This document shows, one piece after another, positions 1-64,000 of a stretch of 64,000 nt of DNA; positions within the stretch are counted from its first letter, which is position 1, and every line of letters begins with the position of its first letter. The notes beneath the pieces were generated by a model, which saw nothing but the letters and a program-made list of their open reading frames with translations, had not been told where the DNA came from and made no database searches. The position numbers and the translations under genes were made by a program. The stretch is from Halorussus limi (lineage in GTDB: Archaea; Halobacteriota; Halobacteria; Halobacteriales; Haladaptataceae): NCBI RefSeq assembly GCF_023238205.1, contig NZ_CP096659.1:2063626-2127625 (forward strand), written 5' to 3'.

Positions 1-158
1 TCGGCGGAGAGTTCGCGGTCGGCGTCGGCGACGACCGCCGCGAGGTCGTCGGTGTCCGCTCCGTCTCCGTCGGCGGGTTCGTCGTTTCCGTCGCGGTCTG
101 GGTCCGCGCGGTCCTCGCTCTCGGCGTCGTGTGCGCTCGATACCTCGGCGTCGTCCAT
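1..158 (-). CDS. N-terminal fragment of an acidic protein (cut by the window edge)
   Basis: Reading leftward from an ATG at 158, 52 codons stay open to the window edge, so only the N-terminus is visible. The peptide is extremely rich in Asp, Glu and Ala, with a DGDGADTDD stretch, and becomes Leu/Val-containing near the edge. Acidic low-complexity N-termini like this precede folded domains in many haloarchaeal proteins, so no function can be assigned. The neighbouring gene at 389-820 points the same way, about 230 bases upstream. The AT-rich island between them is the likely promoter. Confidence 0.55.
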   Translation of the reverse strand, partial: MDDAEVSSAHDAESEDRADPDRDGNDEPADGDGADTDDLAAVVADADRELSA

Positions 159-234
159 GCCTGGTGTCTCGGGGGCGCGCCGTAGAAAGGTTGCCCTCCT
201 GTGTCAACGATTGGCGGTCGAGGAAGGTAGACCT

Positions 235-285
235 TGCTTTAGAAAATAAAAATGCGCTCTTCGGAATTATAAATCGTTCTCAGAA
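235..285. promoter_or_regulatory. AT-rich island between two leftward genes
   Basis: This stretch is far richer in A and T than its surroundings. On the minus strand it carries TTTATAATT near 267-275, a good archaeal TATA box, which would serve the leftward gene at 1-158 with a leader of about 80 bases. It also carries a T-rich run (TTTTTATTTT, about 242-251) that could end the transcript of the gene at 389-820. Either or both roles are possible from sequence alone. Confidence 0.4.
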
Positions 286-388
286 CACACCCGGTGAATC
301 TCCTCGCTGTTCCCGCCCCATTTCGCCGTTCGCGAACTCCGTTCCCGTCGTTGCACCTGCAACCGACGCGGACCCGATTCGGTCTCGA

Positions 389-820
389 CTACTGCTGTTC
401 GCCGAACTGGAACTCGTCTGCGGTCTCCTCGCGCTTGAGTTCCGACATCTGGCGGCGGGTCTCCGACACGTCGTGTTCGACCTCCGAGAGGCGCTCGTCG
501 AGCACCGACAGGATCTCGCTCTTGACCTTCTCGCTGTCGAAGCGCTCGCGCATCTGCTCCTCGACGGCGGCGGTGAACACCCGCACGAACGCCGTGACGC
601 TCCCGACGGCCCAGAGGACGACGCCGAGGAACGCGAGGACGAGACCGGGCGCGGCGGTCGTCAGCGCCGTCGTCAGCGCCGCGCCCTCGGCCAACTGTTC
701 GTACCCGTCTGCGATGCCCAAGACGACCCCGCCGCCGACGAGTGCGCCACCGACCGCGGTGGCGATTCCGGCGAGGACGACGTAGTAGACTGCCCACCGA
801 AGCGAACGACTCGCGTCCAT
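389..820 (-). CDS. Small membrane protein with C-terminal coiled coil
   Basis: A 143-residue protein. The first half has two or three hydrophobic segments (about residues 10-35, 45-65 and 70-85), rich in Gly, Ala and Val. The second half (about 88-135) is a charged helix with heptad-like spacing (MRERFDSEKVKSEIL then LDERLSEVEHDV), so it is probably a membrane-anchored coiled coil. The ATG at 820 was chosen over upstream starts because a TATA-like box lies 24-30 bases before it and the hydrophobic region begins soon after. It is divergent from ppsA. I do not recognise the family. Confidence 0.75.
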   Translation of the reverse strand: MDASRSLRWAVYYVVLAGIATAVGGALVGGGVVLGIADGYEQLAEGAALTTALTTAAPGLVLAFLGVVLWAVGSVTAFVRVFTAAVEEQMRERFDSEKVKSEILSVLDERLSEVEHDVSETRRQMSELKREETADEFQFGEQQ

Positions 821-843
821 GCGTGGGTGAGACGAACGGAGAC

Positions 844-850
844 GTATAAA
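844..850 (-). promoter_or_regulatory. TATA-like box for the gene starting at 820
   Basis: Read on the minus strand this is TTTATAC, 24-30 bases upstream of the ATG at 820. That spacing fits a leaderless haloarchaeal transcript and supports the chosen start. Confidence 0.55.
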
Positions 851-987
851 CTCATCCGTTTTCGTGTCGGAGAATGTAGGAGTCGCGGCGGGAAGCCGAG
901 AGGTGCGGAGGCCAGGTCCGGTGAACCGAGGAGCGAGACCTGCGAGACGCGAGTCGCTCCAGCGCGACGGCGGTCCGCGTCGTCGGG

Positions 988-1021
988 CGTCCCGCCGGGC
1001 CGAGCGTCCCACCGGGCCGAG
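988..1021. repeat. Two tandem copies of a 17-bp unit upstream of ppsA
   Basis: CGTCCCGCCGGGCCGAG at 988-1004 is followed directly by CGTCCCACCGGGCCGAG at 1005-1021, with one mismatch between copies. The unit matches the 17-bp unit found downstream of ppsA (3573-3640) at 13 of 17 positions. The role is unknown. Confidence 0.8.
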
Positions 1022-1125
1022 CGCGTTTCGGCAAGAAATGTCACCGACCGCGCCGGGAGTCGAGAGTTCCAAAACTAAATCCGGTTTCGAGTTAATATTC
1101 AGGGAGCTAACCGGTCGGAACATTC

Positions 1126-1131
1126 TTTATT
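1126..1131 (+). promoter_or_regulatory. Probable TATA box of ppsA
   Basis: TTTATT lies 28-33 bases before the ATG at 1159, within a locally AT-richer stretch. The spacing implies a leaderless or nearly leaderless ppsA transcript. Confidence 0.5.
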
Positions 1132-1158
1132 CGCCTTCTTGTTCTCTCACATGCACCA

Positions 1159-3537
1159 ATGGCTGTACTCTGGCTGGACGAAATCACCGCGGACGACCTC
1201 GAACTGGTCGGCGGGAAGGGCGCGTCGCTGGGGGAACTCACCGGCGCCGGCCTGCCGGTCCCCTCGGGGTTCGTGGTTTCGGCCGGCACCTACCGCTCGT
1301 TCATCGAGGAGACGGGAATCGACGAGGAACTGTTCGAGACCGTGGACGTGGACACGGAGGACTCGAAGGCGCTCGCGGAGGCCCAGTCTCGGGCCAAGGA
1401 ACTCGTTCTCGAAACCGAGATGCCCGAGGAGATTCGCCAGGAGATATACGACTCCTACGACGAGATGGGGGACGGCGACGACTTCGTCGCGGTCCGCTCG
1501 TCGGCGACCGCCGAGGACCTGCCCGACGCCTCGTTCGCCGGGCAGCAGGAGACGTTCCTCAACGTCACCCGTGAGGACCTCGTGGACCGCGTCAAGCGGT
1601 GCTGGGCGTCGCTGTTCACCCAGCGAGCCATCTACTACCGCCAAGAGAAGGGCTTCGCCCACGACAAAGTCGACATCGCGGTCGTCGTCCAGCGCATGGT
1701 CGACGCCGAGAAGTCCGGCGTGATGTTCACGAGCCACCCCTCGACCGGCGCGTCGCGCATCATCATCGAGGCCGCGTGGGGACTCGGGGAGGCGGTCGTC
1801 TCCGGGTCGGTCTCGCCCGACAACTACGTCGTGGACCGCGACTCGGGCGCGGTCGAAGAGGTAACCGTCGCCGACAAGAAGACGATGATGGAGAAAGACG
1901 AGGCGACCGGCGAGACGGTCGAGCGCGAGGTCCCCGACGACCTGCGCGAGGCCCAAGTCCTGGACGAGCGCGACATCGAGCGCCTCGTGGAACTCGGTGA
2001 ACGAGTCGAGGACCACTACGGGACGCCTCAGGACGTGGAGTGGGCCATCGTCGACGGCGAGGTCTTCATGCTCCAGTCGCGTCCCATCACGACCATCGAC
2101 GACGGCGAGACCGAAATCGAGACCGACGACGGGGCGAGCGCCAACGGCGCGAGCGCGGACGCCAACGGCGCGAGCGCGACCGCCGCGGGGGCCGACGGCA
2201 TCGCCGACGGGAGCGGTGCGGTCGAGGCCGCGGGCGGCGCAGGTGACGCCGGCGCGGGCGCCAACGGCGACGTGCTCGTCTCCGGACTCGGCGCGAGTCC
2301 GGGCATGGCCTCGGGCGCGGTCCGCATCGTCGACCAACTCGACCAACTCGACAAGGTCAGCGACGGCGACATCATCGTCACCGAGATGACCACGCCCGAC
2401 ATGGTGCCCGCGATGAAGCGGGCGGCGGGCATCGTCACCGACGAGGGCGGGATGACCAGCCACGCCGCCATCGTCTCCCGGGAACTCGGCGTCCCGGCGG
2501 TCGTCGGTTCGACCGACGCCACCGCGACGCTGACCGACGACCAGCGCATCACCATCGACGGCGACAAGGGAACCGTCACGCAGGGCCGAACGGAGACGAC
2601 CGAGGAGCGCGAACCCATCGAGGAGGCCCGCCCGAAGACCCCGGTCAAGCCGATGACGGCGACCGAGGTGAAGGTCAACGTCTCCATCCCGGAGGCCGCC
2701 GAGCGCGCCGCCGCCACGGGCGCCGACGGCGTGGGTCTGCTCCGGATGGAACACATGATACTCTCCACGAACAAGACGCCCGCCAAGTACATCGACGACC
2801 ACGGCGTCGACGCCTACGTCAACGAAATCGTGGAGGGCGTCCGCGGCGTCGCCGACGAGTTCTACCCCCGACCGGTCCGGGTCCGGACGCTCGACGCGCC
2901 CACCGACGAGTTCCGCCAACTGCAGGGCGGCGAGGACGAACCCGACGAGCACAACCCGATGCTCGGCTACCGGGGCATCCGGCGGAGCCTCGACAGGCCG
3001 GACGTGTTCAAGCACGAACTCGAAGCGTTCGCCCGCCTCTACGAGATGGGCTACGACAACGTCGAAATCATGTTCCCGCTGGTCAACGACGCCGAGGACG
3101 TGATTCGGGCGCGCAACCTCATGGAGGAGTCGGGCATCGACCCCGACAAGCGGACGTGGGGCGTGATGATAGAGACGCCGGCCTCGGCGCTCGGCGTCGA
3201 GCAGATGGCCGAGCAGGGCATCGACTTCGCCTCGTTCGGCACCAACGACCTTACCCAGTACACCCTCGCGGTGGACCGGAACAACGAGAACGTGGCCGAC
3301 CGGTTCGACGAACTCCACCCCTCGGTCCTGCAACTCATCAGCCAGACCATCGAGACCTGCCGCGAGCACGACGTGGACACCTCCATCTGCGGGCAGGCGG
3401 GGTCCAAGCCCAAGATGGTCCAGCACCTCGTCGACGAGGGCGTCAGTTCCATCTCGGCCAACATCGACGCGGTTCGCGACGTGCAACACGAGGTCAAGCG
3501 CGTCGAGCAGAGCCTCATCCTCGACTCGGTGCGCTGA
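1159..3537 (+). CDS. ppsA: Phosphoenolpyruvate synthase (pyruvate, water dikinase)
   Basis: Converts pyruvate, ATP and water to PEP, AMP and phosphate, the gluconeogenic step from pyruvate. The 792-residue length is normal for the family. In order it shows the ATP-grasp PEP/pyruvate-binding domain (VGGKGASLGEL near residue 15; SRPITTI ending near 314), a mobile phosphohistidine domain with catalytic His435 in GGMTSHAAIV, and a C-terminal TIM barrel with MIETPASAL, FGTNDLTQYTL and catalytic Cys744 in ICGQAGSKP. Between the first two domains, residues 325-370 form an Ala/Gly/Asn/Asp linker made of repeated NGASA-like units. It is monocistronic, with a TATA-like box upstream. Pyruvate kinase, working in the opposite direction, is encoded at 18885-20648. 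Confidence 0.97.
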   Translation: MAVLWLDEITADDLELVGGKGASLGELTGAGLPVPSGFVVSAGTYRSFIEETGIDEELFETVDVDTEDSKALAEAQSRAKELVLETEMPEEIRQEIYDSYDEMGDGDDFVAVRSSATAEDLPDASFAGQQETFLNVTREDLVDRVKRCWASLFTQRAIYYRQEKGFAHDKVDIAVVVQRMVDAEKSGVMFTSHPSTGASRIIIEAAWGLGEAVVSGSVSPDNYVVDRDSGAVEEVTVADKKTMMEKDEATGETVEREVPDDLREAQVLDERDIERLVELGERVEDHYGTPQDVEWAIVDGEVFMLQSRPITTIDDGETEIETDDGASANGASADANGASATAAGADGIADGSGAVEAAGGAGDAGAGANGDVLVSGLGASPGMASGAVRIVDQLDQLDKVSDGDIIVTEMTTPDMVPAMKRAAGIVTDEGGMTSHAAIVSRELGVPAVVGSTDATATLTDDQRITIDGDKGTVTQGRTETTEEREPIEEARPKTPVKPMTATEVKVNVSIPEAAERAAATGADGVGLLRMEHMILSTNKTPAKYIDDHGVDAYVNEIVEGVRGVADEFYPRPVRVRTLDAPTDEFRQLQGGEDEPDEHNPMLGYRGIRRSLDRPDVFKHELEAFARLYEMGYDNVEIMFPLVNDAEDVIRARNLMEESGIDPDKRTWGVMIETPASALGVEQMAEQGIDFASFGTNDLTQYTLAVDRNNENVADRFDELHPSVLQLISQTIETCREHDVDTSICGQAGSKPKMVQHLVDEGVSSISANIDAVRDVQHEVKRVEQSLILDSVR

Positions 3538-3572
3538 CCGGGTCGGCACGCGGACCGATTCGGTGCGCCACC

Positions 3573-3640
3573 CGTCCCGACGCACCGACCGTCCCGACGC
3601 ACCGACCGTCCCGACGCACCGACCGTCCCGACGCACCGAC
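3573..3640. repeat. Four perfect tandem copies of a 17-bp unit downstream of ppsA
   Basis: CGTCCCGACGCACCGAC is repeated four times without interruption or mismatch, starting 35 bases after the ppsA stop codon. There are no spacers, so it is not a CRISPR. It resembles the 17-bp unit upstream of ppsA (13 of 17 identical). Confidence 0.95.
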
Positions 3641-3653
3641 GAACCCGATACAC

Positions 3654-3672
3654 TACTGGCGGCCCGCCAGTA
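3654..3672. terminator. Hairpin after the 17-bp array
   Basis: TACTGGCG and CGCCAGTA form a perfect 8-bp stem around a GCC loop. A T-run (ATTTTTC) follows about 50 bases later, near 3723-3729. It could help to end the ppsA transcript, but no U-tract follows the stem directly, as a classical intrinsic terminator would need. Confidence 0.35.
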
Positions 3673-3810
3673 GGCCATCTGGCGGCCTGCTGACGCGCTG
3701 TCCGGGCGTTTCGCTGCGGGCGATTTTTCGCGGACGGCGGCCGATTAGGCCCCGATTAGTCCGCACAAGTGGTAGCTAATCCGGAAAACGACCCGGCACG
3801 ATACCCTCAG

Positions 3811-3815
3811 TTTAT
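3811..3815 (+). promoter_or_regulatory. TATA-like box for the lipoprotein gene
   Basis: TTTAT lies 27-31 bases before the ATG at 3842, which supports that start over longer upstream alternatives. Confidence 0.55.
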
Positions 3816-3841
3816 GGGCGCGGGCGTCGGAGTCGAACCAA

Positions 3842-4828
3842 ATGGCGTCACGCAGCGCCGCGCTCGTCGTCGTGCTTCTCGTCGTCCTCGCCGGGTGCGC
3901 CGGGAGCGACGGCGGCCCAGCCACGACCACGGCCGCGACTCCCACGACGGACGCGCCGACAGTCGACTCGAAGACGACCGGGACGACCGCGACAACCGCG
4001 ACAACCGCGAGCGGTATCGCGACGAGTACGTCGACCCCGAACGACTCGTCGGCGAACGCCTCGCTGCCGCCGGGGGTCAACGCCACGGGCGTCGAGGACG
4101 CCGAGGCGCTGGTCGGCGCTCACCGGCGCGCGCTCAACAACACCAGCTTCGCGTTCCGGTTCCGGGCGAACGTCTCGGTCGGTCCCGCCAGCCAGTGGAC
4201 CCTCCAGCGCGGAACCGTCGGCGAGGGCCTCTCGCCGCTGGTCGTCCACTCGAACAGCGTGCGCCGGTTCGAAGACGGCACCTCCTCGGTGTCGACCGAC
4301 CTCTGGGCGAACGGGACGGCCGTGGTCGTCCGGTACCGCGGCGAGAACAGGACCGAACTCCGACGCTACAACCGGTCGGGCGGCAATCTGGCCGACGAGA
4401 CGTGGGCGCACCTGCCGCGGGCCGACCTCGACTCGCAGGTCACTCAGTCGTGGCTCCTCGAACTCGCGCTGACCGCCGGAGAGTACGAGCGCGTCCGGAC
4501 CGAACGCGCCGACAATCGGACGATGACGGTCCTCCGAGCGACCGACCCGGTCGCCGCCGCGAACTACACCGACCTGCGGTCGACGCTCCGCGTGGACTCG
4601 GCGGGCCGGGTCCACTCGCTGTCGCTGACCGCGACCTACGAGGGCGACAACGAGACCCGGATTCACTACGATTTCGAGTTGACCGAGGTCGGCAACGCGT
4701 CGGTCGAGCGACCGTCGTGGGTCGGGGCCGCGACGCCCCCGACCACGACGGAGAACGAAACCGCGACGGCGGCGGGGAACGCGACCACGGCGAAAGCGGA
4801 GACCGCGACCACAACTACGGACCGCTGA
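3842..4828 (+). CDS. Secreted haloarchaeal lipoprotein of unknown function
   Basis: A 328-residue protein. It begins with a short hydrophobic signal (about residues 6-18) ending in the lipobox LAGC, with the lipidated Cys at 19. A long Thr/Ala-rich linker follows (about residues 25-65), as is common in haloarchaeal surface lipoproteins and a likely O-glycosylation site. The body (about 75-295) has several Asn-X-Ser/Thr sequons and reads as an alternating beta-rich domain. A second Thr-rich tail closes the protein. It resembles the uncharacterised lipoproteins found in many Halobacteria. The substrate or partner is unknown. The start is supported by the TATA-like box at 3811. Confidence 0.8.
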   Translation: MASRSAALVVVLLVVLAGCAGSDGGPATTTAATPTTDAPTVDSKTTGTTATTATTASGIATSTSTPNDSSANASLPPGVNATGVEDAEALVGAHRRALNNTSFAFRFRANVSVGPASQWTLQRGTVGEGLSPLVVHSNSVRRFEDGTSSVSTDLWANGTAVVVRYRGENRTELRRYNRSGGNLADETWAHLPRADLDSQVTQSWLLELALTAGEYERVRTERADNRTMTVLRATDPVAAANYTDLRSTLRVDSAGRVHSLSLTATYEGDNETRIHYDFELTEVGNASVERPSWVGAATPPTTTENETATAAGNATTAKAETATTTTDR

Positions 4829-5016
4829 GACCGTCTCTCTCCGGCGTCGCGCCCGCCGACCGACTCTCGACAACGCGCTCGCCGAGACCGACCACCGATA
4901 GACGCTCGTCGCGCCTCTCGCCTTTCTACGCAGTGCCACAGCGAACGTCCGCTCTGGACCGCGCACGATTCGTCACATCCGCCACGTTCAAGCCGTCCCG
5001 CTGCAAGCGTGGGAAT

Positions 5017-6183
5017 ATGACACGCTCTGTCTGGCTCAAGGCCGACGACGCGGTCGGCGACTGGGACGACCGCCGGAAGCGAATCACGGCGGGACTCGAA
5101 GCGGGCGTCGACTGGGTGCTGGTCGACGCCGCCGACGTGGAACGCGTTCGCGAACTCGGCGACGTGAACGTCGCGGCGTTCTCCCACGGCGACGCGCAGG
5201 TAATCGACGAGGCCGAATCGCGCGCGGAGGCCGACGCGTACATCGTCGGCAAGGACGGCGAGGGCGACGGGACCGTGGACCTGCCCAACGACTTCTCCGG
5301 GTCGGCGGACCTCTCGACGCTCCGGCGCGACGACGACCGGGCGAACGGCGCGTACGTCCGCATCCTCGACGAGGACTACGAGGCGTTCGCCGAGGCGGCC
5401 GCGACGGAGGCCGACTACACCGTCGTCGTCGGCGAGGACTGGACCATCATCCCGCTCGAGAACCTCATCGCGCGCATCGGCGAGGAGACCGAACTCGTCG
5501 CGGGCGTCACGACCGCCGAAGAGGCCAAGACCGCGTTCGAGACGCTCGAAATCGGGAGCGACGCGGTCCTGCTCGACACCGACGACCCCGACGAGATTCG
5601 GGAGACCGTCGCGGTCCGCGACGAGGCCGAGCGCGAGACCCTCGATCTAGACTGGGCGGAGGTCGTGACCATCGAGCGAACCGGGAGCGCCGACCGCGTC
5701 TGCGTCGATACGGGGAGCCTGATGGACCACGACGAGGGGATGCTCGTCGGGTCGATGTCCCGCGGACTCTTCTTCGTCCACGCCGAGACCGCCGAGTCGC
5801 CGTACGTCGCCTCCCGGCCGTTCCGAGTGAACGCGGGCGCGGTCCACGCCTACGTCCGGACGCCCGACGGCGGCACGAAGTACCTCGCGGAGTTGCAGTC
5901 CGGCGACGAGGTGCAGGTCGTGGACACCGACGGCCACACCCGCGAGGCGACGGTCGGCCGGGTCAAGATAGAGAAGCGCCCGATGTTCCGCGTGGTGGCC
6001 GAGTTCGACGACGGCGACCGGGTCGAGACGCTGCTCCAGAACGCCGAGACCATCAAGGTCGCCACCGCCGAGGGCCGGAAGGCGGTCACCGACCTCGAAG
6101 CGGGCGACGAACTCCGGGTCTTCCGCGAGGGCGGCGCTCGGCACTTCGGCGAAGCGGTCGAAGAGAGCATCATCGAGAAGTAG
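5017..6183 (+). CDS. 3-dehydroquinate synthase II (archaeal type)
   Basis: A 388-residue protein beginning MTRSVWLKADD, the recognisable N-terminus of the archaeal enzyme. In archaea that lack the DAHP route, it converts 2-amino-3,7-dideoxy-D-threo-hept-6-ulosonate to 3-dehydroquinate, the entry to aromatic amino acid synthesis. The N-terminal half (LVDAADVERVREL, then VVVGEDWTIIPLENLIA) looks like an alpha/beta domain. The C-terminal half (about 215-388) is beta-rich, with the conserved GMLVGSMSRGLFFVHAE segment. The ATG at 5017 fits the family start. The next pathway enzyme, type I dehydroquinase, is encoded nearby on the other strand (6741-7412), so the two are clustered but not co-transcribed. 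Confidence 0.93.
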   Translation: MTRSVWLKADDAVGDWDDRRKRITAGLEAGVDWVLVDAADVERVRELGDVNVAAFSHGDAQVIDEAESRAEADAYIVGKDGEGDGTVDLPNDFSGSADLSTLRRDDDRANGAYVRILDEDYEAFAEAAATEADYTVVVGEDWTIIPLENLIARIGEETELVAGVTTAEEAKTAFETLEIGSDAVLLDTDDPDEIRETVAVRDEAERETLDLDWAEVVTIERTGSADRVCVDTGSLMDHDEGMLVGSMSRGLFFVHAETAESPYVASRPFRVNAGAVHAYVRTPDGGTKYLAELQSGDEVQVVDTDGHTREATVGRVKIEKRPMFRVVAEFDDGDRVETLLQNAETIKVATAEGRKAVTDLEAGDELRVFREGGARHFGEAVEESIIEK

Positions 6184-6217
6184 TCCGTCCGGGCCGGTCG
6201 CGTTGAGAACTGCTCGT

Positions 6218-6667
6218 TTACCGCGAAACCGCGTTTCCTTCGGTCGGCCCGTTGGGACCCTCGCGCTCCGGAAGCGGCGTCGTACACCACTGACAGAAGT
6301 CGAGGTCCTCGTCCACGGGCTTGCCGCAGTAGGGGCACTGCTCAGCCGCCTCCTCGGCGGGTTCGTGTTGGAGCGCCAGCCAGTAGGCGTCGACGGCGCT
6401 GAACAGGCGCACGACCCAAATCGGGAGCAGTTCCTGCCAGCCGAGACCCCGCGTCGCCTCCATGGCGGCGTCGAACGCGGCCGAGACGCTGCTCGAGGCC
6501 GCTACGGTCTCGGGCGGCGAGACGAACAGCAACACCGCGCTGACCGCGAACGCGAACCACATCGCCGAGCGAAGCCACTCTCGGAGGTAGACGTGTCCGA
6601 GCCCGGGGAGGAAAAACGAGAGCAGTGCGCCCAGCCACGGACGCTTTTCGGAGTTCGTGCGAGTCAC
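6218..6667 (-). CDS. Membrane protein with C-terminal zinc ribbon
   Basis: A 149-residue protein with hydrophobic segments around residues 11-28, 34-50 and 80-98, then a treble-clef-like zinc ribbon with Cys111, Cys114, Cys125 and Cys128 (C-x2-C-x10-C-x2-C). The ALLSFFLPGLGHVYL start resembles the TM2-type helical hairpin motif of small membrane proteins. Such TM plus zinc-ribbon proteins are frequent in Halobacteria and uncharacterised. It lies between the two shikimate genes and converges on 5017-6183 with 34 bases between stops, but nothing in it suggests a role in that pathway. Confidence 0.8.
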   Translation of the reverse strand: MTRTNSEKRPWLGALLSFFLPGLGHVYLREWLRSAMWFAFAVSAVLLFVSPPETVAASSSVSAAFDAAMEATRGLGWQELLPIWVVRLFSAVDAYWLALQHEPAEEAAEQCPYCGKPVDEDLDFCQWCTTPLPEREGPNGPTEGNAVSR

Positions 6668-6740
6668 TACCCGGCGCTAACCGACCGACGCTAATAAATG
6701 CTGTCCCACGAGACCGGCGGCATCCGTCAATACAGACGCT

Positions 6741-7412
6741 CTATTTTAAGTCTTCTACGAGGCGGGCCAGCGTTTCGAGGTCGTACTGACCAGGCGCGGT
6801 TGCATCTGCGGGGTCAACCGGCGCGTACCCGATTCGGGACCCGTAAAGGGGCGCGACCGCCCGAGAGTGGCGGCCGGGCGCGCCCATCGCCATCGTCGCC
6901 ACGCGCTCTCCCGCGGCGTCGAACTCGCGGGTGACCGCCAGCAGGTCCAGCACGTCGCTCCGACTCTCGGCCGTGACTGCGAGTTTCCCCACGTCGGCAC
7001 GCTCGGTCGCGGTTTCGAGGGCGTCGCGGAGGTCGGGTCTCGACGGCGTGCGCTCGAAGTCGTGAACCGAGGCGACCACCGTCGTGCCGGCCCGGCGCGC
7101 GCGCTCGGCGACTCGCTCGCCCTCGCCCGCGGTGAGGCTCTCCAGTTCCACGTCCACCGCGCCGACGCAGGCCAGTTCCGCGGCTTCGGCCAACTCGGCG
7201 AGGCGGGTCTCGTCGTCCTCGGCCTCGCCTCCTTCCCACGCCGCGCGATTGGTGGCGAGGACGGGCAGTTCGCCGTCGTACGATTCTAACGCGGCGAGCG
7301 GGTCGCTGGCGAGATCCATCCGGAACTCCACGGCGTCGGCGTGTCGGCGAGCGCGGGCCTCGGCGTCGAGGTCGGCGAGGCTGGCCGCGAGGACGAACTC
7401 CTCGAAGTTCAT
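6741..7412 (-). CDS. aroD: 3-dehydroquinate dehydratase, type I
   Basis: A 223-residue TIM-barrel enzyme that dehydrates 3-dehydroquinate to 3-dehydroshikimate. The catalytic pair of the type I family is visible: His117 in VASVHDFERT and the Schiff-base Lys143 in GKLAVTAES. The ending PGQYDLETLARLVEDL and the substrate-binding loop GAPGRHSR (late third of the protein) are also typical. The length fits the archaeal short form. It is encoded near 3-dehydroquinate synthase II. The TATA-poor upstream region leads into the stop of the methylase gene on the same strand, about 70 bases away. Confidence 0.95.
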   Translation of the reverse strand: MNFEEFVLAASLADLDAEARARRHADAVEFRMDLASDPLAALESYDGELPVLATNRAAWEGGEAEDDETRLAELAEAAELACVGAVDVELESLTAGEGERVAERARRAGTTVVASVHDFERTPSRPDLRDALETATERADVGKLAVTAESRSDVLDLLAVTREFDAAGERVATMAMGAPGRHSRAVAPLYGSRIGYAPVDPADATAPGQYDLETLARLVEDLK

Positions 7413-7485
7413 GCGTGGGTGTCGGTCGGGAGCGTGGAAAAGTGTACTCGTTGCTCCGACCGGGACTCGGTCGACGACGTATCGG

Positions 7486-8517
7486 TCATCCGCCGTCGAA
7501 CGGCCGGTGGGAAACGACGTAGCGGTCGCCGTCGCGCTCGTAATCCTCGACCGTGTACAACTGCAACTCGCGTTCCTGTTTGGTCTTGACCTCGAAGTCG
7601 TAGTTCTCGGCGTCGTAGCCGAGGTCCCTCCCCTCCGCGAACTCGCGGTGGGCGTCGAGTCGCTCGCGGTTCTTCTCGTCGGCGAACTCCTCGACGGCCG
7701 CGAGGCGGTCGTCGAACACCTCGCGGAACTCCGTGCTGAGTTCGTAGCCCGCCGAGTTGCGCCCCGCGACCATCGCCGCGAGACTGGTGGTGCCCGTGCC
7801 CCAGAAGGGGTCCAGCACCGTGTCGCCGTACACCGAATACATGTTGACGAGTCGATAGGGGACCTCGAAGGGGAACGCGGCCGAGCGCGTCCGGAGTTCG
7901 TCGTGGTCGAGTCGCTGGCCCTCGCCCTGCACGTCGGTCCAGAGGTCCGAGAACCAGTCGTTGCGCTCCTCCCAGAAGTAGGCGGCCTCGTACCGGCGCT
8001 CGGCCCCGGTCTCGAACGACCGGCGCTCGCCGCCGTTCCGAAAGAGGAGGACGTATTCGTGTTCGAGGGTCGCGTAGGCGTTGGGCGGCACCATCCCCGA
8101 CCCCATGAACTTGGTGAGGCTGTTGACCGGCTTGCGCCACAGCACGTCCGGCAGGAGGTCGAAGCCCCGCTCGCGAAATCTGGTGATGAGTTCGGCGTGG
8201 TTCGGGTAGAGTTGGAAGCCGTCGCCGACGCTCCGGGTGGCGTCGCCGACGTTGACCGCGGCGACGCCGCCGTCCACGAGGACCCGCGCGAGTTCGTCCC
8301 AGACGGGGTTCAGCGCGGCGTGCATCGCCTCGAAGGCGGCCTCGGCGTCGCCTTCCGCCAGCAACGCCTCGATTTCGGGGTCCAACTCCGCGAACAGGTC
8401 GTCCCACATCGCTATCATGGGGTACGGCGGCGAGGTCACGACGAGTTCGACGGAGTCGTCGCCCAGCGCGGTCATCTCCCGGGCGTCGCCGACGTGAATC
8501 CGGTGTTCGGTCTCCAT
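7486..8517 (-). CDS. zim: DNA methyltransferase, probable CTAG modification methylase
   Basis: A 343-residue methyltransferase of the N4-cytosine/N6-adenine class with permuted motif order. The catalytic motif TSPPY is at residues 28-32 and the AdoMet-binding motif DPFWGTGTT is at 236-244. There is no partner restriction gene, so it is an orphan. Halobacteria share a conserved solo methylase, Zim, that marks CTAG, and this protein looks like it in length and architecture. In Haloferax it also lies close to aglD, as here. CTAG is strongly depleted in this window. The target is inferred and not shown by sequence. Start: the ATG at 8517 gives the family N-terminus; an in-frame ATG at 8550 is possible. 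Confidence 0.8.
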   Translation of the reverse strand: METEHRIHVGDAREMTALGDDSVELVVTSPPYPMIAMWDDLFAELDPEIEALLAEGDAEAAFEAMHAALNPVWDELARVLVDGGVAAVNVGDATRSVGDGFQLYPNHAELITRFRERGFDLLPDVLWRKPVNSLTKFMGSGMVPPNAYATLEHEYVLLFRNGGERRSFETGAERRYEAAYFWEERNDWFSDLWTDVQGEGQRLDHDELRTRSAAFPFEVPYRLVNMYSVYGDTVLDPFWGTGTTSLAAMVAGRNSAGYELSTEFREVFDDRLAAVEEFADEKNRERLDAHREFAEGRDLGYDAENYDFEVKTKQERELQLYTVEDYERDGDRYVVSHRPFDGG

Positions 8518-8635
8518 CCGCTCGGTAAGCCGTCTCTGGGGGCCGTACAATTCTCTTTCGGTTTCAAACCGTATGTAACTAGAAAGGAGCGGCGTCGCCC
8601 GGCGTCGGGCCGACCGGGTGAGCGGCGTCGCCGGT

Positions 8636-9604
8636 TCAGGCCATCGCGGGGGCCTCTTCGGCCTCCAGCAGTTCGTGGTAGCGGTTTCGGATAGTGACTT
8701 CGCTGATGTCGGCGACCTCGCTGACCTCTGCCTGCGTGGTCTTCTCGTTGGTCAGGAGGGCGGCGGCGTAGACCGCGGCGGCGGCGAGTCCGACCGGCGA
8801 CTTGCCGCTGTGGACGCCCTTCTCCTTGGCGGTCTGGAGCAGTTCGCGGGCGCGGTGTTCGGCCTCGTCCGAGAGGTCGAGTCCGGAGGCGAACCGCGGG
8901 ACGTAGCTCTCGGGGTCCGCGGGCTTGACTTCGAGGTTGAGTTCCCGTACCACGTAGCGGTAGGTCCGTGCGACCTCGCTCTTCTCGACTCGACTCACGT
9001 CGGCGATTTCGTCCAGACTCCGCGGGACGCCCGCCTGCCGCGCGGCGGCGTAGACGCAGGCCGTCGAGACGCCCTCGATGGAGCGGCCGGGCAGGAGGTC
9101 CTCGTCGAGTGCGCGGCGGTAGATGACCGACGCGGTCTCACGGACGTTGTTCGGGAGGCCGAGCGCGGAGGCCATGCGGTCGATTTCGCCGAGCGCCTGC
9201 TTGAGGTTGCGCTCCTTGCTGTCGCGGGTGCGGAACCGCTCGTTCCACTTGCGAAGCCGCTGCATCTTCTCGCGCTGGCGCGACCCCAGCGAGTTGCCGT
9301 AGGCGTCCTTGTTCCGCCAGTCGATGTTGGTCGAGAGGCCCTTGTCGTGCATCGTGTTCGTCGTCGGCGCGCCGACGCGGGACTTCTCGTTCTTCTCCTT
9401 GGAGTCGAACGCGCGCCACTCCGGCCCGCGGTCGACCTGGTCCTCGTCGACGACCAGTCCGCACTCCTCGCAGACCGTCTCGCCGTGTTCGGTGTCCGAG
9501 ATGAGATTCCCGTTGCACTCGGGGCAGGCGGTTGACTCGTCGGTTTCTTCTTCGACCTCTTCCTCTGCTTCCGTTCGCTTGACTCGCGTAGTTACGTCTG
9601 ACAT
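8636..9604 (-). CDS. tfb: Transcription initiation factor TFB (TFIIB homologue)
   Basis: A 322-residue archaeal TFB, which binds the TBP-TATA complex and recruits RNA polymerase. The N-terminal zinc ribbon has Cys27, Cys30, Cys45 and Cys48. The B-reader/linker follows (about 50-115, with the conserved DWRNKDAYGNSLGSRQREK region). Two cyclin-fold repeats lie at about 120-205 and 215-305. The second ends in a helix-turn-helix (TQAEVSEVADISEVTIRNRYHEL) that reads the BRE. Halobacteria carry several TFB paralogues, and which one this is cannot be told here. The N-terminal acidic stretch (EAEEEVEEETDES) is a haloarchaeal feature. Confidence 0.97.
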   Translation of the reverse strand: MSDVTTRVKRTEAEEEVEEETDESTACPECNGNLISDTEHGETVCEECGLVVDEDQVDRGPEWRAFDSKEKNEKSRVGAPTTNTMHDKGLSTNIDWRNKDAYGNSLGSRQREKMQRLRKWNERFRTRDSKERNLKQALGEIDRMASALGLPNNVRETASVIYRRALDEDLLPGRSIEGVSTACVYAAARQAGVPRSLDEIADVSRVEKSEVARTYRYVVRELNLEVKPADPESYVPRFASGLDLSDEAEHRARELLQTAKEKGVHSGKSPVGLAAAAVYAAALLTNEKTTQAEVSEVADISEVTIRNRYHELLEAEEAPAMA

Positions 9605-9697
9605 TGTGGCTCCTCGTTGCGGAGATGGCGCGGGCTACCGGGCAGGGAGAACCTGAAAAACCCGGCCTCAATTCCTTGACGTTGGCTTCTTCCGAAA

Positions 9698-9712
9698 GCT
9701 ATTTAATATTTT
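9698..9712 (-). promoter_or_regulatory. Probable tfb promoter, implying a 5' leader
   Basis: On the minus strand this reads AATATTAAATAG, a strong TATA-like element about 95-105 bases before the tfb ATG. No good TATA lies at the leaderless distance. The transcript would therefore carry a leader of roughly 70 bases, in contrast to most genes in the window. Confidence 0.4.
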
Positions 9713-9831
9713 CGGAACTCGATTTACCGAGTCTCGTGAACGGGTGCCACACCACTCCGAGACGCCGGACTCGGTTCGCCGTCGGGAAAATTTAAGTTAC
9801 GACCCGTCGGTTCGAGCGCGGGTGTCGGACG

Positions 9832-9836
9832 ATTTA
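9832..9836 (+). promoter_or_regulatory. TATA-like box fixing the BtuF-like start
   Basis: TTTAA lies 28-32 bases before the ATG at 9864. It supports that start over the in-frame extension to 9744, which would contain the promoter. Confidence 0.5.
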
Positions 9837-9863
9837 ACCCACCGGGCTTCGAAACCACCGGCG

Positions 9864-10667
9864 ATGGCAGTCCAGACCGACCGCGTTACGGCCCGAGTCG
9901 TCTCCTTGGCACCGAGCGCGACCGAGACTCTCCGGGCGCTCGGTGCGACCGACCGCCTCGTCGGCGCGACCCACCACTGCGAGACCGAGGCGCCGGCAGT
10001 CGGAGGGTGGCTCAACCCCGACTACGAGGCCGTCGCCGACCGGGACCCCGACCTCGTGTTGACCGCCGACGATTTACAGGCCGACGTGGCCGCCGACCTC
10101 CGCGAGCGCGGCCACGACGTGTTCCACGCCACGCCGAACACGCTCGACGAGGTGGTCGAGTCGTTCGCCGACCTCGGGGCGGCGGTGGGCCTCCCCGACG
10201 AGGGCGAGGCGCTCGCCCGCCGCGCGCGGAGTCGCCTCGACAGGGTCCGGCGACTCGTTCCCGGCGAGGGCGGTCGCCAGAACGACGACCGTGACGGTAG
10301 CGCCCGGCCGGTGGTCTACTGCGAGGAGTGGTCCGAACCGCCGATGGTCGCGGGCAACTGGGTGCCCGAGGTGGTCGAAGTCGCGGGCGGGCGCTACCCG
10401 TTCCTCGACCCCGGCGAACGCTCCAGAGAGGTCTCGACCGCCGAGGTCGAGGCCGCCGACCCGGACCACGTCGTCCTCCACGTCTGCGGTCACGGAGCCT
10501 GCGCCGACCCCGAGACCGTCACCGACCGCGACTGGGACCTCTCGGCGATAGCCCGCGACGACGTACACGTCGTGGACGACTCGCTGCTGAATCAGCCGAG
10601 TCCGAAACTCGTGGAGGGCGTCGAACGACTCGCGGCCCTGCTTCACCCCGACGCGCTCGACGCGTAA
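9864..10667 (+). CDS. BtuF-like helical-backbone metal/cobalamin-binding protein without signal peptide
   Basis: A 267-residue protein of the periplasmic binding protein class III family (BtuF/FepB-like). RVVSLAPSATETLRALG at the start and LVGATHHCE are classic BtuF N-lobe motifs. The long backbone helix is around residues 105-130, and PVVYCEEWSEPPMVAGNWVPEV opens the C-lobe. Relatives with a signal deliver cobalamin or haem to an ABC importer. This one has neither a Tat nor a lipobox signal when read from the TATA-supported ATG, and no permease gene is adjacent. It may be an intracellular binder or have been recruited to another use. Confidence 0.8.
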   Translation: MAVQTDRVTARVVSLAPSATETLRALGATDRLVGATHHCETEAPAVGGWLNPDYEAVADRDPDLVLTADDLQADVAADLRERGHDVFHATPNTLDEVVESFADLGAAVGLPDEGEALARRARSRLDRVRRLVPGEGGRQNDDRDGSARPVVYCEEWSEPPMVAGNWVPEVVEVAGGRYPFLDPGERSREVSTAEVEAADPDHVVLHVCGHGACADPETVTDRDWDLSAIARDDVHVVDDSLLNQPSPKLVEGVERLAALLHPDALDA

Positions 10668-10702
10668 TCGACTACGGGAAAATCACGCGGTTCTCCGGCC
10701 GA

Positions 10703-11200
10703 CTACCGGTACGCGACTCCGACGGCGACGAGACTGCCGAGCGCCCCGCCGACCGCGAGACCGACGACGAGGGCGGCGCTCGCGCCGAACCAGATGGCCG
10801 GAGCGAGCGGGAGGACGAGGAAACCACAGAGCATCGCCGCCGCGCCCAGTCGCCGGGCCGTCTTCCGACTCGCGCCGGGCGTCGTCAGGAGGTCCCGACG
10901 GTCGCGGTAGCGAATCAACCACCCGAGCGTCGCGCACGCTCCGCCCCCGGCGAGGACGGACGCGGTTCCGATGGCTCGCTCCGAGACGCCGACGCCGACC
11001 GCCGTCGCGAGCGCCACCAGTCCGACGCCGCTCGCTCCGACGACGGCGGCGTTCGACCGGACCGCCGCGTCGTCCGCGGGGTCCACACCGAACCAGCCCC
11101 GAACGGGACTCCCGGGTCGCAACGCGTGGAGGGCGGCCGCGACGAAGGCCAGTCCGGTCGTCGCCGTGAGTCCGGCGGCGAAGACGGTTCCGTTGTCCAT
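10703..11200 (-). CDS. Haloarchaeal multi-pass membrane protein
   Basis: A 165-residue, Ala/Gly/Val-rich protein with about four or five predicted membrane helices (around residues 5-25, 48-70, 75-95, 115-135 and 138-160). Short charged loops include a RYRDRRDLL cytoplasmic-looking segment. No catalytic motif is visible. A TATA-like ATTATTAG on the minus strand lies 22-30 bases upstream of the ATG at 11200, supporting a leaderless start. It is divergent from the DUF84 NTPase gene. Function unknown. Confidence 0.7.
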   Translation of the reverse strand: MDNGTVFAAGLTATTGLAFVAAALHALRPGSPVRGWFGVDPADDAAVRSNAAVVGASGVGLVALATAVGVGVSERAIGTASVLAGGGACATLGWLIRYRDRRDLLTTPGASRKTARRLGAAAMLCGFLVLPLAPAIWFGASAALVVGLAVGGALGSLVAVGVAYR

Positions 11201-11296
11201 ATCGGACGACGTGTCTGTTTTCTAATAATGTTGGTGTCCGGCGCGCTCTTCCACCGGAGCGCAATTGCCAAGTCGGCCGGGCGTCTCCCCCCGCAC

Positions 11297-11815
11297 ATGC
11301 GAGTCGGCGTCGGAAGCACAAACCCAGTGAAGCGTGACGCGACTGAGTCCGCCCTGACCGACTTCCCCGGCGCGACCGTCGAGTCGGTCGCCGTCGAGTC
11401 GGGCGTGAGCGAGCAACCGGTCGGCGAGCGAGAGACCGTCGCGGGCGCGGAGAATCGCGCCCGGAACGCGCTCGACGCCGGCGACTACGACCTCGGCGTC
11501 GGACTGGAGGGCGGCGTCGCCGAAGTCGAGGGCGCCGAGGGACTCTTTCTGGTCATGTGGGCGGCCGCGACCGACGGCGAGCGAGTCGGCCGCGGCGCGG
11601 GTCCCCGACTCCGCCTGCCCGAGTCCATCGCAGGTCGGGTCCGCGACGGCGAGGAGTTAGGCCCGGTCATGGACGACGTCCTCGATATGGAGAACGTGGC
11701 GAAAAAGCAGGGCGCGGCGGGCGCGCTGACCGGTCACGTCATCGACCGCGAGGGCGCCTTGGAACAGGCGCTGGCGGGCGCGCTCGGTCCGTTCGTGACC
11801 GAACTGTACGAGTGA
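11297..11815 (+). CDS. DUF84 / YjjX-type non-canonical purine NTPase
   Basis: A 172-residue member of the inosine/xanthosine triphosphatase family, which cleans the nucleotide pool by hydrolysing ITP and XTP. The N-terminus MRVGVGSTNPVKRDAT carries the signature GSTNPVK loop. GLEGGV (about residues 72-77), FLVMWAAA and the conserved GPRLRLPESI segment follow. The length matches the family. It is translationally coupled to the next small gene, whose GTG overlaps this stop codon by four bases. Confidence 0.88.
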   Translation: MRVGVGSTNPVKRDATESALTDFPGATVESVAVESGVSEQPVGERETVAGAENRARNALDAGDYDLGVGLEGGVAEVEGAEGLFLVMWAAATDGERVGRGAGPRLRLPESIAGRVRDGEELGPVMDDVLDMENVAKKQGAAGALTGHVIDREGALEQALAGALGPFVTELYE

Positions 11816-12024
11816 AGGAGACCGTTCGGCGCGCGCTCAGCACGTTCGCCAGACCGTTCGGGATAGGCGTCGCGCTGTTCGGTGCGTTCGTTTCTACGCA
11901 GTCTCCGCCCGTGGGCGTCCCGATGGTCGTCTTCGGTGCCGTGTTCGCGCTCCGACCCGCCGTCGTCGGGCGGACGCTCGAACTGGTCGCCGACGCGGTC
12001 AGACTACTGGTCGAGGCGGCGTAG
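11812..12024 (+). CDS. Small two-helix membrane protein coupled to the DUF84 gene
   Basis: The GTG at 11812 overlaps the preceding TGA (GTGA), a typical coupling arrangement. The product is about 70 residues: a short basic N-terminus, then hydrophobic segments around residues 15-30 and 36-50 with a Pro-rich turn, and a final helix LVADAVRLLVEAA. It resembles unnamed small membrane proteins of Halobacteria. Its role is unknown. The coupling suggests co-expression with the NTPase. Confidence 0.6.
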   Translation: MKETVRRALSTFARPFGIGVALFGAFVSTQSPPVGVPMVVFGAVFALRPAVVGRTLELVADAVRLLVEAA

Positions 12025-12042
12025 AAGCGAGGTCGGCCATCG

Positions 12043-13896
12043 TCAGTCGTCGGTCGGTTCGGCCGGGTCGGCCGCGGCCCGCGCGTCCTTGCTCTCCTCG
12101 ACGGCCGTGGTCAGCGAGACGTTCAGCACGAACATCGAGGCGACGCCGCCGACGAGCGTGACGATGTTCTTCACCGCGTGGTCGAGAATGGCCGCGCCGA
12201 GCGCGATGCTCCATCCGACGGGAGTCAGGCCGACCACGAGCAGGGTGAACGCGCCCTCGTAGAGACCGACGCCGCCGGGCGACAGCGGGAGGACCTTCGC
12301 GAGGTTGCCCACGCTGACCGCGAAGAAACACACCGCCGCGAGCATCGGAATCGGGAGCGCGACGCTCGGGAACGCGGCCAGCACGAGCAGGGCGGTCAAC
12401 ACGTCGAGCGTCCAGATGGCGAGGCTGCTCGCGCCCACCGTGAGGAAGGCGTTCCGATTGCCCGCGACCGTCTGGACGTCGCCCGTGAACCGCTCGATGA
12501 CGCCCGCCACGTAGTCGGCGTAGGAGTCGTTGCTGAGGCCGGAGACGACACCGCGGACGAGGTTGCGGTCCGACCGGGCGCTCAACACGATGACCCCGAC
12601 CGCGAGGATGGCCGCGAGACCGACCCCGCCGGCGACGTAGAGCGCGGTCTGTCCGGCCGCGCCGTACTCGCTGGCGGATTCGGCCCCCGAGGGTGTCGAC
12701 CCGAACAGGGTCGATTCGAGGCCGCCGGTCGCGCCGGTCAGCGCCAGACCGATGAGGACTACGCCCGCGAGCATCGTGATGGTCAGCAGGTCGAAGACGC
12801 GCTCGACCGCCAGCGAGGCGAACCCCGTCGGATACGGAATCGACCGCCGGGCCTTCACGACGTAGGCCCGGACCGCGTCGCCCGCCCGCGCGGGGAACAC
12901 GAGGTTACCGGTCTGACTGACGAATATCGCCCCCGTCAGGAAGTTCGCGTCCTCGGTGTAGCCCAACTCTTCGAGGATGTCGCGGTAGCGCGCTCCGCGC
13001 AGGGGCCACGAAATCATGTAGACGAGCGCCGCGAGACCGACCAGCATCGGGTCGGCCTGACTCATCTGCTCGACGACTTCGCCGAGCGGGAGGTACTCGC
13101 GCATCAACAGCACCGCGACGACGGTCAGGAAGACCCCCGCCGCGATGGAGACGCGCTTGGTGATGCGCGGTTGGACCGAGAACTCCCACCAACAGCGCAT
13201 TATCTGGCTTCCCATCCCGAACACGTCCCGGACGATGTCGACCTTCGAGTCGCCCTTGGGTTCCCAATCCACCGCGAACTCCTTGACGTCGTAGCCCCGG
13301 CGCTGCGCGCGCACGAGGACTTCGGTGTCCCAGAACCAGTGTTCGTCCTCGACCTCGTTCAGCACGTCGAAGAGCGCGGTCCTGTCGAACGCCTTGAACC
13401 CGCACTGGTGGTCGCGCATCTCCGACCCGAGGAAGGTCCGGGTAAGCCCGTTGAACCCTCGACTCGCGACATCGCGCTTGGCGGGTCGGTCGGCCGTCTC
13501 GCCCGGCATCCAGCGCGACCCGGTGGCGAAGTCGTACTCGCCCGACCGGACGCTCTCGACCAGTTCTTCGAGGTGTCGCATGTCGGTGGCGAGATCGGTG
13601 TCGAAGTACACCAGCGTGTCGCCGTCCGCGGCCTCGAAGGCTCGATTCAAAGCTCCGCCCCGCCCCAACCGCTCGTCGCTGTGGTAGTGGCGGACCCGTT
13701 CGTCCTCGGCCGCCATCCTGTCGGCGATTTCGGGCGTTCGGTCGTCGCACCCGTCCTCGGCTACGATGACCTCGAAGGTTCCTGCGGGGAGGAATTCGTC
13801 TAACGTGGCGAGTGTCGTCTCGACCGTGTTCTCTATGGTCGCCTCCTCGTTGTAGGCCGGAAGGACGACGCTCACCTCGACTCCACGACCGCTCAT
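12043..13896 (-). CDS. aglD: AglD-like dolichol-phosphate glycosyltransferase with flippase-like membrane domain
   Basis: A 617-residue fusion. Residues 1-240 form a GT-A family 2 transferase of the dolichol-phosphate mannose synthase type: VSVVLPAYNEEATIENTV opens it and Asp99-Thr-Asp101 is the DXD metal site. GSRWMPGE and DHQCGFKAF are further family motifs. Residues about 255-600 form a multi-helix UPF0104/LPG-synthase-like membrane domain. In Haloferax, AglD charges dolichol phosphate with the final hexose of the S-layer N-glycan and has this same two-part build. The position near the methylase gene also recalls Haloferax gene order. I infer the same role; the sugar is not determinable. 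Confidence 0.85.
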   Translation of the reverse strand: MSGRGVEVSVVLPAYNEEATIENTVETTLATLDEFLPAGTFEVIVAEDGCDDRTPEIADRMAAEDERVRHYHSDERLGRGGALNRAFEAADGDTLVYFDTDLATDMRHLEELVESVRSGEYDFATGSRWMPGETADRPAKRDVASRGFNGLTRTFLGSEMRDHQCGFKAFDRTALFDVLNEVEDEHWFWDTEVLVRAQRRGYDVKEFAVDWEPKGDSKVDIVRDVFGMGSQIMRCWWEFSVQPRITKRVSIAAGVFLTVVAVLLMREYLPLGEVVEQMSQADPMLVGLAALVYMISWPLRGARYRDILEELGYTEDANFLTGAIFVSQTGNLVFPARAGDAVRAYVVKARRSIPYPTGFASLAVERVFDLLTITMLAGVVLIGLALTGATGGLESTLFGSTPSGAESASEYGAAGQTALYVAGGVGLAAILAVGVIVLSARSDRNLVRGVVSGLSNDSYADYVAGVIERFTGDVQTVAGNRNAFLTVGASSLAIWTLDVLTALLVLAAFPSVALPIPMLAAVCFFAVSVGNLAKVLPLSPGGVGLYEGAFTLLVVGLTPVGWSIALGAAILDHAVKNIVTLVGGVASMFVLNVSLTTAVEESKDARAAADPAEPTDD

Positions 13897-14308
13897 TATC
13901 GAAGAGAGTCTGCCGCGCCGCGTAAGTACCTTCTGCTCCGTTCCATCCAGTACACGCCCCTAAGCCGGGCCTTGCGTCGTCGTTCACGTACGTTCACGCC
14001 GAAACCCCTCGTGGAACCGAGTCGCGCCGTCGTTACGCTCGGTAATCCGCGCTTACGGAGGCCTGAAATTCGAACTGGTCGTCCGTCGGGGGCCACCGGA
14101 GGCCGCTCGCGGTGCCGACGCTCGCCGAGTCGTCGCGGGCGACTCCGCGGAACGTTCTCTGGAAACTCCAGATTAACCAGCCGTACCAACACCCCCCTCG
14201 GGGGTGGTTTAGTTCAAAGAAAATAGCGATGAAATCGCACGAGGGCCCGGTGTTAACTCCACGTACCAAATCCCCTAAGGCGGTTTCCGTCCAAGGAGAG
14301 AGTAAGGC
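13897..14308. other. Divergent intergenic region with a hairpin
   Basis: A 412-base gap. The leftward aglD promoter is probably the TACTTA-like element near 13922-13930. A strong GC hairpin lies at 14190-14206, followed by an AT-richer stretch. A Shine-Dalgarno-like AAGGAGAG lies just before the gene at 14309. Frames here are basic and look non-coding. Confidence 0.5.
14190..14206. other. Perfect 7-bp GC hairpin upstream of the wHTH gene
   Basis: CACCCCC and GGGGGTG pair around a CTC loop and are followed by GTTTAGTTC. It lies about 100 bases before the gene at 14309. It could be in the 5' leader, act as an operator, or end an unseen short transcript. Confidence 0.4.
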
Positions 14309-14551
14309 ATGAGCACGACCGCAACTGCTGGCACGACCACCCTGACCGACAAACAACAGCGCATCCTCCAGTACCTCCGCGAGAAGGGACAGATGAAGAC
14401 CTACTTCAAGTCCCGACTCATCGGCGACGAACTCGGAATGACCGCCAAGGAGGTCGGCGCGAACATGACTGCCATCGCAGAGGGCGAGTTCGACGTGGAC
14501 GTCGAGAAGTGGGGATACTCCTCTTCGACCACGTGGAAGGTTACGACGTAA
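14309..14551 (+). CDS. Small winged-helix protein (DUF7123-like)
   Basis: An 80-residue protein. After a Thr-rich tip, LTDKQQRILQYLREKGQMKTYF reads as the first two helices of a winged helix, and SRLIGDELGMTAKEVGANMTAI as the turn and recognition helix. The ending KWGYSSSTTWKVT gives the wing strands. Short proteins like this are highly conserved across Halobacteria and uncharacterised. DNA binding is inferred from the fold pattern. Unusually for the window, an AAGGAGAG sequence about ten bases before the ATG looks like a Shine-Dalgarno, so the mRNA probably has a leader. Confidence 0.8.
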   Translation: MSTTATAGTTTLTDKQQRILQYLREKGQMKTYFKSRLIGDELGMTAKEVGANMTAIAEGEFDVDVEKWGYSSSTTWKVTT

Positions 14552-14668
14552 CGCGGACGTCCGGAACGCGACGTTCGATACGACGCCCGAGACGCGAACG
14601 CTGCTGGCACGTGCTCGGGGAGTGTGGGTTTTCCGCCGTCCGCTCGGTTCCCGTTTCGTCTTTTTCCG

Positions 14669-15541
14669 TCACCGCCTGCGCCACGACCGTTCGGCCGACC
14701 AGTCGAGCAGTCGCTCGGCCTTGCTCGCGTCGATTAGCCGTTCGTACCCAGTCGGCGACTCGCGGACTTCCGCGTCGTACAGGTCCGCGAGTTCCGCGCT
14801 CGGCGCGTCGACAGTCGTGTCCTCGGCGGCCCCGAAGAAGACCTCGTGACCCGCGAAGCCCGCCTCCAGCGCTCGGACCGCGAGGTCCGCGGCGTCCGCG
14901 ATGTGAAGGTACCCGAACAGCGTCTTGCGCGCCTTCTCGTAGAACCCGGCGTCTCGAATCCCGTCCAGCGACCGGTCGCGCTCGGCGAAGACGGTCCGGA
15001 GTTCCTCGTCGGTCACGACGAGCGGGAACCGGAGCGACGCGAGCGTTGTCGGCCTCCCCTCGCGGCGGCCGAACCCGTCGGCGACGACTTCGGCGACCTG
15101 CTTGCCCAGTCCGTAGGCGTTCGAGGGCGTCAGCGGGTGGGACTCGTCCACCGGGAGGTACTCGACGCGCACCTCGTCTTCGAAGCCCCCGCCCATCGCC
15201 GAGAGGCTAGACGCGAATACCACCGTCTCGATGCCGAGCGCCTCGGCGGCCTCCAGCACGTGGTACGGCGTCTGGGCGTTGCTCCGGAAGGTGACGTGGC
15301 CGGGCGTCTCGTCCGGGCGCGGAATCGTCCCGAAGTGGGCGACGGCGTCGGGGTCGGCGCTGGCGAGCGACCCGTACACCTCGCCGGGGTCCAGCAGGTC
15401 GGTCCGGAGATACCGGTCGGCGACTCGCTCGCGCCGGTCGCCCCTGCTCAGGTTGACTGTCCGATAGCCGCGCTCGGCGAGCGCCGAGAGTAACGCGGTG
15501 CCTAACTCGCCGTTCCCGCCGGTGACTGCGACGGTGTCCAT
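14669..15541 (-). CDS. NAD-dependent epimerase/dehydratase (extended SDR)
   Basis: A 290-residue Rossmann protein. The glycine motif TGGNGELG is at residues 7-14. The Ser of ASSLSAMGG and the Tyr/Lys of NAYGLGKQ form the extended-SDR catalytic triad. The C-terminal region (about 200-285) resembles the substrate-binding part of GalE-like sugar-nucleotide enzymes, but with no diagnostic residues for one substrate. It is monocistronic. The downstream neighbour on the same strand encodes a regulator whose start is separate. NAD is more likely than NADP from the acidic second-strand end, but this is weak. Confidence 0.85.
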   Translation of the reverse strand: MDTVAVTGGNGELGTALLSALAERGYRTVNLSRGDRRERVADRYLRTDLLDPGEVYGSLASADPDAVAHFGTIPRPDETPGHVTFRSNAQTPYHVLEAAEALGIETVVFASSLSAMGGGFEDEVRVEYLPVDESHPLTPSNAYGLGKQVAEVVADGFGRREGRPTTLASLRFPLVVTDEELRTVFAERDRSLDGIRDAGFYEKARKTLFGYLHIADAADLAVRALEAGFAGHEVFFGAAEDTTVDAPSAELADLYDAEVRESPTGYERLIDASKAERLLDWSAERSWRRR

Positions 15542-15572
15542 GAAGAAAGACGGACTGCGGGCGACCGAAAAA

Positions 15573-16184
15573 CTACGGGTCGAACGAGATGAACCCGTCG
15601 GCCTCGGCCGCGAACGTCGCGGCGGTCTCGCCGAACGAGTCGGCGTACCTGACCAGCAGGGTGATGACCGTCTCGGGGTTCCGGACCGCGTAGCCGTCCT
15701 CGCGGTCCAACAGACCGGCGTCTTCGAGGTCGGCGGCGTACTTGCTCACGGTCGGTCTCGACACGTCCAGCGCGTCGGCGAGGTCGCTACCGGTCGCCGA
15801 CGGGTCGCGCAGTAACTCGACGAGCATCCCCCGCGGGGTGTCCCTGCGGAGGTAGCCCAGTGCGACCTGCTCGAACGAGGAGAACTGCTCGGCCGGATAG
15901 AATCGGCGGTAGTCACCGTCCCGTCGGCTCTCGACCACGCCCGCCTCGAGCAACTGTCGGAGGTGGTGTTGAGCCTCTCCCGTTCCCAGTTTGAGGTCGT
16001 CACGGACCTTCGAGAAGTGCGCGCCCGGCGTGGTGGCGACGTAGCCCGCAATCGCGTCGCGGGCCTCGCTCTCGCCGCTCTCGCCGTCGTCGCGAAACTT
16101 GGCGAGCGGCGTCGCGGCCCCCAAGACCGCGAACCGGCGGAGGGTCGCCCGCTTATTTTCATCCACTTCGGAGCGCTCAACCAT
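15573..16184 (-). CDS. Transcriptional regulator with two winged-helix domains
   Basis: A 203-residue protein with an N-terminal helix-turn-helix (about residues 45-85: GAHFSKVRDDLKLGTGEAQHH) of the ArsR/MarR style. A second one (about 118-165: DLADALDVSRPTVSKYAADLEDAGLL) has a textbook recognition helix. No metal-binding Cys set is visible. Haloarchaeal regulators with this double layout often act as repressors. Its targets are unknown. The gene ends 31 bases before the start of the epimerase gene's reverse neighbour, so they form a tandem pair in which the regulator is upstream. A TTTTAATCC element about 27 bases before the ATG supports the start. Confidence 0.85.
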   Translation of the reverse strand: MVERSEVDENKRATLRRFAVLGAATPLAKFRDDGESGESEARDAIAGYVATTPGAHFSKVRDDLKLGTGEAQHHLRQLLEAGVVESRRDGDYRRFYPAEQFSSFEQVALGYLRRDTPRGMLVELLRDPSATGSDLADALDVSRPTVSKYAADLEDAGLLDREDGYAVRNPETVITLLVRYADSFGETAATFAAEADGFISFDP

Positions 16185-16698
16185 CTACAACTGTAGGGTC
16201 GGTGCGGAGGATTAAAACGTCTTCGGCTTGCGAGTCGGTCGCACAGCTGAGAGGTCGGAATACGACCTGACAGCGACTGTGGCGGCGGTCTGGGGACGGC
16301 CGGCCGGTCGTCGTTTCGAGCGCCAGCCACGATTCGGTCGGAAACGGCCTCCGACGCCGACAGTCCGCGTCGGAGGCGTAGCGTCGCACTCTACGGGTGT
16401 ACGCTACGCTTCGGTCGGTCCCGGGTGGGTGCCTCGAACGAATCCGGACGTGGGTCCCGACGCTCTCGGGACAGAAGATTTCGGAATTTCTTGCGGACGC
16501 CCCGCGCCGCTCTACGGTCGATTTCTCGGATGTACCCGCACGCCAGAACGCGTGGCGGCGGTAACGGACCGGCGCAACTCGGTACCGCCGCGCAACTGTA
16601 CACTCTCCGCACGCGTACTAATACGTTTCCGAAGGAATCCAAGGAAATACGTCGGATTCGGAGCGAATTGTCGGAAAAGTGGAGTAAATCGTCGGGGA
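16185..16698. other. Intergenic region with no recognised gene
   Basis: A 514-base gap between two leftward genes. The right end includes an AT-richer stretch (about 16610-16700), probably the 3' end of the SPFH transcript. The left end holds the regulator's TATA-like TTTTAATCC (minus strand, about 16209-16217). Open frames here are Arg/Pro-rich and antisense-like. I see no tRNA or obvious structured RNA. Confidence 0.5.
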
Positions 16699-17856
16699 TT
16701 ACTTCTCGACTTCGGCGTCCATCTCGGCTTCCACGTCCTCGATGTCGGGGGACTCCTCGTCCATCTCCTCGATGACCTCGTCGGCGCTCTTGATGTTCGC
16801 GGGGTCCTCGCCCTCCTTGATGGCCTGGGCCTCCTGTTCCATCGCTTCGACGTCCATCTCGGCCTCCTCGTCTATCTGGCCGAGAATCTCCTCGATGTTG
16901 TCGAGACCGATGAGTTCGCGGGTCTCCTCGTCGAAGTCGAGGCTATCGAGTTCGCCGTTGTCCTCCTTCACGTCGCTCCCGGTCAGATGCTTGCCGTAGC
17001 GGCCGAGCATCGAGGAGAGTTCCTGCGGGAGGACGAAGGTCGTGGACTCTCCCTGACCGATGGATTCGAGCGTCTCCATCCCCTTGTCGATGACCGCGCG
17101 CTCGCCCATCGACTCGGCGGACTTCGCGCGGAGGACGGTCGAAACTGCGTCACCCTGCGCCTCAAGAATCTGGCTCTGCTTCTCACCCTGCGCGCGGATG
17201 ATGTTCGACTGCTTGTCACCCTCTGCGGTCTCGATGGCACTCCGGCGCTCACCCTGCGCCTCCAGAATCATGGCGCGGCGCTTGCGCTCCGCGGAGGTCT
17301 GTTGCTCCATCGCCTGCTGGACGTCCTTGCTCGGGTTGACCTCCCGAACTTCGACGCTCTCGACGCGGATACCCCACTCGTCGGTGGGTTCGTCGAGTTC
17401 GCGCCGGATTTTGGCGTTTATCTCCTGGCGCTTGTTGAGCGTGTCGTCGAGTTCCATGTCGCCCAGCACGGCCCGCAGGGTGGTCTGGGCGAGGTTCGAG
17501 ACGGCGCGCTTGTAGTCCTCGACTTCGAGGAACGCCTTCTTGGCGTCCATGACCTTGATGTAGACCACGGCGTCGGCGGTCACCGGCGAGTTGTCGCGGG
17601 TGATGGCTTCCTGTCGTGGCACGTCCAACGTCTGGGTCCGCATGTCGAAGCGGTGGGTCGCGCTCACGAACGGCGGCACGAAGTTGATACCGGGTTCGAG
17701 GAGTTTCCGGTACTCACCGAAGACGGTCAGCGCGCGCTTCTCGGTCGCGTCGACGATTTCGACCGACTGCCAGATGGTGATTACTGCCAGCGCGAGGACC
17801 AACAGGGCGACTATCGTGAAGCCACCTACTGCGGCGGCCTGTAGTGGAACCAACAT
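16699..17856 (-). CDS. SPFH/Band 7 (stomatin-like) membrane protein
   Basis: A 385-residue stomatin-type protein. One N-terminal membrane helix (about residues 8-30) is followed by the Band 7 domain (about 32-200), with EKRALTVFGEYRKLLEPGINFVPPF and the FDMRTQTLDVPRQEAITRD signature. A long Ala/Glu/Gln-rich coiled coil comes next (about 190-265, with repeated EAQGE/QGEKQSQ units). The C-terminus is very acidic (about 310-385). Such proteins form membrane rings or scaffolds and usually pair with an NfeD partner. The next gene upstream on the same strand (17968-18519) is NfeD, about 110 bases away. Confidence 0.93.
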   Translation of the reverse strand: MLVPLQAAAVGGFTIVALLVLALAVITIWQSVEIVDATEKRALTVFGEYRKLLEPGINFVPPFVSATHRFDMRTQTLDVPRQEAITRDNSPVTADAVVYIKVMDAKKAFLEVEDYKRAVSNLAQTTLRAVLGDMELDDTLNKRQEINAKIRRELDEPTDEWGIRVESVEVREVNPSKDVQQAMEQQTSAERKRRAMILEAQGERRSAIETAEGDKQSNIIRAQGEKQSQILEAQGDAVSTVLRAKSAESMGERAVIDKGMETLESIGQGESTTFVLPQELSSMLGRYGKHLTGSDVKEDNGELDSLDFDEETRELIGLDNIEEILGQIDEEAEMDVEAMEQEAQAIKEGEDPANIKSADEVIEEMDEESPDIEDVEAEMDAEVEK

Positions 17857-17967
17857 ACTCGGACTGTTAGCAAGAATGAATGTTAAGCGTTCCCCTCACC
17901 GTCGGTGGGACGGCGACGAAATTTTGTCACCGCTCGGGGACGCGGCGTCCGGTCGAACGCTCCGGAC

Positions 17968-18519
17968 TCAAATCTCCTCGGTGTCGGTCTCGCGCTCTCG
18001 GGCGGGCGCGTCGCCGTCCCGTCCCTTCGCCAGTTCGCGGTCGATGGGGTCCTCGATGGCCTCCAGTGCCTCGACCTTGACGACGTTGCCGCCGCCGGGG
18101 TCGACTACCATCACTTCGGTCCCCTCGGGAATCTCACCCCGGACGGTCCGAGCGGCGTAGTAGGGGTTGAACCCGCCCTCGTGGAGTTTTATCTGGCCCT
18201 CCTCGGGCGTGACCCGTTCGGTCACGCGGCCGGTCTCGCCCTTCAGCGAGTCGGAGTCGCGGGTGCGCGCGACGCCCTTCCCGCCGTAGAGGTCCAGCTC
18301 GCGGTACGCGTACAGCGACGCCGCGCCGAACCCCAACACCAGCGCAGCCAGTATCAGCGGCGACGCGGCCGGTCCGAGCAGTAAGCCGACGAGTCCCGCG
18401 AGGACGAGCGCGACGCCGAGGACGACGAAGTGCGCGCCCGGTATCAGCGCCTCGGCGATGGCGAGACCGATGCCAGCGACGAGGAGCAACAGCGGGAGCG
18501 AGTCCAACAGCGGTGCCAT
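17968..18519 (-). CDS. NfeD family membrane protein
   Basis: A 183-residue short-form NfeD: three or four hydrophobic segments (about residues 7-27, 30-47 and 50-70), then a C-terminal OB-fold domain. The OB domain holds the conserved pieces GETGRVTERVTPEEG, ARTVRGEIPEGTEVMVVDPGGGNVVKVE. NfeD OB domains are thought to support stomatin-type partners. It is encoded directly upstream of the SPFH gene in the same direction, the standard pairing. The acidic/charged tail (ELAKGRDGDAPARERET) is a haloarchaeal extra. The ATG at 18519 gives the usual short N-terminus before helix 1. Confidence 0.92.
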   Translation of the reverse strand: MAPLLDSLPLLLLVAGIGLAIAEALIPGAHFVVLGVALVLAGLVGLLLGPAASPLILAALVLGFGAASLYAYRELDLYGGKGVARTRDSDSLKGETGRVTERVTPEEGQIKLHEGGFNPYYAARTVRGEIPEGTEVMVVDPGGGNVVKVEALEAIEDPIDRELAKGRDGDAPARERETDTEEI

Positions 18520-18615
18520 AGCAACGTCTTGGGATTCGGACCGGTTAACGTTTTGCAGTTTCGGAGACGAATCGGCGGCTATCGGAGTCGACGCTCCCGC
18601 GGGCGCGCCGACGGA

Positions 18616-18798
18616 CTACCCGCCGGCCAGCAGAATCACGCGAGCGAAGACGAACAGCATCGAGGCCACCCCGAGCGCGACGAAGAAGGCGTTCTCCATC
18701 GTCGGCGACCCCGGTTCTATCGGGTCGAGGTCGTCGGGTTCCTCGGGTTCGTAGCCGTCTTCGCCGACTTCGTCGGTGTCGTACTTCCAGTCCGACAT
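18616..18798 (-). CDS. Small single-pass membrane protein
   Basis: A 60-residue protein: an acidic N-terminus (MSDWKYDTDEVGEDGYEPEEP) and one membrane helix at about residues 39-58. Starting at 18798 rather than at the in-frame ATG at 18819 gives the MSDWKYD beginning I associate with a small conserved haloarchaeal family (DUF7312-like). It lies between the NfeD and pyruvate kinase genes, all on the minus strand. No function can be read from it. Confidence 0.65.
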   Translation of the reverse strand: MSDWKYDTDEVGEDGYEPEEPDDLDPIEPGSPTMENAFFVALGVASMLFVFARVILLAGG

Positions 18799-18884
18799 GG
18801 CCGAGCGTAGGAGTGCCACCGGGAAAAGGTTGGCTCCGGACGCGGGCGGTCGGAGAGTCGGCGGCCGACGGCGTCAGATTCCGC

Positions 18885-20648
18885 TCAGGGTCGCTCCTCG
18901 TGGGTCACGTCGCCGTCGTAGACCACGCCGCGCTCGGCGTCGAGGGTGATAACGTCGCCGTCTCGGACGGTGGGGTCCAGCGGCGCGCCGCTGACCATCG
19001 GGATGTCGAGTTCGCGCGCTACCATCGCGGGGTAGCCCGTCATGCCCGGCCGGGCGTCAACGATGCCACGGAGCTTCGAGGCGTCGCCGTCGAACTCGCC
19101 GTCGAACTCGGGTTCGAGCGCCAGAATCGCCCCCTCGGACACGTCCGACAGGTCGCCGTCGGTGGTCCGCGCGACGGGACCGGCGACGCGCCCGCGGACG
19201 ACGCTCCGGCCCGTGCCGATGGTCTCGGCCGCGACGTGGACCTTGAGCGTGTTCGTCGTGGACGTTCCCTCTAGTTCGGACATCATCCCGGAGAGGACGA
19301 CCACCGTGTCGCCGCTCTCGGCCACGTCGGCATCGAGCGCGGCCTGCACGGCGTCCTCGATGACGTTGTCCACGCCCTCGGACAGCGGCGTGTACTGAGC
19401 GTTGACGCCCCACGAGAGCGCGAGTTGGCGGCGCACCTCGTCGTTGGGCGTCGTGGCGACGACCGGGACCTGCGGCCGGAACTTCGCGACCTTGAGCGCG
19501 GTGTACCCCGATTCGCTCGCCGCGACGATGGCCGACGCGCCGATGTCTCGCGCGAGGTAACGGGCCGACCGCGCCAGCGCGTCGGTCCGGGCGTCCTCGG
19601 CCGACGGGACGCGCTGTTCGCGGAACTCGTCGTACTCGCCGCTCGCCTCGACCTGACGGACGATGCGGTCCATCGTCTCCACGACCCGGACGGGGTCGTC
19701 ACCGATGGCAGTCTCGCCAGACAGCATCACCGCGTCGGTGCCGTCGAGGACCGCGTTCGCCACGTCGGAGGCCTCTGCGCGCGTTGGCCTGCGGGCGTGG
19801 ACCATCGAGTCCAGCATCTCGGTCGCGGTGATGACCGGCGTGCCGGTCTGCTGGCACTTCCGGATGATGCGCTTTTGAATCATCGGCACGTCTTCGAGCG
19901 GGCACTCGACGCCGAGGTCTCCGCGCGCGACCATCACGCCGTAGGCGGCGTCCACGATTTCGTCGAGGTTCTCCACCGCGCCGCGGCGCTCTATCTTGGC
20001 GACGATGGGGATGTCCGCCCCCAGACTCTCCAGCACCCCGTTGACCGCCAGCACGTCCTCTGCGCTCCGGACGAAACTCGCGGCCACGAAGTCGGCCCCC
20101 TTCTCCGCGGCGAGTTCGAGGTCCCGGCGGTCCTTCTCGGTCACGACGTCGAGGTCGAGGTCCACGCCGGGGACGTTGACGCCCTTCCGACTGCTCAGGT
20201 CGCCGCCGCTCACGACGTGAGCGACGACGACGCCCTCGCCGTCGCCGTCTTCCTCGACTTCCTCGACCACGGTCTCGATGCGACCGTCGTCCAACAGCAC
20301 CGTGTCGCCGGGTTCGACGTTGGTGATGGAGTAACTCAGACCGACTTCCTCGGGGGTGGCGGTGTCGCCCTTCACGAACCGGACCGTCGAGTCGGTTTCG
20401 AGGTGGACCGGTTCCTCGACCTCGGCGGTCCGAATCTCGGGGCCCTGCAGGTCGACCATCACCGCGAGGGGGTCTTCGGTGGTCTCGTCCACGCGCCGGA
20501 CGTGGTCGACGAGTTCGGCGCGGTCCTCCCGCGTGCCGTGACTGGCGTTGAGTCGTGCGACGGACATCCCGGCGTCGGCCAACTCCCGGATTGTCCGTCG
20601 AGAGTCCGAGGCCGGACCTAACGTGCAGACGATTTTCGCGTTTCTCAT
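18885..20648 (-). CDS. pyk: Pyruvate kinase with extra C-terminal phosphohistidine-like domain
   Basis: A 587-residue enzyme making pyruvate and ATP from PEP and ADP, the last glycolytic step. It starts MRNAKIVCTLGPAS, with the conserved TLGPAS loop. MVDLQGPEIRT, VAKIERRGAVENLDEI (catalytic Lys), MVARGDLGVE and TATEMLDSMVHARRPTRAEASDVANAV (signature) follow. The B domain is about 70-165 and the regulatory C domain about 340-470. The last 100 residues form the PEP-utiliser swivel domain, but the active His position holds Tyr539 (MTGYPAMVAREL, compared with TSHAAIV in PpsA). The domain is therefore probably structural or regulatory. The start at 20648 is supported by a GTTTTTAG element about 27 bases upstream. 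Confidence 0.95.
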   Translation of the reverse strand: MRNAKIVCTLGPASDSRRTIRELADAGMSVARLNASHGTREDRAELVDHVRRVDETTEDPLAVMVDLQGPEIRTAEVEEPVHLETDSTVRFVKGDTATPEEVGLSYSITNVEPGDTVLLDDGRIETVVEEVEEDGDGEGVVVAHVVSGGDLSSRKGVNVPGVDLDLDVVTEKDRRDLELAAEKGADFVAASFVRSAEDVLAVNGVLESLGADIPIVAKIERRGAVENLDEIVDAAYGVMVARGDLGVECPLEDVPMIQKRIIRKCQQTGTPVITATEMLDSMVHARRPTRAEASDVANAVLDGTDAVMLSGETAIGDDPVRVVETMDRIVRQVEASGEYDEFREQRVPSAEDARTDALARSARYLARDIGASAIVAASESGYTALKVAKFRPQVPVVATTPNDEVRRQLALSWGVNAQYTPLSEGVDNVIEDAVQAALDADVAESGDTVVVLSGMMSELEGTSTTNTLKVHVAAETIGTGRSVVRGRVAGPVARTTDGDLSDVSEGAILALEPEFDGEFDGDASKLRGIVDARPGMTGYPAMVARELDIPMVSGAPLDPTVRDGDVITLDAERGVVYDGDVTHEERP

Positions 20649-20848
20649 GCGTTCGGGTAGGTTCGACCGCGCTAAAAACCCACGGAGATTCCGCCAAGAT
20701 TGACTCGCCGACGAGTTACCGCCGGCGGCCCCGAGTCGTCTCGTCAATCCGCTCTCGATTCGCCTCGCCGGTTCCGATTCGCCCCGCGGACGTCCCGTCG
20801 TTTCGGTAGCCACAATCCCTTATTGCATCGCACTCGAATGGAATAGAT

Positions 20849-21133
20849 ATGCCAGAGTACGCCTCCCTCGTGGACGTGCGCACGGACTTCCAGAACGCGC
20901 AGGAACTCACGTCGGTGTGGGGCGACATCCGGTCGGACCTCGAAGACCAGAAGGCCGACCTGAAACACACCTACGCCATCCTCGGCGAGTACGACTTCCT
21001 CGTGGTCATGGAGGCCCCCGACCGGGACGCGGCGTATCAGGCCGGAGTCGCACTGGAGCGCCACGGCCTAGACGCCCAGACGATGGAGATAATCCCGACG
21101 GAGGAACTCGCTCAGGTCGTGGACGACCTCTGA
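20849..21133 (+). CDS. GYD domain protein
   Basis: A 94-residue alpha/beta protein resembling the GYD/dimeric ferredoxin-like family: MPEYASLVDVRTDFQNAQEL opens it and LGEYDFLVVMEAPD holds the G-x-YD motif. There is no DNA-binding domain. GYD proteins are small, dimeric and of unknown role. A TTATTG element about 30 bases before the ATG may be its promoter. The pyruvate kinase gene is divergent, 200 bases away, so the two could share regulation. It converges on metG, with about 250 bases between. Confidence 0.85.
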   Translation: MPEYASLVDVRTDFQNAQELTSVWGDIRSDLEDQKADLKHTYAILGEYDFLVVMEAPDRDAAYQAGVALERHGLDAQTMEIIPTEELAQVVDDL

Positions 21134-21382
21134 ATCGGCCTCGCTACTGCGCGACGTTTCGGCGTTGCGACGGAAATCGACAGGGGAACCCGAGATGGCG
21201 TGAGGGATAACTCACGCGATAACTGCCATCCCGGCAATCCACGGCGGAGCGGTTCTCCGGTGCCGGCGATTCGCGTGACGGAGGTACGACCGCTGCGTCC
21301 ACCGCAACGGCGATTTAGAGTTGGCGAACAAATAATTTTTGATAGTTACTTCCGGCGGGAGGGAACTGCGCTCTCCCCGCCG
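21134..21382. other. Convergent intergenic region
   Basis: About 250 bases between the ends of the GYD gene and metG. Most of it is ordinary GC-rich sequence. Near 21325-21350 there is an AT-rich patch with AATAATTTTTGATAG, which may help to end transcription from either side. No gene is evident. Confidence 0.45.
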
Positions 21383-23521
21383 TCACTTGACTTTCGTGCC
21401 CGGACCGCTGTCGCCGTGGGTCGTCAGCAGGTCGGCGTCCTCGCCCGCCGCGAGGACCATCCCGTTGCTCTCGACGCCGAACAGTTCGGCCTGTTCGAGG
21501 TTGGCCACGACGACGACCTTCGTTCCCGGCAGTTTCTCGAGGTCGTGGAGTTGCTTGATGCCCGCGACGATTTGGCGGGTCTCGACCCCGATGTCCACTT
21601 CGAGGCGCGCGAGGTCGTCGGCCCCCTCGATGGGTTCGGCGACCTCGATTTCGCCGACGCGAACGTCGAGGTCCTGGAATTCTTCGAAGCTGATGCGGTC
21701 TTCGTCGATGGGTTCGATGTCGGTGTCGTCGCTCATGGATTCGTCTTCCTCGGTCTCGGCCGTGCCTTCGTCGCCGTCCTCCGTAGCCGCTTCGACTCGC
21801 TCCTGCAACTTCTCGTTGAGTTCCTCGACGCGCTCGTCCGCTATCTTCTCGAACAGTTCGTCGGGTTCGCCGAACTCGTCGGCCGGGGGTTCGAGGCAGG
21901 CGTCGAGCGCGGCGTCGTGGACCGACCCCTCCTCGCCCAACTGCTCCCAGAGTCGCTGGGCCTTGCCGGGGAGGATGGGCGCCGAGAGGACCGCGACCGC
22001 CTTCGCCAACTGGACGCAGTCGTAGATGACCTGTTCGGCCCGGTCGGGGTCGTCGTCGGTCAGGTTCCACGGTTCGTTGCGCTGGATGTACTCGTTGCCG
22101 AATCCGGCGAGCGAGACCGCGGCCTCGCCCGCCTCTTTGAGCGAGTAGTCGTTGACCGCGGCCTCGAAGTCCGCGACGGCCTCCTCGATGCGCTCGGCCA
22201 CTTCGTCGGAGGCGTCGGCCTCGGGCGTGCCCTCGTAGTTCCGGGCCGCGAACAGCAGACTCCGGTAGGCGAAGTTACCGAGCGTGCCGACCAACTCGCC
22301 GTTGACGCGCTCTTGGAACTTCTCCCACGAGAAGTCCACGTCCTGCTGAAAGCCGCCGGTCGTGGTCAGGTAGTAGCGCACGAGGTCCGGGTGGAACCCC
22401 TCGTCGAGGTAGTCGTCGGCCCAGACCGCGCGGTTGCGACTGGTCGAGAACGCCTGTCCGTCGAGGTTGACGAAGCCGCTGGCCATGACGGCGCGGGGTT
22501 CGTTGTAGCCTGCGCCCCGGAGCATCGACGGCCAGAAGACGGTGTGGTGCTGGATGATGTCGCGACCGACGACGTGGACGATTTCGCCGGTGTCGGCGGC
22601 CTCCCACGTCTCGTCGTCGGCATCGCCCTCGCTCCCCGCTTCGGGCGCGCCGTCCTTCCAGACTTCCTCCCAGTCGAACACGTCCTCGCCGACGCGCTCG
22701 GTGTACTGCTTGGTCGAGGCGACGTACTCGATGGGGGCGTCCACCCAGACGTAGAGGACGAGGTCCTCCTTCCCTTCGCCCGGGTAGTCGATTCCCCAGT
22801 CCATGTCCCGGGTGATACAGAGGTCCTGCAGTTCGCCCTCTATCCACTCGCGGGGCTGGTTGCGGGCGTTGGAGGTGCCTTCGAGTCGGTCGATGAAGCC
22901 AGCGAGGTACTCCTGAAAGTCGGAGAGTCGCAGGAACTCGTGTTCGCGCGCGCGGTACTCCGCGGGGTTGCCGGTCAGGGTCGAGCGCGGGTCCTCGATT
23001 TCGCCGGGTTCGAGGTGGCGCTGACATCCCTCGTCGCACTCGTCGCCCCGGGCCTTCGCGCCGCAGTACGGGCAGGTGCCCTCGACGTAGCGGTCGGGCA
23101 GGGGCGTGTCGGCCTCGGGGTCCCACGCCACCTGAATCTCCTTCTCGAAGACGTGGTCGTTGTCAATCCACGACCGGACGAACTCCTGGGTGAGTTCGGT
23201 GTTGGTCTCGTCGTGGGTGTGGCCGTAGTTGTCGAACTCGACGTTGAATCGGGGGAACGTCTCGGCGTACTTCTCGTGGTGTTCGAGGGCGAACTCCTCG
23301 GGGGAGACGCCCGCCTCCTCGGCGTTGACCGCCACCGGGGTGCCGTGCATGTCGGACCCGGAGACGAACGCGGTGCGCTGGCCGAGTTTCTCCAGCGAGC
23401 GAGCGTAGGCGTCGCCGCTGACGTACGTCCGGAGGTGGCCGATGTGCAGGTCGCCGTTGGCGTACGGCAACCCGCAGGTCACCACCGCTGGCTTCTCCGT
23501 GGGGAAGTCGTCGTGGCTCAT
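21383..23521 (-). CDS. metG: Methionyl-tRNA synthetase with C-terminal tRNA-binding (EMAP) domain
   Basis: A 712-residue class I synthetase charging tRNA-Met. The HIGH motif is at residues 26-29 (DLHIGHLRTY). The zinc knuckle CPYCGAKARGDECDEGCQ is in the connective domain. The KMSKS position reads FSTSR (358-362), as in archaeal enzymes that lack the canonical Lys. The anticodon-binding helical domain spans about 400-560. After an acidic linker (about 570-600, TAETEEDESMSDDTDIEP) comes a Trbp111/EMAP OB-fold (about 610-712: VRVGEIEVAEP, VVVVANLEQAELFG). The start at 23521 is backed by a TTTTA box 26-30 bases upstream, within a palindrome. Confidence 0.97.
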   Translation of the reverse strand: MSHDDFPTEKPAVVTCGLPYANGDLHIGHLRTYVSGDAYARSLEKLGQRTAFVSGSDMHGTPVAVNAEEAGVSPEEFALEHHEKYAETFPRFNVEFDNYGHTHDETNTELTQEFVRSWIDNDHVFEKEIQVAWDPEADTPLPDRYVEGTCPYCGAKARGDECDEGCQRHLEPGEIEDPRSTLTGNPAEYRAREHEFLRLSDFQEYLAGFIDRLEGTSNARNQPREWIEGELQDLCITRDMDWGIDYPGEGKEDLVLYVWVDAPIEYVASTKQYTERVGEDVFDWEEVWKDGAPEAGSEGDADDETWEAADTGEIVHVVGRDIIQHHTVFWPSMLRGAGYNEPRAVMASGFVNLDGQAFSTSRNRAVWADDYLDEGFHPDLVRYYLTTTGGFQQDVDFSWEKFQERVNGELVGTLGNFAYRSLLFAARNYEGTPEADASDEVAERIEEAVADFEAAVNDYSLKEAGEAAVSLAGFGNEYIQRNEPWNLTDDDPDRAEQVIYDCVQLAKAVAVLSAPILPGKAQRLWEQLGEEGSVHDAALDACLEPPADEFGEPDELFEKIADERVEELNEKLQERVEAATEDGDEGTAETEEDESMSDDTDIEPIDEDRISFEEFQDLDVRVGEIEVAEPIEGADDLARLEVDIGVETRQIVAGIKQLHDLEKLPGTKVVVVANLEQAELFGVESNGMVLAAGEDADLLTTHGDSGPGTKVK

Positions 23522-23988
23522 ACTATCCAATCCTTCGTGGCGGGTGTAAAACCCGCCGATTTCCGTGTTCGTGCATGGGTATCGTCGCGCGGTTTCCGAA
23601 CGTAACTGGCTGGCGATTCGACCGACCGGTCGGGTTTCGCCACCGCAAAAACCGTCCGCGGGCCGCGGTCCGGGCGGGTCCTCCCGACGCTACGCGTTGC
23701 TTCGGGTGCGCATACGCATAGCGCGGGCAGGTGCTTGTGACCGCGTGAGGTCTCGGACCGCGAGTGACACGAGTCCGAGTTTGGCGCCTCGGTATTTAAA
23801 CGTTGGTCCGGTTCGCCACCGGTACGCAGTCGGCGTCTCTACGGTCAACTGGCGGACTGCGACGAGCGTTGGCGATAGCTCGTTCCGACTGGACTTCGAC
23901 GCGATAGCCCCACCGAACGCTCACGACTCGCGACGCTACCGCTACTCGCTACCGAAGAACTGAGAAACAGAGTCGCAGAACTACGAAC
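23522..23988. other. Intergenic region upstream of metG
   Basis: A 467-base gap. It holds the metG promoter palindrome (23539-23557), a 7-bp inverted repeat with a 14-base loop (CTCGGAC at 23752-23758 and GTCCGAG at 23773-23779), and a strong TATA-like TATTTAAA at about 23792-23799 that serves no visible gene. Open frames are basic and improbable. A short RNA is possible. Confidence 0.4.
23539..23557 (-). promoter_or_regulatory. Palindromic metG promoter element
   Basis: GGCGGGT and ACCCGCC are perfect 7-bp arms around a 5-base AT core. On the minus strand the core supplies TTTTA 26-30 bases before the metG ATG. The TATA box is therefore embedded in an inverted repeat that a dimeric regulator could bind. 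Confidence 0.5.
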
Positions 23989-24852
23989 TTACAGCAGACC
24001 CGTCTTCTGGAGCTTCATGAGGTCCTCGGTGTCGAGGGTCTCGCCTTCCTTGAACTGCTGGTAGATCTCCTCGGCCTCCTCCTTGGCCTCTTCGCGCTCC
24101 TTCTCCTTCTCGGACTTGCGCTCTTCCTCTTCCTGCTTGTCGAGTTCGCGCAGGCGCTTCTGGACGCGGACGAAGTCCTCGTGGTGCTGGTCGGCGGCCT
24201 CCTGGGCCTCCACGAAGCTCTCGTGCATCTCGTCGGCCTCGTCGCGGATTTCGTCGGCTTCGCGGTAGGCCTCGATCATCTGGTTGTGATGCTCTTGGGC
24301 CTTGTCGGCGAGTTCCGTGACCTTCTCGTGGTGACGGCTCGCTTCGGCGCGGACCTCCTCGGCTTCCTCGACGAGTTCGTCGAGGTTCTCGCTGTCGTCG
24401 AGCTTCTCCTTTCGCTCTTGAAGCTTCTCGCGCTTCTCCTCGATCTTCTCGATGAGTTCGCGCTCGTCCTCGGTCGAGAGAACCTCGGTCTGCTGCTTGA
24501 ACTCGAGGTCTTCGATTTCGGATTCGAGTTCCTCGATGTCCTTGCCCTCGTCGAGTTCGAGGTCGGACTTCTTCTGCTCGACTTCGTCGAACAGCTCGTT
24601 GGCCTTGGCGTTGAGCTCGTTGCGCTGTTCCTTGTGTTCCTGAACCTGCTCGTTGAGCTCGTCGCGCTTCTCGCGGTGTTCCTGAGCCTCGTCGACCTTC
24701 TCGCGCGTCTCGGCGTTGAGGTCGTCGCGCTTGGACGCTCGCTTGCTAGCCTTCTGGTTCAGCTCGTTTCGTCGGTCTCGGAGCTGTCCTGCGAGTTTGA
24801 TTAGTTCGCCTTTCGACTTGTTCTGAAGTTCCTCTTCTGTTACACTTACCAT
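23989..24852 (-). CDS. Archaeal coiled-coil protein (COG1340-like)
   Basis: A 287-residue, almost entirely charged protein (Glu, Lys, Arg, Gln) with continuous heptad patterning from about residue 5 to 265. Examples are LIKLAGQLRDRRNELNQKA, DELNEQVQEHKEQRNELNAK and ELIEKIEEKREKLQERKEKL. There is no signal, membrane helix or globular domain. This fits the uncharacterised archaeal coiled-coil family COG1340, which recalls SMC/Rad50-type arms without ATPase heads. It has its own transcription unit. TTTAATTAA directly before the ATG is too close to be its TATA box, so the real promoter may be further upstream. Role unknown; a scaffold or ribosome/chromosome-associated rod is possible. Confidence 0.85.
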   Translation of the reverse strand: MVSVTEEELQNKSKGELIKLAGQLRDRRNELNQKASKRASKRDDLNAETREKVDEAQEHREKRDELNEQVQEHKEQRNELNAKANELFDEVEQKKSDLELDEGKDIEELESEIEDLEFKQQTEVLSTEDERELIEKIEEKREKLQERKEKLDDSENLDELVEEAEEVRAEASRHHEKVTELADKAQEHHNQMIEAYREADEIRDEADEMHESFVEAQEAADQHHEDFVRVQKRLRELDKQEEEERKSEKEKEREEAKEEAEEIYQQFKEGETLDTEDLMKLQKTGLL

Positions 24853-25248
24853 GCTTAATTAAACCTCGATTCCATGCCCGCCGTGGCGTTCGGCAGTCCA
24901 GTGAGCGACAGCAACCGCTGTATGCAACTGGCAATCGACCGGTGACAATAGTCCCATGTCATTTGTCGCACGATGCTTGCCGAACGCTCGTGGCGTTCTG
25001 GTATCAACAAATATTCGCTGTGGCTATATAAATGTTCCGTATAGTTGGCTAATGGAAACGGTTCACACGCCCGCTAACGGCCGTGTAAGCCGTTCCCACA
25101 CTGTGCGGGGGGATATAAAGAACTGCCGCGAGGGTCGCGAGTAAATCGCCCGCCGTCACGGTCGCACCGCGACGAGCGAGACCGGTGAATCGAGCGCGAC
25201 CGACGACGTCTCACCGAACCGACCAGCGCCGAGCGGACGACGCCGAAC
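24853..25248. other. AT-richer intergenic region with orphan TATA box and inverted repeat
   Basis: A 396-base region between two leftward genes. Near 25025-25031 there is a strong TATATAA. About 26 bases later an imperfect inverted repeat begins (25057-25069 with 25082-25094, 11 of 13 pairs). GGATATAAAG follows near 25111-25120. No credible protein frame follows either element. This is either the distant promoter of the coiled-coil gene or a small-RNA locus. Confidence 0.4.
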
Positions 25249-27144
25249 TTACAGCGGATACACGTTCTGCACCGCTCCGTCGGCGCGTCCGAACGACAGT
25301 TCGACTGTCTCGGCGTCTGACGGCACGGTCAGCGTGCCCGCCCGCTCGCGGTCGAGTGGACCGACCTCCGCGTCGCTCTCGCCGGTCTGGCCGCCCGCGG
25401 TCCACGAGACGGTGCCCGAGACCGCCTCTGGCGTGTCGTTGACGACCGTGAGCTCTCTGGTCTCTCCGGCCGCGGGGTACTCGTCTAGGACGACCTGCAC
25501 GGGTTCCAGCGAGGCCGCAATCGCCTCGTAGCCCGCCTTCTCGCTCCCGTCGGCCGACAGCACGCCCATGCCCGCGCCTTCGTCGATGTCTCGGAGCGCG
25601 TCGGCCGCGAGCAGGCCGCTTCCCCGCCGCCGGAGCGTCTCGGTCACGTCCTTCAGGACGCGGGCCTGATACGCTTGAGAGGCTTCGACCGCCGACTCGT
25701 CGGACTCGACGCCCGCCTCGACGTACGCGGCGTGGGCGCCGGCGTCGAATCCGGCCGCGTCGTGGCCGTCCTCGCCGACGAGCGACCCCGCACCGAACGC
25801 CCCGACCGCGCCGCCGCAGTCGTACTTGTCCAGCGCCCACTCGGTGTCGGCGGGCGTGCCGAACTCCCAACCGGGATAGAGGTGGGTCGCGTCGGCGCCG
25901 ATGCCCGGCCCGCCCGAGACGGGAAAGACCGGAGCGCCTTCGGGGAGCGCGTCGGCGAGTTCTCGGTCCGCGTCACCGTCGTACCTCGCGCGCCACGCCC
26001 GCCACCGGAACTTGTAGCGCGCGACCCGTGAGGGACCGACGCCCGCGAGGTGGTCGGTCGGGTCGGAGCGGACGCCGAACGCGGCCACGCAGGGGTGGCG
26101 CTCGACCGAGGCGGCGACCGTCTCGGCCAGCGATTTCGCGGCGTCGGGGTCGGCCTCGGCCCGTCCGACCAGCGGGAGGTCCTGCCAGACCAGCAGGCCG
26201 GCGTCGGCCGCGGCCTCGTAGAACTCCATAGGCGGGACGTGACCGTACGCCCGGACGAGGTTCGCGTTGGCGTTCGCGGCCCGTTCCACGTCCCACGTCG
26301 GGTCGCCGGTGGGGAGCAGCGAGAACCCGCGGGCCGGAACTCGCTGGCCGTTGACGACCAGCGCGTCGTCGCCCGCGCCGTCCGTCGCTCCAGCGGTCTC
26401 GACCTCACAGAGACCGGTCTGGACGACGCGCTCCGAATCGCCCAGTTTCGCCCGAACCTCGTACTGGTGCTGGGGACCGAACCCGTTGGGCCACCAGTAG
26501 GCCGGGTCCCGGAGTTCGAGGGTCTTCTCGACCGTCGCGCGCTCTCCGGCGTCGGCCTCGACTCGGGCGCGCTCCATCACGCCGCCGCCTCGGAACCCCT
26601 GCGGGCGAACCGACAGCGAGACGCGGTCGTCCAGCGATTCGCCCGCCTCGACGGCGAGTTCGGCGTCGATGACCGCGCCGTTCTCCGTCCGACGCGGCGT
26701 CAGCGAGAGTCGGTCGACGAACGTCCGGGGGTGCGTTTCGAGGTCCGCGGCCCACCAGATGCCGGGGACCGCGCGCTCGTCGGGGACTCGGTCGGTCGCG
26801 TAGACGCCGCCGAACGCCTCGGGGGCGCGACACTCGACGACTAACTCGTTGTCCGAGTCGAGGTTCAGTTCGTATCTCGCGGGGACGAAGTGGGCATCGT
26901 GTTCGTCCAGCAGGTCACCGTTCAGCCAGATCCGGGCGTGTGCGAACAGGCCGCGGAGTTCGAGAGTCGCGCGCTCGTCGCCGTCGCGGGGGTCGCCGAA
27001 CTCGGTCCGGTAGGCGACGGCGTCGGCGTCCGCGAAGCGCTCGGGGCGGCCGGGCACGTCCACGGGGTGCCACTCGTCGGGGGAGGGCGGCCCGTCACCC
27101 GCGGACGGTTCGACCGCGGCGCCCGTCCAGTCGGTCAGAGACAT
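25249..27144 (-). CDS. Glycoside hydrolase family 2-like protein lacking both catalytic acids
   Basis: A 631-residue protein with the GH2 layout: N-terminal jelly-roll (about residues 15-150), Ig-like sandwich (about 150-250), TIM barrel (about 255-510) and a C-terminal beta domain (about 545-631). NANLVRAYGHVPPMEFYEAAADAGLLVWQDLPL is the recognisable start of the GH2 barrel. The usual acid/base Asn-Glu after HPCV is Ser360-Asp361, and the nucleophile Glu of the SEFGxQS-type motif is Ala449 (GAFGAGSL). It has no Tat or Sec signal. It is probably non-hydrolytic and may bind sugars. The start at 27144 agrees with the domain boundary. Confidence 0.75.
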   Translation of the reverse strand: MSLTDWTGAAVEPSAGDGPPSPDEWHPVDVPGRPERFADADAVAYRTEFGDPRDGDERATLELRGLFAHARIWLNGDLLDEHDAHFVPARYELNLDSDNELVVECRAPEAFGGVYATDRVPDERAVPGIWWAADLETHPRTFVDRLSLTPRRTENGAVIDAELAVEAGESLDDRVSLSVRPQGFRGGGVMERARVEADAGERATVEKTLELRDPAYWWPNGFGPQHQYEVRAKLGDSERVVQTGLCEVETAGATDGAGDDALVVNGQRVPARGFSLLPTGDPTWDVERAANANANLVRAYGHVPPMEFYEAAADAGLLVWQDLPLVGRAEADPDAAKSLAETVAASVERHPCVAAFGVRSDPTDHLAGVGPSRVARYKFRWRAWRARYDGDADRELADALPEGAPVFPVSGGPGIGADATHLYPGWEFGTPADTEWALDKYDCGGAVGAFGAGSLVGEDGHDAAGFDAGAHAAYVEAGVESDESAVEASQAYQARVLKDVTETLRRRGSGLLAADALRDIDEGAGMGVLSADGSEKAGYEAIAASLEPVQVVLDEYPAAGETRELTVVNDTPEAVSGTVSWTAGGQTGESDAEVGPLDRERAGTLTVPSDAETVELSFGRADGAVQNVYPL

Positions 27145-27225
27145 ACTCGGGGAACGAAACCCACACCAGATAGGTTTTACGTCCCGTCGGCGACCACTTT
27201 CACTTTCACCCCGCCCTTGGCACAA

Positions 27226-27230
27226 TTTAA
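27226..27230 (+). promoter_or_regulatory. TATA-like box for the 50-residue Cys-rich protein
   Basis: TTTAA lies 27-31 bases before the ATG at 27257. It supports expression of a gene that is easily missed by length filters. Confidence 0.55.
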
Positions 27231-27256
27231 GTAGGGTGGCGGGACCACCGACTGTT

Positions 27257-27409
27257 ATGCTCGAAGACCTGCAGTGCGTCTGCGACGGCCGGAACTGCGA
27301 GCGTACCCTCAGCGAGACCGAGTTGATGCTCCGGATGACGACCGACGCAGGCGAGCGCCGCGCCTACGAGTGCGCCTGCGGCGCGGTCACGGTGACGGTG
27401 GTGCGGTAG
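27257..27409 (+). CDS. 50-residue Cys-rich putative zinc-binding protein
   Basis: The ATG at 27257 opens 50 codons to a TAG at 27407. The peptide has five cysteines, Cys7-x-Cys9, Cys14 and Cys39-x-Cys41, with acidic residues between, as in small haloarchaeal zinc-finger proteins. Codon use is strongly G/C at third positions, as in its neighbours, and a TATA-like box lies at the leaderless distance. A ribbon made by Cys7/Cys9 and Cys39/Cys41 is plausible. Partner (DNA, RNA or protein) unknown. Confidence 0.7.
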   Translation: MLEDLQCVCDGRNCERTLSETELMLRMTTDAGERRAYECACGAVTVTVVR

Positions 27410-27594
27410 CCCCCTCCGGAACGCCGACTCCGCCACTCCCGCCCTGAGACGGTCGCTCCGGCCGACCGAGAACGGCCACTCCGCGCCTCCACGAAGACGA
27501 AAACTCCGCCTCGCCAAGGACGGCCACCCCGCCTCGTCGGAGACCGTCGTGCCGAAAGGCGACCCTGAAGTGCCTGCTGGCGAAATCGCCCCGC

Positions 27595-28017
27595 ATGGAA
27601 GAAGTCATCCACGCGCGCGGCCACGAGAACGTCTCGGCCGCCCACGCCAGCACCTTCGAGGTCACGACCGACGACTACCTCACACCTGCGGGCGACTGCA
27701 TCCTCGGGGTCGAGGCCGACCGCGCCCCGGCCGACTTCGACCCCGAGTTCATCGCGGCCTGCCGGCACGCCGACGCCACTATCACCGCGACGTTCGAGAC
27801 CGACGGCCACGCCGAGACCGTGGTCGGGCGCGGCCACCCCGACCTCGCGTTCGAGAACGACCGGAGCGCCGTGGGTCGGACCAGCGACTACGTCGACGAC
27901 CGGACGATTCTCGTCGGGGCCGAGTTCGCGGCCGAGGGATTCGACCGCGAGTTGGTCGATGCGCTGGCGAACGGGGCCGACCTGACCGTGACGTTGACCG
28001 TCGAGCGCGAGGACTGA
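27595..28017 (+). CDS. DUF371 family protein
   Basis: A 140-residue archaeal protein of DUF371. It shows the conserved opening IHARGHENVSAAHASTFEVTTDDYLTPAGDCILGV and the FENDRSAVGRTSDYV segment typical of the family. The fold is probably all-beta with conserved polar residues (GHEN, TDD, GDC) that could form an active or binding site, but no activity is known. It is followed about 110 bases later by the endonuclease III gene, which has its own promoter. Confidence 0.88.
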   Translation: MEEVIHARGHENVSAAHASTFEVTTDDYLTPAGDCILGVEADRAPADFDPEFIAACRHADATITATFETDGHAETVVGRGHPDLAFENDRSAVGRTSDYVDDRTILVGAEFAAEGFDRELVDALANGADLTVTLTVERED

Positions 28018-28096
28018 TTCTTCGTGCGTGGTCGGCCGAGCGACGGGTCGCGGGCGTGGCGGTCGATCGCGGGCGACCCGAGCGAGTAGCCGACCG

Positions 28097-28102
28097 TTTT
28101 AA
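28097..28102 (+). promoter_or_regulatory. TATA-like box for the endonuclease III gene
   Basis: TTTTAA lies 26-31 bases before the ATG at 28128, marking a separate transcription start after the DUF371 gene. Confidence 0.55.
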
Positions 28103-28127
28103 TCCGGTCGCGTCCCCAGTTCCGACC

Positions 28128-28985
28128 ATGACCGAGGAGTCCGACGCGAGCGGAGACGCCGGGCGAGGCGAGAGCGTCGCCCCCGCCGAACGCGCCGAAC
28201 CCGCGGAGAACATCAGCGGCGGCGACGCCGAGGCGAGTTCGGTCGCGGAGTTCTCCCCCGGCGAAGCCGGGACGCGCGCAGAGGCCGTCGTGGACCGCCT
28301 CGGCGACCTGTACTGGCAGAAGACCTACGGCGGGCAGGACGCCTTCGAGTGTCTGGTCCGGACTATCTTGAGCCAGAACACCAGCGACCTGGCGAGCCAA
28401 CCCGCCCACGACGCGCTGATGGAACGGTACGGCGGTGCAGACCTCGCTTCGGCGCTCGCAGACGCTCGACTCGACGAACTCGCGGACGCGATTCGGCCCG
28501 CGGGCCTCTACAACCGGAAGTCCGAGGTACTGGTCGCGGTCGCCGACCGCGTGCTGGAGGAGTACGGGAGCGCGGCCGCGTTCGACGACTTCGTCAGGGA
28601 GGGCGACCCCGCCGAGGTCCGGTCCGCGCTCCTCGACATGGACGGAGTCGGTCCCAAGACCGCCGACTGCGTCCTGCTGTTCGCCGGCGGGCAGGCGGGC
28701 GTCTTCCCGGTCGACACCCACGTCCACCGCATCTACCGGCGACTCGGCGTCGCGCCCGCCGACGCCGACCACGAGGCGGTCCGGGCGGTGCTGGAGCGCG
28801 ACGTGCCCGCCGAGAAGTGCGGGTTCGGCCACACAGCGAGCATCCAGTTCGGCCGGGAGTTCTGTTCCGCGCGAAAGCCGGCGTGTCTCGACGGACTGGA
28901 CGAGTGCCCGCTGTCAGACATCTGCGATAGGGTGGGCGTCGATGTCGAGACGGGTGCGGTCTTGGACCCCGCGGACGCCGATTAG
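28128..28985 (+). CDS. nth: Endonuclease III-type DNA glycosylase
   Basis: A 285-residue base-excision repair enzyme removing oxidised pyrimidines. After a disordered acidic tail (about residues 1-45) comes the HhH-GPD fold: CLVRTILSQNTSD, then the helix-hairpin-helix MDGVGPKTADCVLLF with catalytic Lys177, and PVDTHVHRI with catalytic Asp196. The [4Fe-4S] cluster loop has Cys246, Cys253, Cys260 and Cys266. The middle gap is six residues (C-x6-C-x6-C-x5-C), where the bacterial pattern is x2. The N-terminal extension is longer than in bacterial Nth. A TATA-like TTTTAA is at 28097. Confidence 0.93.
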   Translation: MTEESDASGDAGRGESVAPAERAEPAENISGGDAEASSVAEFSPGEAGTRAEAVVDRLGDLYWQKTYGGQDAFECLVRTILSQNTSDLASQPAHDALMERYGGADLASALADARLDELADAIRPAGLYNRKSEVLVAVADRVLEEYGSAAAFDDFVREGDPAEVRSALLDMDGVGPKTADCVLLFAGGQAGVFPVDTHVHRIYRRLGVAPADADHEAVRAVLERDVPAEKCGFGHTASIQFGREFCSARKPACLDGLDECPLSDICDRVGVDVETGAVLDPADAD

Positions 28986-29383
28986 CGGTCCCCGTTCCTC
29001 CTGCTCGCCTCGCGCTCGACCTCCGCGCGCAGGTGGTCTCGGAGGTGCAACACGTCCCGGCGCTCCCGGTCGCGCCACGGCAGGAGGCGGAGTTTCCGCG
29101 CGCGCTTGCGGAGGAACGACGAGAGGTACGCCACCTGCCGGTCGGTGAGCGCGAGGGTCTCCGTGACGCCCGCGGTTTCGGCGTCGCCCGAGGTTTCCTC
29201 GCCAGTGCGCTCGGACCCGTCGTCGCGCCGCCGCTCGATTTCCCGCCGGAGGTCGTGGACGAACGCCCACTCGTCGGACTTCGACCGGAGCGCGTACTGG
29301 AGTCGGTTCTCGCGCTCGCGGAGCCAGTTCGTCAGGACGTACCACTCCTCGGCCTCGAGCGTCACCCGCGTCGTCTCATCCAT
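28982..29383 (-). CDS. Haloarchaeal hypothetical protein, helical and Arg-rich
   Basis: A 133-residue protein, unusually rich in Arg for this proteome (RSKSDEW, RKRARKLRLLPWRDRERRD). It reads as two repeats of a helical unit, each with LxxWL/F and many charged residues: EEWYVLTNWLRERENRLQYAL near residues 12-32 and DRQVAYLSSFLRKRARKLRLL near 81-101. An acidic linker joins them. The halves look like an internal duplication. Its stop overlaps that of the endonuclease III gene (convergent). Function unknown; nucleic-acid binding is possible because of the charge. Confidence 0.7.
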   Translation of the reverse strand: MDETTRVTLEAEEWYVLTNWLRERENRLQYALRSKSDEWAFVHDLRREIERRRDDGSERTGEETSGDAETAGVTETLALTDRQVAYLSSFLRKRARKLRLLPWRDRERRDVLHLRDHLRAEVEREASRRNGDR

Positions 29384-29444
29384 CGTCGTACTGTCAACTC
29401 TTCGATGGCCGCACTTTTGGCGTTTCGGGCGCTAGAAGGTGAAA

Positions 29445-30164
29445 ATGGCCCCAGAGGTAACGGTGACGATAGACCCCCACGTCCACTCCGAGGGGTCGTA
29501 CGACGGTCACGAACCGGTCGAGATGCTGTTGGCGCAGGCCAGCGACATCGGACTCGACGGCATCGTCGTGACCGACCACGACACCATCCGCGAGTCGCTC
29601 CGGGCGGCCGAACTCGCGCCCGAGTACGGACTGGTCGGGATTCCGGGTGTCGAAGTCTCGACCGCCGCGGGCCACCTGCTGGCTATCGGCGTCACGGAGC
29701 GCCCGGAACCCCACCGACCGCTCGACGAGACGGTCGCGGAGGTCCGTGACGCGGGCGGCGTCGCAATCGTTCCCCACCCGTTCCAGCGGACTCGCCACGG
29801 CGTCCGCCGGGGGCGCATCACCGACTGCGACGCCATCGAGGTGTACAACGCGTGGATTTTCACCGGCTACCGGAACCGCCGGGCCCGGCAGTTCGCGGCC
29901 CGCAACGACTACCCCGGCGTCGCGGCCAGCGACGCTCACTCCGCGAAGTACATCGGCCGCGCGTACACCGAACTCACGGTCGAGGCGTCCTCGAAGCGCG
30001 ACCTCGACCGCGACCGCATCGTGAGCGCGCTGGCGAACGGCGACGCCGAGGTCCACGGTCGGCGCCAGCCGTTCCACCGGAGCGTGCAACACTACGCTCG
30101 GGGCGCCGGCCGGAAGGTCGGCCACGGCGTCGCCGCGAACGTCGCGAATCTCGCTCGGCTGTAA
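29445..30164 (+). CDS. PHP-domain metal-dependent phosphoesterase
   Basis: A 239-residue PHP protein related to YciV/TrpH-type phosphoesterases. The metal-binding motifs are in order: DPHVHSEGSYDG (HxH), VVTDHDT, PGVEVST, HPFQR and the terminal ASDAH. These fit a two- or three-metal centre that hydrolyses phosphoesters such as 3',5'-bisphosphonucleotides or RNA ends. The substrate is not determinable. An upstream in-frame GTG at 29439 is an alternative start two codons longer. A CTAG lies just before the start (29432). A second PHP-like protein is encoded at 41025-41783. Confidence 0.9.
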   Translation: MAPEVTVTIDPHVHSEGSYDGHEPVEMLLAQASDIGLDGIVVTDHDTIRESLRAAELAPEYGLVGIPGVEVSTAAGHLLAIGVTERPEPHRPLDETVAEVRDAGGVAIVPHPFQRTRHGVRRGRITDCDAIEVYNAWIFTGYRNRRARQFAARNDYPGVAASDAHSAKYIGRAYTELTVEASSKRDLDRDRIVSALANGDAEVHGRRQPFHRSVQHYARGAGRKVGHGVAANVANLARL

Positions 30165-30361
30165 CCCCCGAGAGCGTCGTCGTTGCCATCGTCGGAACGC
30201 ATCGTTCTCGGCGGAACGCGTCGTTACTATCGTCGGGACGCTCGGCGACCGATTTCGACGGGTTGTCGCGGCGTTCTCGCGCGCCGCGTCGCTGCCTCCG
30301 GTCAGATTTCGGTAAGCAGGAGGGTTTTTAACGCGCGACCGTCTGGATTCAGATACGCGAC

Positions 30362-31519
30362 ATGAGTACGCTGGTAGTGTGCGTCGACCGCGACGACGAC
30401 ATCGGGACCAAGACCGGCCTCGACACCCCCGTCTCGGGGTGGGAAGCGGTCCGGTCGCTCGTGACCGAGGTCGGTCTCGCGGACCCCGAAGACGCCAGCG
30501 TCAACTGTCTGCTCGAATCCCTGCGCGTGGCCCGCGACCTGCGGGACGGCGACGAGGAGGTCTCGGTGGCGGTCATCTCGGGCGCGGCCGAGACGATGGT
30601 CGGGCGCGACCGAGCGGTCGCCGAACAGATGGACTCGCTCATCGCCGAGTACGACCCCGACTCGGCGGTGGTCGTCATCGACAGCGCGCAGGACGAGCGA
30701 CTGGTCCCCATCATCGAGAGTCGGGTGCGGGTCGACGCGGTGGACCGCGTGGTCGTCCGGCAGGCCCGCGACATCGAGTCGACCTACTACCTGCTCAAGC
30801 AGTTTCTCGCCGACGAGGAGTTGCGCCAGACCGTCCTCGTCCCGGTCGGGGTCGCCATGCTGGCCTTTCCCATCCTGCTGATGGCGTTCGGTCCCGCGAT
30901 GGCGGTCGCCTCCATCACCGCGGTCATCGGCCTGTTCGTCCTCTACAAGGGACTGGGCGTCGACGACTACGTGGCCGACATGCCCGCCGAGGCCAAGGAC
31001 GCGCTCTACTCCGGGCGCGTCTCCATCGTGACCTACGTCGTCGCGGCGGGTCTCTCGCTCATCGGCGTCTTCGCCGGAGCGCTCCGGGTCTCGGACCCCT
31101 CCGCGCCCACAGAGGGCGTCCTGATGCCCGCGATGGCGTTCGCGTTCGCCAGCGTGCCGTGGTTGGCCGCGGCGGCGCTGGCGGCCTCGACCGGCCGACT
31201 GCTGGACGAGGTCATCCGCAACGACAACCTGCGCAACTCCTATCTCAACCTCCCGTTCGGCGTCCTCGCGGTCGGACTGGTCGTCCGGGGTTTCTCGGCG
31301 TACTTCCTCCAGCGTGAGGCGTACGTCGAACCGCTGGTCGTCCCCGCCATGGAACTGGGGAGTCTCGCGGTCGAGCGCATCGAACTCGACCCCGGGACGC
31401 GGATGGCGCTGTTCGTCGTCGCCGGCATCGTGGTGAGTCTCCTCGGAGTGCGCGTCTCGACGTACGTCACCGGGTCGTCGCTCGGCGAGGAGTTCGAGGA
31501 CGAGGAACTGGTGGACTGA
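30362..31519 (+). CDS. DUF373 family membrane protein
   Basis: A 385-residue archaeal protein. The soluble N-terminal domain (about residues 1-150) opens LVVCVDRDDDIGTKTG, the DUF373 hallmark, and includes VAVISGAAETMVGRDRAVAEQ. Then come about seven membrane segments (about 155-195, 217-240, 250-280, 300-320 and 342-362). The soluble part could bind a nucleotide or metal, but no role is known. A TTTTTAA element about 30 bases before the ATG serves as promoter. A short acidic tail ends the protein. Confidence 0.9.
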   Translation: MSTLVVCVDRDDDIGTKTGLDTPVSGWEAVRSLVTEVGLADPEDASVNCLLESLRVARDLRDGDEEVSVAVISGAAETMVGRDRAVAEQMDSLIAEYDPDSAVVVIDSAQDERLVPIIESRVRVDAVDRVVVRQARDIESTYYLLKQFLADEELRQTVLVPVGVAMLAFPILLMAFGPAMAVASITAVIGLFVLYKGLGVDDYVADMPAEAKDALYSGRVSIVTYVVAAGLSLIGVFAGALRVSDPSAPTEGVLMPAMAFAFASVPWLAAAALAASTGRLLDEVIRNDNLRNSYLNLPFGVLAVGLVVRGFSAYFLQREAYVEPLVVPAMELGSLAVERIELDPGTRMALFVVAGIVVSLLGVRVSTYVTGSSLGEEFEDEELVD

Positions 31520-31654
31520 CGGCGCTCGCCGCGACTCTCCGAACGAGAGTCTTCGAGGATTCTGTTCCTTCGAGGTGGCCTCAGGTGGCGGTTCGCCGTC
31601 ACGCGGACGCGCCGATTCGCCGCACCTAAATCCGCCGCTCTCCGACTCACCGCC

Positions 31655-32413
31655 ATGACCGAATATTCCGCCGCGGCCGACGACGCCGCCGCGAGCGACG
31701 GGTCGTGGGTCAGCCTCTTCTCGGGCGGCAAGGACTCGTCGTGGGCGCTCTACCGCGCGCTGGAGGAGGGACTCGACGTGTCTCGCCTCGTCACCGTTCA
31801 CCCGGAGGGCGACTCCTACATGTACCACGTTCCGGCGACGCGCCTCGCCTCGCTCGCGGCCGAGAGCGTCGGCGTTCCGCTCGTGGAGGTCGAACCCGAC
31901 GACTTCGAGGCCGCCGACGCCGAGGAGTCGGGCGCGCAGGGCGACGCGGAACTCCGACCGCTCGAAGCCGCGCTGGGCGAACTCGACTCGGAACTTCCCG
32001 ACGGCGTCGCGGGCGTCACGGCGGGCGCCGTCGAGAGCGAGTACCAGACCTCCCGCATCGAGGCGATGGCCGACCGACTCGACGCCGAGGTGTTCGCGCC
32101 GCTCTGGCAGGAAGACCCACGCGAACTCGCCGATGCGATGCTCGACGCGGGCTTCGAGATTACCGTCATCCGGGTCGCGGCCTACGGACTCGACGAGTCG
32201 TGGCTCGGGCGGACGCTGGACGGGGAAGCCATCGCCGAGTTGGAGGACCTGAACGAGAGCCACGGCGTCCACATCCTCGGCGAGGGCGGCGAGTTCGAGA
32301 CGCTGGTGACCGACGGCCCGCACATGGAGCGGCCCATCGAACTGGAGTACGAGACCGAGTGGGACGGGACGCGCGGGACCCTGCAGATTACGGACGCGTG
32401 GCTGGGCGAGTAG
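31655..32413 (+). CDS. dph6: Diphthine-ammonia ligase (Dph6-type ATP pyrophosphatase)
   Basis: A 252-residue N-type ATP pyrophosphatase with the PP-loop SGGKDSS at residues 23-29. YMYHVPATR, the GAVESEYQTSRIE segment and LGEGGEFETLVTDGP are conserved in the MJ0570/Dph6 family. The protein catalyses the last step of diphthamide synthesis on elongation factor 2, amidating diphthine. The first 15 residues are a low-complexity Ala/Asp lead-in. It stands upstream of a ParB-like protein gene by about 67 bases; I see no functional link. Confidence 0.92.
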   Translation: MTEYSAAADDAAASDGSWVSLFSGGKDSSWALYRALEEGLDVSRLVTVHPEGDSYMYHVPATRLASLAAESVGVPLVEVEPDDFEAADAEESGAQGDAELRPLEAALGELDSELPDGVAGVTAGAVESEYQTSRIEAMADRLDAEVFAPLWQEDPRELADAMLDAGFEITVIRVAAYGLDESWLGRTLDGEAIAELEDLNESHGVHILGEGGEFETLVTDGPHMERPIELEYETEWDGTRGTLQITDAWLGE

Positions 32414-32480
32414 GTCCGAGGAGCGCGCCGACCGATTGCCGTAACTCTTCTGACCGTGGGCCGCCTTCGAATCGAACCCC

Positions 32481-33044
32481 ATGACCATCGAAGACCGCCT
32501 CCGCGGCGACCCCGAACCGGTCTCGCCGGAGCGGGTGATGCGCTACTGGCTCGGTCAGGAAGTCGAGGACGAGGACGGCGCCCCGAACCCCGACGCCATC
32601 GGCACCGAACCCGCGCTCCGGGAGGAACTGTTCGAGCGCAAGCCCATCGCCGAACACGTGTTCACGCCCGAACCGGCCGACTGGTACCTCGCCGACCTCT
32701 CGGAGGACGCGCTCCGTGACCTCCGGGTCGTCGTCGGCGAACCCGAGCAGGGGTGGCGCGCGCTGACCGACGACGACCGAATCGAGAGCATCGCCGAGCG
32801 CATCCACGAGACCGACGACGTGGACGCGCTGGGGTCCGAGACCGGCAAGGACCTCCGGGAGGTCGTCGAACTCGCCGACGCCATCGACCGGGAGGGACCG
32901 CAGGGCCGCCTCGTCGTGGTCGAGGAGGGCGACGACCCGGCGTACGTCGCCGACGGGAATCACCGCGCGGTGGCCCACGTCCTCCACCTCCTGCGCGGCG
33001 GCGAGTTCGAAGGCCAAGAGGCGTATCTCGGCGTGCGAGAATAG
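32481..33044 (+). CDS. Small ParB/sulfiredoxin-like protein
   Basis: A 187-residue protein. Around residues 150-165, AYVADGNHRAVAHVLHLL matches the D-G-x-H-R pattern of the ParB/Srx nuclease-like fold, with RLVVVEEGDDPAY as the preceding strand. There is no DNA-binding domain after it, unlike true ParB. The N-terminal two thirds (about 1-125) are acidic helices without recognised motifs. It could be a nucleotide-binding or nuclease enzyme acting alone. The assignment is by motif only. Confidence 0.6.
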   Translation: MTIEDRLRGDPEPVSPERVMRYWLGQEVEDEDGAPNPDAIGTEPALREELFERKPIAEHVFTPEPADWYLADLSEDALRDLRVVVGEPEQGWRALTDDDRIESIAERIHETDDVDALGSETGKDLREVVELADAIDREGPQGRLVVVEEGDDPAYVADGNHRAVAHVLHLLRGGEFEGQEAYLGVRE

Positions 33045-33062
33045 AGTAAACCGGACGCCGCG

Positions 33063-34031
33063 CTACTCGCCGTTCAGAATCTGGGTGTGCGCCCCGATGA
33101 GCGCGCCCGAGAGGTCCATGTTCTCGACGCGGGTTTTCTCGTCGATGATGGAGTCGCGGATGTCGCAGTCCTGAATCGTCGCGTTCGGGAAGACGATGGA
33201 GTTGTTGACGCTGGAGTTTATGACCTCCGCGCCCGGCATGACGTGGACGTTGTCGCCGAGCGTGGTGTTCTCGACCGTGGCGGAGTCGGCGATCTCGTTC
33301 TCGCCGTCGAGTTTCCAGCCGACCGCCTCCAGATAGCTCTCGGGCGTGCCGATGTCGAACCACGCCTCGTCGAAGGTGTAGGCGTACACCGAGTCGCGCT
33401 GCTGGAGCCACTGGACGAACCAGCCCGGTTCGTCGGGGTTGTTGCCGCTCTCGAGGTACTCGTCCAGCAGCGGGATTGTCTCGGCGGTGAAGGCGTAACA
33501 GGCGATGGACACCAGCGTGCTCTTGGGGTCTTCGGGCTTCTCTTGGAAGTCCACGACCTCGTCGCCGTCGAGTTCGACCAGTCCGTAGGACTTCGCCCGC
33601 TCGCGGGACCCCACGTCGTAGGCCGCCAGCGTCGGCGAGTCCTTCGCTTGGAAGAAGTCCACGAAGTCGCTGACGCCGAAGCTGATGAGGTTGTCCCCGG
33701 CGATGACGAGCGTGTCGTCGGTGATGTTCTCCCGGTCGAACAGTTGGGCCAGCGCCCCGACGACGCCGAACTTCTCGTCTTCCTCGGTGGTGTCCTCGAC
33801 CGTGAGGCGAGGCTTGTCGAACTCGCTCTCGGCGAGGTGAGTCCGGAAGTCGTCGGCGAACCGCTCGTTGGTCGAGACGTACACCTCGTCGATGCGCTCG
33901 TCGGCTTCCAGTTCCGCGAATATCTGGTCGATGACCGTCGAGTCACCGACCGGCAGGAACATCTTGGGGCGGTGCTTGGTAATCGGCCAGAGTCGAGTCG
34001 CGTACCCGCCCGCAAGAACGACGGCTTTCAT
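33063..34031 (-). CDS. Sugar-1-phosphate nucleotidyltransferase with left-handed beta-helix tail
   Basis: A 322-residue NDP-sugar synthase. The nucleotide-binding loop LAGGYATRLWPIT is at residues 6-18 and HRPKMFLPV follows. VIAGDNLISFG holds the metal-binding Asp, FQEKPED holds the second Lys, and FDIGTPESYLEAV is the sugar-binding motif. Residues about 245-322 form a hexapeptide-repeat beta-helix (IADSATVENTTLGDNVHV). It would supply activated sugars such as UDP- or dTDP-glucose for glycosylation, consistent with aglD and the UDP-GlcNAc 2-epimerase gene in the same window. The exact nucleotide and sugar are not determinable. The start at 34031 gives the family N-terminus. Confidence 0.88.
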   Translation of the reverse strand: MKAVVLAGGYATRLWPITKHRPKMFLPVGDSTVIDQIFAELEADERIDEVYVSTNERFADDFRTHLAESEFDKPRLTVEDTTEEDEKFGVVGALAQLFDRENITDDTLVIAGDNLISFGVSDFVDFFQAKDSPTLAAYDVGSRERAKSYGLVELDGDEVVDFQEKPEDPKSTLVSIACYAFTAETIPLLDEYLESGNNPDEPGWFVQWLQQRDSVYAYTFDEAWFDIGTPESYLEAVGWKLDGENEIADSATVENTTLGDNVHVMPGAEVINSSVNNSIVFPNATIQDCDIRDSIIDEKTRVENMDLSGALIGAHTQILNGE

Positions 34032-34157
34032 ACGACGAGCGTCGACCCGGCGCGGTAAGTCCTTTTTCATTTTCGAGATACCCCGCCACGGCGGTCGAGC
34101 AGTCGCTCGGTGAGGACGACAGCGAGAACGACGGTCGGCGTCGAAACGGAACTACAA

Positions 34158-34553
34158 CTAGTGGTCGGATTCGTACGTGCGGGCCATCTCGACCCAGTCG
34201 CTGACGACCGGACCGCCACGGTACCGGACCGTCTCGCTGCGCGGGTCGTACTCCACGACGTTCGCGTCTTCGAGTTTCGGCAGGTGATTGTGGTGGAGGT
34301 TCACCGCGACCCGCTCGTCGTCGTCGTTCGATACCGCGCCTGACTCCTCGGCGACGTGGTCGACCAGTTCTGAAAACGCCGCAACGTCGTCGTCGGTGCT
34401 ATCGAGATAGGCGAGCAGTTGACGACGCTGCCCGTCTGCGAGGACCTCGAAGAGGTCGTCGAGATCTACCTCCGCCGTCTGTTGGTCGAAAACGGACGGG
34501 TCACCGTCCATCGTTGCCCCCTCTCCTCCCGTCGGTGCGTGTTCGTTGCTCAT
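34158..34553 (-). CDS. Winged-helix protein of the DUF7344 type
   Basis: A 131-residue protein with an acidic lead, then a winged helix (about residues 30-115): DDLFEVLADGQRRQLLAYL, VNLHHNHLPKLEDANVVEYD and the wing TVRYRGGPVV. This layout is the haloarchaeal DUF7344 regulator-like domain. It is encoded 59 bases downstream of a PAS-GAF-HTH sensor-regulator gene on the same strand, so the two may form a signalling pair. Three in-frame starts exist; the ATG at 34553 gives MSNEHAP, the most family-like. The stop codon forms part of a CTAG. Confidence 0.75.
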   Translation of the reverse strand: MSNEHAPTGGEGATMDGDPSVFDQQTAEVDLDDLFEVLADGQRRQLLAYLDSTDDDVAAFSELVDHVAEESGAVSNDDDERVAVNLHHNHLPKLEDANVVEYDPRSETVRYRGGPVVSDWVEMARTYESDH

Positions 34554-34612
34554 GTTGCGGCGCGCCGACGAACACTTTCTACCGAACCACAAAGAACAGT
34601 GGACCTAAACAG

Positions 34613-36241
34613 CTAGGGTCGGTCGCCGTTGCGGTCGAAGAACGCGGCGAGAAGTTCCTGCTGGGCCTTCCGGATGTGCTGGTGGAACGTCGGCGACGAG
34701 ATGCCGAGCGCTTCCGCCACCTCCTCGGCGGTGCTGTCGCGCGGCCACTCGTAGTAGCCCGCGAAGTAGGAGGCCCGGAGCGCGGTCCGCTGCGCGTCGG
34801 TGAGTCGCTGGTCCAAGTCCCGCCGGAACTCCCGGGCGGTCTGGAGGTCGCGCTCGGTCTCGCGCTTGGCGGCGAGTTCGACGCCCGGGTACTTCGCGCG
34901 GACGCGTTCGACCACGCTCCGGACGTCGGCGTCCGAGGGGAGTTCCGCCACGACGGTACCCTCGCCGTTCTCGCTGGTCGCCGCCTTGGTCTTGGCCCCG
35001 TGTTCCGAGAGGGTCAGCACGAGCGACGACCCCGACATCGTGAACTCGAACAGCGCCTCGTCGCCGTGCTCGCTGACGAGGCGGACGTTCTCGACTCCGT
35101 CCCAGTCCTCGGCGAACTCGAAGATGGCGTCGGGGTCCGTCCCGGAGACCGCGTCGTAGAACAGGAGGCGCCCCGCCGGTCCCGCCGTCATCCCTTCGAG
35201 TCGGACCGTACAGTCTAACTGCTCGGAGGCGGCGACGTAGAACGAGTCGCGGTCGGTGAGTCGGAAGGTCAACTCGACGACCGTGTCCGACAGCGCGAGT
35301 CGCCGGTGTTTGACCGCGCCGATGGCGAACCCGATGACCTCGCCCAACACGTCGAAGGCGTCCACCTCGCGCTGGCTGAACGCCGACTGTCGCTCGGTCC
35401 CGACGCCGAGCAGACCGTAGGTCGTGTCGCCGTACCGAATCGGGACGACGATGCCGGAGTTATAGCCGAGGTCCAGCAGCCCCGCTTGCATCTCCGCCGG
35501 GAGCGTCTCGTCGTTCCCCACGTCGTCGATGACCTGCGGTTCTCCCCCGTGGTAGGCGCGGGCCGCGGGTCCCGCGCTCTCCTCGCTCACGTCGATAATC
35601 TCGACGAGCGAGTGGACCGCGTCGTTCAGCCCCGCGCCGACGAGCTCGGTCATCTTCTCGTCGGCGGGGTCGGGTTCGCCGACCCACGCCGTCTTGTAGA
35701 GTTCGGTCTCCACGAGTCGGTCGCAGACCGCCCGCTCTATCTCCTCGCGACTCGGTTCGCCGATGAGCGTCCTGACGACCTCTTGGGCGACCTCGTTGAT
35801 GCGGTCGAGGGTCGCCAACTCGTCGCGTTGGTCCTTCAGCGTGCGCTCGCGGACCTCGCGCTCGGTCACGTCCCGGCAGATGGAGACGGTCCCCGCGAGG
35901 TCGCCCGACGAATCGTAGTACGGCGAACACGTCGTCTCGAACACGCGCTCGCCGTCGTCTACCGGGAGCGCCTCCTCGAACGTCGCGGTCGTCTCGTCGT
36001 CGAGGACGCGGCGCTCGCGGTCCCGGAGTTCTCGCGCGACCTCCGCCCCGAACAGTTCGCGGTCGGTCCGGCCGAGCATATCGTCGACTTCGCGGTCGAG
36101 GAACGACGCGGCGGCCTCGTTGGCGAACTGATACCGACCCTCGGTGTCCTTGACGAGGATGGCGTCGGTACTGCTCTCGACGATGGCCTCTAACTGCCGG
36201 GTGTACTCCGGGCGTGTCGTTTGTGTGTCTGTGTCTCTCAT
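34613..36241 (-). CDS. PAS-GAF-HTH regulator (bacterio-opsin activator type)
   Basis: A 542-residue soluble regulator. It has a PAS domain (about residues 12-125: IVESSTDAILVKDTEGRYQFANEAAASF), a GAF domain (about 145-290: GYNSGIVVPIRYGDTTYGLLGVG), a BAT-like middle domain (about 305-460: EQLDCTVRLEGMTAGPAGRLL) and a C-terminal HTH_10 domain (about 480-535: LTDAQRTALRASYFAGYYEWPRD, then AEALGISSPTFHQHIRKAQ). This architecture occurs in Bat-like haloarchaeal transcription factors that sense light, oxygen or small molecules. No opsin gene is present here. Start: ATG 36241. An upstream in-frame ATG (36286) gives an unlikely basic extension. Confidence 0.9.
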   Translation of the reverse strand: MRDTDTQTTRPEYTRQLEAIVESSTDAILVKDTEGRYQFANEAAASFLDREVDDMLGRTDRELFGAEVARELRDRERRVLDDETTATFEEALPVDDGERVFETTCSPYYDSSGDLAGTVSICRDVTEREVRERTLKDQRDELATLDRINEVAQEVVRTLIGEPSREEIERAVCDRLVETELYKTAWVGEPDPADEKMTELVGAGLNDAVHSLVEIIDVSEESAGPAARAYHGGEPQVIDDVGNDETLPAEMQAGLLDLGYNSGIVVPIRYGDTTYGLLGVGTERQSAFSQREVDAFDVLGEVIGFAIGAVKHRRLALSDTVVELTFRLTDRDSFYVAASEQLDCTVRLEGMTAGPAGRLLFYDAVSGTDPDAIFEFAEDWDGVENVRLVSEHGDEALFEFTMSGSSLVLTLSEHGAKTKAATSENGEGTVVAELPSDADVRSVVERVRAKYPGVELAAKRETERDLQTAREFRRDLDQRLTDAQRTALRASYFAGYYEWPRDSTAEEVAEALGISSPTFHQHIRKAQQELLAAFFDRNGDRP

Positions 36242-36330
36242 CCGGCGATTCGGAGAGAGTGACTCACCCCGGACACATAAAACCACCTCCGCGGGAAAGG
36301 GTTATGTCTCGCCGGCGGCGACGGAGAGAC

Positions 36331-36621
36331 ATGCGAGAGGCCGACCAGACGACCCGCGAGCGAATCGCCGCCCACCTCCGCGAGACGGCCGCCTCGCCGA
36401 GCGCGCTGGCCGTGGAGTTCGACGTAACCGCGGGCGCCGCCATCGACCACGTCCGTCACGTCGCCGAGTCGCTGTCCGCCAGCGACGAGCAGTTGCTCGT
36501 CGCGCCGCCGGAGTGTCGCGACTGCGGCTTCAGCGACTTCGACGACCCTGCGAACCGGCCCTCTCGGTGCCCGGAGTGCAAGAGTGAGTCGGTGGAGGAC
36601 CCGGAGTTCAGAATCGCGTAG
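36331..36621 (+). CDS. Small HTH plus zinc-ribbon transcriptional regulator
   Basis: A 96-residue protein. The N-terminal helix-turn-helix (about residues 6-48: RERIAAHLRETAASPSALAVEF, then VTAGAAIDHVRHVAESL) is followed by a zinc ribbon with Cys62, Cys65, Cys80 and Cys83. This matches archaeal predicted regulators in which a winged helix is fused to a zinc ribbon (COG3357-like). An upstream in-frame ATG at 36304 would add an Arg-rich lead (SRRRRRR). The acidic MREADQ start is preferred. It is divergent from the PAS regulator. Confidence 0.8.
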   Translation: MREADQTTRERIAAHLRETAASPSALAVEFDVTAGAAIDHVRHVAESLSASDEQLLVAPPECRDCGFSDFDDPANRPSRCPECKSESVEDPEFRIA

Positions 36622-36628
36622 CAAGCGT

Positions 36629-36678
36629 TGCGGTTTGTGGCGGTTTGCGGTTTGTGGTGGCTTGCGGTTTGTGGTGGC
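36629..36678. repeat. GT-rich 17-bp tandem repeat after the HTH/zinc-ribbon gene
   Basis: TTGCGGTTTGTGGTGGC occurs twice in direct succession (36645-36661 and 36662-36678), preceded by a near copy starting at 36629 and followed by decaying copies to about 36715. The strand bias is extreme: the + strand is nearly free of C and A. The 17-bp period equals that of the arrays beside ppsA, but the sequence is different. Confidence 0.85.
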
Positions 36679-36840
36679 TTGCGGTGGTAACGTGGTTTGC
36701 GGTTTGCGGTGTTGTGAGTACCAGCGTTCCGACCGCGAGCGAGGGAACGGAGTGACCGAGCGAGTGGACCAAGGTAGGACCAAAGTGAGCGGCGCGAACG
36801 GCGAGACGACCGCAGCTTTTTCATGGAAGTTTTCCAGGGA

Positions 36841-36865
36841 GAAATCGCGGCTCCGCCGCGATTTC
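36841..36865. terminator. Perfect 11-bp inverted repeat between convergent genes
   Basis: GAAATCGCGGC and GCCGCGATTTC flank a TCC loop. A T-rich CTTTTTC lies before it (about 36816-36822) and CAAAAGTTT after it, giving U-runs in both directions. The site sits between the ends of the HTH/zinc-ribbon gene and the Rieske gene. It is a good candidate for a bidirectional terminator, or for a member of a haloarchaeal intergenic repeat family. Confidence 0.55.
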
Positions 36866-36881
36866 GACCGCAGCAAAAGTT

Positions 36882-37295
36882 TCAGTCGAATCCCAGCGAC
36901 CGATTCGACGACAGGTCGTACTCCATCGAGGAACCGACCTGCACGAACTCGTAGTCGTCGTCCGTGAGGTAGACCGCACCGTCCTCGATAGTCACTCCGA
37001 TGTCTTCGAGGACCGCGCCCTCGCAGGGGCCGTAGGTGCAACAGCCGGAATCTGCCTCGAAGAGCGCGCCGTGCTTGCCGCAGACGAGTTCGCCGTCGCG
37101 CTTCGTCGCGCCGCTGCCCTTGTCGAGGCGCACGTCGGTCCAGTGCTGGCAGTAGTTCTCGAACGCCGCCACCTCGTCGTCGCCGTTCTTGGTCAGGATG
37201 GCCTCGCGCTCGTCGAGGCCGTCGCGGACCGTGAACAGGAGCGTCGAGTCGGCGGGGACCTCGGAGGCGTCGGCGATGCGGCTGTCCTCGTCCAT
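36882..37295 (-). CDS. Rieske [2Fe-2S] protein
   Basis: A 137-residue soluble Rieske domain. The cluster ligands are Cys49-x-His51 and Cys72-x2-His75. The context ENYCQHWTDVRLDKGSG and LVCGKHGALFEADSGCC is typical of ferredoxin-like Rieske proteins rather than the bc1 subunit. Extra cysteines (CCTYGPC) follow the second ligand pair. There is no membrane anchor, so it is probably a cytosolic electron carrier or a partner of an oxygenase or reductase. No such enzyme gene is adjacent. The ATG at 37295 is chosen because longer frames run antisense through the next gene. Confidence 0.85.
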   Translation of the reverse strand: MDEDSRIADASEVPADSTLLFTVRDGLDEREAILTKNGDDEVAAFENYCQHWTDVRLDKGSGATKRDGELVCGKHGALFEADSGCCTYGPCEGAVLEDIGVTIEDGAVYLTDDDYEFVQVGSSMEYDLSSNRSLGFD

Positions 37296-37385
37296 TTGCT
37301 CCGGCGTAATCGGTCGTCGCGTATGAACGCTTCCGTTCGAAGATGAGAAGCTACTAACCGGTGTCGGCTGTACGCCCGGCCACGA

Positions 37386-38774
37386 ATGAGCGAACCGACC
37401 GAGATGGAGATACACGACGACCGCCTCGCCGCCCAGATGGAACGCGGCGACTACGTCCTCGCGGTCGTGACCGCTACCAAACCCGACTTCTACAAGCAGG
37501 CCCCGCTGGTCCCCGCCGCCGACCAGCGTGACCTGCCCTGCTTCGTCCTCCACACGGGCCAGCACTACGACGACCTGCTGGGCCACGGCCTCGCGGAGTA
37601 CGGCATCGAGGACCGGGTCGCCGTGGACCTCGGGATTCGGCGCGACCTCTCGGAGAAGACCGCGCAGGTGATGACCCGGATAAAGCGGTTCGCCGAGGTG
37701 CTGGAGGACCGCTACCCGGAGACGACCGTCCTCCCTATCGTCCACGGCGACACGCTGGCGGCGGGCGTCGTCCCGCAGGCGTGGATGTTCGCCACGAACC
37801 AACTGGTCGCGCACAACGAGGCGGGACTCCGGGGGATGGCCCCGGTCTCGTTCGACCCGGACGCCGACCCCGAGACCGTCGTCGCCCGGCAGTGGGACGG
37901 CGAGTGGGAGCGCAACCGGGCCGAACCGTTCCCCGAGCAGTACGACACGTTCGTGGGGTCGGCGGCGTCGCTGTACCACTTCGCCCCGACCGAACTCAAT
38001 CGACAGCACCTCCGCGACGAGGGCTACCCGGAGGCGGTCGGCGGCCGCGAGCGAATCCCGGTCGTCGGCAACTCCGTGGTGGACGCCATCGAGATGAAGA
38101 AGGACGCCGACCTAGACGAGAGCGTCTTCGACGTGTATCCCGCGCTGGAGGAACGCGACGACTGGATTCGGGTGGACATCCACCGGCGCGCCAACCTCCT
38201 TTCCGAGCGGTTTGAGAGCATCGTGGACGGGGTGGTCGGCCTCGTGGAGGACGGTCACAACGTCAACTTCGTGGAACTGAACGCGACCGAAGTCGCCCTC
38301 CGGGAGTACGGTCTCCGCGAGAAACTCGTCCGACTGGCCGACGAGAACGACAACTTCCTGTTCACCGGCCTCTGGAAGAAGCACGCCCACGTCTACGAGT
38401 TCCTCGAATCCGGCCAGTGTTTCGCCGAGTTCACCGACTCCGGGAGCATGCAGGAGGAACTCAACCACATCGACGAGGCGCTCTGTCTCACCGCCCGGTT
38501 CAACACCGACCGGCCCGAGACGGTGTTCGAGGCGAACACCAACCTGCTCGTCCCGCCCGTCTCGGGCGAGTTCGTGCGCGAGACGGTCGAGTACGTCTAC
38601 GAGGACGACCGGACCCGCGAGCGGATGACCGAGGGGCCGGACCTCTACGGGAGCGACGTGGGCGAGCGCATCGTGGACTTCCTCGCCGAGCGACGCGACG
38701 AGGACCCCTTCGAGTGGGCCCACGAGCGACAGGGGTACGCCGACGACGCCGACCGCGAGTTCGACTACCTGTGA
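37386..38774 (+). CDS. wecB: UDP-N-acetylglucosamine 2-epimerase-like enzyme
   Basis: A 462-residue GT-B fold enzyme related to WecB, which interconverts UDP-GlcNAc and UDP-ManNAc. HTGQHYDD opens the N-domain, HGDT is at 120-123, PVVGNSVVDAI joins the domains, IHRRAN carries His266, and FTDSGSMQEELNHI is the UDP-binding loop. The protein is about 80 residues longer than bacterial WecB, with a charged C-terminal tail. The product would feed surface polysaccharide or N-glycan synthesis. It is transcribed alone and divergent from the Rieske gene, with about 90 bases between. Confidence 0.88.
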   Translation: MSEPTEMEIHDDRLAAQMERGDYVLAVVTATKPDFYKQAPLVPAADQRDLPCFVLHTGQHYDDLLGHGLAEYGIEDRVAVDLGIRRDLSEKTAQVMTRIKRFAEVLEDRYPETTVLPIVHGDTLAAGVVPQAWMFATNQLVAHNEAGLRGMAPVSFDPDADPETVVARQWDGEWERNRAEPFPEQYDTFVGSAASLYHFAPTELNRQHLRDEGYPEAVGGRERIPVVGNSVVDAIEMKKDADLDESVFDVYPALEERDDWIRVDIHRRANLLSERFESIVDGVVGLVEDGHNVNFVELNATEVALREYGLREKLVRLADENDNFLFTGLWKKHAHVYEFLESGQCFAEFTDSGSMQEELNHIDEALCLTARFNTDRPETVFEANTNLLVPPVSGEFVRETVEYVYEDDRTRERMTEGPDLYGSDVGERIVDFLAERRDEDPFEWAHERQGYADDADREFDYL

Positions 38775-38804
38775 CGTTCGCCCGCGGGGTCCCCCGGCCC
38801 GCGC

Positions 38805-39725
38805 TCACTCGTAGTGGTCACGTTCAACGCGGGCGTCGAAGGCGTCGGCAAGTCGGTCAGTAATCGGACCCGCGCCGAACTTTGCGGTCTCTCCGTCCGG
38901 CCCCTCGACCGCCGCGAGCGGTCGAATCTCCCACGTCGAGTTCGTCAGGAACGCCTCGTCGGCGTCCCGGAGGTCGGCGGGACCGTAGGTGCCCTCCTCC
39001 ACGGGAATATCCTCGCTCTCTGCGAGTTCGAGGACGACTCGGCGCGTGACCCCCGGCAGAATCGGCCCGTCGAGACTCGGCGTGTGAAGGACGCCGTCGC
39101 TGACGAAGAACAGGTTGCTGGTCGCGCCCTCCGCGAGGTTTCCGTCGGCGTCGCGCACGATGGCCTCGTCGGGGGCCGCCCGCTCGGCCCCGCCGGACCC
39201 GCTAGCGTTTCGGTCGCGGAGTTCGAGACGCGCCAGAATCCCGTTCAGGTAGTTGTGGGTCTTGGCGCCGGCCGGGAGGGCGGCGTCGGGAATCCGTCGG
39301 GTCTCGACCACCGCGGCGGTTGCCGGGCCGTCCCAGACCGGTTCGCCGCCGCGGTCGGGCCGTCCGCCCCGCGGGAGGTCCGCGACGTAGACGACCACGG
39401 TGGGGACCTCGACCGGACCGGGCGAGAGTTTGCCCGGTTGAACGCCCCGCGAAATCGAGAGTTTGACGTAGGCGTCGTCGAGGTCGTTCGCCGCGAGCGT
39501 CTCGCGGATTCGGCCTCGCAACTCCTCGTCCGAGAGGCCGTGGTCGAGCGAGAGGGCGCGACAGGTCCGCCGGAGGCGGTCGGCGTGGGCCTCCCACTCG
39601 AAGACCCGACCGCCGTAGGCCCGGAGGGTCTCGAAGGCGGCGTCGCCGTACATGAACCCGCGGTCCCGGACGCTGACGGTGGCCTCGTCGGCGGGCACCA
39701 GGTCGCCGTCCACGTGGTACTGCAT
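38805..39725 (-). CDS. Class IV aminotransferase, probable aminodeoxychorismate lyase
   Basis: A 306-residue fold-type IV PLP enzyme. [18 protein letters not shown] is the family N-terminus. Lys in [13 protein letters not shown] is the PLP lysine. [30 protein letters not shown] and [14 protein letters not shown] follow. The family includes branched-chain aminotransferase and PabC (4-aminobenzoate synthesis). The KTHNYL active site and short length favour PabC, but no pabA/pabB genes are adjacent. The ATG at 39725 gives MQYHVDGD. It is convergent with the UDP-GlcNAc 2-epimerase gene. Confidence 0.8.
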
Positions 39726-39848
39726 GGTTCGGCATTCGGGGGCGAGGGCTTTGGTTTTACGCTGGCGTCCTCTCTCGGCGGCGGTCGCCCCGCGACTCTC
39801 TCGGCGTCTTCCCCTACCTTCTTTCGCCTGCACCTCCTGCGTCCGAGT

Positions 39849-40370
39849 ATGGCCGACGACGAGGACACCCCGGTCGAGGAGCGAATCGGAGACGCCCTGC
39901 GCGAACGCGACGAGACGGTCGCGGTCGCCGAGTCCTGCACGGGCGGTCTCGTCGGGTCGATGCTGACCGACGTGCCGGGGTCGAGCGACTACTTCGACCG
40001 CGGGTTCGTGACTTACTCCTACGACGCCAAGTTGCAGGACCTCGGCGTCGCCCGCGAGGCGTTGGACGAACACGGCGCAGTCAGCGAACCCGTCGCGCGC
40101 CAGATGGCCCGCGGTGTCCGCGACGCGGCAGGGACGACGTGGGGCGTGGCGACCACGGGCATCGCCGGCCCGACCGGCGGGAGCGACGAGAAACCGGTCG
40201 GAACGGTGTTCGTCGGCGTGGCGTACGCCGGCGAGTGGGGAACCCAAGAGTCGTACGCCGCGGTCTCCCGGTACGAGTTCGACGGCGACAGACGGGAGAT
40301 AAAGGCTCAAATCGCTCGGCGGGCGCTGCTGGACGTTCTGAGTGAGATGGAGTCGGAATCTGTGTCGTAG
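39849..40370 (+). CDS. CinA C-terminal domain protein (NMN amidohydrolase type)
   Basis: A 173-residue stand-alone CinA C-terminal domain, as in PncC, which deamidates nicotinamide mononucleotide. [26 protein letters not shown] is the diagnostic N-terminal motif. [38 protein letters not shown] and the closing helix follow. There is no N-terminal molybdopterin-like domain of full CinA. A short acidic lead precedes the motif. The upstream gene is divergent. Confidence 0.9.
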
Positions 40371-40514
40371 TTGGTGAACTTGGAATCGGGTTGGGGTCGG
40401 CGAGTGGGAGCCTGTTTTCGGACCCCGCGTCGAAAATCGCAAGACGCGCGTCAGACACGGGAGGGAAACGCTTGAGTCGCGGCCGGATAAGGAGTCGGAC
40501 GTGACCGAGGAGCC

Positions 40515-40997
40515 ATGAACAAGGAGGGCCACGTTCTGAACGCCGTGCTGCTGAGTATCGGTCTGGGGTACGTCTTCCACCCGTCGGGCGACGTGCCGAC
40601 GTTCCGGGCCATCGCAGAGATGTTCGTCCCCATCGTCCTCGGTGCGCTGTTCCCCGACGTGGACACCGCGTTCGGCAAGCACCGCAAGACGCTCCACAAC
40701 TTGCCCGTGCTGGCGATAGTCTACGCCTACACGGTCTACTTCAACAACCTCCACTTCGTCTGGATAGGCGTGGCGACTCACTACGTGCTGGACGTGGTGG
40801 GGAGCAAGCGGGGAATCGCGCTGTTCTACCCCTACACGAAGGAGTACGGCCTGCCGGTCGGGGTTACAGTCTCCAGCGAGCGCGCCACCCTCGTCACGGT
40901 CCTCATCTCGATTGCGGAGGTCGCGCTCGTCGCGGCGGTCGTCCACTACCAACTCCCGGTTCAGGACCTCACGACTACGGTCGCGGGACTCGTGTAG
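40515..40997 (+). CDS. DUF457/YdjM-like membrane-bound metal-dependent hydrolase
   Basis: A 160-residue membrane protein with four hydrophobic stretches (about residues 8-22, 33-48, 66-85 and 120-145). The family motif is present: GHVLNAVLLSIGLGYVF with the early His, LGALFPDVDTAFGKHRKTLHN (DxD and HR..H) and THYVLDVVGSKRG (HxxxD). These residues form the presumed metal site of the DUF457 family. The substrate is unknown. A GATAAGGAG about 35 bases before the start is the only promoter-like feature seen. Confidence 0.85.
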   Translation: MNKEGHVLNAVLLSIGLGYVFHPSGDVPTFRAIAEMFVPIVLGALFPDVDTAFGKHRKTLHNLPVLAIVYAYTVYFNNLHFVWIGVATHYVLDVVGSKRGIALFYPYTKEYGLPVGVTVSSERATLVTVLISIAEVALVAAVVHYQLPVQDLTTTVAGLV

Positions 40998-41024
40998 CGA
41001 TTCGGCGACGGGCCGGACGCGACT

Positions 41025-41783
41025 CTAGTACACGCCGTCGAACCGGTCGTCGTAGGCGATGTGGTCGGGGTGAGTCGGTTCCGTCCCCGAGAGAAAGAGG
41101 CGGTCTATCTTCTCGTAGGAGTTCTCCCACCCGAGGTGGGCGAACTCCGCGGCGCACCGGAGTTCGTGTCGCCACCCCGACCGGCGGACGATTCTGCGCG
41201 GCGCGCCCTCCTTGAGCGCGGCGACCAGTTCGGCGGCCGAGTCGAGCGCTCGGTCGAACTCGGTCCACGCCTCGCCGACCGTACTCCGGAGGTGGGCGTA
41301 CGAGGAGGTGAACGACGGCAGGTCGAACTCGGCGGCGATGGACCGGGCGCGCTCGTTCTGGTGAGGCCAGTGTTTCGGGTTGTACGTCTCCACGGCGTCG
41401 ATGCGGTCGGCGTACGCGGCGAGGTCCTCGCGCGAGACGCTGACGTTGAGGAACTCGGGGTGGGGCGCGAGGACCGCCGCGCCCTGTCGCTCGAACTCGT
41501 CCATCGCGTCGTCGAAGGAGACGAAGTCCGGGACCGGTTCGTCCAGTCCGAGGACGAGCAGGTGCTTGCGATTGCGCCAACTCCCGGTGAATACCTCGCG
41601 GGCGGGCACCACGAGCAGGTCCTCGTCCGAGTACTGCTCGGCCTCCTCACGGACGTCCGGGAGGCGCTTGAAGTGGGGCGCGTACACCAGCGCGTCCAGA
41701 CCTCTGGCCTTCGCTCGCTCGACCACTCGCTGGTCGAGCACTTTGGCGTGCATGTCGACGCGGAACGACTCGCCCTCTGTCAC
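41025..41783 (-). CDS. PHP-fold protein with an incomplete metal motif
   Basis: A 252-residue protein with the PHP barrel pattern. VDMHAKVLDQRVVERAKARGLDALVYAPHF corresponds to the first two motifs, but reads HxK, where PHP enzymes have HxH. VVPAREVFTG, LAPHPEFLN and SSYAHLRSTVG correspond to the later ones. GHPE-like and final HLR residues remain. It may bind fewer metals than the canonical enzyme, or act on a different substrate. Compare the fully conserved PHP protein at 29445-30164. Its stop codon forms part of a CTAG. Confidence 0.8.
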   Translation of the reverse strand: MTEGESFRVDMHAKVLDQRVVERAKARGLDALVYAPHFKRLPDVREEAEQYSDEDLLVVPAREVFTGSWRNRKHLLVLGLDEPVPDFVSFDDAMDEFERQGAAVLAPHPEFLNVSVSREDLAAYADRIDAVETYNPKHWPHQNERARSIAAEFDLPSFTSSYAHLRSTVGEAWTEFDRALDSAAELVAALKEGAPRRIVRRSGWRHELRCAAEFAHLGWENSYEKIDRLFLSGTEPTHPDHIAYDDRFDGVY

Positions 41784-41983
41784 GACTACCTGACGATTGC
41801 TACACCCGGCGGTTAACGATTCTGATTTCTAGAACGTTGGTTGGGAAAGCAGAACGACGACCGAGGTGGCGCAACGCTGACGTCGAATCCGGGGGACCGC
41901 TTTGCCCCGACTCCCAGCACGCGGCCATCCGCGCCCCTCGCGTCAGCCCCGAAGTATATCCTCTCGGAGTCCTTTCCGTCCGT

Positions 41984-43138
41984 ATGGAACTCCTCGCAGA
42001 CGATATCGTTCCGGAGTACGCCCGCGAAGTCAAGCACGAAGCGCGAGAGTTCGCCGAGGAACGCATCGCGCCTAACGCCGAGGAGTGCTTCCGCGAGGCC
42101 GAGTATCCCGAGGACATCCTCCAAGCCGGTCAGGACGCCGGACTCGTCGCTCAGGACATCGGCGAGGAGTGGGGCGGCCGCGGCCTCGACGTGGTCCAGA
42201 TGCTCGCGCTGGCCGAGGAGTGGTTCCGCGCCGACGCCGGCATCGCGCTCACGCTCCAACTCGCCAGTTTCGGCGCGGAAATCGTAGAGGAACACGGGAC
42301 CGAAGAGCAGAAAGAGGAGTACCTCCGACCGGTCGCCGAGGGCGACCAGATAACCGGCCTCGCCGTCTCGGAACCCGACACGGGAAGCGACCTGTCGGGG
42401 ATGCAGACCACGGCGGAGAGAGACGAGGAGACCGACGAGTGGGTGCTGAACGGCGAGAAGTACTGGATAGGGAACGGCGTCGAGGGCGACTGGCTCACCG
42501 TCTACGCCCGGACCGGCGACGACCCGGACAACCGCTACGGCAACCACTCGCTGTTCATCGTGCCGACCGACATCGAGGGGTACGACGCCGAACACATCCC
42601 CGAGAAGATGGGGATGCGAGCGAGCAAGCAGGCCCACATCGTCTTCGACGACTGCCGGATTCCCGACGAGAATCTGGTGGGCTACGAGGGCGCTGGCTTC
42701 ATGCTCCTCGCGGAGTTCTTCAACCACGGCCGGACGGTCGTGGCCGGGCACGGTCTCGGTCTCGCCGCGGCCGCCATCGAGGAGGCGTGGGAGTTCGTCC
42801 ACGACCGCGAGGGGTTCGGGCGCACGATTTCGGACTTTCAGGCGGTCCAGCACGGCCTCGCCGACATGCGCATGGAGTTCGAGTCGGCCCGCGCGCTGAC
42901 CTACCGCGCCGCCGAGAAGGTCCGCGACGGGGACAACGCGGGCCTGTGGGCCGCGATGGCCAAGACGAAGGCGACCGAGGTCGCGACCGACTGCGCCGAA
43001 CAGGGGATGCAGTTCCACGGCGGGCGCTCGATTCTGACCGACCGCCGCATCGCGCGGGTGTACCGCGACGTGCGCATCCCGGTCGTGTACGAAGGGGCCA
43101 ACGAGATTCAGCGCAATCTCATCTACCGGCAGTCGTAG
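41984..43138 (+). CDS. Acyl-CoA dehydrogenase
   Basis: A 384-residue FAD flavoenzyme that introduces the alpha-beta double bond in acyl-CoA. The N-terminal helical domain includes AREFAEERIAPNAEEC. TGLAVSEPDTGSDLSGMQT is the flavin/substrate loop. YWIGNGVEGDW and the C-terminal YRDVRIPVVYEGANEIQRNLIYRQS are family signatures; the YEGANEIQ Glu is the usual catalytic base position. A TATAT box about 29 bases before the ATG supports the start. No thiolase or hydratase is adjacent, but methylmalonyl-CoA mutase is nearby, so short- or branched-chain acyl-CoA use is possible. Confidence 0.94.
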   Translation: MELLADDIVPEYAREVKHEAREFAEERIAPNAEECFREAEYPEDILQAGQDAGLVAQDIGEEWGGRGLDVVQMLALAEEWFRADAGIALTLQLASFGAEIVEEHGTEEQKEEYLRPVAEGDQITGLAVSEPDTGSDLSGMQTTAERDEETDEWVLNGEKYWIGNGVEGDWLTVYARTGDDPDNRYGNHSLFIVPTDIEGYDAEHIPEKMGMRASKQAHIVFDDCRIPDENLVGYEGAGFMLLAEFFNHGRTVVAGHGLGLAAAAIEEAWEFVHDREGFGRTISDFQAVQHGLADMRMEFESARALTYRAAEKVRDGDNAGLWAAMAKTKATEVATDCAEQGMQFHGGRSILTDRRIARVYRDVRIPVVYEGANEIQRNLIYRQS

Positions 43139-43246
43139 CGACGACGGTGGTCCCCGAGGGGGTTTCCCGTAGACCGAGCGTACTCACCCCGTTCGGACAC
43201 AGACTGCGACGCCAAAAATTATGTCTAACGCCTCGGTAACTCGACC

Positions 43247-43687
43247 ATGGATACTGCCGGTCCCCGGCCCGCGTCCGGACTCGCCCCCGCGGCGAAGTGG
43301 TCGATGTACGCGGGCGCCTACGCCTTCCTCTGTGGCACCGTCCTGCTGTTGCTCCTCGGACCCGTCGCCCGCACGGTGGCGAGCGTACTGGCGGCGCCGA
43401 CCGACTTCCCGGCGCTCGTACTCGCGGGGCCGATTCCGGTCGTCGGGGTCGTCGTCTGGTGGGCGGTGGTCGAGCGACGGGACGCCCGTTCGTACCTCGT
43501 CGGCGGGGCCGTCGGACTGCTGACGGCGGCGTTCACGGTTCTCCTCTGGGCTCTCTGGGCGCTGTTCGTCTGGGAGTTGGGACTGCTTCTGTGGGCCGGA
43601 GTGCTGGTCCTGTTCCTGCTCGCGGTCTCAGGCATCGCGGGCGTGCCGCTGATGTACGCCCGGCGGCGTCTGGACGACCGGCCGTGA
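43247..43687 (+). CDS. Four-helix haloarchaeal membrane protein
   Basis: A 146-residue hydrophobic protein with helices around residues 23-45, 53-72, 82-110 and 112-135, several Trp residues (LLWALWALFVWELGLLLW) and short polar ends. Nothing in it identifies a family. An AAAAATTATG element about 30 bases before the ATG is the likely promoter, with leaderless spacing. It stands alone between the acyl-CoA dehydrogenase and aminotransferase genes. Confidence 0.7.
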   Translation: MDTAGPRPASGLAPAAKWSMYAGAYAFLCGTVLLLLLGPVARTVASVLAAPTDFPALVLAGPIPVVGVVVWWAVVERRDARSYLVGGAVGLLTAAFTVLLWALWALFVWELGLLLWAGVLVLFLLAVSGIAGVPLMYARRRLDDRP

Positions 43688-43768
43688 GGGGGCAACGATG
43701 GGAACGCCCCGCCCGTAGCGGTGTTTCCAATCTATGGGAAGCGGTTCTATAGCCGTTCGCCGGTGACA

Positions 43769-43773
43769 TTTAT
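43769..43773 (+). promoter_or_regulatory. TATA-like box fixing a GTG start
   Basis: TTTAT lies 26-30 bases before the GTG at 43799. The box would be inside the coding region if the upstream ATG at 43721 were used, so it favours the GTG. Confidence 0.55.
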
Positions 43774-43798
43774 CCCGCTCTCCGTCGTGGCAGCAGGC

Positions 43799-44920
43799 GT
43801 GACTCCCACCGAACTCCGGGCCGCGATGCCCGCGCTCGACCGCACGATTTATCTGAACACCGGGGCCGCGGGGCCGAGTCCGACGAACGTGGTCGAGGCC
43901 GTCGAGTCCTGCGTCGAGTGCCACGAGTACGAGTCGCCCGCCGCGGAGGGGATGTACCCCGCCGCGTTCGACGTGTTCGACGAGACCCGCGAGACGATAG
44001 CGAGCCACTTCGACGTGGACAGCGACGAAATCGCGCTCACCCAGAGCACGACCGACGGCATCAATCGCATCGCCGCCGCCCTCGACTGGGAGCGGGGCGA
44101 CACCGTGGTTCGGACCGACCTCGAACACTCCTCCGGAATCCTGCCGTGGAAGCGCCTGAAGCGCCGGGGCGTCGAAGTCGAGGTGGTCGAGAGCGACGGG
44201 GGACGCCTCGATACGGACGAGACGAAGTCCGCCGTGCGCGACGCGAAACTCGTCTGTCTGAGTTCGCTGACGTGGAGTCACGGCACGCGCCTGCCCGTCC
44301 GCGAGATAGTCGAGACGGCCCACGACGCGGGCGCGCTGGTCCTCGTGGACGCCGTCCAGTGCCCCGGCCAGATGCCGGTGGACGTGCGCGAGTGGGGCGC
44401 TGACTTCGTGGCTGGCGCGGGCCACAAGTGGCTGCTCGGTCCCTTCGGCGCGGGATTCGTCCACGTCGCTCCGGGCGCGGAGACGCACCTCGACCCGGCC
44501 CACATCGGCTACCGGAGCGTCGAGGACCCCAACGCCGAAGAGTACGCCTACGAACCCGGCGCTCACCGACTGGAGGTCGGGACGGTCTCGCCCGCGCCGT
44601 ACGCGGGCCTGTCGGAAGCCATCGAGACCATCGAGAGCGTGGGGTACCAGGCGATTCAGAGCCGTGTCGAAGACCTAACCGACCGGCTCAAGGAGGGTAT
44701 CGTGAACTCCGAAACTGCGCGCCTGCTGAGTCCGCGCGAGTACGAGTCGGGTCTCGTCACGTTCGCAATCGACGACCCCGACCCCGAGGCGTTCGTGGAG
44801 GAACTGGCCGACGACGGGGTTCGGATTCGGTCGCTCCCCTTTCCGGAGAACGCGGTCCGGGCGTCGGTTCACGTCTTCAATTCGGAAGCGGACGTGGACG
44901 AGTTGGTCGAGTGGCTCTGA
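43799..44920 (+). CDS. Class V PLP aminotransferase / cysteine desulfurase-like
   Basis: A 373-residue fold-type I enzyme. IYLNTGAAGPSP opens it, LTQSTTDGINRIAAALDW is the PLP phosphate-binding region, LVDAVQCPGQMPVDV holds the PLP-ring Asp, and Lys210 in GAGHKWLLGPFG is the PLP lysine. VRISLPFPENAVRAS-like residues close the fold. No active-site Cys typical of the SufS loop is apparent, and it may be a selenocysteine lyase/isopenicillin epimerase-like aminotransferase. The GTG start at 43799 is favoured by the TATA box at 43769. Confidence 0.85.
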   Translation: MTPTELRAAMPALDRTIYLNTGAAGPSPTNVVEAVESCVECHEYESPAAEGMYPAAFDVFDETRETIASHFDVDSDEIALTQSTTDGINRIAAALDWERGDTVVRTDLEHSSGILPWKRLKRRGVEVEVVESDGGRLDTDETKSAVRDAKLVCLSSLTWSHGTRLPVREIVETAHDAGALVLVDAVQCPGQMPVDVREWGADFVAGAGHKWLLGPFGAGFVHVAPGAETHLDPAHIGYRSVEDPNAEEYAYEPGAHRLEVGTVSPAPYAGLSEAIETIESVGYQAIQSRVEDLTDRLKEGIVNSETARLLSPREYESGLVTFAIDDPDPEAFVEELADDGVRIRSLPFPENAVRASVHVFNSEADVDELVEWL

Positions 44921-45009
44921 ATCGGGGGTTTCGTCGTTCTAGCGGTCGCCTGCGACTCTCCGAAAGCCGAGGCCGGGAACCTGATGAACCTGCTCGTCGC
45001 ACACGCTCT

Positions 45010-45915
45010 ATGGACACCGACAGGCAACTGTACGAGAGCGACGCGACCGGGCGACAGCGCGGCGTGTACGACGATATCCAGGCGACGCTACGCGCGCCGG
45101 TGGTCAACTGGATATTCCGGACGCTGATGGCCAACGACCCGGACTTCACGCGGTATCTCTGGGGGCAGGTCAAGCCCACGTTCGAGACGCGAGCCTTCGG
45201 CAGGTACTCGGTCGCGTACCGCGACGAGGTTCTTTCGGCGGTCAAAGCGGAAGCCGAAGACGAACACGATTCGGACGGCTCCGAACTTCCGGCGTACCGC
45301 CGCGCCGACCTCGACCTGCGCCCCGCCGAGTTCCGCGAACTCCGTGGACAAGTGGCGACCTTCGACGTGGTCGCCCCGCGTCTCGCCGCGCTGTTCGAGG
45401 TGGTAGACCGGTCGTTGCAAGACGAATCGGTCGGTTCGGCGGAGGTCGACGACGCGGGGGCGACCCAACCTCTGCCCTCGTGGCTCGACCGTGACCGCGG
45501 GGTCTCGCCAACGATGGTGGACGCGCCTCCCGACGAGTTGGGCGACACCGTCGAGCGAATCCGGACGTTCCACGGACTAGACGACAATCTGCCGAGCATC
45601 TACCGGTGTCTCGCGCAGTGGCCCCCGTACCTCCGGACCGCGTGGGACGACCTCGAACCGACGCTGGAGTCGGCGGCGTTCGACCGGGCCTGCGAGCGCG
45701 CGGACGAGGAGACGGACGCGTTTGTCGATTCGATTCCGTACGCGCCCCGACTCTCGCCAGACGACCTGCGCTCGTGGGGTGTGGACGACGAGGCGGTGAG
45801 CGAACTGCGGGAACTGTTCGAGACGTTCAACCGCGGGCCGATAGGGACGGTGCTGCCGGCGCTACACATGTACGCGGCGATGCTGAACGTCGAGGGTCGG
45901 CGAGAAATGGGCTGA
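45010..45915 (+). CDS. DehI-like haloacid dehalogenase family protein
   Basis: A 301-residue all-helical protein resembling the DehI (group I 2-haloacid dehalogenase / halocarboxylic acid dehydrogenase) family. The chain looks like two similar halves: GVYDDIQATLRAPVVNWIFRTLMANDPDF (about 18-46) and ERIRTFHGLDDNLPSIYRCLAQWPPYLRTAW (about 184-214), as in DehI, which is a pseudo-dimer. A Pro/Ser-rich linker of about 25 residues separates them. Catalytic Asp/Asn positions could not be confirmed by eye, so dehalogenase activity is only a family inference. Convergent with mcmA, 21 bases between stops. Confidence 0.7.
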   Translation: MDTDRQLYESDATGRQRGVYDDIQATLRAPVVNWIFRTLMANDPDFTRYLWGQVKPTFETRAFGRYSVAYRDEVLSAVKAEAEDEHDSDGSELPAYRRADLDLRPAEFRELRGQVATFDVVAPRLAALFEVVDRSLQDESVGSAEVDDAGATQPLPSWLDRDRGVSPTMVDAPPDELGDTVERIRTFHGLDDNLPSIYRCLAQWPPYLRTAWDDLEPTLESAAFDRACERADEETDAFVDSIPYAPRLSPDDLRSWGVDDEAVSELRELFETFNRGPIGTVLPALHMYAAMLNVEGRREMG

Positions 45916-45936
45916 CGAGCGGTCGTGGCGGCCGAC

Positions 45937-47619
45937 TCACACCGCCGCGCCGGGCTTGTACTCCCCGAACACGTCGCGCATCACGCCGCAGATTTCGCCG
46001 ACCGTCGCGTAGGCCTTCACGGCGTCCACGATGTACGGCATCACGTTGCCGTCGCCCTCGGCGGCCTCCCGGAGGGCGTCGAGTTTCGCCTCGACCTCCT
46101 CGTCGTCGCGGTCGTCTTTCACGTCGTTCAGGCGGTCTATCTGGCGCTGTTCGTCCTCCTCGGTCACTTCCTGAATGTCGACCTCGGGGTCCTCGTCCAC
46201 CTCGAACTCGTTGACGCCGACGATGACGCGCTCTTTCTCCTCGATTTCGCGCTGGCGCTCGTAGGCCACGTCCTGAATCTGGCGCTGGACCCACTGGTCC
46301 TCGATGGCCTGCAACATGCCGCCCTTCTCGTCCACCGTGTCGAGGATGTCGAAGGCGTCCTCCTCGACGCCGTCGGTCAGGCTCTCGACGTAGTAACTCC
46401 CCGCGAGCGGGTCGATGGTGTCGGCCGCGCCCGACTCGTGGGCCAGAATCTGCTGGGTCCGCAGGGCGGTCCGGACGCTCTCCTCGGTGGGGAGCGCGAG
46501 CGCCTCGTCCTTCCCGTTGGTGTGGAGGCTCTGGGTCCCGCCGAGGACCGCCGCGAGCGCCTGATACGCCACGCGGACGATGTTGTTGTCCACCTGCTGG
46601 GCGGTCAGGGTCGACCCGGCGGTCTGGGTGTGGAACTTCAGTTGCTTGGACTTGGGGTTCTCCGCGCCGAACCGTTCCTCCATAATCTTCGCCCACATCC
46701 GGCGGGCCGCCCGGAACTTGGCGACCTCCTCCAAAATGTTGTTGTGAGCGTTGAAGAAGAAGGATAGCTGAGGCGCGAAGTCGTCCACGTCGAGTCCGGC
46801 GTCCATCGCGGCCTCGACGTACTCGATGCCGTTACCGAGCGTGAACGCTAGTTCCTGTGCGGCCGTCGCGCCCGCCTCCCGGACGTGGTAGCCCGAGATG
46901 GAGATGGTGTTGAACTTCGGGGTCTCCTCGGCGCAGAACTCGAAGATGTCCGTGATGATGCGCATCGAGGGTTCGGGCGGGTAGATGTAGGTGTTCCGCG
47001 CGATGTACTCCTTGAGGAGGTCGTTCTGGATGGTTCCCCGAAGCTCCGCCCTATCGACGCCCTGTTTGTCGCCGACCGCGATGTACATCGCCAGTAGAAC
47101 CGACGCCGGCGCGTTGATGGTCATCGACGTGGACACCTCGTCGAGCGGGATACCGTCGAAGACCGTCTCCATGTCGTCGAGCGAGTCGATGGCGACGCCG
47201 GACTTGCCGACCTCGCCCGCGGCCATGTCGGCGTCGGAGTCGTAGCCCATCTGGGTCGGCAGGTCGAACGCCATCGAGAGCCCCGACGACCCGTTCTCGA
47301 TGAGGTACTCGAATCGCTCGTTGGTCTCCTCGGGCGTCCCGAACCCGGCGTACTGACGCATCGTCCAGAGTCGCCCGCGGTGCATCGTGGAGTACGGTCC
47401 ACGGGTGTAGGGTTCCTCGCCGGGGAAGCTCAGGTCCTCCTCGTAGTCGAGGTCGGCCACGTCGTCCGGGGTGTAGAGGCGCTTTACCTCTTGGCCGCCC
47501 GTGTCGGTCGTGAACTCCTCCTTGCGCTCGCCGAACCGCTCGACCGTGGGACCGACCGTCTCCTCCTCCCACTCCTCGCGCGCCTCGCGTATCTCTTCGA
47601 GGTCGTCGGCGTCGAACAT
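45937..47619 (-). CDS. mcmA: Methylmalonyl-CoA mutase, large (catalytic) subunit
   Basis: A 560-residue subunit of the B12-dependent mutase interconverting methylmalonyl-CoA and succinyl-CoA. [28 protein letters not shown] is the hallmark segment, followed by [57 protein letters not shown] and [14 protein letters not shown]. The cobalamin-binding domain is missing, as in archaeal enzymes with a separate small subunit, which is not encoded nearby. A methylmalonyl-CoA epimerase gene lies at 60508-60891, 13 kb away. The ATG at 47619 is preferred over longer frames. TTAA about 27 bases upstream is TATA-like. Confidence 0.96.
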
Positions 47620-47912
47620 TGTGTAGACTGACGGGCGGCCCGGTCTTAACGATTGGCGGATTGTCCCGGTCGCGCGGGAGGGCGTCCGTCGGACCGCGCG
47701 CGACTCGATCGGACCGCGCGCGAGACCGAAACCGGCCTCAGTTTCCGGCGGACGCGGGGCAAAGCATTTCGTTTCGAATGAAAGGAAACCCTTTTGATAT
47801 GTCAAAGTAGTTTTGCATGTGACAATATGCGTACTATCATCCACGTACGGCTACAACACTTGTAGTAAAGAGACCAAAATTATTTATCCCCCGTGTTTGT
47901 GTAACTCTACCT
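47620..47912. promoter_or_regulatory. Divergent regulatory region between mcmA and the sugar ABC cluster
   Basis: A 293-base region. The right half is AT-richer and carries several inverted repeats: TTGATATGTCAA at 47794-47805, CGTAC/GTACG around 47830-47849, and a perfect CTACAA-CAC-TTGTAG at 47851-47865. The TATA box TATTTATC follows at 47881-47888, 25-32 bases before the ATG at 47913. The palindromes sit where an activator or repressor such as TrmB, IclR or an Lrp-like protein would bind. No regulator gene is adjacent. Confidence 0.6.
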
Positions 47913-49385
47913 ATGGCGGACGACCAATCCACCAGCCGAGTTAGTTCAGTTTCACGACGACGCTTCGTCGAAGCGGCCGGAGCGACCGGTACGGCCCTGA
48001 GTCTCGCGGGTTGTACGGGCGGTAACGGCGGCGACTCGACCGCGACGACTACCTCGTCGGGCGACGGCGGTGGCAAGACGACGGTCCAGATAGCCACCGA
48101 CGCCGACCTGAAGGCGGTCAAATCGAAGTTCAACAAGTGGCTCCACAACGCGGGCCTCTCGAAGGACATCGAAGTCGAACCCATCGCCGGTTCAGACATT
48201 ACGAACAAGCGACAGAACAAGTACACCCAGTGGCTGTCCTCGGGTCGCAAGAAGCCCTCGCTGCTGATGATGGACAACGGTTGGACGCTCCCGTTCATCG
48301 TGCGCGACCAACTGCTCAACCTGAGCAAGGAGATTCCGGACACGGCCAAGATGGTCGAGGACGAGTACTTCAGCGCGAGCGTCGGCACCGCGAAGGGGCC
48401 GAACGACGACCTGTTCGCGATTCCGATGTACCCCGACTTCCCGACGATGCAGTACCGGAAGGACCTCGTGCAGGACGCCGGATACGACACCTCCGGATGG
48501 TCCACCTCCTCGATGAAGTGGAAGCGCTTCTCGAAGATTACCGCCGACGTGAAGAAACAGAGCGACGTGGACTACGGGTTCACGTTCCAGTTCAAGTCCT
48601 ACGCGGGCCTGTCGTGCTGTACCTTCAACGAGTTCCTGTCGAGCTACGGCGGCACTTACTTCGGCGGTCTCGACAACCTGTTCGGGCCGGTCGGCGACCG
48701 ACCCATCACGGTCGACGAGAAACCGGTCGTCGATTCGCTCCGCATGCTCCGGACGTTCGTCAACGGCGAGAGCGACAAACACGGTCTCGACGGCGTCACG
48801 GGTAACATCTCGCCGCAGTCCGTCCTCCAGTGGTCCGAGGAGCCGTCGCGGAAACCGTTCACGAACGGCAACGCCGTGATGCATCGCAACTGGCCGTACG
48901 CCGTCAACATCAGCGGTGCCGAGGACGCGCTGGGCAAGGACCTCGGCGTCATGCCCATCCCGCACGGCGTCTCTCCGGAGGAGGCCAAGTACGAGGGAAC
49001 CGGCGGCGCGACCGCCGCGCTCGGCGGCTGGCACACCGCGGTCAACCCGAACACGACGAAGAAGGAGGCCGCGCTGGAGGTCCTCAAGGCGATGACGAAC
49101 AAGCAAGTCCAGTTCAACCTCCTCGAGGAAATCGGCTGGATGCCGCCGCGACCGTCGATGCTGGATTCGGACACCGCGAAGAACATCCCCATCATGGGCC
49201 GATACATGGAGACGTTCCGCCTCGCTGGCGAGAACGCGATTCCCCGACCGGTGACGGTCGCGTGGCCCCAAGAGCGCAGCAAAATCGCGCAGGCGGCCAA
49301 CGCCACTGTCTCCGGACAGAAGCCCCCGAAGAAGGCCATGACGAACCTCAAGAGCACCATCAAGCAGATAGAGGACAGCGTCTGA
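47913..49385 (+). CDS. Tat lipoprotein, family 1 sugar-binding protein of an ABC importer
   Basis: A 490-residue extracellular solute-binding protein. Arg-Arg-Arg at 15-17 (SRRRFVEAAG) and the lipobox LAGC with Cys34 mark Tat export and lipid anchoring. A Thr/Ser-rich linker follows (about 40-55). The mature part is of the MalE/UgpB type (PMYPDFPTMQYRKDLVQDAGYD, LGGWHTAVNPNTTKKEAALEVLKAMTN). The ligand is probably a sugar, oligosaccharide or cyclitol. It is the first gene of a cluster with two permeases, an ATPase and two catabolic enzymes. The promoter region is at 47620-47912. Confidence 0.92.
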   Translation: MADDQSTSRVSSVSRRRFVEAAGATGTALSLAGCTGGNGGDSTATTTSSGDGGGKTTVQIATDADLKAVKSKFNKWLHNAGLSKDIEVEPIAGSDITNKRQNKYTQWLSSGRKKPSLLMMDNGWTLPFIVRDQLLNLSKEIPDTAKMVEDEYFSASVGTAKGPNDDLFAIPMYPDFPTMQYRKDLVQDAGYDTSGWSTSSMKWKRFSKITADVKKQSDVDYGFTFQFKSYAGLSCCTFNEFLSSYGGTYFGGLDNLFGPVGDRPITVDEKPVVDSLRMLRTFVNGESDKHGLDGVTGNISPQSVLQWSEEPSRKPFTNGNAVMHRNWPYAVNISGAEDALGKDLGVMPIPHGVSPEEAKYEGTGGATAALGGWHTAVNPNTTKKEAALEVLKAMTNKQVQFNLLEEIGWMPPRPSMLDSDTAKNIPIMGRYMETFRLAGENAIPRPVTVAWPQERSKIAQAANATVSGQKPPKKAMTNLKSTIKQIEDSV

Positions 49386-49401
49386 GCCACGAGGTCACAC
49401 A

Positions 49402-50433
49402 ATGGCGACTGACCATTCGACAGACGACTTCGAGCGCGAGAGCCGTCGGAGCGGCCCGTACGTCCGCGCCGTCCGCTGGATGGAGAACCTCGGCGACGCG
49501 GCGTTCGCGTACCTGCTGCTGACCCCGGCGTTGCTCATCCTCGGCGTCATCGCGTTCTGGCCCCTGATCAGGACGTTCGAACTCTCGCTCCACGCCGACC
49601 AACTCGTCGGTACCGGCACCGTCGGCGAGTTCGTCGGGTTGACCAACTACGTCGAGTTGCTCACCGGGCAGCGGTCGGCCCTGCTGGTACGGCCGCTGTT
49701 GCCGACCGTGGTGTGGAACGGCCAGTTCCCGTTCGTCCACGGCATCGCGAACCCGTTCACGGCGGCGCTGACGGTGACGTTCATCTTCACCATCGTGAGC
49801 GTCTTCTTCGAGACGGTCATCGGCTTCGGACAGGCGCTGGTCCTCGACCAGGACTTCCGCGGGCGGCGGTGGGTCCGGGTCGCCATCATCCTGCCGTGGG
49901 CGGTGCCCATCGTGATTCAGGGGATGATCTTCTTCCTGCTGTTCCAGCCCAACATCGGGTTCCTCGTGGACCCGCTCCAGAATCTGGGCGTCTTCAGCAG
50001 CACGCCGCTGTCGAACAGCGTGGACTCGATGATAATCCTCGTGGTCGCGGACGTCTGGAAGACCTCTGCGTTCATGGCCCTGCTCATCCTCGCGGGCCTC
50101 CAGAGCATCGACCGCAATCTCTACGAGGTGGCCCGCGTCACGGGCGCGAGCAAGTGGCAGCAGTTCACGATGATAACCCTGCCGCTGGTCCTGCCGACGG
50201 TGCTGGTCGCGATGCTGTTCCGCACCATCGGCGCGCTCCGAATCTTCGGTCTCATCGAGACCGTCACGAGTTGTAGCACGGTGCCGTCGCTCTCGTGTCT
50301 GGTCGTCTCGGCGTTCAGTTCGCGCCAGTACGGGACCGCCGCGGCCATCGCGTTCATCACCGCGGGCATCATCGCGGTGGCGGTGTCGGTGTACATCGCC
50401 AAGTTCGCCGACGCGCAGGGAGGTGGCGTCTGA
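49402..50433 (+). CDS. Sugar ABC transporter permease, MalF type
   Basis: A 343-residue permease with about six membrane helices (around residues 32-55, 115-145, 160-185, 205-235, 270-285 and 310-335). The EAA loop for the ATPase is YEVARVTGASKWQQFTMITLPLVLPT at about 245-270. It starts 16 bases after the binding protein and its stop overlaps the next start by one base (TGATG). It pairs with the MalG-type permease. A loop with GQRSALLVRPLLPTVVWNGQFPF replaces the longer periplasmic domain of MalF. Confidence 0.92.
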   Translation: MATDHSTDDFERESRRSGPYVRAVRWMENLGDAAFAYLLLTPALLILGVIAFWPLIRTFELSLHADQLVGTGTVGEFVGLTNYVELLTGQRSALLVRPLLPTVVWNGQFPFVHGIANPFTAALTVTFIFTIVSVFFETVIGFGQALVLDQDFRGRRWVRVAIILPWAVPIVIQGMIFFLLFQPNIGFLVDPLQNLGVFSSTPLSNSVDSMIILVVADVWKTSAFMALLILAGLQSIDRNLYEVARVTGASKWQQFTMITLPLVLPTVLVAMLFRTIGALRIFGLIETVTSCSTVPSLSCLVVSAFSSRQYGTAAAIAFITAGIIAVAVSVYIAKFADAQGGGV

Positions 50434-51428
50434 TGGCCCAGCAGTCGGACACGGTCGGCATCGACGCCGACGCGGACGCCTCGAAGGGGCCGTTCGGTCG
50501 GTGGGTCTCCAAGGCCATCCGGAACCCCGAGCGCGTCTACCGCGCGATGTTCTACGTCGTGACGGCGTTCTTCCTGTTCACGACGCTGTTCCCGTTCTAC
50601 TGGCTGTTGGTGCTCGCGGTGACGCCGAACGAGGCCATCACCAGTTTCGGCTTCCCGCCGGTGCCGCACGGGTTCAACCCCGGGGCGTTCCTCACCATCT
50701 TCGAGACGGTGCCGCTGCACATCTACGTGCTGAACAGCTTCGTGCTGGGCATCACTACGACCGCCATCGTGCTGGTCATCGCCAGCCTCGCGGGCTACGT
50801 GTTCGGCAGACTCGACTTCCCCGGGCGGCGGCCGCTGATGCTGCTGATACTGGCGGTGTCGTACTTCCCGCCCGCGGCGTTCCTGCTGCCGCTGTTCCAA
50901 CTGTTCACCGGGAACGTCACCGTCGGCCTGTTCGGCGTCTCGGTGTCGAGTCCGAACCTGTACAACACGCCGGCCCCGATGGTGATGCCGTTCACGGCGC
51001 TGTTCATGCCGCTGTCCATCTTCATCCTGACGACGTTCTACGGGCAGATTCCGGACGGATTGGAGGACGCGGCGCGCATCGAGGGGACGACGCGACTCGG
51101 GGCGCTGTTCCGGGTCATCATGCCGCTGTCGGCGCCCGGAGTGGCGACGGCGGGCGTGCTGACGTTCATCTCGGTGTACAACGAGTTCTTCTTCTCTTTC
51201 CTGATGAACGACGGACAGGTCGCGTCCAAACTCGCCCAGTTCTTCGCGTCCCAGAACAACTGGGCGCCTCTCGTGCAGGGCATACTGGCGTATCAGGGCC
51301 AGTACTCACAGATGTACAACTTGATGGCGGCCGCGAGCATCGTCGGCGTGCTTCCGGTCGCGGTGTTGGTCGTCATCGCACAGGAGAAAATCGTGAGCGG
51401 ACTGACCGCGGGAGCGCTCAAGGAGTGA
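50433..51428 (+). CDS. Sugar ABC transporter permease, MalG type
   Basis: A 331-residue permease. The first about 30 residues are acidic and cytoplasmic. About six helices follow (starting near residues 43, 105, 138, 175, 215 and 295). The EAA loop reads LEDAARIEGTTRLGALFRVIMPLSAPG, around residues 210-235. The ATG overlaps the previous TGA by one base, so translation is coupled. With the MalF-type partner it forms the channel of the importer. A longer upstream frame exists but would overlap the MalF gene by 138 bases. Confidence 0.92.
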   Translation: MAQQSDTVGIDADADASKGPFGRWVSKAIRNPERVYRAMFYVVTAFFLFTTLFPFYWLLVLAVTPNEAITSFGFPPVPHGFNPGAFLTIFETVPLHIYVLNSFVLGITTTAIVLVIASLAGYVFGRLDFPGRRPLMLLILAVSYFPPAAFLLPLFQLFTGNVTVGLFGVSVSSPNLYNTPAPMVMPFTALFMPLSIFILTTFYGQIPDGLEDAARIEGTTRLGALFRVIMPLSAPGVATAGVLTFISVYNEFFFSFLMNDGQVASKLAQFFASQNNWAPLVQGILAYQGQYSQMYNLMAAASIVGVLPVAVLVVIAQEKIVSGLTAGALKE

Positions 51429-51435
51429 TTCCACG

Positions 51436-52629
51436 ATGGGAGACGTAAACTTAGAAGACGTGACGAAGGAGTACGGAGACGTCGTCGCGGTGAACGACAT
51501 GAACCTCGACATCGAGGACGGCGAGTTCGTCACCTTGGTCGGCCCCTCGGGGTGTGGCAAATCGACCACGCTGGAGACCATCGCCGGACTCACGAAACCG
51601 ACGTCCGGCACCATCTCCATCGCGGACCGCGAGGTAACAGACCTGCCGCCGAAGGACAGGGGAATCGCGATGGTGTTCCAGAACATCGCGCTGTTCCCCC
51701 ACATGGACGTCTACGACAACATCAGCTTCGGGCTCCGACTTCGGGACTACCCGAAAGAGGAGATAGACCGGCGGGTCGAGCGCGCCTCCGACATCGTCCA
51801 GTTGGAGGGGATGTTGGACCGCATGCCCGACGAGATGTCGGGCGGGCAGCGCCAGCGCGTCGCCATCGCCCGCGCAATCGTCCGGGAACCCGAAGTGTTC
51901 CTGATGGACGAACCGCTGGCGAACCTCGACGCGAAGTTGCGGGTTCACATGCGGACGGAACTCCAGCGCCTCCACAAAGAACTGGACACCACCATCATCT
52001 ACGTGACCCACGACCAGGCCGAGGCGATGACGATGTCCGACCGCATCGCCATCATCGACGGCGGCGAACTCCAACAGATTGCCCCGCCGCTCGTCTGCTA
52101 CAACGAGCCGGCGAATCTGTTCGTCGCGGGGTTCATCGGGTCGCCCTCCATGAACTTCGTCGAGGGGGAGGTCACGTCCGCGGGCCTCTCGACGCCCGAC
52201 TTCGACGTGGCGTTCGACCCCGAGGCGGTCGGCGTCGAACCGGGCGACCGGGTCACGCTCGGAATCCGACCCGAGGACGTGCATCTCGCGGACGTCGCGG
52301 GGCAGGTCGCCCACCAGACCGACCCGCTCGACGCGAGGACCGACGTGCTGGAACCGATGGGCGACGAGATATTCGTCTACCTCGAAACCGGCGAGACCGG
52401 CGACGACACCGCCATGGGCGGCGAGGCGGCCGAGGTCGACCAGTTGCTCATGTCGGTCGACCCCGACGCCGACATCGACTCGGACGAACCGGTCGAGGTG
52501 GTCTTCGACCGCGAGAGCGTCCACCTCTTCGACACCGACACCGGCGAGGCCATCACGCACTCGCTGGTCGCGGACGAGGCGGACGCGGCGGACGACGACC
52601 GGGCGACCCCGGCGGAGGGGGACGACTGA
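51436..52629 (+). CDS. Sugar ABC transporter ATPase, MalK/UgpC type
   Basis: A 397-residue ATPase. Walker A is GPSGCGKST (36-44), the signature is MSGGQRQRVAIARA (from residue 134), Walker B is VFLMDEPLANLD with Asp158-Glu159, and YVTHDQAEAM has the switch His. The C-terminal TOBE region (about 235-370: GIRPEDVHLAD, VLEPMGDEIFVYLETG) has an acidic insertion (about 315-345) and a very acidic tail, both of haloarchaeal style. It starts eight bases after the permease stop, so it is co-transcribed. TOBE domains often bind regulators or the sugar-phosphorylation state. Confidence 0.95.
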   Translation: MGDVNLEDVTKEYGDVVAVNDMNLDIEDGEFVTLVGPSGCGKSTTLETIAGLTKPTSGTISIADREVTDLPPKDRGIAMVFQNIALFPHMDVYDNISFGLRLRDYPKEEIDRRVERASDIVQLEGMLDRMPDEMSGGQRQRVAIARAIVREPEVFLMDEPLANLDAKLRVHMRTELQRLHKELDTTIIYVTHDQAEAMTMSDRIAIIDGGELQQIAPPLVCYNEPANLFVAGFIGSPSMNFVEGEVTSAGLSTPDFDVAFDPEAVGVEPGDRVTLGIRPEDVHLADVAGQVAHQTDPLDARTDVLEPMGDEIFVYLETGETGDDTAMGGEAAEVDQLLMSVDPDADIDSDEPVEVVFDRESVHLFDTDTGEAITHSLVADEADAADDDRATPAEGDD

Positions 52630-52631
52630 CC

Positions 52632-52832
52632 ATGTCGGAGGCGGCGCTGGTGTACTTCGGCGCGGGCACGCTCCTGTTCTTCTTCTGGGCGTACGGCATC
52701 GTGTCGTTCGCGCTCGACTGCAAGAACAAGTTTCTCCCCGCCGCCGCCCGCCTGGCCGCCAACTGGCGGGCGCGTCGGCGCGACGAGTCCCGCGAGGAGG
52801 AGCGCGAGCAGCGCGAACAGCAGCTCTACTGA
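52632..52832 (+). CDS. 66-residue single-pass membrane protein in the sugar ABC operon
   Basis: The ATG at 52632 follows the ATPase stop by two bases. The protein has one hydrophobic helix (about residues 5-30, YFGAGTLLFFFWAYGIVSFAL) and a cytoplasmic-looking, highly charged tail (RRRDESREEEREQREQQLY). I do not recognise a family. Its placement, immediately after the ATPase and before the dehydrogenase, suggests an accessory or stabilising subunit of the transporter. Codon use matches the neighbours. Confidence 0.65.
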   Translation: MSEAALVYFGAGTLLFFFWAYGIVSFALDCKNKFLPAAARLAANWRARRRDESREEEREQREQQLY

Positions 52833-52847
52833 TAGACTCTAGCTAAC

Positions 52848-52854
52848 AATATTT
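52848..52854 (+). promoter_or_regulatory. TATA-like box for an internal transcript in the sugar cluster
   Basis: AATATTT lies 21-27 bases before the ATG at 52875, in an AT-rich gap just after a CTAG (52839-52842). It suggests that the dehydrogenase and isomerase genes can be transcribed apart from the transporter genes. Confidence 0.45.
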
Positions 52855-52874
52855 CGACACGAAACCGAGAACAA

Positions 52875-54008
52875 ATGACGAGAGACGCTTCACAACATTC
52901 GATTCGAGTCGGTATCGTCGGACTGGGTGGCATCGGCCATCACCACGCGGAACGCATAGCGGACACGCCGGGGCGACTCGTCGGCGGCGTCGACATCAGC
53001 GCCGACGCCCGCGACCGCTTCGAGGCGGCCTACGACGTTCCCACGTTCGAGACCTTCGACGCCCTCTACGACGAGGGCATCGACGCGGCCATCGTCACCA
53101 CCCCGAACAAGTTCCACGAGGAGTACGCCGTCGAGGCCTTGGAGTCCGGCGTCGACGTTCTCTTGGAGAAACCGCTGGCCAACACGCTCGACAGCGCCGA
53201 GCGAATCGCCGCCGCGGCGCGCGACGCCGACGCCTTCTGCATGGTCGGGTTCAACAACCGGTTCAGCCCCGGCGTCGAGGTGTTCAAGTCGTATCAGGAC
53301 GAGGGTCGCTTCGGCGACCTCACGCACGTCGAGGCCAACTGGGTCCGGCGCCGGGGCATCCCCGGCCGCGGGTCGTGGTTCACGTCCAAGGCGGTCGCTG
53401 GCGGCGGCGCCCTGTTGGACATCGGCGTCCACGCCATCGACCTCGCGCTCCACTTCCTCGACTTCCCCGAGGTCGTCGAAGTCACCGGCAACACCCGCTC
53501 GGAGTTCGGCGGCCGCGACGACTACACCTACCTCGAAATGTACGGCGAGGACGTGGAAGACGCCGACTTCGACGTGGACGACCACGCCTCGGCGTACATT
53601 CGGACCGCCGAAGGCCAGTCGATTTCGCTGGAAGTCGCGTGGGCGACCAACCGCCCGCCGACCAACGAGTTCGTCGCGCAGGGGACCGACGGCGGCGCCA
53701 CGTTCGACCGTGAGACGGGCGACCTGACCGTCCACCGCGTGAGCGACGCCGGCGCGGCCCACTTCGAGGACGCCGCGGTCGAGACCCGGAGCAACGACAC
53801 TCACAAGCGCGAACAGCGGGCCTTCTTCGACGCGGTCCGCGCCGGCGAAGCGCCCGACCGAAACACCGTCGAGCAGGCGCTGACCGTCCAGCGCGTCATC
53901 GACGCCATCTACCGGTCGGCCGAGACCGGTCGCGCGGTCGACCTCTCGGAGTCGAGCGACGAGGCAGTCCCGGCGCCCGAAAGGTCGCCCGAGAAACCGC
54001 GCCAGTAG
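52875..54008 (+). CDS. Gfo/Idh/MocA family NAD(P)-dependent sugar dehydrogenase
   Basis: A 377-residue oxidoreductase. The Rossmann motif GLGGIG is at 16-21. Glu98-Lys99-Pro100 (LLEKPLANTL) holds the conserved catalytic Lys of the family. GGGALLDIGVHAIDLALHFL is the typical C-domain segment with the active-site His. Members oxidise sugars, inositols or sugar acids, or act as oxidoreductase partners in cyclitol degradation. It lies 42 bases after the small membrane protein gene, with its own TATA-like element. It is followed by a TIM-barrel isomerase gene after 44 bases. The acidic tail is a haloarchaeal feature. Confidence 0.93.
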   Translation: MTRDASQHSIRVGIVGLGGIGHHHAERIADTPGRLVGGVDISADARDRFEAAYDVPTFETFDALYDEGIDAAIVTTPNKFHEEYAVEALESGVDVLLEKPLANTLDSAERIAAAARDADAFCMVGFNNRFSPGVEVFKSYQDEGRFGDLTHVEANWVRRRGIPGRGSWFTSKAVAGGGALLDIGVHAIDLALHFLDFPEVVEVTGNTRSEFGGRDDYTYLEMYGEDVEDADFDVDDHASAYIRTAEGQSISLEVAWATNRPPTNEFVAQGTDGGATFDRETGDLTVHRVSDAGAAHFEDAAVETRSNDTHKREQRAFFDAVRAGEAPDRNTVEQALTVQRVIDAIYRSAETGRAVDLSESSDEAVPAPERSPEKPRQ

Positions 54009-54052
54009 CGACTCGCGAACGCAATCGACCACACTCACCGATTTCAGAAATC

Positions 54053-55024
54053 ATGGACGTAGGAGTACTCACCGTTCCGTTCGGAAACGAATCGCTCGAA
54101 GCGACCGCCGAATACCTCCGCGATATCGGGGTCAGTGCAGTCGAACTCGGGTGCGGCGGCCACCCCGGCGAGGACCATCTGCCGCGCGCCGAGTATCTGG
54201 ATGACGACGAGGCGCAGTCGGAACTGCTCGCCCTGCTGGACGAACACGACTTACGCATTTCGGCGCTGGCGACGCACAATAACCCGCTTCATCCCGACGA
54301 AGAAATTGCAGAGGAGGCCGACACCGAACTCCGGGAGGCTATCGAACTCGCCGACCAACTGGACGTGAACACGGTCACGTGTTTCTCGGGACTTCCTGCT
54401 GGCAGTCCGAACGACGAGACGCCGAACTGGGTGACGGCGCCGTGGCCGGGCGAACACGCGGACGCTCACGACTATCAGTGGGAGGAAGTCGCCATCCCGT
54501 ACTGGTCGGACCTCGCGTCCCACGCGGCCGACCACGGTGTCGATATCGCCATCGAGATGCACCCCAACATGCTGGTGTACGAACCATCGGGGATGGTCCG
54601 ATTGCGCGAAGAGACCAACGAACACATCGGCGCGAACTTCGACCCCTCGCACCTCTACTGGCAAGGCATCGACGTGACCGACGCCATCCGATTCTTGGGC
54701 GAGCGCGACGCCATCCACCACTTCCACGCCAAGGACACCAAGGTCTACGACGCCGAGGCCCGCACCAAGGGCGTCCTCGACACGACCTCTTACGACGAGG
54801 TCGAGGACCGCTCGTGGCTGTTCCGGTCGGTCGGCTACGGCCACGGCGAAGAACACTGGAAGGACGTCGTGAGCACCCTCCGCATGGTGGGCTACGACGG
54901 CGCGCTCTCCATCGAACACGAGGACGCGCTGACCAGTTCCCGCGAGGGACTGGAGAAGGCGGTGGACCTGCTCCAGCGCGCGGTCTTCCGCGAGCAACCC
55001 GGCGAAGCCTACTGGGCGGAGTGA
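54053..55024 (+). CDS. Sugar phosphate isomerase/epimerase, TIM-barrel (IolE/IolI-like)
   Basis: A 323-residue xylose isomerase-like barrel. It opens VGVLTVPFGNESLEATAEYLRDIGVSAVELGCGG, has LATHNNPLHPDEE and CFSGLPAGSPNDE, and metal-binding HPNMLVYEP, FDPSHLYWQGID, HHFHAKDTKVYD and SIEHEDALTS. The family includes inosose dehydratase/isomerase and 2-keto-sugar epimerases. Encoded right after the Gfo/Idh/MocA dehydrogenase gene, it could convert the oxidised product. No kinase or aldolase is visible, so the route continues elsewhere. Start: ATG 54053. Confidence 0.88.
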   Translation: MDVGVLTVPFGNESLEATAEYLRDIGVSAVELGCGGHPGEDHLPRAEYLDDDEAQSELLALLDEHDLRISALATHNNPLHPDEEIAEEADTELREAIELADQLDVNTVTCFSGLPAGSPNDETPNWVTAPWPGEHADAHDYQWEEVAIPYWSDLASHAADHGVDIAIEMHPNMLVYEPSGMVRLREETNEHIGANFDPSHLYWQGIDVTDAIRFLGERDAIHHFHAKDTKVYDAEARTKGVLDTTSYDEVEDRSWLFRSVGYGHGEEHWKDVVSTLRMVGYDGALSIEHEDALTSSREGLEKAVDLLQRAVFREQPGEAYWAE

Positions 55025-55105
55025 GGACCCGACTCGACGGCGTTCGACGCCGACTCGTCGGGAGAGCGACGAGCGCGGCGCGTCATTGACCGTCGACTCC
55101 CGACC

Positions 55106-55111
55106 TTTATA
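55106..55111 (+). promoter_or_regulatory. TATA-like box for the DUF892 gene
   Basis: TTTATA lies 64-69 bases before the ATG at 55175. It implies a leader of about 35-40 bases, unless an unrecognised upstream start is used. Confidence 0.5.
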
Positions 55112-55174
55112 GCGACAGTCTCACACGGGAGCCACCGAGTTTACCCGCGTCGATGGCCTTCTTTGTCTTGTACT

Positions 55175-55663
55175 ATGAGCGCGAATTCCCTCAACCACCT
55201 GTTCGAGAACGAACTGAAAGACATCTACGACGCCGAGCAGCGCATCGACGAGGCGCTCGGCGAGATGGCCGAGGAAGTCGAACACGACGAGATAGCCCAA
55301 GCGTTCCGCGACCACCAGCAGGAGACCGAGGGCCAAATCGACCGCCTCGAACAGGTCTTCGAGTTGGTAGACGCCTCGCCCGGCGACGAGGAGTGCGAGG
55401 CCACGCAGGGCATGATAGAGGAACACGACGAGTTCCTCGACTCGAACCCCGAGCAGGGAGAAATCGACGTGTTCGACGTGACCGCGGGTCAAAAGACCGA
55501 ACACTACGAGATAGCCACCTACGGCAACCTCGCCAAACTCGCGGACCGACTCGGCATGGACGAGGCGGGCGACCTCCTCCACGAGAACCTCGAAGAGGAA
55601 GAGGAGTTCCTCGACCGCCTCGTCGACCTGACCGAGAACTACGACTACGACCAGTTGACGTAG
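55175..55663 (+). CDS. DUF892 (YciE/YciF-type) ferritin-like protein
   Basis: A 162-residue four-helix protein of the DUF892 family, linked to stress responses. LNHLFENELKDIYDAEQRIDEAL opens it, as in the family. Glu and His residues appear in ExxH-like positions (VEHDEIAQAFRDHQQETEGQ and EHYEIATYGNLAKLA), consistent with a di-metal centre. It is very acidic. The ATG at 55175 is preferred over an upstream TTG at 55163. It is followed by a lipoprotein gene about 50 bases away, on the same strand but with its own TATA-poor gap. Confidence 0.88.
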   Translation: MSANSLNHLFENELKDIYDAEQRIDEALGEMAEEVEHDEIAQAFRDHQQETEGQIDRLEQVFELVDASPGDEECEATQGMIEEHDEFLDSNPEQGEIDVFDVTAGQKTEHYEIATYGNLAKLADRLGMDEAGDLLHENLEEEEEFLDRLVDLTENYDYDQLT

Positions 55664-55715
55664 GCGGCGAGCCACATCGACACCGTTTTTTCTAGCGGGC
55701 GTACTCTCCGGTCAC

Positions 55716-56402
55716 GTGAAACGACGCGACGTACTGGCGAGCGTCGGTGTAGCAATCTCGACGAGCGGATGCGCCGGCCTGCTCTCGACGAAGTGCGAAC
55801 CGGGCGCGGACGCACTCGGCCCGCTGTGGGACGACGTCGACCCCGACCGGAACAGAGACGTGTCTATCAGGGGCGTCGTCGTCAAGTTCGTCGACGGTCT
55901 GATGGTGGTCCACGACGGCACCGGGTTGGCCGAACTCACACCGCCGGGATGGAAGCGGTTCAACGAGGACTGGTTCCAGCGGGGCGACTGCGTGGCGGCG
56001 ACGGGACTGCTGGACGGGAGCTACAGTTGGGAGTCGGGTCGGCTTCGCATCTCGATTTCGTCGGCCGACGAAATCGAGACCGTCGGCGACGCCGAGCGGG
56101 AGCCACCGACCATTCCGGCGAAACCCGACGCGTCGTTCGCCGTCGATTACCGACCGGCCGAGGGTTCGGCGACGATGTCTCACACCGGCGGCGAGTCGGT
56201 TCCGGCCCGACGGCTGGCGATACGGCGACTCCACGGCGACGAGGTCTCGACGTATCCGTGGCACGAGCTAACGGAGAAGGCTCCCGACGACGAGGTGACG
56301 GTCGGCGACTCGGTGACGTTCGAGAAGGACGGGAGTTCGCAGTTGGTGTGGCGGTACGACGAACACTGGTCGAGAGGGATGAGCGACGGCTGGTCGCTCT
56401 AA
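55716..56402 (+). CDS. Small secreted lipoprotein with Tat-like signal, unknown function
   Basis: A 228-residue protein from a GTG at 55716. The N-terminus MKRRDVLASVGVAISTSGC carries twin Arg (3-4) and a lipobox-like SGC with Cys19, so it is probably Tat-exported and lipid-anchored. The mature part has strand-rich segments (IRGVVVKFVDGLMVVHDGTG, WESGRLRISISSADE), compatible with an OB-fold-like domain, and the charged tail fits surface exposure. I do not recognise the family. A CTAG lies just before the start (55692). Convergent with the GNAT gene. Confidence 0.7.
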   Translation: MKRRDVLASVGVAISTSGCAGLLSTKCEPGADALGPLWDDVDPDRNRDVSIRGVVVKFVDGLMVVHDGTGLAELTPPGWKRFNEDWFQRGDCVAATGLLDGSYSWESGRLRISISSADEIETVGDAEREPPTIPAKPDASFAVDYRPAEGSATMSHTGGESVPARRLAIRRLHGDEVSTYPWHELTEKAPDDEVTVGDSVTFEKDGSSQLVWRYDEHWSRGMSDGWSL

Positions 56403-56434
56403 CGCGGCGGTTCGGCCGGTCTTCGCCCGCCGGC

Positions 56435-57016
56435 TCACCCGCCGGTGTCGTACTTGTAGGTCGCGCTGTTGGGGTCGATGCCGAAGTCCTCTGCGGACTC
56501 CTCGGGTTCGGGTTCCTGCTCGCGGGGTTGGGCGCGCTTGAACCGCTCGCGGAGGCGGTCGGGCATGACGAACTCGTCGGCGTCGAGGACCATCCCGACC
56601 GCGTCGGGGTCGATGTTCTCGCGCTTGGCGTCGAGTCGCTCGCGGAGTTTCTCGGGCAGGTCGCTCGATTCGACGCCGCGGAAGCCGAACTGCGAGAGGT
56701 AGTCGGTCGCGCTCGTCAGCGAGAACACGGCGTCGAAGCCGTGGTCGCGGGACTGCTCGACCAGTCGCTCGATTACGTGCGCGCCGACGCCCTGCCTGCG
56801 CCACTCCTCCAGCACGCCGATACTGGTGAGTTCGCAGAGCTCCCGGTCGTCGGTCTTGTGGATGCGGATGCGGCCGAACCCCGCCTTCTCGCCGGAGGTC
56901 TCGTCGATGGCGACCACGTAGTCGCGAGAGCGGAACGCGGTTTCGTCGAGACCCATCGCCTCGATGTGGTCCAACAGCCAGACTTCCTCCCTGTTTTTCG
57001 CGTCCCGGACGTACAT
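56435..57016 (-). CDS. GNAT family acetyltransferase
   Basis: A 193-residue protein with the GNAT fold (about residues 1-125). KAGFGRIRIHKTDDRELCELTSIGVLEEWRRQGVGAHVIERLVEQ holds the acetyl-CoA pyrophosphate loop R-R-Q-G-V-G. The C-terminal 60 residues (about 130-193) form an acidic, non-GNAT tail, ending DPNSATYKYDTGG. The acceptor (protein, amine or antibiotic) is unknown. It has a separate transcription unit between a lipoprotein and a C2H2 protein gene. Confidence 0.88.
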   Translation of the reverse strand: MYVRDAKNREEVWLLDHIEAMGLDETAFRSRDYVVAIDETSGEKAGFGRIRIHKTDDRELCELTSIGVLEEWRRQGVGAHVIERLVEQSRDHGFDAVFSLTSATDYLSQFGFRGVESSDLPEKLRERLDAKRENIDPDAVGMVLDADEFVMPDRLRERFKRAQPREQEPEPEESAEDFGIDPNSATYKYDTGG

Positions 57017-57125
57017 AGCTGTGAATTGGCTGTCAGAGCCTAAAAAGATGTGGCGCGGTGGGTCGAACGGCGCAGGGGGACCGTGACCGTTTTGCGAACC
57101 TCTGCTGTTTCCCGAACTTCGGACC

Positions 57126-57431
57126 TCAGAGACCGCCCGTGACTTCGTCGAGTCGGTTCACGACCTGCTGGAGGTCGGCGTCGTCCTCGATGGCGTCGCG
57201 GACCCGCTCGCGCTGGCGGACCTCCGCGGCGCTCGCGCCGTAGGCCCGGACGTACTCCGCGCGCGAGTGTTCGTCGAAGGCGTGTCGGATGGCGAAGTAG
57301 CCGTCGGGGACCACCGACCCGCAGACCTTGCACTCGCGGCGCTTGTGGTCGGTCGTCTGATGCACGATGGCCTCCTCGACGTCGTCGAACGCCTCGCCGC
57401 AACCGTCGATGCCGCACTCCCAGTCGGTCAT
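57126..57431 (-). CDS. Small protein with two C2H2-type zinc sites
   Basis: A 101-residue protein from the ATG at 57431. It has Cys6/Cys11 with His24/His29 and then Cys34/Cys37 with His50/His55, two short zinc knuckles of the C2H2 type. A helical charged tail (about 60-101: RAYGASAAEVRQRERVRDAIEDDADLQQVVNRLDEV) follows. Similar small zinc-finger proteins occur widely in Halobacteria. DNA, RNA or protein binding is inferred only. Longer upstream frames are Arg-rich and unlikely. Confidence 0.75.
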   Translation of the reverse strand: MTDWECGIDGCGEAFDDVEEAIVHQTTDHKRRECKVCGSVVPDGYFAIRHAFDEHSRAEYVRAYGASAAEVRQRERVRDAIEDDADLQQVVNRLDEVTGGL

Positions 57432-57576
57432 TAGCGGGTGGTCGAAGTCACGCGACAACAACCTTTCGGCACCCGGCCGAGGCCGGCGTCGGCCGCGACC
57501 GCTCTCGGGTCGAACCGACGTAAAGAGGTTCTTTGTTGGCCGTTCACCTCTTGTGTGAGAATAGCTAGCCCCCTCC

Positions 57577-59679
57577 ATGGGTGAGGACAACCCAGAGTTC
57601 GATACCGGTCGGCGCAAGTTTCTTCAAGCAAGCGGTGCGGGGGCGGTGGCGCTCTCGTTCCCCGGCGCGGCGGACGCCGAGGAGAGCGAGACCGAGACGG
57701 AGCGAGGCGCGACGATAACCGAGGCTACCGACGCGACGGCCCAGAACGTACAGCAGGGCGGCATCTTCACGATGGGGATGGGCCAGCAGCCGAAGGGGTT
57801 GAACCCGCTCTCGACCTCGTCGGCGTACTCGTGGGCGATTCTGGACATGGTGTACGACGGCGGGACGGTGGTGGACCCCGTGGAGTTCGAGGTTCGACCG
57901 AACGTCTACACCGACTGGACGGTCGAGATGCCGGAGGGGAAGGCGAACCCGCAACCGGACGTGTACTTCAACGTCCGGCAGGGGCTGACGTGGACCGACG
58001 GCGAGAAGCTGACCGTCGAGGACGTGATTTTCACGTACGACTACATGAAAGAGCAGGAGCCGGGTCGCTACGCCTCGACCATCCAGCCAATCAAGACGGT
58101 CGAGAAGGCCTCGACGGGCGACTGGGACGTACACATGAAGCTGAAAAAGCCCATCGGGACCTACGCGAGCAACCAACTCGCGGTGCCCATCCTGCCGAAG
58201 CACATCTGGTCGAACGTGGACAGCTACCGGGACTACTCGCCGACGGAGAACGGCGGTCCGGTCGGGACGGGACCGGGCACGGTCACGAGATACGCCCAAT
58301 CGACCGCGATAGAGGTCGAGTTCCGCGACGACTACCCGCTCGGCGACCTGAAGTGGCGCGACAACGTGAACAAACTGATGTCGGGCGGGCCGTTCCTGGA
58401 CGCGGTCCGGTTCAAGATATTCGGGAGCGACTCGGCGCTCCAGCAGGCGTTCCTCCGGGGGAACATCGACAGCGTCTACAGCACCATCAACGTCTCGAAG
58501 ATTTCGAAGGTCAAGCAGAATCAGGGCCAGAAGCTGGTGCCCGGCTACGACACCGGCTTCGGCTACTTCGCGTACAACATGCGGAGACAGCCGCTGGACG
58601 ACGCGACGTTCCGGCAGGCGACTTCGATGGTGTTCGACGACTACTACTGGACCGAGCGCCTGCAGGAGGGCTACGAGTTCATGGGCGACTTCGTGATGCC
58701 GCCGGGGTACTCGGCGGTCCGGCCGGAGAAGGCGTCTCCGAACGCCAAACTCCTCGAATCGCCCGCGACCAACGCCTTCGAGTTCCGCCAGAAGGAACCG
58801 GGCGTTCCGGACTACGACGGCATCAAGTCGTTCCTGACTGAAGGAAAGGTCATCGACGGCGACTCGGGCAACTACGTCGGCAAGCAGTACCCCGGCACGC
58901 TGACCGGCGTCACGGGCGGCCAGTCGAAGGCCAAGCACGACTACAGTTTCGGTCCGGTCCAGTCGCAGGTGCTCCGCCAGAAACAGGGCGTGCAGGAGGA
59001 GATTCGGGTCAACGGCAAGACCATCCCCGAAATCAAGGGCGGCCCGCTACAGGTGTTCATCTACCCCGCGAAGGACACGCCGAAACTGGCCAAGATGTCG
59101 GCCCGGTGGGTGGACATGATGCAGAAACTCGGCATCCCGGCCGTCACGAAGGTCATGACGTTCAACACGATGCTCGGCCGGGTGTACTCCCAGGAGGACT
59201 TCGACATCTACCCGATGGGGTGGAGCGACCTCTCGCCGTTCGCCACGGGGACGCTCTACAACATCTTCCACAGCGACAACGCCGACGACCACTCCAAGAA
59301 GGAGGGCTACGACCAGAAGAACACCACGACCCAACTCAACAACGCGATGGGGTACGGTCTCGCCGACGCCGGGGCCGACGACCTCATCTCGCGCGCCCGG
59401 TCGACCATGCAGGCCGAGAAGCGCAACCAACTCGCCCGGAAGGCCGTCGAGCGCATCTACCTCGACTTCCCGTACATGGTCTACGGCTACGACAAACTGA
59501 GGTGGCCGGTCAACGCGCAGGAGTTCGCCGGCTTCGTCCCCCAGATTCCGGGCCCGGGGGCCGCGAACCTCTCGGTCCAACTGATGCAGATTCACCAGTC
59601 GGGCGGCGGAGGCGGTAGCGGAAACGGCACCAGCGGCGGTAACGGAAACAGCACCGGCGGAAACAGCAGCGGAAGCTAA
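57577..59679 (+). CDS. Orphan family 5 solute-binding protein with Tat signal and glycosylatable tail
   Basis: A 700-residue DppA/OppA-like protein (peptide, nickel or related ligands). The Tat motif GRRKFLQASG is at about residues 11-20, and an Ala/Glu-rich linker follows. GGIFTMGMGQQPKGLNPL and TVEDVIFTYDYMKEQEPGRYA are early family motifs. The last 25 residues are Gly/Ser/Asn-rich with sequons at Asn683, Asn691 and Asn696. There is no lipobox Cys after the signal, so it may be released or held by the tail. No dipeptide permease gene is adjacent, so its transporter must be elsewhere. Confidence 0.88.
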   Translation: MGEDNPEFDTGRRKFLQASGAGAVALSFPGAADAEESETETERGATITEATDATAQNVQQGGIFTMGMGQQPKGLNPLSTSSAYSWAILDMVYDGGTVVDPVEFEVRPNVYTDWTVEMPEGKANPQPDVYFNVRQGLTWTDGEKLTVEDVIFTYDYMKEQEPGRYASTIQPIKTVEKASTGDWDVHMKLKKPIGTYASNQLAVPILPKHIWSNVDSYRDYSPTENGGPVGTGPGTVTRYAQSTAIEVEFRDDYPLGDLKWRDNVNKLMSGGPFLDAVRFKIFGSDSALQQAFLRGNIDSVYSTINVSKISKVKQNQGQKLVPGYDTGFGYFAYNMRRQPLDDATFRQATSMVFDDYYWTERLQEGYEFMGDFVMPPGYSAVRPEKASPNAKLLESPATNAFEFRQKEPGVPDYDGIKSFLTEGKVIDGDSGNYVGKQYPGTLTGVTGGQSKAKHDYSFGPVQSQVLRQKQGVQEEIRVNGKTIPEIKGGPLQVFIYPAKDTPKLAKMSARWVDMMQKLGIPAVTKVMTFNTMLGRVYSQEDFDIYPMGWSDLSPFATGTLYNIFHSDNADDHSKKEGYDQKNTTTQLNNAMGYGLADAGADDLISRARSTMQAEKRNQLARKAVERIYLDFPYMVYGYDKLRWPVNAQEFAGFVPQIPGPGAANLSVQLMQIHQSGGGGGSGNGTSGGNGNSTGGNSSGS

Positions 59680-59714
59680 CGACTCGGGCGGGGTTCGCTC
59701 GGACGACTCCGACC

Positions 59715-60401
59715 CTACTCGAACAGGGCGGGGACCTCGCGGAGCGACCCGACCACTGCGTCGGGTCCTTCTGCGCTGTCTCCGGCCACCGGTTCGGGCT
59801 CTCCGTTTTCGGTCACGTAGACGCCGGTGAATCCCGCGCGTCGAGCGGGGCGCACGTCCCGGTCGAGGTCGTCGGCGACGAAGGCGTACTCGTCGGCCGG
59901 AACTGCGTCCCGCGCGGCCGCGAAGATTTCCGGGTCGGGCTTGGCCGCGCCGACCTCGGCCGAGACCACGACGGCGTCGAAGTAGTCGGCGAGTCCGTGA
60001 ACGGCGAGTTTCCGGCGCTGCCCGCGCGCGCCGCCGTTGGTCAGGACGCCGAGCGCGACTTCGGCGGCCGACCCGTCGGCCTCGGTCGCCGCGAGCGAGT
60101 CGAGGGCCTCGCGGGCGCCCGGCCGGAGCGCCGTCGCGGCCGCTTCGCGCTCGACGTAGCGCTCGGCCAGCGCTTCGGCGGACGGGTCGAGGTCGAACTC
60201 GGTGCGGAGGTCGGCCATCGCCGCTCGGTAGGGGTCGGGGCGACACTCGTCGAGCGAGTCGAAGAACGACTCGGTGAAGTACTCGTGGCGCTCGGCGTCG
60301 GCGCGGACGCCGAGGGCGGCCAGCGCCGCCTCGAAGACACCCGCGAAATCGTCGGGGAGCGAGACCAGCGTGCCGTCGAGGTCGAAGAAGACCGCTCGCA
60401 T
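59715..60401 (-). CDS. HAD-superfamily hydrolase
   Basis: A 228-residue phosphatase-like HAD enzyme. Motif I is FFDLDGTL with nucleophile Asp7 and Asp9. Motif II is LGVLTNGGA, with Thr. Lys of AAKPDPEIF and the acidic YAFVADDLDRDVRPARRAGF give motifs III and IV. The cap domain (about 20-95) is helical. The substrate is unknown. The start at 60401 gives the classical MRAVFFDLDG. It is divergent from the methylmalonyl-CoA epimerase gene, 106 bases away. Confidence 0.88.
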   Translation of the reverse strand: MRAVFFDLDGTLVSLPDDFAGVFEAALAALGVRADAERHEYFTESFFDSLDECRPDPYRAAMADLRTEFDLDPSAEALAERYVEREAAATALRPGAREALDSLAATEADGSAAEVALGVLTNGGARGQRRKLAVHGLADYFDAVVVSAEVGAAKPDPEIFAAARDAVPADEYAFVADDLDRDVRPARRAGFTGVYVTENGEPEPVAGDSAEGPDAVVGSLREVPALFE

Positions 60402-60507
60402 ACCGCGGGGTTCGCGTCCGCCGACGAAAAAGCTCCGGACGGTGTGGGACCTCGTCCCGCGGCCGAGTCCGCGAGAACTATGTCTCGCCGACCCGATATC
60501 GGCGCAC

Positions 60508-60891
60508 ATGCACATCGACCACGTCGGAATCGCCACCGAGGAGGCGGGAGAACTCGCGGACCTGTACGCCGACCTGTTCGACGCGCCGGTCGCTCACGAG
60601 GAGGAGTTCGACGGCCTCCGGGTCGTCTTCCTCGAGTTCGGCGAGAGCTACTTCGAGTTGCTCGAACCGCTCGAAGACGGCACTATCTCGCGGTATCTCG
60701 ACGGGAACGGGCCGGGCATCCACCACGTCGCGCTCGAAACCGGCGACGTCCGGGCGGCGCTCGACACCGCGCGCGACCACGGCGTCGAACTGATAGACGA
60801 CGACCCGCGTCCCGGCGCGTGGGGTCACGACGTCGCCTTCCTCCACCCCAAATCGACGGGCGGCGTGCTGATAGAGTTCGTGGAACACTGA
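60508..60891 (+). CDS. mce: Methylmalonyl-CoA epimerase
   Basis: A 127-residue VOC-fold enzyme that converts (S)- and (R)-methylmalonyl-CoA, feeding the mutase. HIDHVGIA (His5) and GIHHVALE (His73) with the final IEFVEH (Glu123) give metal-ligand positions, and FELLEPLEDGTI is typical of the family. The length is normal. Its functional partner, mcmA, is encoded 13 kb to the left (45937-47619) instead of adjacent. The ATG at 60508 starts the strand directly. Confidence 0.92.
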   Translation: MHIDHVGIATEEAGELADLYADLFDAPVAHEEEFDGLRVVFLEFGESYFELLEPLEDGTISRYLDGNGPGIHHVALETGDVRAALDTARDHGVELIDDDPRPGAWGHDVAFLHPKSTGGVLIEFVEH

Positions 60892-60943
60892 CCGACGCGG
60901 CCGGACGTCGAAGCGGCGACGCGGCCGACGGCGAGCGTCCGGG

Positions 60944-61552
60944 CTACTCGGACGAGTCGGGGTCCACTTCGGGCGACCACGACTCGGCCCGGCGCTCGTT
61001 GGCGGGGAGCAGGCGCTCGGGCGGTTCGGCGAACCACGCCGCGCCGTCGAGTTCGCCCGGTTGAACGGTAATCGACCCGCCCTCGTAGGTCGCGTCGAAG
61101 AAGGCGTAGAGGAAGTGAATTCGGCGCTCCGAGTCGCCCTCAGAGACCACCGTGACGTGGCGGAGCAAGAACAGGTCGGTCAGGTCGCACTCGACGCCGG
61201 TCTCCTCGCGGACCTCCCGGCGCGCGGCCTCCTCGTGAGTCTCGCCGTCCTCTAACCCGCCGCCGGCTAATCCCCACCGGTCGGCACCCCGGCCGAGAAT
61301 CATGAGCGCGCGCTTCCGGTCGTCCTCGGCCTCGGGCGGCATCGACTCGGTGAGGTCGGTGGCCTCGTCGGGTCGCCGGACGACCCACGCGTAGGCCCCG
61401 CCGACGTAGCCGTCTTCGGCCTGCCGGACCTCCCGTGCGAACCGCTCGGGCGAGCGTTCCCACGTCCGTTCCTTCACGGGAACGTCGCCGTACTCCGCGA
61501 GCAGGCGGTCCGTCCTGCGCTCGACGGTCTCCGCGTTGATGTCTGTCGGCAT
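60944..61552 (-). CDS. NUDIX hydrolase
   Basis: A 202-residue protein. The Nudix box GGLEDGETHEEAARREVREETGV matches G-x5-E-x7-REUxEExGU exactly, so Mg-dependent hydrolysis of a nucleoside diphosphate derivative is expected. It has an extra N-terminal region (about residues 1-50) and an acidic tail. The substrate cannot be told. Convergent with the mce gene, about 52 bases apart. It stands between mce and a flavin reductase-like gene. Confidence 0.9.
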   Translation of the reverse strand: MPTDINAETVERRTDRLLAEYGDVPVKERTWERSPERFAREVRQAEDGYVGGAYAWVVRRPDEATDLTESMPPEAEDDRKRALMILGRGADRWGLAGGGLEDGETHEEAARREVREETGVECDLTDLFLLRHVTVVSEGDSERRIHFLYAFFDATYEGGSITVQPGELDGAAWFAEPPERLLPANERRAESWSPEVDPDSSE

Positions 61553-61612
61553 CGATTCGCGGAGTAGTGTCGAAAATTGATACGTTCTCCGGTTTCGGCC
61601 GCGGCGCGTTCG

Positions 61613-62266
61613 TTACGCGTCCGAGTCGGGTGCGGGACCGAAGTTCTCGGTCTTGGCGTCCTCGGAGTCGACGTTCGCGGCGTCGAGCGCGGCGGTCGCC
61701 CGGTCGAGGAAGTCCGCGAAGCCGTAGACGAACGTCTGGCCCTGCGCGTCGGCGAGGACCTCCAGTACGTCTTCGCCGCTCACGTCGTCGGTCACGACGA
61801 CCGTCGCGCCCGCGTCGGCGAGGGCGCTCAGACGCTCCTCGTGGGCGGGGTCGTCGTCCTCGTAGACCACCGTGACGGTCGCTCCGTCGGCGCTCGCGCG
61901 CTCTCCGATACCGACCGCGGGGCCCACGCCCGGCCCGCCCGCGAGGACGACGACGCTGTCCTCGCCCTCGTAGTACGAGTCGCCGAACGGACCGGCGATT
62001 TCGACGGTATCGCCGGGTTCGAGGTCGGCGAGGTAGGGGCCGAGCGTTCCCTCGGGGTCCACCTCGACTGTCGTCTCGAAGGTCTCGTCGGCATTGGGCG
62101 ACGAGAGCGTGTAGTGGCGCGTGACCTCCTCGCCGTCTATCGTCGCGGCTAACTGGACGAACTGGCCCGGGTGGGCGTCGAACGTCCCGGGCGTCTCCAG
62201 CGTCAGCGCGATGGTGTCGCTTCCGACCGACTCGACCGAGCGAACCGCGACTTCGGTTCCGTCCAT
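61613..62266 (-). CDS. FAD-binding ferredoxin reductase-like oxidoreductase
   Basis: A 217-residue two-domain flavoprotein. Residues about 1-90 form the FAD-binding barrel, with HYTLSSPNAD (the R-x-Y-S-type flavin motif: RHYTLSS) and TLGPYLADLEPGD. Residues about 100-205 form the pyridine-nucleotide domain with VVVLAGGPGVGPAVGIG and VYGFADFLDRA. It could transfer electrons between NAD(P)H and a ferredoxin or oxygenase, but there is no partner gene adjacent. The C-terminal tail is acidic and short. It is divergent from the 2-oxoacid oxidoreductase gene. Confidence 0.88.
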   Translation of the reverse strand: MDGTEVAVRSVESVGSDTIALTLETPGTFDAHPGQFVQLAATIDGEEVTRHYTLSSPNADETFETTVEVDPEGTLGPYLADLEPGDTVEIAGPFGDSYYEGEDSVVVLAGGPGVGPAVGIGERASADGATVTVVYEDDDPAHEERLSALADAGATVVVTDDVSGEDVLEVLADAQGQTFVYGFADFLDRATAALDAANVDSEDAKTENFGPAPDSDA

Positions 62267-62393
62267 GCGGGTTTCTTGCCGAGGCGCGATTAAAGAGTCT
62301 GCGACTCAGCGCCCGATTCAGTGTCGGAAGCGATTGCCGCGAAAGGCGCTTCAGAAGGCTTTTGATTTGGCGTGAATTACCCGCTAGTTAGGA

Positions 62394-64000
62394 ATGCCAG
62401 ACGACCTGAACTGGGCCATCGGCGGAGAGGCCGGCGATGGGATTGACTCTACTGGGAAAATCTTCGCGCAAGCGCTTTCCCGCGCAGGACGACACGTTTT
62501 CACTTCGAAGGACTTCGCGTCCCGGATTCGCGGAGGCTACACCGCGTACAAGATTCGTAGTTCGACCGACCGCGTCGAGAGCGTCGTGGACCGCCTCGAC
62601 ATCCTCGTGGCGCTGACCGAGCGCACCATCGACGAGAACCTCGACGAACTCCACGACGACAGCGTCATCATCTACGACGGTGAGCGCACCGAGATGGAGG
62701 ACATCGAGATTCCGGGCGAAATGACCGGGCTCTCGGTTCCCCTCCAGCGTCTCGCCGAGGAGGCGGGCGGTGCCATCATGCAGAACATCGTCGCGCTGGG
62801 CGCGGCCTGCGAAGTGACCAACTTCCCCATCGAGAACCTCGACTCCGCGCTGGAGAAGAAGTTCGGCAGCAAGGGCGAGTCCATCGTCTCCAACAACAAG
62901 GAGGCCGCCCGGAAGGGCCAGGAGTTCGTGGCCGAGGAGTTCGACCACGAGTTCGACTACGACCTCGACACCACCGACAACGACTACGTCCTCCTGAACG
63001 GCGACCAAGCCATCGGGATGGGCGCAATCGCGGCCGGTTGCCGGTTCTACGCCGGGTATCCCATCACCCCCGCGACCGACGTGATGGAGTATCTCACGGG
63101 CCGCATCGAACAGTTCGGCGGCGAAGTCGTGCAGGCCGAGGACGAACTCTCGGCCATCAACATGGCGCTGGGCGCGGCCCGCGCCGGCGCGCGCTCGATG
63201 ACCGCGACCTCCGGACCGGGCATCGACCTGATGACCGAGACGTTCGGTCTCGTTGCGACCAGCGAGACGCCGCTGGTCATCGCCGACGTGATGCGCTCGG
63301 GTCCCTCCACGGGGATGCCGACCAAGCAGGAGCAGGGCGACCTCAACATGACGCTGTACGGCGGCCACGGCGAGATTCCGCGGTTCGTCCTCGCGCCGAC
63401 GAACGTCGCCGAGTGTTTCCAGAAGACCGTCGAGGCGTTCAACCTCGCCGAGAAGTACCAGACGCCGGTCTTCCTGCTCGCGGACCTCTCGATGGCCGTC
63501 ACCGAGCAGACCTTCGAACCGGAGACGTTCGACATGGACGCGGTCGAAATCGACCGCGGCAAAATCGTCGACGACGACGAGGTCGAGGCGTGGACCGACG
63601 AGCGCGACCGCTTCCAGCCTCACTTCTCGACGGCGGACGGCGTGAGTCCGCGCGCGCTCCCCGGCACGAAGAACGCCGCTCACATGTCTACTGGTCTCGA
63701 ACACAACTCGCTCGGTCGCCGGACCGAGGACACCGACGTCCGCATCGAGCAGGTGGACAAGCGCAACCGGAAGGTCGAGACCGCCAAAGAGCAAGAGGAC
63801 TGGAGTCCCCGCGAGTTCGGCGATTCGGACTCGGACAACCTCGTCATCTCGTGGGGGTCCAACGAGGGCGCGATGCGCGAGGCCCTCGAGTTCCTCGACG
63901 AGGAGGACATCGACGTGCGGTTCCTCTCGGTCCCGTACATCTTCCCGCGGCCCGACCTCAGCGACGACATCGAGGCGGCCGACGAGGTCATCGTCGTGGA
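62394..64000 (+). CDS. 2-oxoacid:ferredoxin oxidoreductase, fused gamma-alpha subunit (C-terminus beyond window)
   Basis: At least 535 residues are visible; the 3' end is cut off. Residues about 1-180 form the gamma domain (WAIGGEAGDGIDSTGKIFAQALSRAG, DFASRIRGGYTAYKI). Residues about 195-450 form the alpha/pyrimidine domain (CRFYAGYPITPATDVMEYL, EDELSAINMALGAARAGARS). It oxidises 2-oxoglutarate or pyruvate with CoA to the acyl-CoA while reducing ferredoxin. Whether it is Kor or Por cannot be settled here. A beta subunit gene would be expected to the right of the window. CTAG occurs just before the start at 62384. Confidence 0.93.
   Translation, partial: MPDDLNWAIGGEAGDGIDSTGKIFAQALSRAGRHVFTSKDFASRIRGGYTAYKIRSSTDRVESVVDRLDILVALTERTIDENLDELHDDSVIIYDGERTEMEDIEIPGEMTGLSVPLQRLAEEAGGAIMQNIVALGAACEVTNFPIENLDSALEKKFGSKGESIVSNNKEAARKGQEFVAEEFDHEFDYDLDTTDNDYVLLNGDQAIGMGAIAAGCRFYAGYPITPATDVMEYLTGRIEQFGGEVVQAEDELSAINMALGAARAGARSMTATSGPGIDLMTETFGLVATSETPLVIADVMRSGPSTGMPTKQEQGDLNMTLYGGHGEIPRFVLAPTNVAECFQKTVEAFNLAEKYQTPVFLLADLSMAVTEQTFEPETFDMDAVEIDRGKIVDDDEVEAWTDERDRFQPHFSTADGVSPRALPGTKNAAHMSTGLEHNSLGRRTEDTDVRIEQVDKRNRKVETAKEQEDWSPREFGDSDSDNLVISWGSNEGAMREALEFLDEEDIDVRFLSVPYIFPRPDLSDDIEAADEVIVV

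Follow-up and report, generated by a model that had tools for sequence, protein, structure and literature searches.

A putative pseudoglycosidase family of the Halobacteriales derived from GH2 enzymes

A gene of the haloarchaeon Halorussus limi (assembly GCF_023238205.1, contig NZ_CP096659.1) codes for a protein that resembles GH2 enzymes, and an earlier note made from the sequence alone had claimed that it lacks both catalytic acids and is a conserved binding protein or a repurposed enzyme, not a decayed gene. This raises the question of what such a protein is now: a relic on its way out, an enzyme with altered chemistry, or an enzyme fold that has been put to another use. We use the term window for the whole stretch of DNA that was analysed (64,000 nucleotides), and all coordinates are given in its numbering. 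The features of the gene that are central to the argument are as follows.

25249..27144, minus strand: GH2-derived putative pseudoglycosidase gene, the exact extent of an open frame from ATG to stop with a product of 631 aa; homologues found
26062..26067, minus strand: codons of Ser360-Asp361, at the GH2 acid/base Asn-Glu position; placed by alignments and computed from the start codon
25798..25800, minus strand: codon of Ala449, at the GH2 nucleophile Glu position; placed by alignments and computed from the start codon

Relationship to GH2 enzymes

The window protein is homologous to GH2 enzymes in its sandwich domain: in Pfam it matches PF00703 (GH2 sandwich) with 28.1 bits, above the cut-off of 23, and the same domain is matched by 31 of the 32 family members scanned. 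A match to PF22666 falls below its cut-off. The GH2 TIM-barrel domain, PF02836, has no match in the window protein at E 0.1 and none across its own genome, and is absent among the families listed for the 32 scanned members at E 0.01. The best solved relatives of the window protein are GH2 beta-mannosidases (phmmer; 6byg, E 1.9e-14 over residues 127-328), and the use of a family profile extends the structure match (6byi, E 6.4e-31).

This likeness to the beta-mannosidases (6byc, 6bye, 6byg and 6byi, with controls such as L112 and L113) takes the form of a full-length profile match, and it includes the WWP.G.G.Q motif, an Asn-Gly, Arg298 and a Trp-Gln-Asp motif. The family protein differs from them in lacking the acid/base, the Asn that precedes it, the nucleophile (Ala in the window protein) and a Trp of strand 8, in being shorter than the beta-mannosidase controls by some 180 residues or more, and in an eroded second half of the barrel. 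Another GH2 group, the exo-beta-D-glucosaminidases (2vzs and related entries; enzyme size 1032 aa), is similar over residues 45-320 of the window protein, but this match is weaker and ends ahead of the catalytic stretch. The GH2 subfamilies of PMC12243196, as far as its main text presents them, belong to the same superfamily as the window family; in that main text the terms “inactive” and “halo” are absent and “archaea” appears once. Among the matches listed from titles and abstract starts of the open-licence PMC literature, none concerned the GH2-derived family. A structure prediction from four sequences only, namely, the window protein and L031 to L033 (close relatives that include Halorussus aquaticus, L031, and Halorussus litoreus, L033), yielded an unusably poor model (mean pLDDT 39, pTM 0.30).

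Distribution

Of 293 Halobacteriales genomes searched, 126 contained a match to the window protein at E <= 0.001, and 12 of these matches, with E above 1e-20, were assigned to other GH2 proteins. This leaves the family in 114 of the 293 genomes, with 179 lacking a family match. The alignments below comprise 105 of the 114 members, with G273, G020, G232, G162, G157, G177 and G139 omitted along with the two-frame copies of G118 and G074. In a draw of 294 genomes from the phylum there were 18 matches, 16 of them full length and every one of these from the same order; the remaining two are partial, as expected of GH2 proteins. Hence, within this draw the family appears to be confined to the Halobacteriales. 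Within Halorussus itself, 17 of 18 genomes have a match, which in two cases is spread over two frames; the genome without one is 62% complete. A full-length match is found in none of the 10 genomes from the other two genera of the taxonomic family to which the window belongs. Relatives of the protein are also absent from the seven candidate viral stretches searched.

Catalytic positions across the family

In GH2 enzymes in general, an Asn-Glu pair on strand 4 provides the acid/base and a Glu on strand 7 is the nucleophile. MAFFT alignments of the 105 members with true GH2 proteins place Ser360 of the window protein opposite the Asn and Asp361 opposite the Glu of the acid/base Asn-Glu pair, and Ala449 opposite the nucleophile Glu. 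The same three positions are returned by hhalign on comparing a profile of the 105 members with one of 11 haloarchaeal beta-mannosidase-type proteins (probability 99.93, E 7.9e-36, 591 columns). In a three-row MAFFT alignment Ala449 falls a few residues off the nucleophile Glu; we accept it as the nucleophile position because intermediate motifs, e.g., VSEYGAGAL, occur in members. Of 18 other haloarchaeal GH2 loci serving as controls, one (L124) was dropped, being in the wrong frame; Asn-Glu is present in 17 of the remaining 17 and the nucleophile Glu in 15. There are two exceptions at the nucleophile. L120 has a gap there, whereas L114, which is likewise a haloarchaeal GH2 protein and not a family member, keeps Asn-Glu and has an Asp at the aligned position (VVVSDVGTWAF).

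Across the family, the complete set of Asn-Glu and nucleophile Glu occurs in none of the 105 aligned members. Both acids are lacking in 47, the acid/base Glu is present alone in 19 and the nucleophile Glu alone in 36, and three members have both, each with an Asp preceding the acid/base; Asn-Glu itself survives in two members (L060 and L082), both without the nucleophile Glu. The 39 members with a Glu at the nucleophile position include 34 that carry Asp at 361. In nine related members (L101 to L109) this position is a gap, since the stretch aligned to about 419-465, a part of the barrel, is missing. The earlier claim that both acids are lost from the window protein is thus borne out by MAFFT and hhalign alike, with the small offset noted for Ala449, and the catalytic set proves to be incomplete in every one of the 105 aligned Halobacteriales members.

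The strand-8 Trp (WQLND motif; stretch 508-521) is absent from all 105 members, as against its presence in 11 of 11 beta-mannosidase-type haloarchaeal controls, and the loss at the active site therefore exceeds two residues. Combined with the unmatched PF02836 and the deletion in the nine members, this contradicts the supposition that all other domains are intact. Conservation is also unevenly spread, being higher in the first half: on our own division of the protein into segments, columns in which 95% of the members or more share one residue make up 8-10% of the first three segments and 3% of the last two, and the second half of the barrel is eroded. Thirteen alignment columns are identical across the 105 members; Tyr45, Trp217, Pro219, Asn265, Gly273, Arg298 and Gly316 are among the invariant residues. 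True GH2 enzymes share the majority of these invariant residues, which may be just structural. The positions around both acids are otherwise variable.

Order of the losses

In a FastTree phylogeny of the 105 members and 15 controls (L114, L120 and L124 being omitted from the latter), the family separates from the controls on a long stem; the node that unites it carries a low printed support of 0.28, a value that re-rooting may have moved. Parsimony gives the family ancestor a non-Glu (Asp) acid/base, with the preceding Asn already lost, and a Glu at the nucleophile; the latter position subsequently underwent nine changes or, if the Glu was never regained, at least 11 losses. On this reconstruction we infer that the acid/base was lost on the stem of the family and that the nucleophile was lost later, repeatedly.

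Genomic neighbourhood

Two neighbours recur around the gene.

23989..24852, minus strand: gene for a DUF7121 coiled-coil protein (PF23435), the downstream neighbour on the same strand
27595..28017, plus strand: DUF371 gene (PF04027), the divergent upstream neighbour

We compared 111 loci, which stand for 107 genomes, four being counted twice as judged by identical match figures; a separate all-against-all search of the neighbourhoods covered acidic frames only and left out L001 to L030, so that it can miss neighbours. The DUF7121 gene is the next recognised downstream gene on the same strand in 107 of the 111 loci, at a gap of 215-655 bases (396 in the window). The exceptions are L106, a locus that stops just past the gene, L110, and L078 and L083, which come from two genomes of one genus (G220 and G261) with DUF7121 elsewhere. 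DUF371 lies divergently upstream in 62 of the 111 loci, thirty of which have only about 1.5 kb of flank. DUF7121 itself is matched in 290 of the 293 genomes of the order, and we found no mention of it in the open-licence PMC literature.

Among 20 genomes sampled from the 179 noncarriers, none has a family member within about 5 kb upstream of DUF7121, and eight have DUF371 divergently upstream of it. As the same DUF371/DUF7121 surroundings are seen with and without the gene, it fills one slot that is shared across the order, from which it has probably been lost many times; gain into the same slot may be an alternative to multiple loss. Two other frames of the window were noted. On the plus strand, at 27257-27409, a frame of 50 aa that is divergent from the pseudoglycosidase gene has several cysteines in CxC and CxxxxC arrangements, as read by eye, and may code for a small zinc-finger protein. 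On the minus strand, at 30302-32488, a frame of 728 aa has no Pfam or NCBIfam match at E 0.1, and frames resembling it occur close to family members elsewhere among the loci.

Proposed role and alternatives

With the residues of the double displacement missing, GH2-type hydrolysis is not expected of the protein. Given this incomplete set and a locus common to many haloarchaea, the protein probably now serves a purpose other than the cleavage of sugars. By sequence, it combines homology to an enzyme, loss of catalytic residues and a gene maintained by selection, as is typical of a pseudoenzyme, with the absence of activity itself being predicted. Moreover, a simple hydropathy and motif scan detected no signal or Tat peptide in any of the 105 members (N-termini homology-trimmed and approximate), in agreement with the earlier remark on the window protein. 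Taking these findings together, we propose, as a fairly likely reading, that the protein is a cytoplasmic noncatalytic pseudoenzyme from a beta-mannosidase-like GH2 ancestor that has been retained as a binding or scaffold surface. On this proposal, an ancestral loss of the acid/base would have been followed by several independent losses of the nucleophile, ending in the window protein with Ser-Asp for Asn-Glu, Ala for the nucleophile and no strand-8 Trp; selection would have kept the shell, namely, the jelly roll, the immunoglobulin-like domain and the first half of the barrel, and this shell would act as the noncatalytic surface. With the pocket for the most part unmaintained, we favour a protein partner, or a glycan outside the old catalytic pocket, over a sugar in the former -1 subsite. 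Thus, the notion of a repurposed or binding protein stands insofar as the set is incomplete in 105/105, the gene is not decaying in Halorussus and no secretion signal was detected, and it is weakened for a sugar pocket by the loss of the strand-8 Trp.

One alternative is a lectin-like sensor, in which the old pocket binds a sugar, a nucleotide sugar or a glycoconjugate without cutting it. Glycosidase-derived binding proteins are known elsewhere, and the GH2 ancestry would suit such a role. Further, the pocket is not wholly lost: Arg298 (105/105), Asp322 (101/105) and, on the old pocket side, Trp426 (95/105, with nine of the remainder being gaps) are retained as in beta-mannosidases. However, the strand-8 stretch is without its Trp in every member, which argues against a retained sugar pocket; the nucleophile stretch is missing in nine members, and the positions around the acids vary. 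Hence, we consider this alternative unlikely, albeit the strongest of the rivals.

A poorer case can be made for a slowly decaying relic, in which a one-time enzyme is only weakly selected for and drops out of one lineage after another. It would account for the patchy presence (114/293 genomes), the deletions in nine members and the two copies among the 107 examined genomes in which the gene is split over two frames; these copies, in G118 (L016) and G074 (L025/L111), are both from Halorussus and may be pseudogenes or sequencing errors. The rates of substitution bear on it in both directions. In 105 pairs of 15 Halorussus sequences the dN/dS of the pseudoglycosidase gene (NG86) has a median of 0.265 and a range of 0.187-0.381, and in a second genus the median is 0.229 (10 pairs of five sequences); at the same Halorussus loci DUF7121 has a median of 0.088, about three times lower. 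Purifying selection thus acts on the gene in Halorussus, if more loosely than on DUF7121. The looser constraint, the 179 genomes without a match and the two split copies together imply that the gene is dispensable in many lineages; but every pair falls in the range above, the family matches in the carriers listed are free of internal stops, and 13 columns are identical in 105/105. The claim that the gene is not a decayed one is therefore supported for Halorussus, and we regard the relic as quite improbable.

That the protein has remained an enzyme, in which Asp361 or a different residue does the catalysis at least in the members with a nucleophile Glu, is highly improbable, since the 39 members with Glu449 (34 of them with Asp361) and the three with Glu at both positions have to be set against a window protein with neither Glu, a family in which neither the full Asn-Glu and Glu set nor the strand-8 Trp occurs in any of 105 members, and repeated loss of the nucleophile without loss of the gene.

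If the preferred reading of a noncatalytic surface is correct, the family would offer a clean case of the reuse of an enzyme fold without its chemistry, kept across much of an order, in which the order of events is visible, with the acid/base lost first and the nucleophile afterwards, repeatedly. Labelling such proteins as GH2 on the strength of their sandwich domains alone would be misleading, as it implies an activity that is not expected of them. The haloarchaea include organisms with laboratory genetics.

An RNA element before DUF7121

The gap between the two genes holds a further conserved feature.

24861..25004, minus strand: conserved RNA-like element, some 140 nt long, in the stretch that separates the pseudoglycosidase gene from that of DUF7121; found by alignment, covariation and model search

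It can be aligned in 121 of 127 regions upstream of DUF7121, and as 20 of these are from loci without the pseudoglycosidase, it belongs with DUF7121. Its start motif, present in 117 of the 121 regions, gives 104 distinct sequences. Of these, 84 are no longer than 175 nt; thinning reduced them to 62, and 53 of the latter were aligned. A long-range helix of six pairs, which was written by hand after reading these sequences, then counted on them and is hence fitted to them, has 85.6% of its cells paired in the 53 sequences, versus 75.7% when shuffled and at most 50.2% when slid. All six pairs covary, with changes on both sides, and pair 14-140 also ranked first when column pairs were scanned without guidance; RNAalifold returned no consensus structure and predicted no pairs for the element. 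No Rfam family matches it at E <= 1, and tRNA and Rfam scans of the 64-kb window found nothing. The element may be a candidate regulatory structured leader. For Haloferax volcanii, long leaders are described as infrequent in a part of PMC4983044.

The position beside DUF7121 is a lead to a joint function and not proof of it, because DUF7121 has a promoter-like stretch of its own and is nearly universal regardless of the pseudoglycosidase. Cotranscription of the two genes was not adopted, in view of the gap of 215-655 bases and a TATA-like stretch ahead of the RNA element. A broader scenario, in which a GH2 protein turned once into an order-wide cytoplasmic noncatalytic regulator or scaffold that works with DUF7121, itself preceded by a structured RNA unmatched in Rfam, is a long shot, which we would entertain as speculation.

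A model of the element matched 34 of 40 relatives, always with a single copy, and in all 29 matched relatives in which the position of DUF7121 is known the element ends just before that gene. In the phylum draw, under stricter filters, it was present in 21 of 148 genomes, all from the same order, with a second, weak match in one genome (G049).
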